Of a stretch of DNA of 20,177 bases, positions 1 to 20,177 are shown piece after piece (position 1 is the stretch's first letter; the number at the start of each line of letters is the position of its first letter). This DNA is from a virus. The position numbers and the translations under genes are program-made. The notes under the pieces were generated by a model. It was given only the letters and a program-made list of their open reading frames with translations, had not been told where the DNA came from and ran no database searches. The stretch is taken from positions 1 to 20,177 of IMG/VR virus record IMGVR_UViG_3300029982_000660. One strand, given 5' to 3'.

Positions 1-1127
1 TCAGTGGCGGGATCGTCATCTTTAAATGTTAGTTTGCCACCAAGATCATTGGAGATAAGGATATCATCAAGTTTCATAGATTCCCCACCAGCAACAGTTC
101 GTAAAATACTGTACAAACACATGCTATCAATGAACTGAGAATACCCAGTAGCATGTAACCAATGCCACAGTTTATAGATACTATCGGCGACCTGTTCATC
201 TCGTTGATATTTAACATACCGATATTTTGAATTAAGGTCTGGAGGACAGAAAATATCTTCATATCGAGCACCAGCAGCTTTTATGGCATTCATGATTTTT
301 GGAATATCGAAGTCAAGGTTCCAAATACCTAAGAAGTCAGTTTTGTTTTTATGAATTGCACCAAAGATCCATTGAATTAATTCAAGTGTCGTTTTACCAA
401 CATAATAATAATACTCAAATGGTTTAGAGGCCACAATTTGTTTTAGCTGTGATTTTGGATTTTTCTTAACATGAGCATCAAGCAATTCAGCGATATGTAT
501 ATCTAAAGTTTCTTTAGATGAGGCTTTAAACTCTTCTAGATCTCCACGACGATAACTTCCATCTGGATTTTTCACCACAAAGAAAGTTTCAAGAATTGCT
601 GTATAAACTTTATTCTCATGTGTTACTGTAATGATGTTGGGTGAGTCACCCTCACCATGTAATACATCTGTTTCAATATCAAAAAATCCAGTTGTAAGAG
701 GAGCTGGTGATTTACCAGACTCGTCAAAGGTCTTCATAAACTTATGTTTGATTAATGTCTCGATGTCTACATCGGCACCATAAACATAAGGACTATCACA
801 TAATTTTCTAAGAGATTGATATCCATTTCCTCCCCCTGTGTATCGACCATCACTTAGGGCTTTTGATAGGACATCTGTCATTTGATAATTATAGACATCA
901 TATCGATCAAGATTGGTTGTAAGTTCCCATTCTCGTTTTAATTCATTATTACGACAATTTGGTTTTGTCACGTAGAATGATCTACGAGGTTTATCGATAG
1001 TAACCAACCTTGGAACAACGGTACCATCTTCCATGTGACGAAGTGTTTTGACAACTACCGCATCGGATCCATCAAACATCTTGGGAATTGTGCATCCATG
1101 AATGTATTCATCAACATATTTGCTCAT
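1..1127 (-). CDS. Family B DNA polymerase, N-terminal half (partial)
   Basis: Replicative DNA polymerase of the phage. I translated the minus strand from the ATG at 1125-1127 and found it open to the left edge, so only about 375 N-terminal residues are present. The 3'-5' exonuclease motifs are clear: Exo I FFDIETD at residues 148-154 (D150, E152) and Exo II WNLDFDIPKI from residue 269 (N270, D274). The following SMKLDDILSNDLGGKL aligns well with T4/RB69 gp43 (SLESVAQHETKKGKL), so a T4-like family B enzyme is the best reading. The Exo III and polymerase motifs would lie beyond the left edge. The upstream ribosome site is weak (GGA about 9 nt before ATG). The gene is divergent from the small gene at 1264. 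Family assignment is strong, but completeness of the enzyme cannot be judged. Confidence 0.88.
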   Translation of the reverse strand, partial: MSKYVDEYIHGCTIPKMFDGSDAVVVKTLRHMEDGTVVPRLVTIDKPRRSFYVTKPNCRNNELKREWELTTNLDRYDVYNYQMTDVLSKALSDGRYTGGGNGYQSLRKLCDSPYVYGADVDIETLIKHKFMKTFDESGKSPAPLTTGFFDIETDVLHGEGDSPNIITVTHENKVYTAILETFFVVKNPDGSYRRGDLEEFKASSKETLDIHIAELLDAHVKKNPKSQLKQIVASKPFEYYYYVGKTTLELIQWIFGAIHKNKTDFLGIWNLDFDIPKIMNAIKAAGARYEDIFCPPDLNSKYRYVKYQRDEQVADSIYKLWHWLHATGYSQFIDSMCLYSILRTVAGGESMKLDDILISNDLGGKLTFKDDDPAT

Positions 1128-1287
1128 TGTTTATAATCCAAACAGTGTAACGTGTGGTGTATAAAATACCGATCTTGGATGATGAATTAGTTTGATCCTA
1201 GCATGGAATATTTTTTGAATACATATTACTATAGTGTAGAGTTTATATGGAGGTTGGGTTAGGATTGATATCAAACATCTTGGGAAT
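1071..1287. repeat. Pair of exact 18-bp direct repeats
   Basis: ATCAAACATCTTGGGAAT occurs at 1071-1088 and again at 1270-1287 in the same plus-strand orientation, 199 bp apart. The first copy lies inside the polymerase gene, which reads the opposite strand, and the second lies at the start of the small plus-strand gene. The repeats bracket the divergent intergenic region. The copies are read on opposite strands, so shared protein sequence cannot explain them. Confidence 0.8.
1249..1253 (+). promoter_or_regulatory. Shine-Dalgarno site that decides an ATT start
   Basis: GGAGG at 1249-1253 lies 10 nt before ATT at 1264. No ATG, GTG or TTG is in frame between the in-frame stop TAG at 1237-1239 and this point. 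The ATG at 1247 is in another frame and overlaps the site, so this GGAGG cannot serve it. Confidence 0.55.
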
Positions 1288-1503
1288 GACACACGAGAAT
1301 TACCATGTGTCACATTCCAAGATGAATGGGGAAATCCCATTAAGTTACAGATATCGAGTGCAGCAGGTAAAGACGGCGTGTGGTTTGGGTTCGCGACACT
1401 GATGAGGCATCCCATGCATTTAACACGAGCTGAAGTTGCAAAATTACTTCCATATCTCCAGAAGTTTGTTGAAACTGGTGATTTTGAATCTGCTCAACTA
1501 TAA
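1264..1503 (+). CDS. Small phage protein with ATT start, unknown function
   Basis: A 79-residue reading frame that begins at ATT, about 10 nt after a strong GGAGG. It reads I-D-I-K-H-L-G-N-D-T near the start and has a helix-like C-terminus with MHLTRAEVAKLLPYLQKF and FVETGDFESAQL. The sequence looks like a real soluble protein. As I recall, 'MHLTR-x-x-V-x-x-LLP-x-L-x-x-F' tails occur in small phage proteins of unknown function. The frame is closed upstream by TAG at 1237-1239, so ATT is the only plausible start. A frameshift joining it to the ATG frame at 1247 is a less likely alternative. It converges with the capsid gene, and one hairpin lies between them. The function is not recognised. 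Confidence 0.6.
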   Translation: MDIKHLGNDTRELPCVTFQDEWGNPIKLQISSAAGKDGVWFGFATLMRHPMHLTRAEVAKLLPYLQKFVETGDFESAQL

Positions 1504-1520
1504 TTTCAAAATAGCGATAC

Positions 1521-1548
1521 TCTCTCCCTGGATTGCTCCAGGGAGAGA
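1521..1548. terminator. Hairpin between convergent genes
   Basis: Arms TCTCTCCCTGG (1521-1531) and CCAGGGAGAGA (1538-1548) form a perfect 11-bp stem with a 6-nt loop. It lies between the ends of the 1264 gene and the capsid gene, so it can serve both strands. Neither side has a run of U, so it is not a classical intrinsic terminator. Confidence 0.6.
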
Positions 1549-1580
1549 GATACCGTTAGTAAAGTCTAGTCTATTTTTTG

Positions 1581-3770
1581 TTATTCCATCAGACCAGGCT
1601 GATCGAGCAGCAAGGAAAGTTCGGTATCGAGACCAGCGACAGTGATCAAAAACCCGAGCGGATTCGTGGGGAATAGGATCTCACGACTGTTAGCCACAAT
1701 ACGCTTGTTCGCCGCGCCGTTAGACACTGGGGTATACTGACCGACGAACGTACCACGATCGAGGATCGTACCAAACGAAGTCACGTCATCCGGCTTAGCA
1801 TCGCGTACCGGGATCACGAGCATCGTGTTGGCAAAGTACTCGAAGTTCGACTTGATGATGTCGAGCTGGGTACCATTCGGCAGCTTCAGTGAGTAGTTGG
1901 AATCGCGCGCAACCTCAACCTTGTCATCAAGGTTGTTCCAATACTGCTCAATGCCGAATAGGACTTCAGCGATCGGGCCAGAGGTCAGCACCTTGTAACG
2001 GGCGCGTTCGCCGGGCTCGAAGTTCTCGGTGTACATCGACTTGTTGTGGGCATCCGCAATCAGCGCCAGGATACGTGAAGTCACGTAGCTGTGCAGATCC
2101 GACAGACGCTCAGATTCACGCATCACTGCAGCATGAGATACATCGAGAGTGCCGATGAAGATATGGGGCAGGCTGAGCGTGCCAGCAACATAGTCCTGCG
2201 CAACCGACGAGTAGTAGTCGATGTCAGGGCTAGCAGCTTCGTACACCAGACGATTATAGACCGAGTTCATCACATCATTGATGATGGTCACCGAACGAGC
2301 ACTGTTGCCGATATTGATGACTTCAGATACCACGTTGGTCACTTCTTCGCCAACTTCCTGACCCATCAGGGAGTAATCGACAATGAAGTTACGGCCGACA
2401 GGAATCAGGAACTCGATTTCCTTGAAGTTCATACGCACAGCACCAGTCGTTTTCCGCATGTTCTCTTCAGAGAAGAACAGATACGGGGTCCAACCGATGA
2501 TCTGGAAAGTAAGCAGAGCAAAATCTGCTGACACACCAGACGGAACGCCAGACGGCAGAGTCGTGAACAGAGAAGCACCAACCGAACCGTTGCCGTTGAC
2601 ATACGAGGTCTTGATATTCAGGTCCGCATTGAACGAGATATCAATCTTCGTATTCACGCCGGTAAACGGTGCGAAGATGACCGAGGGATTGCCATTGGCC
2701 ATCAGCGAGCCAGCCGTCAGGTTCCACTTGCAACGAAGGGCCGCTGCACGATCACCAGAATCGTTCACGTTGGTCTGAGTAACGAACGCAGCGCTGCGCA
2801 GATACTGAGTTGGGAACGAATAGGTCTCAACAACCGGTGAGCCAGTGAGCGGGGTCGACGTGACCTGCACCAACACCGAACTTACCGAACCGCCTTCGGA
2901 CACGAGATCGGTCCAATCGACCGCCTGGAAGCCAATGGTGTTCGCATTCAGCGTCAGATCAAACAAGTTGACCTGTTGACCGGCAACGATGAGGTTGTCG
3001 GAGATCAGCGCAGCTGGGGTGCCGGTATCGTTGGCTTTCAGCGGTTTGATCACCTGTGGGGTGGTGTTGACCGCCGACGGATCACGATACAGTTCGATCA
3101 ATGGCTGACGAGCTGCAGCATAACGAGTCTTTGCAACCGGGTTCTGCGACAGATCGAGGTTGTAGACTTCTGGGCTCGGGGTCTTGATGATGACCACCGG
3201 ATCTTCAGCCGAACGACGGGGCAGAACACGATCGATCAACGAGCGGTGGGCACGCAGAACGGTCAGGGCCACGGCGAGACGAGAATCGCTGGTCACGCGG
3301 TCAGAGTATTCGCCGAAGGATTCGATAGCCTGGGATGCCTGCGCATTGACCATAGCAATCGACTGAGCACCATAGAGCTGACCCATCGGGATCTGCTTGG
3401 CATTGGCACGGCCCTTGTCTGCAAAGATCTTCGCATCGGAGGTACCACCAGACAGAATGCGAGCCACTTCGAGAGCACACTCGGTCCGGGTATCAGCTGG
3501 CACCTTGCACGAGTCGATGAAGTCCTGCAGCTTTTCGACGCTCAGCCCGCCGAAAGCATCCGAACGGTTGACGTTCAGCTTCGGAATGGTGTCAAGCGAT
3601 TCGAGACCGGGATCGGTGTTTCCAGTAGTCAGGGATTCTGTTGCCAAAAAGGTATGAGTACGATTGAAAATGTCTTTAACCGTCGCCACGTCCGCAGGAG
3701 CTGCAGTGTGTGACAGATGCGCCAGATAATTCTTCTTATAGGTTTCAAAAGCAGTCAATGGATTACTCAC
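1581..3770 (-). CDS. Putative major capsid protein
   Basis: A 729-residue protein, close in length to the phiKZ major capsid protein (about 747). The C-terminal third has a capsid-like flow: a long helix around IINDVMNSVYNRLVYEA, then YKVLTSGPIAEVLFG, IKSNFEYFANTMLVIPVRD, and RGTFVGQYTPVSN with NSREILFPTNPLGF. I recall this last pattern from jumbo-phage HK97-fold capsids. Start GTG at 3768-3770 has AAAGGAG 8 nt upstream and overlaps the stop of the preceding gene in GTGA, so translation is probably coupled. Codons are strikingly richer in G/C and C-ending than in neighbouring genes, as expected for very high expression. Possible prohead-protease sites of the [A/S]-x-E type lie at E150 (AIE) and E189 (SAE), by analogy with phiKZ capsid maturation. 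A tail sheath protein is the main alternative. Confidence 0.68.
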   Translation of the reverse strand: MSNPLTAFETYKKNYLAHLSHTAAPADVATVKDIFNRTHTFLATESLTTGNTDPGLESLDTIPKLNVNRSDAFGGLSVEKLQDFIDSCKVPADTRTECALEVARILSGGTSDAKIFADKGRANAKQIPMGQLYGAQSIAMVNAQASQAIESFGEYSDRVTSDSRLAVALTVLRAHRSLIDRVLPRRSAEDPVVIIKTPSPEVYNLDLSQNPVAKTRYAAARQPLIELYRDPSAVNTTPQVIKPLKANDTGTPAALISDNLIVAGQQVNLFDLTLNANTIGFQAVDWTDLVSEGGSVSSVLVQVTSTPLTGSPVVETYSFPTQYLRSAAFVTQTNVNDSGDRAAALRCKWNLTAGSLMANGNPSVIFAPFTGVNTKIDISFNADLNIKTSYVNGNGSVGASLFTTLPSGVPSGVSADFALLTFQIIGWTPYLFFSEENMRKTTGAVRMNFKEIEFLIPVGRNFIVDYSLMGQEVGEEVTNVVSEVINIGNSARSVTIINDVMNSVYNRLVYEAASPDIDYYSSVAQDYVAGTLSLPHIFIGTLDVSHAAVMRESERLSDLHSYVTSRILALIADAHNKSMYTENFEPGERARYKVLTSGPIAEVLFGIEQYWNNLDDKVEVARDSNYSLKLPNGTQLDIIKSNFEYFANTMLVIPVRDAKPDDVTSFGTILDRGTFVGQYTPVSNGAANKRIVANSREILFPTNPLGFLITVAGLDTELSLLLDQPGLME

Positions 3771-5374
3771 TCTGCAAACTCCTTTAATTTCTCAGTCAAT
3801 TTGAGCTGAGATACCAATGTTCTGGTGGTAGTGGCGGCGGCGATGAACAACAACGATCCACACCAGACCTTCAATAAATTGATGGCTTCGGCAGTAACGT
3901 CGGGGTCGGCTGCATTGATGAGACCTGCAACATATCGCAATACCGTAAGCCGGTAAAGATGATCATCGATGGTCTCAGATGGCAACGCAAGAGGCAACAA
4001 CGTGCTTACAGGTCGCGGTGGAACCGTTTGGTTCGGATCACCAGTTTGGCCTATAATATCATCGCTTGTTTGCGATGAATCTGAAGTATCCGCTGTAGGA
4101 TCTGCATCATCGGAAAATGCACCGGTATCAGTTGCATCTGGTGATTTTGGATCATCAGCTGGTGGAGTATCGTCTGGTGTCTCCGGTTCTGGAGTACCAG
4201 GTGGTGTTTTCTTTTTTGTTTTAACTGGTTTGTCAGGCACCTCTGGATCTTCCGGAGGATCTCCTGCGGTAATCTTAGCTTTGGCTGCTTCAGTACTTTC
4301 ATCATAGTTTAGTTTTCGAATAAACTGAAGACCACCTGTAGAAGTTACCTCTTTCAATTGCCGGTAGAGTGCATCATCAGAATCTGAGATTTCAATATTG
4401 GGACACTCGAAACGGTCATCAACGGCTTTCAGAAATGGGATGACATAATTTGTATCACGAATGGTTGTTGCACCTATACCACAGAAATTATGCAGTTGTT
4501 GCATAATCATGCGACGAGGATCTGCCAGACGGGATAAAGTATAGTCAATACCCAGTGCTTGCTGTCGAAAATACATTGCAAGATAATTAAGGAAAGAAAC
4601 ACCTGCTTTATTGTTAGATATCAGATTCCACCCGAGGGATGCTGTTAGTTCAACAGGATCCATAGGAAGAGCCAACATGGCAAGAATCGTAAGATATGAA
4701 GTAAACTCACCAGGTCCCTGAATAAGACCTGGAATATTAAGACTATTGATGAATTTCCAGACAAGGTCCGGGGTAGAAACACAATTGCTGGTATTCAATG
4801 TGACCGGATGATGAATTGGTGTCAGTGTAAATGTCGGTGACGTATACCCTTCAATCGATGTTAAAGTAACACGATAGGGAGTAACATCATTAACGACTGC
4901 AACACGATCATCATAGACAGTACATACAATGGCAAGTATATCATTGATACCAGGATAAACTTTATCTGATACCAAACGACTGCTTACTATCCTTAATGCA
5001 TCGATGAATTCACGTCCTTGCAGATGTACCGTACCATCTGGAAAATAGGTACGAATAAATTCACCAAGTGCACGATCGGTTACTTTTCGTGACTGCCAGG
5101 CAGATCGAATCTCAATCACTACTTTTTTCAGAAGGTCTCGATATATCTGACTGGTCTCGAGGGTCATAAAAATACTGATGTAGAAATACATGACACATTG
5201 GGCAAAGATGTATCGATTGCACTCTTCATCTGTCCAAACCAGATTGGGCACATCAATCAGTCGTACCGAAGGCAGTCCAGCAGTGACCATCGGTTGTGGT
5301 GGCAAAAGCATCTCCATACCAGTCATAGTGGCATGACGACGCAACAATAGAGGTGGGCATTTGGCTATCGACAT
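3767..5374 (-). CDS. Unknown protein with acidic linker, upstream of capsid
   Basis: A 535-residue protein that I do not recognise. ATG at 5372-5374 has AAGGAG 10 nt upstream. Residues 1 to about 355 look globular. About 366-462 is a disordered linker rich in Pro, Asp, Thr and Ser, with a basic patch KTKKK near 385-389. About 463-535 is a helical C-terminal part, including the hydrophobic stretch GSLLFIAAA. The stop overlaps the GTG of the capsid gene by 4 nt, so the two are probably made together. By position it could be a virion, scaffold or assembly partner of the capsid, but no motif proves this. It is the first gene of a minus-strand operon reading from the divergent region at 5375-5560. 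Its leader has a small 7-bp stem (TTCCTTT with AAAGGAA, 5398-5413). Confidence 0.85.
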   Translation of the reverse strand: MSIAKCPPLLLRRHATMTGMEMLLPPQPMVTAGLPSVRLIDVPNLVWTDEECNRYIFAQCVMYFYISIFMTLETSQIYRDLLKKVVIEIRSAWQSRKVTDRALGEFIRTYFPDGTVHLQGREFIDALRIVSSRLVSDKVYPGINDILAIVCTVYDDRVAVVNDVTPYRVTLTSIEGYTSPTFTLTPIHHPVTLNTSNCVSTPDLVWKFINSLNIPGLIQGPGEFTSYLTILAMLALPMDPVELTASLGWNLISNNKAGVSFLNYLAMYFRQQALGIDYTLSRLADPRRMIMQQLHNFCGIGATTIRDTNYVIPFLKAVDDRFECPNIEISDSDDALYRQLKEVTSTGGLQFIRKLNYDESTEAAKAKITAGDPPEDPEVPDKPVKTKKKTPPGTPEPETPDDTPPADDPKSPDATDTGAFSDDADPTADTSDSSQTSDDIIGQTGDPNQTVPPRPVSTLLPLALPSETIDDHLYRLTVLRYVAGLINAADPDVTAEAINLLKVWCGSLLFIAAATTTRTLVSQLKLTEKLKEFAE

Positions 5375-5417
5375 GCAAAACGACTCCTTGAAACAGCTTC
5401 CTTTAAAAAGGAAATAA

Positions 5418-5456
5418 CTCTGTCTATAATGTGATATGATATTTGTTATAAACTCT
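5418..5456. promoter_or_regulatory. Candidate divergent promoter region
   Basis: The AT-rich gap between the minus-strand capsid operon and the helicase gene contains CTATAATG, TGATATGAT and TTATAAAC in a row (about 5424-5453). TGATATGAT recurs in the other strongly divergent gap near 9488. Reading the minus strand, CATTATAGAC is a possible -10 element. The assignment rests on the shared motif and position only, and transcript starts are not visible. Confidence 0.35.
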
Positions 5457-5560
5457 TTCTAATTAAAAAATATCAATGAACCTCCATAATATGATTTATT
5501 GCATGTCCTCTCTACGTTGATCCAGGGGACCCGTTTCACCCAGTATATCGGGAATTCACA

Positions 5561-7150
5561 ATGCTCATGTCACCGGACTTATTTCTCGATTGTATTCTGT
5601 TCATCATCAATGATAACACAGACCAATCTCGTATCCTTGTTCGAGAGCTCATTATGCTCTTTGAAATTGATGCCCGTAACAATTCAACAATCGATCACGA
5701 TATTGCTCGTTTTTATATCCGTATTCTCAAAGCTATTATGGATACTGGGGTCTCAAAAAAGAACCCGGATGAACTGCGTATTATTCTTCTCAAGTTCCAA
5801 TCAGATGCTGTTTTGTCTAAACGAGGAGAAATTTATCAGTTATTGAATGCCACGTTTATGTCAACAGAATTGATGACACCAGAAAAACGTCAATCCTATG
5901 TTGATCGTATTCAAAATGTGCTCATCATGAACCGTTGTAATAAAATGGCACGGTCGTTTTATGGCACATTGGCTAAAGCTGGTGACATGATCAATCCGTT
6001 AGATCAAATTGCTGAATTAAGAAAACTCACTGGAATTGCTAAAGAAGTTGAAACTGCATTTGAAAATACAGCATCCACCACATCCTCAGGTGGTCGTTCT
6101 TTAATTGAACGAATTGATTTGTCTGATAAAACTTCGATGCAGGCAGGTCTACAGAAGCATAAAGAGATGGCGGTAACCGGGGTAATGAAACTTGGTTTAC
6201 AAGGCCTTAATCGTATGTTAGGTAAACGAGGTGGTCTTGCACGGGGCGAGTCAATGGCCTTTTATGCTCTTCCTCATCATTATAAATCTGGTATGCTGAT
6301 GAGTATCACTGGATGGATTGCTTTGTATAATGCTCCAGCTTTAGCACCAGAAGATATTGGAAAAAAAGCTCTTGTTCTTCTAATTTCTCTAGAAAATGAA
6401 GCGTATCAGAATTTTGTTTGGATGTTCCGTCACTTCTATCAGACAATCAATCAAATGACATCAGATCACCTGACGGATGATCAAGTGACTACCTGGACAT
6501 ATGAAGCATTTTCTGCTAAAGGATACACATTGATCATTGAACGACATCTGCCTTCTAAGTTTAATTATCCACAGTTTGTCGAAACGATTGAGATGTTTGA
6601 AAACTCAGGATTTGCCGTAGTTCTTGCCAGTGTAGATTATCCCAACCTAATGGCAAAAGATGGAATTAGTTCCGAACCTGCAGGTCGACATGATCTTGCA
6701 GTACGAGCCTTGTTCAGTGCCTTGTGTAACTATACTAAAACCAAAGGCATTACCTTTGTTGGGGCACACCCATTAAACCGAGAGGCCAAGAAGTTAGCGT
6801 CAAGTGGTATCACCAATGTTGTTAAACGACTTGATACCAATCAATTGGCAGATTCCTTTGATGTGACACGTGAAATTGATGTTGAAGTCTTTGTTCACAT
6901 CGAACGTAATCTCGAGGGAACCTCTTATCTGACAATGCAACGTGGAAAACATCGGTATGTCGATGATACGCCGGTAGCTCATCAATATTGTGCATATCGG
7001 TTTCATCCGGTGTTTGGTATTCGAGATGATGTAGAATTATCTCCTGAATATATAACAGATATTTATTCAGACCCACTTAGCACCCAAGGTGATCGTGGGG
7101 TTCCCAATCAGCCCCATGAAGCAGATGATGAGCAGATTTCGCTCTTCTAA
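5561..7150 (+). CDS. DnaB-like replicative helicase
   Basis: A 529-residue protein with the motif order of a DnaB-family 5'-3' replicative helicase, which unwinds DNA ahead of the polymerase. The N-terminal ~190 residues are helical. The RecA-like core follows. The P-loop is ALPHHYKSG (A236 to G244, K242, S243). ISLENE (E278) corresponds to DnaB 'SLEM'. ASVDYPNLM (D359, Y360) corresponds to 'DYLQLM'. GAHPLNREAKKL (about 401-412) corresponds to 'QLNREAE'. The Walker A glycines are replaced by Ala and Tyr, but the Lys and Ser are kept. The start ATG at 5561 has GGGA 7 nt upstream; ATG at 5567 is possible. The C-terminal ~30 residues are acidic and may bind partners. Two hairpins follow the stop. 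Family is secure; full ATPase activity is inferred. Confidence 0.85.
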   Translation: MLMSPDLFLDCILFIINDNTDQSRILVRELIMLFEIDARNNSTIDHDIARFYIRILKAIMDTGVSKKNPDELRIILLKFQSDAVLSKRGEIYQLLNATFMSTELMTPEKRQSYVDRIQNVLIMNRCNKMARSFYGTLAKAGDMINPLDQIAELRKLTGIAKEVETAFENTASTTSSGGRSLIERIDLSDKTSMQAGLQKHKEMAVTGVMKLGLQGLNRMLGKRGGLARGESMAFYALPHHYKSGMLMSITGWIALYNAPALAPEDIGKKALVLLISLENEAYQNFVWMFRHFYQTINQMTSDHLTDDQVTTWTYEAFSAKGYTLIIERHLPSKFNYPQFVETIEMFENSGFAVVLASVDYPNLMAKDGISSEPAGRHDLAVRALFSALCNYTKTKGITFVGAHPLNREAKKLASSGITNVVKRLDTNQLADSFDVTREIDVEVFVHIERNLEGTSYLTMQRGKHRYVDDTPVAHQYCAYRFHPVFGIRDDVELSPEYITDIYSDPLSTQGDRGVPNQPHEADDEQISLF

Positions 7151-7170
7151 AAATGACATTGTATTCTAAA

Positions 7171-7200
7171 CTCTGGTGTTTGATAAAGTGTGCACCAGAG
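7171..7200. terminator. Hairpin after helicase gene
   Basis: CTCTGGTG (7171-7178) pairs with CACCAGAG (7193-7200) around a 14-nt loop, about 20 nt after the helicase stop. No U-tract follows. It is weaker than the other hairpins in this window. Confidence 0.4.
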
Positions 7201-7228
7201 TGGTAATAAATAATACAGTGTTGTATAT

Positions 7229-7264
7229 TGTATGCACCCACACACCTCTTGATGGGAGCATACA
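7229..7264. terminator. Second hairpin after helicase gene
   Basis: TGTATGCACCCA (7229-7240) pairs with TGGGAGCATACA (7253-7264), 12 bp with one mismatch and a 12-nt loop. An A-rich run, not a U-run, follows on the plus strand. It may end the helicase transcript or mark the leader of the next gene. Confidence 0.45.
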
Positions 7265-7367
7265 CAAAAAAATATAGTCACAGACTTAATGTGATTATAC
7301 TCGTGCATCTTCTGTGGTATTCATATTTGTATGAAGCCATTCCTGCCAACTGCGAAAACAAAGGCGT

Positions 7368-8504
7368 ATGATTTCAATGGATAATTCTGAAGTTCAGGAA
7401 CCATCACTGTTCATTCAGTTTGATGAGGTAGAGTCTCCTGTCGAAAATAAAATTCCTATGTTCAAGAGTGAACGTGGTTTCAATATCAACATTGCTGAGA
7501 TCGCCAAGACGATCTATGAGCAAGGTATCGACGCAGTTCGTCTTATTGCTATTCCTTCCGTTGTTCGTGAACAGCATCGCGGTGATGACCGTTGCGACAC
7601 CCCCACTCTTTCAGAAGTCGGCGTTGCCACCGTTTCGTATGGTACCGGATTCGAATTCTGTCAGGTCATCGCAGGCACCGACGCTCGTCCAGTCAACATT
7701 GATAATGTCCTTTTTGTCAACAACGATCCAGCCAATACTGGTATCAATCATGGTACAATTGGTGTCGGTATCGGTACTTATTTCGCCATCGGCTGGAAGC
7801 GTCGGGCTGATAGTTTGACTCTGATCTATCGCGTGATCGAATGTGAAGAATATCTCTCCAGTGAGAACCAGCCACTCGATCGCAACAAGCGGGCGGCTCG
7901 TCCGATTGCAAAATTGACATGTTCGTTAGCAGGACATTCAACCCGCACCTGGCGTGGTGAGAGCGGCGATGTTCCGGCGGCACTTGCAGCACTACACGGA
8001 GCTACCGAAGAGCGAATGACATCTGACTACAGTGTCCCTGTGTACATGGACATGATTCGGATGATCAGTAGCACGGATGCCAGTCGTGCCATTGCTTCCA
8101 ACATGAAGCAGGGTGCATATGGGCCAATCGAATCCTGCACGCCAGAAACCTTCCGTCGGAAGATCTATGCGGAAATCGTGTCGGTTCGTAACAGTCAATA
8201 TGCAGACTTGCCGACGAGTGGCGATACCAAACGCAAGGTTGGGCCGTTGCATGCCGTTGAGACCATCGAGCTCGATCGTGAGCTTAATCTCATTCGGATC
8301 GAAATGGTCATTCCGCGGACGGATGGGTTGTCTCCCGTGCACTATAGGACGGAAGTAACTGCAGACAACTTCTTTGATCTCGATAGCCGCATTGCATTGG
8401 AACGTGGTCTTGTGTTGAAATGTTCGTCGTTTGAACGTTTCCGTACTGAACTGGAATCTCGCCGTGATCCGATTATCTCGGTGCATCTGACCAGTATCCG
8501 CTAA
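7368..8504 (+). CDS. Unknown protein with highly biased codons
   Basis: A 378-residue soluble protein that I do not recognise. It lacks signal peptides, membrane segments and obvious catalytic motifs. The first ~30 residues are acidic, followed by mixed alpha/beta sequence with several glycine-rich strands (for example GTIGVGIGTYFAIGW near residue 130). Like the putative capsid gene, and unlike the adjacent helicase, it favours C-ending and CGT/GGT codons, which suggests a very abundant product: a virion protein, a single-stranded DNA-binding protein, or another protein needed in stoichiometric amounts. Start ATG at 7368 has AAAGG only 3 nt upstream. ATG at 7377, 12 nt from the same site, is an equal candidate (375 aa). 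It sits between helicase and recombinase-like genes and converges with the next gene across a 15-bp hairpin. Confidence 0.85.
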   Translation: MISMDNSEVQEPSLFIQFDEVESPVENKIPMFKSERGFNINIAEIAKTIYEQGIDAVRLIAIPSVVREQHRGDDRCDTPTLSEVGVATVSYGTGFEFCQVIAGTDARPVNIDNVLFVNNDPANTGINHGTIGVGIGTYFAIGWKRRADSLTLIYRVIECEEYLSSENQPLDRNKRAARPIAKLTCSLAGHSTRTWRGESGDVPAALAALHGATEERMTSDYSVPVYMDMIRMISSTDASRAIASNMKQGAYGPIESCTPETFRRKIYAEIVSVRNSQYADLPTSGDTKRKVGPLHAVETIELDRELNLIRIEMVIPRTDGLSPVHYRTEVTADNFFDLDSRIALERGLVLKCSSFERFRTELESRRDPIISVHLTSIR

Positions 8505-8518
8505 GCTTAGTGGTTGCA

Positions 8519-8553
8519 CTAACAAGGATCCTCTTATCGAGGATCCTTGTTAG
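8519..8553. terminator. 15-bp hairpin between convergent genes
   Basis: Arms 8519-8533 and 8539-8553 pair perfectly (core AACAAGGATCCTC with GAGGATCCTTGTT) around a 5-nt loop. It lies between the stops of the 7368 and 8566 genes and can act on both strands. There is no U-tract. Confidence 0.65.
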
Positions 8554-8565
8554 GATGACTGTTTA

Positions 8566-9387
8566 TTATCGTTGGCCATGAGTTGTTACAAGCCGTCTCA
8601 GACAAATAACAAAATTATGTTCTACCCTCTGGAGTTCTGTCAGAATAACCCCAAACATATCCAACTGTACACTGGCTGTATGTACCAATTGATACAGAGC
8701 TCGAACTGCAACCTTATCAATAGGTGTGGTCTGAGTTTCAATTGAAGTAACATGTGTATCAATTATTTTTTCAATTGCATCTAATGCAGAACAAACAGTT
8801 TCTACATTCTTAAAAATTGTATCGTATCCAAGAATATGCAGATCAACTGCAATTAACTCATCAAAAGAAGGAATCACACTTCGAAGTGGTACTTCCATTG
8901 TTTTGTTGGCATTGAAAATATCTCTAAGGGTCTTTTCAACATCATTCTTTGATACTTTAGAAATAAGTTTTGTAGTATCTTCTGTTACTGGAAAACGACC
9001 GGCTTGGACTTCACTGAAATAAAATTGAAGAGCTGTTATTGTAGAATTAATATCAAGAGTTGAATATAGAGTTTCAAGGATAGTTGTTGCATGTAGATAT
9101 GTGACCTTCATTCCTGATGGAATGGGTACAGATAGATCCAAATTAAATTGTTGTGTTTTGAAGAACTGATTAATCATGAAGGGATGAGATTCATGATACG
9201 CTAATAATTCAGATCGTTTGAAATTACGATTAAATCCTTTTAAACTAGTTTTGAAATTATTAATGATTCTTGTAAATGTATCAAAGGTTCGAAGAACGAA
9301 CTGATACACTTCAGTTGCATCACTTAATTCAATGGACTCTTCCAGATGTTCAAGTGCAATATACGATACGGGGAGATCGTAGTTCAT
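8566..9387 (-). CDS. Unknown helical protein
   Basis: A 273-residue protein of unknown function. The frame stays open to a TTG at 9411, but ATG at 9385-9387 (MNYDLPVSY) is preceded by GGAG at 9 nt and is the better start. The sequence is mostly amphipathic helices, with repeated Leu/Ile spacing in IEKIIDTHVTSIETQ and the C-terminal VILTELQRVEHNFVICLRR, and has no signal peptide or metal site. Codons are AT-rich like the helicase, unlike the neighbour at 7368. It is divergent from the recombinase-like gene, so it may share a control region with it. A head-interior or assembly protein is possible, but nothing in the sequence demonstrates this. Confidence 0.8.
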   Translation of the reverse strand: MNYDLPVSYIALEHLEESIELSDATEVYQFVLRTFDTFTRIINNFKTSLKGFNRNFKRSELLAYHESHPFMINQFFKTQQFNLDLSVPIPSGMKVTYLHATTILETLYSTLDINSTITALQFYFSEVQAGRFPVTEDTTKLISKVSKNDVEKTLRDIFNANKTMEVPLRSVIPSFDELIAVDLHILGYDTIFKNVETVCSALDAIEKIIDTHVTSIETQTTPIDKVAVRALYQLVHTASVQLDMFGVILTELQRVEHNFVICLRRLVTTHGQR

Positions 9388-9474
9388 TAACAATGACTCC
9401 AGTCTTAACAAAAATGATATCTTGCATTCATAGAATAGAGAAGCATTATTTTTGGAGGTAAATTTAAAATAGAT

Positions 9475-9510
9475 TTGACCTTGGTATGATATGATCGTTT
9501 ATACCAGAAT
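9475..9510. promoter_or_regulatory. Candidate divergent promoter region
   Basis: The gap between the 8566 and 9550 genes has TTGACC (about 9475-9480), a 17-bp spacer and TTTATA, a reasonable sigma70-like promoter reading plus. The spacer holds TGATATGAT, also present in the other divergent gap near 5434. The segment from GGTAT to ATACC is roughly symmetrical, so minus-strand use is also possible. Confidence 0.35.
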
Positions 9511-9549
9511 TAAGGATCTGTCATTTCTTAAAAAGTTCAATACTGTAGT

Positions 9550-11010
9550 ATGTCAATCCCATCATACTCCTCTCTGTATAAAGGAATCTTTTCTGTGAGT
9601 CTTCTACAAACCACCGGATTTCGTGATGCTGGATTTCAACCTTATTTAAATACAGGCACATTACTTGATATTCAAACTGGGGCGTTTGTTCCTGGTGTTC
9701 ATGGCGGTATGGTATTGAATGGCGGATTGAGCACCACCAATGCCGTCATCGGTCGTGAACAAATGTTCAAGTCTACAGAACTATTTTCCTATACCGTTCG
9801 GGCAATGCAGTGGTATCCAAAATCATCATGTCTTGTTTTTGATACAGAATATGCCCAGAAAAAAGATCGATTGATGCATTTTTCTGGATTCACCGATATG
9901 GATGAATTCGATAAACGTATGATTATTACAACACCGGCAGAAGTTACAGCAGAAGATTTCTTTGACCAACTTAAGAAAATGGCTACCTACAAAATTGCCC
10001 ATGCCGATGAGTTTATGGTAGATTCTCCCATCGTGGATCTTCGGACAGGTAAACCATTACGGATGTGGATACCTACTTTTGTTGTCTATGATAGCTGGTC
10101 AAAAATGACCTCTGGTCATGTTCAATCAACCCTGGATTCAAAAGTTCTTGGATCTTCTGATACCAACATGATCTTCATGAAAGATGGCATGATCAAGAAG
10201 ATGATGCTTTCACAATTACCTCGCTTGGCAACAACTGCAGGTATCTACTTCATGTTATCAGCGCATGTTGGTAACAAATATGAACTCAATCCATATGCAC
10301 AAACTCCTAAAGGTCTTCCTAACATGAAGGCTTCTGACAAACTCAAAGAAGTTGGATCGGATTTCAATTTCTTGATGTCAAACAACATCGAAATGCGTAA
10401 AGTGCACGGATTGTTAGATCCAGATAAACATTGTTTATACCCGAGCTTGGGTGGAAGTGATGCAGAACTCTGTGAAGTGACCTCCGTCATGTTACGTGGT
10501 AAAAACAACATGAGTGGAACGACTCTCCCCCTGGTTGTCAGTCAGATGGGTGGAATTCAGAGCGAACTTAGTAATTACCATTATCTACGTGAGAATGGTT
10601 ATTTTGGTTTAATTGGCAACAAGACTACGCACAAACCGGCAATGACGGATGTCAGTATTAGTCGAAATACGGTTCGACAGAAAGTAACGGATCCAAAAGT
10701 TGCTCATGCCATCGAACTACTTGCTCAGTTATGTTACATCCAAAACAACTGGGTGGTTCCATCAACATCTGAAGTTGATTTTCTTATGAAGCCAGAAGAT
10801 CTAGCTGAAAAGCTACTAGGGAGTGACTCCCCAAGTATGACTGATGTTTTGGAGAGTCGTTCCACATGGACATACGATAAGACGAATACCCAGCCATATT
10901 TGTCTCTTTATGATGTGTTGGCTATTGCCCAAGGTGTCTATAAAGCAAAAGGTATTGCACTCTCAGGATTTGGAGTGACAAAACCAGTGAGTTCTAAAAA
11001 AGCAGCTTGA
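9550..11010 (+). CDS. RecA/UvsX-like recombination ATPase
   Basis: A 486-residue P-loop ATPase of the RecA superfamily, most like phage UvsX recombinases that drive strand exchange. The P-loop is GREQMFKST (G68, K74, S75), with Phe where Gly normally precedes Lys. T4 UvsX, from memory, has the same aromatic change (GPSKSFKS). CLVFDTEYAQKKDRL (E100) matches the RecA/UvsX catalytic Glu region, FVVYDSWSKM (D181) is Walker B, and FMLSAHVG near 234-241 matches the strand before the sensor loop. The C-terminal ~150 residues are not recognised and could bind DNA. ATG at 9550 has no good ribosome site; GTG at 9595, 9 nt after AAAGGA and in frame, is a real alternative (471 aa). A second DnaB-like helicase is less likely. 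A hairpin follows the stop. Confidence 0.72.
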   Translation: MSIPSYSSLYKGIFSVSLLQTTGFRDAGFQPYLNTGTLLDIQTGAFVPGVHGGMVLNGGLSTTNAVIGREQMFKSTELFSYTVRAMQWYPKSSCLVFDTEYAQKKDRLMHFSGFTDMDEFDKRMIITTPAEVTAEDFFDQLKKMATYKIAHADEFMVDSPIVDLRTGKPLRMWIPTFVVYDSWSKMTSGHVQSTLDSKVLGSSDTNMIFMKDGMIKKMMLSQLPRLATTAGIYFMLSAHVGNKYELNPYAQTPKGLPNMKASDKLKEVGSDFNFLMSNNIEMRKVHGLLDPDKHCLYPSLGGSDAELCEVTSVMLRGKNNMSGTTLPLVVSQMGGIQSELSNYHYLRENGYFGLIGNKTTHKPAMTDVSISRNTVRQKVTDPKVAHAIELLAQLCYIQNNWVVPSTSEVDFLMKPEDLAEKLLGSDSPSMTDVLESRSTWTYDKTNTQPYLSLYDVLAIAQGVYKAKGIALSGFGVTKPVSSKKAA

Positions 11011-11022
11011 TCAAATGTTCTC

Positions 11023-11054
11023 CAAGGGGATATGCCATTTGGCATATCCCCTTG
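11023..11054. terminator. 15-bp hairpin after recombinase-like gene
   Basis: CAAGGGGATATGCCA (11023-11037) pairs perfectly with TGGCATATCCCCTTG (11040-11054), leaving a 2-nt centre. It begins 12 nt after the stop. No U-tract follows. Confidence 0.65.
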
Positions 11055-11080
11055 CTACAAAGCTTAATACAGGAAATTTA

Positions 11081-11177
11081 TGAGTTACTACCCCTATGAA
11101 AGGGACACTTAAAATATATATTCCTTTAATTCCTAGAGTATTGCAAAAATACTTCTAAAATTGAGTTACTACCCCTA
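11081..11177. repeat. Two copies of a 16-nt direct repeat between hairpins
   Basis: TGAGTTACTACCCCTA occurs at 11081-11096 and 11162-11177, 81 bp apart. The similarity continues loosely: both copies are followed by Y-G-R-A-A and then by an AT-rich TTAAA-W-TATA-like stretch. The copies lie in a gene-free segment (11055-11234) enclosed by two hairpins, between a plus-strand gene end and a minus-strand gene end. A short hairpin (AGTATT with AATACT, 11137-11153) lies between them. The function is unknown: promoter pair, protein-binding sites or small RNA are all open. Confidence 0.75.
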
Positions 11178-11234
11178 CGGAAACCTCTCTTAAATTATAA
11201 AAAATTATAGGAATTGCGAGATCAAGTCATCGAT

Positions 11235-11262
11235 AGAGGGATAGGCATATGCCTATCCCTCT
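11235..11262. terminator. 28-bp perfect palindrome
   Basis: AGAGGGATAGGCAT (11235-11248) is followed directly by its reverse complement (11249-11262). It lies 26 nt beyond the end of the minus-strand 11289 gene, where a terminator would be expected. No U-tract follows on that strand. Confidence 0.65.
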
Positions 11263-11288
11263 GTAAATCTGTTAAATGAATCCCTGTT

Positions 11289-11618
11289 TTATTTCATAGT
11301 AGGAATAGCACATTTACGATCGCCTTGAACCCAGGCAACTTCTGCTGTATGTAATTGGGTAACTACAAGTTCTATTTGATTAAGATGCTCAATTGTAGTA
11401 TGAAGTTTTTGAGTTTCCTCAGATAATTTTTGAGTGTTAGAATCCTGTCGAACCAACACCGATGTTAGATTCGAATCACTAGATACCGTAACTGGGTGTG
11501 AACCATAATCGAGAGATATGAAGTGATATCCAGAATAGATAGCTCCTAAAAAACCAAGAATAGCAATCGTTTCACGAAAGGATGCATATAATCCGCCGGG
11601 TCTCGGAGTGAACATCAT
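11289..11618 (-). CDS. Small single-pass membrane protein
   Basis: A 109-residue protein with one probable transmembrane helix (about residues 17-34, TIAILGFLGAIYSGYHFI), then a polar region rich in Ser and Thr and a coiled-coil-like helix (about 62-95, with TQKLSEETQKLHTTIEHLNQ). The N-terminal tail carries few charges (R6, R15), so topology is uncertain. ATG at 11616-11618 has AAGGA 9 nt upstream. It lies between the RNR gene and a palindrome, on the same strand as the RNR. A small protein with one membrane anchor and a coiled coil resembles an inner-membrane spanin or other lysis accessory, but no partner spanin or endolysin is seen nearby, so this is a guess. The gene itself is well supported by its start signals and flanking hairpins. 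Confidence 0.75.
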   Translation of the reverse strand: MMFTPRPGGLYASFRETIAILGFLGAIYSGYHFISLDYGSHPVTVSSDSNLTSVLVRQDSNTQKLSEETQKLHTTIEHLNQIELVVTQLHTAEVAWVQGDRKCAIPTMK

Positions 11619-11633
11619 ATCTTAAAATCCTTC

Positions 11634-11648
11634 ATGGCCATTGGCCAT
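11634..11648. promoter_or_regulatory. Short inverted repeat beside the 11289 start
   Basis: ATGGCCA (11634-11640) and TGGCCAT (11642-11648) form a 7-bp inverted repeat immediately upstream of the AAGGA ribosome site of the membrane-protein gene. It could influence translation start. The evidence is only the symmetry and position. Confidence 0.3.
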
Positions 11649-11668
11649 ACCATGGTCCAGAAGTTATC

Positions 11669-11702
11669 ATAACAGAGAGTCCCATTACGGACTCTCTGTT
11701 AT
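11669..11702. terminator. 14-bp hairpin after RNR gene
   Basis: Arms 11669-11682 and 11689-11702 pair perfectly (core AACAGAGAGTCC with GGACTCTCTGTT) around a 6-nt loop. It lies about 90 nt downstream of the RNR stop on the minus strand and separates it from the membrane-protein gene. No U-tract follows. Confidence 0.6.
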
Positions 11703-11793
11703 CCACCATATCAAATTGGAGTCATCCAATCGATTCTTCTTTAGAAACATTCTATCTTTAGATTTAGTTTATTATATCGATCCATCAAAACAA

Positions 11794-14193
11794 TTAGATG
11801 GGGCAAACCCCACTCTCGCATTGCAGATGTACCAAATCAATTTCTTCATTGTCAATTTCAGCTTTGATACCCTTGACAATGGCAGCATATCGATCCAATG
11901 AAATTTCTTCTTCTGGAAGATATTCATATCCGAGTTCTGCATCGGATTTGCTTGGAAGAATAGCACAACATCTGATGGTAGATTGTTGTTCTCGTACAAT
12001 CGTGCGGAACTCAGTCAAAGAGAAGTTTCCAGTAGAAACTTTCAGTGTATAGCTTACCTGATTACCCTGGTTCGCACCAATCCAGTATCGTTCCAAGAGA
12101 CGAAGCCACTGATATTGTTTTGTCGGTGATGCTTCACTGGCGGTAACACCACGGTCTCCGATATTGAGGCGGAACAGATACGGGATAGTTGGAAAACCAA
12201 CAACGGTCATTCCTTGGAATGTTTGAAGAGTTTTCATAGGATATCCCTGAGCAGCATATGTAGCTAACCGAGCATCTGCACTAGCATCCCACTCACCAGT
12301 TTCTTCACTACGAGTCCCTCTGAATTGAACCCAGCGGAGATATTGACGACGGGCAGGAAGATGCGCACCTTCAGTCAACCCAAACAACTTGGATGTTGTC
12401 CCAGCTGGTTTTATGGTGGTGACTGTCATTGGTCGCTCTTGACCAAGGAAGTCGGAATATGAGTTACCTTCATCTTTGGCAGCAGTAGAGAACCGCTCAA
12501 TTGTAGTCCAAAATGGTTCTGATTTAACAGGATCAAGAAGATCATTAAAATCAAGACCAAATCGCATCCAGGCATATTCATGCAAACCAGTTGGGCCAAT
12601 GCCAATACGATTCGTACGAGCAATTTCTTTACCATAAAGAGCATTCATGGTATTGACACGAATCAGAAATCTAACACCCAGTCGAACAGATTCTTCAATC
12701 CGATTATCCCAATCCCACGCAAGATCTTCAGAAATTGCACCAGGAAAAAAGGAGTCAAGATCAATAGGGCAGGCAAGAAGTGGTGCATAATCGGCGATGA
12801 CGCATACGCCACCCATTACATGCAAGGGGATTTCCCCGCACGGGTTAGTAGTTACTGGGAATTGTGATTTTGCACTTCGACGAGAGAGTTCAGCTAACAG
12901 ATCACAGGCATCATCAACGTGGTATCGATCACTTTGAAAATCTTCACCATTTTCATAAACAGGACGTGTCCAGGCAGTACCATTACGATGATCTTCAAGG
13001 GCATCTCCGTTGATGAACCCAGGTTCTCCGTTGATATATGCACAATGGGTTACTTCATCAAACACAGCATGTGCTTTGATTGACAGCGGATCTGCTGTCA
13101 TCTCAGCTTGGACATAATTCCAAAACTTCTTATCAACCATCACTGAATGGTTAGCTGTCCATAGCCCACCTTCAATCTTGATTCGAACAAACTTAAGAAT
13201 ATCTGGATCATACCAGCTCTTTGTTGCCATTCGAGCTGCTCTTCGAGCACCGCCTACTTGTACTTCAACTGAAAAGTAATGATCGATTCGCAGAGCCATC
13301 TCCCAAAGAGACATTGACAGATCTGATTTGATCACATGATTGCGGATATTGATAAAGGCACGCATGATTGAAACTGGACCAGAGGCTGGTCGATTTTGCA
13401 TTCCACCGATGGGAGAACCTAGTGGTCGAACATCTGAGAAATCCAACAATAGAGTCTTATTACTCTCGCGCCGGAAGGTCATTGACTCGAGAATCTCAGC
13501 CGATTTGCCCCATCCCTCACGACTGTCTGCAACCTTATGATATACAGTATTTGAAGCAAGGTTTGTAAGATCTTGAACAAAATTAGTAGCCATGAATTTC
13601 TTCATGATACCATTTTCATCAGATGTTGTGCCATAAGGTAACACACCGAGATCGACACCAAGTTGACACCGGGCTGCTGCACTATGCGGATAATCAGGAT
13701 GTGTTGGTGCCAAATACAATTGGAGGGTTGGAGCACGATGCCAATCAACGATCATCAAGGTATCATCATAAGAACGACCAACTCCTGATCCATTGAGGAG
13801 AAGATAGAACTTAGCAAAACAAGCACTGGCCGTCGCGCAATTTGTATATAATTCCATATTTTTGAGGGATTGCGAGGCATCACCATGTTGAAGATGACGT
13901 CCTGATGTCAACAGAGATCCTGTAGCAATAGCATTCCGAAGTCGCATCTGCTCTTGTTGTTCAAATTCATTCAGAGGATGTTTGAGGAGTGACATATTAC
14001 CGGCAGCAACACGATCTGCAACTCGTCCAAAAGATTCTTCATCACCCTCTCGAAAAATAGTACGACGAGCTACAGCAATACCCATACCAAGATCAAGTGC
14101 CCGGGAGGTAACTGGTTCATGACCAAAATGATGAGTTGGTGTTGTGAGGCAAGTTGTTGCATCAGAGTCAGAAAGTTTCACTGAAAAGTTCAT
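11794..14193 (-). CDS. nrdJ: Class II (B12-dependent) ribonucleotide reductase
   Basis: Converts ribonucleotides to deoxyribonucleotides with adenosylcobalamin as radical source, feeding phage DNA synthesis. It resembles the monomeric triphosphate reductase of Lactobacillus leichmannii. Counting from the in-frame TTG at 14202: YTNCATASACF holds the N-terminal redox Cys (C122). TTNPCGEIPL carries the thiyl-radical Cys and catalytic Glu (C455, E457), with the redox partner C467 twelve residues on (GGVC). The C-terminal CESGVCPI gives the shuttle pair C795/C800. VGGARRAARM near 316-325 matches the class II 'GNVRRSA' segment. All catalytic residues expected for class II are present. ATG at 14193 (799 aa) has GAGGG 10 nt upstream and is preferred over the TTG. 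No small-subunit gene is nearby, as expected for class II. The leader contains an inverted repeat. Confidence 0.88.
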   Translation of the reverse strand: MNFSVKLSDSDATTCLTTPTHHFGHEPVTSRALDLGMGIAVARRTIFREGDEESFGRVADRVAAGNMSLLKHPLNEFEQQEQMRLRNAIATGSLLTSGRHLQHGDASQSLKNMELYTNCATASACFAKFYLLLNGSGVGRSYDDTLMIVDWHRAPTLQLYLAPTHPDYPHSAAARCQLGVDLGVLPYGTTSDENGIMKKFMATNFVQDLTNLASNTVYHKVADSREGWGKSAEILESMTFRRESNKTLLLDFSDVRPLGSPIGGMQNRPASGPVSIMRAFINIRNHVIKSDLSMSLWEMALRIDHYFSVEVQVGGARRAARMATKSWYDPDILKFVRIKIEGGLWTANHSVMVDKKFWNYVQAEMTADPLSIKAHAVFDEVTHCAYINGEPGFINGDALEDHRNGTAWTRPVYENGEDFQSDRYHVDDACDLLAELSRRSAKSQFPVTTNPCGEIPLHVMGGVCVIADYAPLLACPIDLDSFFPGAISEDLAWDWDNRIEESVRLGVRFLIRVNTMNALYGKEIARTNRIGIGPTGLHEYAWMRFGLDFNDLLDPVKSEPFWTTIERFSTAAKDEGNSYSDFLGQERPMTVTTIKPAGTTSKLFGLTEGAHLPARRQYLRWVQFRGTRSEETGEWDASADARLATYAAQGYPMKTLQTFQGMTVVGFPTIPYLFRLNIGDRGVTASEASPTKQYQWLRLLERYWIGANQGNQVSYTLKVSTGNFSLTEFRTIVREQQSTIRCCAILPSKSDAELGYEYLPEEEISLDRYAAIVKGIKAEIDNEEIDLVHLQCESGVCPI

Positions 14194-14223
14194 CAGACTC
14201 AAGCCCTCATAGTTGAATAGTTA

Positions 14224-14282
14224 TTAGACGAAATCATTGTAAATACTGTGGAATTCCTACAAAATACACAGTTTTCGTCTAA
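14224..14282 (-). promoter_or_regulatory. Bulged stem-loop in RNR leader
   Basis: TTAGACGAAA (14224-14233) pairs with TTTCGTCTAA (14273-14282), and ACTGTG (14245-14250) pairs with CACAGT (14267-14272). The right-hand arms are contiguous. On the left an 11-nt bulge (14234-14244) separates them, and the loop is 16 nt. The structure ends about 30 nt before the RNR start, leaving the GAGGG ribosome site free. It is too small for a cobalamin riboswitch. It could be an RNA control element or a protein-binding site. Confidence 0.5.
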
Positions 14283-14333
14283 ATTTCTGGAACCATAACA
14301 TGGTCGGGGGTAGGTATTTTACTAAATAGTTTA

Positions 14334-14358
14334 ACTCTAAAATATCATATTTTAGAGT
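14334..14358. terminator. AT-rich hairpin
   Basis: ACTCTAAAATA (14334-14344) pairs perfectly with TATTTTAGAGT (14348-14358) around a 3-nt loop. It lies just beyond the stronger hairpin at the end of the tail cluster. It may be a second terminator for that cluster or part of the far RNR leader. Confidence 0.45.
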
Positions 14359-14370
14359 CCTTTAATCCTT

Positions 14371-14404
14371 ACTGAAGACATAGGGATCTCCCTATGTCTT
14401 CAGT
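14371..14404. terminator. 16-bp hairpin ending the tail cluster
   Basis: ACTGAAGACATAGGGA (14371-14386) pairs perfectly with TCCCTATGTCTTCAGT (14389-14404), with a 2-nt centre. It lies 14 nt after the stop of the last tail-cluster gene on the minus strand. No U-tract follows. Confidence 0.65.
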
Positions 14405-14418
14405 ATTATACCTAATTT

Positions 14419-15033
14419 TTATGGGATAGGAGCTGGTGGTTCTGGTGCCACCCAGGCACTTCCTACAAGACCAACACCAAGTGCAGTTAGCAAGGCATCA
14501 TCATACAAAGCCACTGCTTCTGCAAATGCTGTAAATTCAGTGGTAGATGGGAATAGGTGAGGGGTTCCCGTAATATCTAACCAATTACGAGTGGATTGAC
14601 CATTGGTAAACTTTCCAGCTGTAGTGATGTAGACTTGTTCACTCGTGATGCGACCGATACTGGTTTGATCCAAGGGATATGTTCCATTAAGAGCAGGAGT
14701 TCCTGTACTTACAATGATCACACCAGCTACAACAGCCGCATTGTAGGCAGTCTGTGCCAGTTGTGCAAGAGTGGGGGTCGTTGGAACAACAGGCCAATCT
14801 CCTACAATAGCAGAAGAAAGTATTGCACTTGTGACAGACAATCCAGGCCGAATCGTCAGTGTATAATCTGTTCGTACATTGACATATGCAATTCCGTTAA
14901 CAACAACAGGACCCAATATGGAGTAGCCTGCGACAAGTACATTGGTGTTAATAAGTGTCACTGGATCCGTGATGTTGTTATAGAAAGCATCTGTTATGAT
15001 AGGTAGCGGCCCATTCCAAAGATAATCTGTCAT
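14419..15033 (-). CDS. DUF4376-like tail-fibre accessory protein
   Basis: A 204-residue protein. The second half has the flow of the DUF4376 type found next to phage tail fibres: GTPALNGTYPLDQTSIGRIT, then a short region ending NWLDITG, then a C-terminal helix EFTAFAEAVALYDDALL. The N-terminal half is beta-rich with several VNV/YVNVR strands and may bind a fibre. ATG at 15031-15033 has AAGAAGG 7 nt upstream, 26 nt after the stop of the hydrolase gene. It is the last gene of the minus-strand tail cluster. Its role is probably fibre assembly or a fibre tip part. The family call is from remembered pattern, not an alignment. Confidence 0.6.
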   Translation of the reverse strand: MTDYLWNGPLPIITDAFYNNITDPVTLINTNVLVAGYSILGPVVVNGIAYVNVRTDYTLTIRPGLSVTSAILSSAIVGDWPVVPTTPTLAQLAQTAYNAAVVAGVIIVSTGTPALNGTYPLDQTSIGRITSEQVYITTAGKFTNGQSTRNWLDITGTPHLFPSTTEFTAFAEAVALYDDALLTALGVGLVGSAWVAPEPPAPIP

Positions 15034-15059
15034 CGAAGCACCTTCTTAAGCGGTTACAT

Positions 15060-16931
15060 TTAATGTAATGATGCATAATATCCAGCAACAATCATAGCAG
15101 CTGCTTGTGCACTTACAGCCATTTCAAAGTTAGATCCACCCTGATGTGCTTTGAACCATAGTCCTTGACAGGGTCCTTCCCAGGATCCACCATAGGTTCC
15201 ATTTGCACACCTAGCATTCAGAGCGGCTGCCCATGCTGTTGTTACTAAAGAGGTTTTATCCAGTTGCGTTCCTGCTGTACCCGTCAACCGAGGGATAACT
15301 TCATGTGCATAATAATAGACTGCGAATGCATTATCACTCGCATCTCGATCATTGAGAACGATATTGGTAGAACTCACCATTTCGTGACTGCGCATCCCAG
15401 TTGCAACCTGATTGAGACGTGTTAAATATGCGGTATTTCCAGTGATGGCATAAAGCCGAGATTCCAATACGGCATATGCCATATTGGCTTCAAGCATAGT
15501 GACGGATCCTGCTTCATAGATACCATAGGGTTGATTTGTAGATTGTGAAATACCATATGGTGCAGTTCCATTTGGTTGGGTATCCATCCACAACAACCCA
15601 TCAGTTGGATATATATAAGACCCAGCAGGGAGTCCAACTGTTGAAGAAGTTAGCACAATGCTACCCGTGGTGGGTGTCCCGACAGCAGTAACAGTAAGAT
15701 GGTTTCCAACAGGTGTAAATATAGAAATTGTGGGTCCGGGTGCCACTGCTGAAATTCCAGAAGTGACAATAGCTGGTGTGGTATTAATCAGAGTCACCAA
15801 ACTTGCTGCAATTGTAGCTATTGTATCTGAACCTGTTTCTGTATAAGTTAAGGTTACTGGAGATCCACTAATACAGGTACATGTAAGTGTCACGGATGCT
15901 GTATTGCCTGTTGTAATACTTGCACCATATGGTAAGTTGACAGTTACAAGAGAGATTGCTTGTGCTGAGACAGCCTGTCCATTTCGAAAAAGAGCTGCAG
16001 TTAACCACACCTCTTCTTGTTCTGCTTTAATGAGATATGATGTATCCGATGCACCAGCAGAAACTGTATCATTATAATACTGAATAAGATCCACTGCATA
16101 TTGAACTTGGTATGCCGTCTTTCCAGTTTTGGTATCATCATACCAAAGACCACCACCAAGAGCATTATCTGCCCATCGTGTCCATGCACAATCCAATATA
16201 CCTTTGGCATAGGTCAATGCTGTTGGATCTAATGTAGCTTCATACAACATCAACAAACCACCGGTAGTCCACGCTGCATCGTCCTGAGCAGCAGCTGTAG
16301 CAGAGGCCTGACACTGTTGCATTTGGGTTACTGTATATGTGGCATTGACCCATGCCCATTGTTGTTGTAGTTTTTGATAAGCGACAGGGGATCCTGACGT
16401 TTTCCACCAACTATATGCCACATTGATACTTTGTGATGTTGTCCACATGCGATCTGCAAGATATCCACCACCAGGATTCAGAATTGTCCATTCAGCTGCA
16501 GGAGGACTTGCATAAATAACACTAGCTGTGCTTCCTCCAAGGGAAGGTGTATAGTTAGTTGAATTAATACCTGTTAGTGCAAATGTTGTATTGGTCAGAA
16601 CTGTTATGGTGTAGGGACCACCATTAATTTGAGACATTCCTGTTTCATTTGTAATCCAAACGGTCTGACCTGTTTGATATCCATTGTCAAAGCTGGTTGT
16701 TACAACTGCAGGATTTGCCTGTGTTATATTTGTAATAATAGAAGTTGATGGTTGAAATGTAGTAGCGAGTATGTCAAATGTACCAGTATTTGTACCCTGA
16801 AACCAAAACCAAGATACTGTGTCATCAAATGCGCGTTGTGCGAGACTTGAGAGAGATAGCGCAACAAGAGGTTGCGCCACTGCTGAGATCGAAATACATA
16901 AATAAAACAGAAGTATCCTAATAATTGACAT
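15060..16931 (-). CDS. Exported GH76-like glycosidase with two inserted tail domains
   Basis: A 623-residue protein with a Sec-type signal peptide: an 'R' then a hydrophobic run (ILLFYLCISISAVA) with an AVA cleavage site near residue 19. About 27-54 looks like the first helix of an alpha/alpha barrel. About 65-140 is an FCCH-like phage domain (ITQANPAVVTTSFDNGYQ to STNYTPS). About 145-315 has GH76 features: AQDDAAW with the paired catalytic Asp (D217, D218), then LMLYEATLDPTALTYAKGIL, GGGLWYDD and KTAYQ. About 321-432 is a beta-rich domain with YTETGSDTIATIAASL, common in phage tails. From about 443 the helical fold resumes (DGLLWMDTQ, YEAGSVTMLEANMAYAVLE). GH76 enzymes cut alpha-1,6-mannans. 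The start overlaps the preceding gene by 14 nt. The hydrolase role is inferred; a related six-hairpin glycosidase is possible. Confidence 0.65.
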   Translation of the reverse strand: MSIIRILLFYLCISISAVAQPLVALSLSSLAQRAFDDTVSWFWFQGTNTGTFDILATTFQPSTSIITNITQANPAVVTTSFDNGYQTGQTVWITNETGMSQINGGPYTITVLTNTTFALTGINSTNYTPSLGGSTASVIYASPPAAEWTILNPGGGYLADRMWTTSQSINVAYSWWKTSGSPVAYQKLQQQWAWVNATYTVTQMQQCQASATAAAQDDAAWTTGGLLMLYEATLDPTALTYAKGILDCAWTRWADNALGGGLWYDDTKTGKTAYQVQYAVDLIQYYNDTVSAGASDTSYLIKAEQEEVWLTAALFRNGQAVSAQAISLVTVNLPYGASITTGNTASVTLTCTCISGSPVTLTYTETGSDTIATIAASLVTLINTTPAIVTSGISAVAPGPTISIFTPVGNHLTVTAVGTPTTGSIVLTSSTVGLPAGSYIYPTDGLLWMDTQPNGTAPYGISQSTNQPYGIYEAGSVTMLEANMAYAVLESRLYAITGNTAYLTRLNQVATGMRSHEMVSSTNIVLNDRDASDNAFAVYYYAHEVIPRLTGTAGTQLDKTSLVTTAWAAALNARCANGTYGGSWEGPCQGLWFKAHQGGSNFEMAVSAQAAAMIVAGYYASLH

Positions 16932-18399
16932 TTATTTTTACCCCAGCAGGGGCAGCCGTGGTGTCAGTGTCACCATCCGCACCGGTTCCGCAGGCTGCAA
17001 GCCCAGAATTTACATAAGCTCCTCGTGCAAGTGCCCAAGAAAAACGAGTTCCTGCAGGAATGCGATATGAAGAATCGAGGACTTGACCATTTCCACCTGA
17101 ACTAGTTGGCCAGGTTCCATGGGCGCAATTGGGAGTGCCATTAAAGTCATAGGTTCTCCAATAAAAATCAGATGTAGTATAATTTTCAATATCAAGTCCA
17201 CAGAATTGTTGATTGCCACCCGATGCCACTGAGAGAGCATTAACGCCAGCTGTTGTATTTCCAGACAAGTGCCACCAATGGGGACATCCTCCACTTGAAG
17301 AAAACGTGTCAACGGATAAAACAACACACGTTGCTACGCAATTCGTCCGAAAACTAGTATATCCAGTAATTACAGCTCCTGTAGACAAACCACTCAGTTG
17401 CCATTCAAAATAGGTTTCGGATACAGCACACTGAAATGCACCAGAATAGTTACCAACTGTACTTATCTGAATACCAGAAATACCACGAAAACATCCAGGA
17501 GATACTGAATGCCAAGTACCAGGCTGACCACTTTCTGATACGACCGGAGTAAGCGTAACACTTCCACTTGTAACTGTAATATCAATGTTTGCTTCACGAT
17601 ATCCATAGTTACTTGCGTTGACATATCCAACAGCAGTGGTTCCGGATGATAAAGAAAATGGACTGGTGCTGGGTGATGTAATGGCAAAAGAACAGGGGGC
17701 AGAGGCACTGACTACGACACCATTACAGACAAGAGCAGTATAAAGAGGAGTAGATGAAGACGATCCGCCTGTCATACTCTGTAATTGTGTTTGTACCCCT
17801 GTTATATTTGAATAGACACCTTTGATTGCAGAAATGATAGAAGAACTACCAGTTCCAGTATATGTTGAATCTGCAGGTGTTCCAACTCCTGAAACAAGAG
17901 TAGTATTTTGTGTTGTGATAGTAGAAAGATTACCACCCGTTTCTAATGCCGCTCCCGTTGGAAGCGGTAATGTTGCAACACTAACAGGTTGTGTGGGTTG
18001 CCAAAAAGTACCAGAGACAGAGAGGGTGCCTGATAGTTTAGTGTAGATGCCAGAAAGCCACCCTCGAATCCCACTCCCTCCTGGGAGTTGAGTTGCACTC
18101 GTTATATCACTTCCGTTTGCTGTGGCAATAGAAGCAAGATTTCCACCTGCTTCTTGTGCAGCACCGGATGGTAGTGGTAATGATGTTGTTGAAAACGATA
18201 ACGTCGTTCCTAGTTTTTGATAGAGTCCCTTTAATACTGAAATGACAGAGGTGGTACCAGATCCTGTATATGCTGTATCTGATATAGTACCAATAGCAGT
18301 AATACCACTTACCTGTGTAGCATTACCTGGAGTTCCTTGTCCATAAACAAGAGTTGTTGAAAGTAACAGCACCATAAGACACTGTAAAAAATACTTCAT
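16918..18399 (-). CDS. Exported cysteine-rich tail-fibre-like protein
   Basis: A 493-residue protein beginning with a clear Sec signal peptide (MKYF, then LMVLLLSTTLVYG, cleavage near residue 20). About 34-200 is built of repeats shared with the next gene upstream: LPLPSGAA and LPLPTGAA with GGNL, GIRGWLSGIYTKL, and TYTGTGSSSIISAIKGVY. About 205-493 is beta-rich and unrecognised, with roughly nine or ten cysteines (for example NCVATC), suggesting disulfides formed outside the cytoplasm. ATG at 18397-18399 has AGGAGG 9 nt upstream, and that site overlaps the stop of the upstream gene. It overlaps the hydrolase gene by 14 nt. A fibre or adhesin is likely from the repeats, but the signal peptide is unexpected for a virion part assembled in the cytoplasm. 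Confidence 0.75.
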   Translation of the reverse strand: MKYFLQCLMVLLLSTTLVYGQGTPGNATQVSGITAIGTISDTAYTGSGTTSVISVLKGLYQKLGTTLSFSTTSLPLPSGAAQEAGGNLASIATANGSDITSATQLPGGSGIRGWLSGIYTKLSGTLSVSGTFWQPTQPVSVATLPLPTGAALETGGNLSTITTQNTTLVSGVGTPADSTYTGTGSSSIISAIKGVYSNITGVQTQLQSMTGGSSSSTPLYTALVCNGVVVSASAPCSFAITSPSTSPFSLSSGTTAVGYVNASNYGYREANIDITVTSGSVTLTPVVSESGQPGTWHSVSPGCFRGISGIQISTVGNYSGAFQCAVSETYFEWQLSGLSTGAVITGYTSFRTNCVATCVVLSVDTFSSSGGCPHWWHLSGNTTAGVNALSVASGGNQQFCGLDIENYTTSDFYWRTYDFNGTPNCAHGTWPTSSGGNGQVLDSSYRIPAGTRFSWALARGAYVNSGLAACGTGADGDTDTTAAPAGVKINVNY

Positions 18400-18962
18400 G
18401 ATAGTTAACCTCCTGCAATCATAAGTTGGACAGACCCGGAATCTGAAATTGCACTAATTGCTGCTGTTGGTATAGCGATTGCACCACCAAATACAAATTC
18501 GCCTTCTCCTGCCCAGATAGGAATTCCAGTACCAATAACAGCAGGTCCTCCTGTAACATTAAGATATATGTTTGCAGTTCCACCGGATGGAAGAGAAAGA
18601 ATTAAAGATTCTGTTATGAATCCAGCTGCTACAATTTGAGTTGAAGTGGTACCTACTGCAATACTTTCAGAGATTGTGTATGTGAGAGGTGTTGCTTTGG
18701 TAGCCAATTTGCTATTTAACAAACCAATAACAGATTTTAACAGGGACACAATTGTTCCTGCACCAGTTCCAGAGTAACTGGTATCTTCTGGTGTACCAGT
18801 TGCAGTTGCAATTAGTATTGTCTGTGCAGTAGTTGTTGCAAGATTGCCTCCGGATTCAACAGCGGCTCCCGTCGGAAGTGGCAATGTAGTGACACTTACC
18901 GATAACGTCCCATTGAGTTTAGCATAGATACCAGAAAGCCAGCCACGAACACCAACACCACC
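17800..18962 (-). repeat. Tail-type sequence module repeated across two genes
   Basis: One protein module occurs three times in whole or part. It occurs once in the 212-aa gene (residues about 28-110, DNA about 18714-18962) and twice in the 493-aa gene (residues about 34-92 and 105-197, DNA about 17800-18300). Marker strings are RGWLSGIYxKLxGTLSVS, LPLPxGAAxExGGNL and DTxYxGxG. The pattern suggests module duplication within a tail-fibre cluster. Confidence 0.7.
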
Positions 18963-19043
18963 AGTTGGTTCAATGATGCCTGTGGCATCTACTCCTTCTT
19001 CAGGTGTTAATGAATCAGGACTTCCAAATACATCCCTGCCCAT
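18405..19043 (-). CDS. Tail/baseplate-type repeat protein
   Basis: A 212-residue protein without a signal peptide. Residues about 28-110 carry the repeat module found twice in the following gene (GVRGWLSGIYAKLNGTLSVS, LPLPTGAAVESGGNL, DTSYSGTG). Residues about 115-212 are beta-rich with alternating hydrophobic residues and end in VQLMIAGG. ATG at 19041-19043 has AAAGGA 8 nt upstream. It follows a 34-bp palindrome that separates it from the Hint-domain gene, and is 5 nt from the start of the 493-aa gene. 'LPLPTGAA' repeats are frequent in phage tail proteins, so a small virion fibre or decoration protein is the likely role. The exact place in the virion is unknown. Confidence 0.7.
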   Translation of the reverse strand: MGRDVFGSPDSLTPEEGVDATGIIEPTGGVGVRGWLSGIYAKLNGTLSVSVTTLPLPTGAAVESGGNLATTTAQTILIATATGTPEDTSYSGTGAGTIVSLLKSVIGLLNSKLATKATPLTYTISESIAVGTTSTQIVAAGFITESLILSLPSGGTANIYLNVTGGPAVIGTGIPIWAGEGEFVFGGAIAIPTAAISAISDSGSVQLMIAGG

Positions 19044-19082
19044 GTCAAATATCCTTTACAGTAAGTCTTTCTATAAGATGGC

Positions 19083-19116
19083 CGATGTCATCACGCAATA
19101 TTGCGTGATGACATCG
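19083..19116. terminator. 34-bp perfect palindrome
   Basis: CGATGTCATCACGCAAT (19083-19099) is followed directly by its reverse complement (19100-19116). It lies 9 nt past the stop of the Hint-domain gene on the minus strand and about 40 nt before the next start. No U-tract follows. It is the longest perfect palindrome in the window. Confidence 0.65.
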
Positions 19117-19125
19117 AACAGAAAC

Positions 19126-20177
19126 TTAAACTTCTTTTTTAGTCCACGTCGAGTAATCAAAATCAACTTCAGTTGGCCATCCGGTGACTGCATATCCGTT
19201 TACAGTATACGTATGACTTCCAGCTACAACCAAGTTATAAAGCTTGGTCTCTGGCGGCATACGATATTGTGTAAACGTTTCTACCATCTTAGGTCCATTC
19301 AGAGTCTGTAACACGATACCTTGTGTAAGGGTATTTATCATACCTTTAGAAAGACCTGTGTTAGTCCACATCTCTATAGAGCCATCCTGGAGGATAACTG
19401 GGAAATCGTGTCCCCACTCTTTATAAATGGCATCAACTTCTGGACTATAAAACTTGCGGTCTGGCGAGATGTGTGGATGATCGTCTGAGGTATCGTGTTC
19501 GTTGTTAATATTGTACATGTTGCGATCACCCAGGACAACAAAGTCCAACCCACGGATCGTATTGAGTTCTCCAAATGCTCCCACAACAGTATCCCCGGGA
19601 AGAACTGTCTCAATGGGTTTGAATGAACCATCGCCCATTTTAACAGGAGATCCTGCAAGAAAACATGAACCTCCAGGCTCAAAGTAAAATGGCGTATCTG
19701 TGGGAGTTGGAGTAGGAGTTGGCGTATCTGTGGAAGTTGGAGTAGGAGTTGGCGTAGCTGTGGGAGTTGGAGTAGGAGTTGAGGTAGAAGTAGCTGTGGG
19801 AGTCGGAGTAGTAGTTGAGGTAGAAGTAGGTGTCGGAGTTGGCGTTGAGGTGGAAGTTGTGGTGGGAGTTGGTGTCGGAGTGGGTGTTAGTGCATAATGA
19901 GTAAGCGTAGCATTAAGTGCATCGATTGTTTCATAATTGGCAAGATTTGCAGTAAGTATTGCAACCTGTGTCGTAAGTGCAGCAACTTGTGATGTCATAC
20001 TAACAATAGCATTCAGATATATAACAACTGGAAGATTAACATACAGAGTACTACCATCTCCGATTTTAAGAGCAGTTGTATCTGTTGCATATACGACCAG
20101 ACCGGCTGGAATTGGAATGGTAATAGTATTCCAAACGGTCTGCGTACCACCCACAAATTGTGTGATTGCATCGATCA
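19126..20177 (-). CDS. Tail-fibre-like protein with C-terminal Hint domain (partial)
   Basis: The frame stays open to the right edge (reading I-D-A-I-T-Q-F before the GTG at 20154), so the N-terminus is missing. Counting from that GTG, about 15-42 contains DTTALKIGDGSTLYVNLPV, like the N-terminal 'KIGDGST' motif of phage fibres and Mtd. About 45-85 is a coiled coil with VAALTTQVAILTANLANY. About 90-155 is a Thr-Pro repeat linker. About 162-330 is a Hint (hedgehog/intein) domain: GGSCFLAGSPVKMGDGSFKP with C164 as candidate nucleophile, DDHPHISPDRKF as block-B-like (H226), and YNLVVAGSHTYTVNGYAV as block F. The usual terminal His-Asn is replaced by VTG and only about 18 residues follow, so this is not a complete splicing intein. 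It may cleave itself or attach to another nucleophile. Confidence 0.78.
   Translation of the reverse strand, partial: IDAITQFVGGTQTVWNTITIPIPAGLVVYATDTTALKIGDGSTLYVNLPVVIYLNAIVSMTSQVAALTTQVAILTANLANYETIDALNATLTHYALTPTPTPTPTTTSTSTPTPTPTSTSTTTPTPTATSTSTPTPTPTATPTPTPTSTDTPTPTPTPTDTPFYFEPGGSCFLAGSPVKMGDGSFKPIETVLPGDTVVGAFGELNTIRGLDFVVLGDRNMYNINNEHDTSDDHPHISPDRKFYSPEVDAIYKEWGHDFPVILQDGSIEMWTNTGLSKGMINTLTQGIVLQTLNGPKMVETFTQYRMPPETKLYNLVVAGSHTYTVNGYAVTGWPTEVDFDYSTWTKKEV
19690..19884 (-). repeat. Thr-Pro-coding minisatellite
   Basis: Short imperfect repeats of 6-nt units coding for Thr-Pro and Thr-Ser form a linker of about 65 residues between the coiled coil and the Hint domain. Slippage could change linker length. 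On the plus strand the same DNA gives a Val-Gly frame that is only a shadow. Confidence 0.85.

Follow-up and report, generated by a model that had tools for sequence, protein, structure and literature searches.

The usual view is that phages build their tail-type adhesins and depolymerases into virions within the cytoplasm. Two examples resemble the proteins described here, P1 and P2, in being a fibre-type protein and/or a carbohydrate- or ester-cutting enzyme encoded in a tail locus: the GDSL protein gp32 of Arthrobacter phage Nandita, annotated as a minor tail protein, and gp025-gp026 of Aphanizomenon phage CL131 (L122, 4392-6877), in which a fibre-repeat gene overlaps an annotated arabinofuranosidase gene and which is probably the same adhesin-enzyme order in virion-bound form. 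These three proteins lack signal peptides (scores of 1.7, -3.5 and 2.3 on the scale introduced below), whereas P1, P2, a related pair on the contig L102 and two hydrolases of locus L066 each have one.

Phage endolysins are known to reach the host Sec pathway during infection, as for Lys44 of fOg44, Ms6 LysA via Gp1 and the SAR endolysins of phages P1 and 21 (PMC6116005). They share with our pair the routing of a phage enzyme via host Sec, predicted in the case of P2, but they cut peptidoglycan for lysis, whereas P2 is GH76-like, lies in a fibre locus and has a fibre-repeat partner. In lambda, the signal-peptide gene lom sits between the tail spike and tail-fibre genes and encodes an outer-membrane protein (PMC12309495); Lom is a beta barrel of the outer membrane, whereas our pair combines a fibre-repeat protein with an enzyme. 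Glycoside hydrolases occur on peat virus contigs, and endomannanase activity has been confirmed for one of them (PMC6786970). Among enzyme families, GH76 (SsGH76A, 6shd; BcGH76/Aman6; CtGH76) is the best fold match of P2, with a predicted all-helical barrel and an adjacent Asp pair in common; P2 differs in being phage-encoded, in having no PF03663 match, in an identity of about 13-17% in the fold matches, and in its inserted FCCH and beta domains. In the open-access papers searched, where absence is not proof, fibre-locus proteins with paired signal peptides are not described.

Locus architecture

The stretch of DNA analysed, hereafter the window, is the 20,177-base virus record IMGVR_UViG_3300029982_000660, a fragment of a larger phage genome. 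It encodes a phiKZ-type major capsid protein (PF25620, E 1.7e-16 in a profile search), a divergent DnaB-like helicase (divDNAB, 2.6e-81) and a UvsX-like recombinase; read from this 20-kb fragment, the phage is a phiKZ-type jumbo phage (Chimalliviridae), with one relative on a 208-kb contig. On the minus strand, a fibre gene with a Hint-like end is followed by P0, P1, P2, P3 and a class II ribonucleotide reductase gene, which adjoins the fibre locus (Table 1). The open reading frames proposed for P1 and P2 in an earlier note on this DNA were confirmed, and they overlap by 14 bp. P3 is of a kind typical beside the fibres of this phage family, and its C-terminal part recurs downstream of fibres in contigs L002 and L008. 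In the upstream fibre, a Thr/Pro-rich linker leads into the Hint-like domain (PF05203, E 2.2e-4, below cut-off), which stands where the receptor-binding tip would sit.

The window has a twin contig, L002/L007, which matches it at 99.9% identity across 14.6 kb, P0-P3 included, and which has another fibre tip and a DUF4376-like gene upstream of P0. In L008, a 60-kb relative whose ribonucleotide reductase is 75% identical to that of the window, P0, P1 and P2 are absent at the same place and two units, each of a fibre and a DUF4376-like gene, stand there instead. Because the twin's fibre tip differs and the cassette is missing from L008, P0-P1-P2 is, as judged from these alignments, an accessory cassette in a fast-changing receptor-binding/fibre locus. 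Comparison of window positions 19058-20177 with L007 positions 1-1489 indicates a recent fibre-tip swap: the fibre N-terminus is kept (97%, 152 bp), the remainder is exchanged, and a DUF4376-like gene has been gained or lost.

The genuine fibres of the phage family (the upstream fibre and those of L002 and L008) have a common N-terminal segment, GGTQ..WN.I.IPIPAGLVVYATDTTALKIGDGSTLY, which sequence comparison did not find in P1 or P2. There were no relatives of P1 or P2 in eight related contig records, and none was confirmed among 84,980 species genomes by pattern scanning, which can miss distant relatives; for one such scan, two synthetic GH76-like rows were added to the query alignment solely to widen the motif pattern.

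Table 1. Features of the fibre locus and of the proteins P0-P3
Feature	Position	Strand	Basis or remark
Upstream tail-fibre gene, Mtd_N-like start, Hint-like C-terminus	19126..20154	-	phrog_27786 tail spike, 1.1e-6; 5' end outside window
P0, fibre-repeat protein without signal peptide, first cassette gene	18405..19043	-	signal score -1.9
P1, 493 aa	18399-16918	-	ORF confirmed
P1 predicted signal peptide, residues 1-20, MKYFLQCLMVLLLSTTLVYG / QG	18340..18399	-	score 5.3
P1 fibre-type repeat region, residues 21-210	17770..18339	-	homology to P0 and to a repeat widespread in phage tail loci
P1 C-terminal domain, residues 211-493	16921..17769	-	no known family; all 10 mature cysteines
P2, 623 aa	16931-15060	-	ORF confirmed
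P2 predicted signal peptide, residues 1-19, MSIIRILLFYLCISISAVA / QP	16875..16931	-	score 7.2; signal of L102 homologue (8.0) at same position
P2 FCCH-like beta domain, residues 73-126	16554..16715	-	PF16190; inserted relative to L102 homologue
P2 GH76-like catalytic part, first half, residues 163-322	15966..16445	-	L102 identity, Foldseek GH76 matches
P2 predicted catalytic pair, D217-D218	16278..16283	-	profile alignment onto CtGH76 D163/D164
P2 inserted beta domain, residues 323-440	15612..15965	-	missing from L102 homologue
P2 GH76-like part, second half, residues 441-623	15063..15611	-	59% identity to L102
P3, DUF4376-like protein	14419..15033	-	PF14301 E 0.0027, below cut-off
Class II (B12-type) ribonucleotide reductase	11794-14202	-	weak Pfam match, 1.5e-10; phrog_367, 1.8e-73

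Predicted signal peptides and cysteines

The earlier note had claimed Sec signal peptides for both P1 and P2 and none for the flanking repeat protein. We scored N-termini with a home-made predictor that combines n-region charge, h-region hydrophobicity and the -3/-1 rule, calibrated on annotated E. coli K-12 proteins: 12 of the 14 exported proteins score 6.3-7.9, and the maxima are 3.0 for cytoplasmic and 5.0 for inner-membrane proteins. P2 scores 7.2, with a predicted cut after A19, and P1, the weaker of the two, 5.3, with a cut after G20; the neighbours P0 (-1.9) and P3 (-1.1) stay negative, so that both claims are borne out. P1 and P2 are the only genes to reach 5 among 69 (non-redundant, 120 aa or longer, taken from the loci retrieved for the phage and its relatives), and on the related 60-kb and 208-kb contigs 1/60 and 3/169 genes do so, none of them fibre-like. 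Both N-termini have the features of Sec/SPase I substrates, namely a positive n-region, a hydrophobic h-region and small residues at -3/-1. The ATG of P1 is preceded at 9 nt by a perfect AGGAGG (18409-18414), and therefore its hydrophobic N-terminus should be translated; P2 has no alternative Met upstream of residue 99. As far as sequence can tell, the predicted Sec/SPase-I-type signal peptides at the start of P1 and P2 are real, although the P1 N-terminus could possibly be an uncleaved anchor, because its score is barely above those of inner-membrane proteins.

Direct family searches with P1 gave no match in Pfam, PHROGs, NCBIfam or PDB, and its repeat region was recognized by comparison with P0 (blastp E 5.5e-32, low-complexity filter off). 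Both proteins had been described as cysteine-rich, which holds for P1, with 10 cysteines in the mature part, all within the C-terminal 290 residues, but not for P2, whose 6 in about 600 aa are ordinary and do not exceed those of cytoplasmic proteins of the same phage. Mature cysteine counts are even in P1, P2 and both L102 proteins (10, 6, 6 and 4), a weak hint that disulfides may form. Cysteine richness as general evidence of export was rejected, as the cysteine content of signal-bearing proteins is not significantly raised (p 0.11).

A GH76-like enzyme and its relative in an unrelated phage

A motif-guided scan recovered one true relative of P2, on the contig IMGVR_UViG_3300009177_000094 (L102). 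This 433-aa enzyme is 57% identical to P2 over both helical enzyme parts and has neither the FCCH region nor the beta domain of residues 323-440; the homology extends through the N-terminal segment nearly to the signal peptide (local score 46, against a shuffled mean of 19.7, sd 3.6). It has a signal peptide of its own (score 8.0), which differs in sequence from that of P2, and Cys 207, 248, 575 and 588 of P2 are conserved in it. The gene directly before it overlaps it by 4 bp, and the 386-aa product has a signal score of 7.1 and a tail-fibre match (phrog_18345, 2.3e-7). The contig (G009; 29.5 kb, GC 64% in the L102 part) carries a terminase and a head-tail adaptor and is therefore podovirus-like and unrelated to the jumbo phage. 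By these comparisons, a signal-bearing pair of fibre-like and enzyme genes appears to be conserved in two unrelated phages. It had been proposed to look for the pair in other jumbo phages; L008 has none, and it was the podovirus-like contig that yielded a pair with signals.

The FCCH domain (PF16190, 28.6 bits against a cut-off of 29.5, E 1.5e-6) was the only sequence-search match of P2. A first structure model of P2 drew on two near-identical sequences and was of no use (pLDDT 31). The L102 protein was modelled from three sequences at low confidence (pTM 0.58, mean pLDDT 49), and this model predicts the (alpha/alpha) barrel fold of GH76: the top PDB matches in Foldseek were GH76 structures or annotated relatives, with 6shd best (E 4.8e-5), then 6y8f and 6shm, and later 4d4b, 4boj and others. 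A profile of P2 and the L102 protein matches CtGH76 (9r4k) weakly (whole-sequence E 0.0088, domain E 0.15), and the QDDAAW motif aligns to chain residues 163/164, those mutated in the inactive variants 9r4o and 9r4p. We refer to P2 as GH76-like, not as a GH76 member, because the family profile PF03663 fails to match it; by prediction it is a distant GH76-like enzyme (alpha-1,6-mannanase fold) that keeps the Asp-Asp pair.

These results divide two further claims of the earlier note. The remaining domains were said to be tail-like, which is true of the P1 repeats and the P2 FCCH domain but not of the body of P2, a GH76-type enzyme by prediction. As for the idea of tail-like proteins given signals, P1 does have a fibre-type repeat; P2, judged from its alignment with the L102 enzyme, is better read as an exported GH76-like enzyme that received a tail-type FCCH insert than as a signal-acquiring tail protein.

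Repeat-bearing fibre loci in other viruses

A scan with the repeat shared by P0 and P1 turned up 195 viral stretches that carry a related one. Most carriers lack a signal peptide, with 6/64 scoring at least 6; those that have one lie in L030, L034, L059, L032, L087 and L091 (start corrected) and, more weakly, in L046. The directly neighbouring gene is also signal-bearing in L030, L034, L046 and L091, as is a nearby gene in L059. A baseplate wedge protein and a tail fibre are encoded just upstream of the repeat loci of L030 and L034, a terminase lies near that of L087, and the L046 locus adjoins an endolysin on a 308-kb phage contig. There (6042-9607), three consecutive genes have signal peptides, the middle one containing the fibre repeat, and the endolysin follows directly.

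Across the 741 genes of the survey, from which the window's twin was left out, 24 score at least 6. Adjacent signal-bearing pairs number 5 against 0.55 expected (0/5000 global shuffles; within-locus p 0.029) and signal-bearing genes are commoner at the repeat gene and directly beside it than far from it (13/167 vs 7/351 genes, p 0.0026), but these numbers are indicative only, because all loci were sampled around one repeat and some are mutually related. Comparing the survey proteins for a GDGT-like attachment motif (0/6 vs 4/59) gave no information either way. The signals of L083 and L088 (score 5.4) were discarded as false positives of the scorer, as their N-termini resemble that of a signal-free repeat protein in L123.

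In L066, two signal-bearing GDSL hydrolases (5992-7209 and 8458-10596) are encoded behind tail genes, and one is also arabinofuranosidase-like. In the Nandita homologue of the L066 GDSL protein, the N-terminal stretch of about 75 residues differs and a signal peptide is absent, and the Arthrobacter phage homologues of the first L066 protein, annotated as tail protein or esterase, are signal-free.

Discussion

We consider it reasonably probable that P1 and P2 are Sec-exported proteins acting on the envelope, a glycan hydrolase with a glycan-binding partner, and not parts of the virion. The pairing of a surface enzyme with an adhesin, put forward in the earlier note, survives in predicted form, with P2 as a likely surface-glycan enzyme and P1 as the bearer of a fibre-type repeat.

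Both proteins could instead be tail or fibre components of the virion whose hydrophobic N-terminus is an uncut membrane or assembly anchor, as would suit their location among fibre and DUF4376 genes and the presence of the P1 repeat and the P2 FCCH domain in tail-locus proteins of other phages. We regard this as rather unlikely, since neither has the N-terminal segment common to the family's fibres, signal peptides are found in few repeat carriers, and in an unrelated podovirus-like phage the L102 pair retains signals that have -3/-1 sites, the FCCH domain being missing there. Auxiliary metabolic or moron genes, through which the host would secrete a mannan-degrading enzyme and a binding protein for carbon or fitness and not for adsorption or release, have precedents in the glycoside hydrolases of peat virus contigs, including the confirmed endomannanase (PMC6786970), and in lambda lom, a signal-bearing gene between tail genes (PMC12309495). 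To this explanation we give little weight, given the co-location of P1 and P2 with fibre genes, the pairing of the enzyme with a fibre-repeat protein in two unrelated phages, and a pattern scan of the 84,980 species genomes that confirmed no bacterial homologue (distant ones being missable), which together point to a use particular to the phage. An artefact, through miscalled starts, N-termini that are hydrophobic by chance or a chimeric contig, might be suspected from a home-made predictor and fragmentary virus contigs; the perfect Shine-Dalgarno sequence of P1 and the independent signal-bearing L102 pair make it very improbable, and chimerism is ruled out by the twin contig.

For P1 and P2 as exported proteins, we infer a course of events from export and cleavage through disulfides, substrate and partnership to the benefit for the phage. 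The two would be made with Sec signals and exported from the cytoplasm of the infected cell during infection; outside the cytoplasm the signals would be removed and disulfides could form. As a GH76-like glycan hydrolase, P2 would cut host envelope or extracellular polysaccharide, and P1, based on a tail-fibre-type repeat, would be its binding partner. Acting free in the envelope or extracellularly, they would trim a receptor or barrier glycan, and the likeliest benefit would be removal of receptor or exopolysaccharide, whether against superinfection or for the release of progeny. Signal peptides would be understandable on proteins that act before lysis or that need an oxidising compartment to fold. 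In diderm hosts Sec by itself ends in the periplasm, and we found no route for P1 and P2 across the outer membrane; in such a host they could trim periplasmic glycan precursors or be released at lysis.

The signal-bearing pair in two unrelated phages suggests that some phages convert tail-type binding and cutting proteins into exported ones. A broader and more tentative proposal, which we hold to be possible but less than even in its chances, is a "secreted tail" programme in many unrelated environmental phages, in which fibre-locus adhesins and glycan- or ester-cutting enzymes would exist in virion-bound and exported forms, a Sec signal would replace the attachment domain, and the exported forms would remodel the infected cell surface before lysis. 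From the pair one would predict that the signals are cleaved, that virions contain neither protein and that the enzyme has a defined catalytic Asp pair. A recurring exported tail-type toolkit, if true, would mean that some phages already work on the surface of their host ahead of lysis, and the exported forms would bear on superinfection control, on escape from exopolysaccharide and on the reading of "tail fibre" annotations in environmental phages.

Follow-up and report, generated by a model that had tools for sequence, protein, structure and literature searches.

The gene at positions 15060–16931 (minus strand) of the window, by which we mean the whole 20,177-base virus record analysed here, encodes a 623-aa predicted (α/α)6-barrel glycosidase of the GH76 type that is interrupted by an FCCH domain and by a domain predicted to be strand-rich. 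The open reading frame (ORF) starts with ATG and has no internal stops, the GH76-related barrel is interrupted twice, an insert-free relative models as an (α/α)6 fold, and a pair of Asp residues lies in the catalytic column of GH76. Promoter and terminator scans around the gene stayed at chance level. We consider it probable that a phiKZ-like phage here encodes a divergent retaining endo-glycosidase of the GH76 type, which would cut an alpha-linked glycan, possibly one with mannose in it, in the host envelope or the surrounding slime. The depolymerase role and the mannan-like substrate of the initial annotation are putative. The record is a fragment of a larger phage genome. A Pfam scan placed its major capsid protein with the phiKZ capsid family (E 1.7e-16), and its helicase is 25–27% identical to helicases of 265–279-kb phages (best 10 of 264 records), which together indicate that the window derives from a large, phiKZ-like phage; tblastn of the capsid protein against the 'phages' collection gave no match.

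Reading from the N terminus, all on the minus strand, the enzyme begins with a signal-peptide-like segment (residues 1–19, positions 16875–16931; A17-V18-A19 before Q20). Barrel piece I (residues 20–56, 16764–16874) is followed by the first insert, an FCCH domain (residues about 57–140, 16512–16763), and the barrel resumes with piece II (residues 141–318, 15978–16511), which carries the putative nucleophile and acid/base D217-D218 (16278–16283) and the match to the GH76 profile. A second insert, predicted to be strand-rich (residues about 319–438, 15618–15977), precedes barrel piece III (residues 439–623, 15063–15617).

We regard as decisive for the split barrel a 433-aa relative that lacks both inserts, encoded in L052, which belongs to a virus contig of 29,482 bases and turned up in a DNA-level scan for the QDDAAW motif (58 stretches). 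The two enzymes are 51% identical over aligned columns, with 59% identity over window residues 441–623 and 46% over 113–322. About 12 residues stand in place of the middle domain in the relative, and its N-terminal region aligns directly with window residues 26–56, leaving the FCCH domain out (relative residues about 33–65 pair with barrel piece I). L052 comes from a different kind of phage, with ERF recombinase, DUF927 and DNA primase/helicase matches, so the family exists with and without inserts in unrelated phages. Among 106 loci screened, the only carriers were L052 and a sister contig of the window (99%); this count is a lower bound, because the scans with family patterns, which gave 58 and 33 stretches, require short exact motifs. 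Scanning viral contigs for a GH76 pattern gave 77 stretches and no relative, and two scans of genome contigs found none either. L052 also encodes two neighbouring Asp/Arg beta-hydroxylase-like ORFs (9027–9734 and 10119–10589), an ORF with weak likeness to sulfotransferases (9581–10144) and a GARS-like protein of the ATP-grasp type (3792–5102).

Kinship with GH76 emerged once the inserts were set aside. The whole protein, searched against Pfam, PHROGs, NCBIfam and the PDB, returned FCCH and weak chance matches and no GH76, and its C-terminal part alone matched nothing in the PDB. The core with both inserts excised matched Pfam GH76 (PF03663) colinearly over profile positions 34–339, nearly the whole profile, at 6.8 bits and E 5.5, which is not significant alone and falls short of the gathering score of 25.9. 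Against a custom GH76 HMM, made from ten GH76 proteins of plasmid records (10 of 20 records matched by a GH76 consensus), the core scored 27.3 bits and the best of 200 shuffles 5.8. The HMM search against GH76 suggested in the initial annotation scored above shuffles with the custom profile and below the cut-off with the Pfam one. In hhalign comparisons with GH76, the core reached a probability of 94.2, the full protein 67.6 and 100 shuffles at most 2.0. Removing only the middle domain gave 93.9, with an alignment running across the junction, whereas removing only FCCH gave 67.9. The rise from 67.6 to 93.9 directly supports the middle insertion; the test says nothing on the FCCH insertion because the alignment begins after that domain. 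Together with the insert-free relative in an unrelated phage, these scores bear out the earlier proposal, made from the letters of the window, of a barrel split twice.

The relative itself gave 55.0 bits against the custom HMM and 96.9 in hhalign, and no match to Pfam GH76. Its phmmer search of the whole PDB at E up to 10 returned two entries, both GH76 (E 0.04 and 0.59), and its sole match among 72,556 plasmid records was a GH76 protein (E 0.01); a two-row profile of the family reached GH76 in the PDB only at E 2.9. GH76 folds are (α/α)6 with low mutual identity, as described in an excerpt of PMC4321491. We therefore speak of a GH76-like label and not of Pfam membership, since the cut-off was missed and four of twelve GH76-invariant positions are lost; the enzyme would represent a divergent GH76-like branch. 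With the GH76 alpha-1,6-mannanases (BcGH76/Aman6, Salegentibacter GH76A and Lin0763) it shares the (α/α)6 barrel, the adjacent catalytic Asp pair, the Gly-Gly-aromatic motif and a conserved Trp and Phe. It differs from them in sequence (about 12–17% identity by structure comparison), in the loss on the phage side of YN of YNxG, in its two large inserts, in its score under the Pfam cut-off and in being phage-encoded beside fibre genes. Nine phage-collection records matched the GH76 consensus (six 'Bacteriophage sp.' from faeces and three short Listeria phage records) and may be host DNA. Searches of one open-access library found no GH76 phage depolymerase, no title on phage GH76 for the two terms combined, and off-topic titles only for a six-hairpin glycosidase in phage tails.

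The window protein alone, modelled from its single sequence with AlphaFold2, gave a model too poor for use (pLDDT 34); the fold search proposed earlier was run on a model of the relative. The relative's model, built on a three-row alignment in which two rows are near-identical, is of low confidence (mean pLDDT 48.8, pTM 0.58). Its barrel region has twelve main helices, the number that six hairpins would give (leaving aside the signal-like helix and two further short helices), and D141-D142 stand at a helix start. Foldseek against the PDB put GH76 structures in rows 1–24 of the best 50 (best E 4.8e-5; six matches at E up to 0.001). VIA-align, a re-examination of Foldseek's own list, put them in rows 1–19 of the best 50, with a best Z of 17.6 over 268 residues at 4.4 Å. 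The predicted fold of the insert-free relative is thus an (α/α)6 barrel closest to GH76 structures, and here rank order weighs more than Z, since helical folds reach middling Z easily. Against BFVD, a set of predicted viral structures, the model gave 203 matches at E up to 10 and none at E up to 0.001 (best 0.031). With the profile and hhalign scores above shuffles, these results uphold the earlier assignment to an alpha/alpha barrel of the GH76 type. Some other six-hairpin enzyme, such as an AGE-type epimerase, a GH88/GH105 unsaturated uronyl hydrolase or a lyase, seems very unlikely: in VIA-align cellobiose 2-epimerase, the next family after GH76 (Z 15.2), and GH105/unsaturated glucuronyl hydrolase (14 to 15) follow close behind, but GH76 occupies the top rows of both structural searches and is the only six-hairpin family in the core's Pfam scan and the relative's PDB sequence searches at E up to 10.

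D217 and D218 of the window enzyme, the paired Asp already singled out from the sequence, and D141-D142 of the relative align with the DD of all ten GH76 sequences (10/10). In BcGH76 the corresponding residues, Asp124 and Asp125, are the nucleophile and the acid/base, according to the portion of PMC8362039 consulted. By this alignment, Asp217 would be the nucleophile and Asp218 the acid/base, and the pair would lie in the substrate cleft. Twelve positions are invariant in nine GH76 proteins (start Met omitted), and eight of them, DD included, are kept in both phage proteins. The four changed ones include the Tyr-Asn of YNxG, which is Y472/E473 in the window enzyme and A/L in the relative; the others are W, replaced by Y264, and A, replaced by L506 or M. 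Such losses are what a catalytically altered or dead GH76 fold, used for glycan binding, might display. We think this improbable, given that both catalytic-column Asp, G260, G261 and W309 have been kept in two proteins as far apart as 51% identity.

The initial annotation had called both inserts phage tail domains, which fits the first and found no backing for the second. Residues 73–126 match E1_FCCH (PF16190) at E 1.5e-6, with 28.6 bits slightly under the cut-off of 29.5, and FCCH-bearing UBA6/UBA1 chains in the PDB match the first insert (phmmer, best E 2.3e-5). The enzyme matches 35 of 50,697 phage records; in all 20 of those listed the match covers the FCCH part, and the genes beneath encode baseplate, tail tubular, stabilisation, FCCH-named, chitin-binding-named or hypothetical proteins. 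One retrieved FCCH-domain ORF is a PHROG tail protein (E 3.5e-150). Because these matches lie under phage structural genes, we infer that FCCH is here a phage structural module rather than a sign of ubiquitin chemistry. FCCH proteins such as those of Vibrio phage 1.021 and Pelagibacter phage HTVC010P share the domain at 34–49% identity among the matches listed; there it sits within tail, baseplate or hypothetical proteins, whereas in the window enzyme it interrupts a glycosidase barrel. A search on FCCH and phage tails in one open-access library found no title on phage tails.

The second insert matched no Pfam family and nothing significant among phage proteins (best E 2). Strands were predicted in it by the same low-confidence single-sequence AlphaFold2 model (pLDDT 34). 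Resemblances to a baseplate J protein (E 2) and to a 212-aa neighbour (blastp E 0.038, phmmer E 0.57) were dismissed as chance.

The sister contig, L014, is 99.9% identical to the window across 12,139 nt. The two enzyme copies differ by four amino acids and one synonymous change, numbers too small for a test; two of the four amino-acid differences lie in the second insert (410 and 411) and one adjoins it (440). Window positions 19058–20177 and L014 positions 1–1489 display a tail-fibre swap between these near-identical phages, in which a common fibre N terminus (152 nt, 96.7%) leads into very different fibre bodies: TP repeats and a Hint-like end in the window, GEWTAG repeats and GPMGPG in L014, which also has its own 187-aa partner gene. 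The fibre-like protein of the window (19126–20154) starts like Mtd_N, continues with a long Thr-Pro repeat and ends in a Hint-like domain (Hom_end_hint, E 2.2e-4, under cut-off); it is a possible self-processing tail fibre.

The gene upstream of the enzyme (16918–18399, minus strand) overlaps it by 14 nt and encodes a 493-aa partner with 11 Cys and a signal-peptide-like N terminus. In L052 the corresponding gene pair overlaps by 4 nt. The upstream neighbours of the two enzymes have no homology to each other, and that of the relative matches a PHROG tail fibre (E 2.1e-7). The N-terminal part of the window partner is paralogous to the adjoining 18405–19043 (47% over 114 aa, with repeated LPLP-type motifs in the pair), and only the longer of the two paralogues has a signal-peptide-like start and many Cys. 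Downstream of the enzyme, a 204-aa gene (14419–15033, minus strand; DUF4376 at E 0.0027, under cut-off) has 83% DNA identity over 372 columns to L014 1059–1429. Its paralogue stands directly after the alternative tail fibre of L014, which ties the enzyme locus to fibres.

This setting invites the reading of a virion-mounted depolymerase, a component of the tail fibre or tailspike that would degrade capsule or slime as the phage enters, with FCCH as the docking domain. The enzyme gene sits between fibre-like genes, the relative's neighbour matches a tail fibre, tail and baseplate proteins of phages often contain FCCH, and the downstream gene has its paralogue behind an alternative fibre. We nevertheless hold this reading to be possible and not probable, because the signal-peptide-like starts and conserved Cys in both phages are ill-suited to cytoplasmic virion assembly, and the Pfam and PHROG scans revealed no virion-anchoring N domain on the enzyme. 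In both phages, enzyme and upstream partner start with signal-peptide-like segments, as judged by scripted hydropathy and the −3/−1 rule, a heuristic rather than a trained predictor. A mean hydropathy above 2.5 over ten residues near the N terminus occurred in 4 of the 14 window genes examined (enzyme, partner, helicase and a 109-aa ORF; the helicase stretch is without a −3/−1 site) and, among 13 genes of L052, only in the enzyme/partner pair. Four Cys are common to both enzymes (C207, C248, C575 and C588). The signal-peptide-like starts count against a depolymerase that is simply mounted on the tail. The fibre context points one way and the export signs another, and we lean slightly towards export. 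The phage endolysin Lys44, which is Sec-exported, is likewise a phage enzyme with a signal peptide, in the portion of PMC6116005 consulted; Lys44 is a cell-wall endolysin, and the window enzyme has a GH76-type barrel instead.

A signal-peptide-like start would also suit a host-derived auxiliary metabolic gene, degrading environmental polysaccharide for the cell rather than serving infection. Soil viruses encode an active GH5 endomannanase and an active GH75 chitosanase, as excerpts of PMC6786970 and PMC9485262 report. This origin is nonetheless unlikely, considering that the gene belongs to a fibre cassette, that its neighbour is fibre-like in each of two unrelated phages, and that no close cellular relative was found in genome contigs or plasmid records. 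The soil-virus GH75 chitosanase V-Csn is also a phage glycosidase, and some viral members have an inserted domain beside the cleft (PMC9485262, in part); it belongs to another family and fold, and the same excerpt mentions no tail-fibre context.

On the favoured reading, a GH76-type glycosidase of the phage, Asp217 as nucleophile and Asp218 as acid/base would attack the glycan chain. Both inserts probably lie in loops, where they would add binding or attachment and leave the barrel unbroken, and the enzyme gene is likely to be translated together with its upstream partner. In the course of infection the two proteins might then cross the inner membrane via Sec and, working from the side of the infected cell, remove or loosen glycan at the surface; these last steps are less sure, with mounting on the tail as the main alternative to Sec export.

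Phage glycan-cutting enzymes are mostly beta-helical. The window enzyme may share with beta-helical tailspike depolymerases the role of cleaving glycans by a phage protein encoded near tail genes; its fold is a different one, and the signal-peptide-like start is its own feature. If active, it would add an (α/α)6 GH76-type fold to this mostly beta-helical set. It would also be a catalytic barrel able to take up two inserted domains, with a natural insert-free form to compare it with directly, and it would raise the question of why genes of a phage fibre cassette should carry export signals. One speculative and rather doubtful reading is that horizontal exchange has given unrelated phages a common enzyme, tagged for export, at the tail-fibre locus. 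The fibre-like protein and the GH76-type barrel would both leave by the host's Sec system and alter the host surface from the side of the infected cell, and domain insertions accepted by the barrel would retune where it binds. Were this true, the locus would represent an exported depolymerase module of jumbo phages that is not beta-helical.
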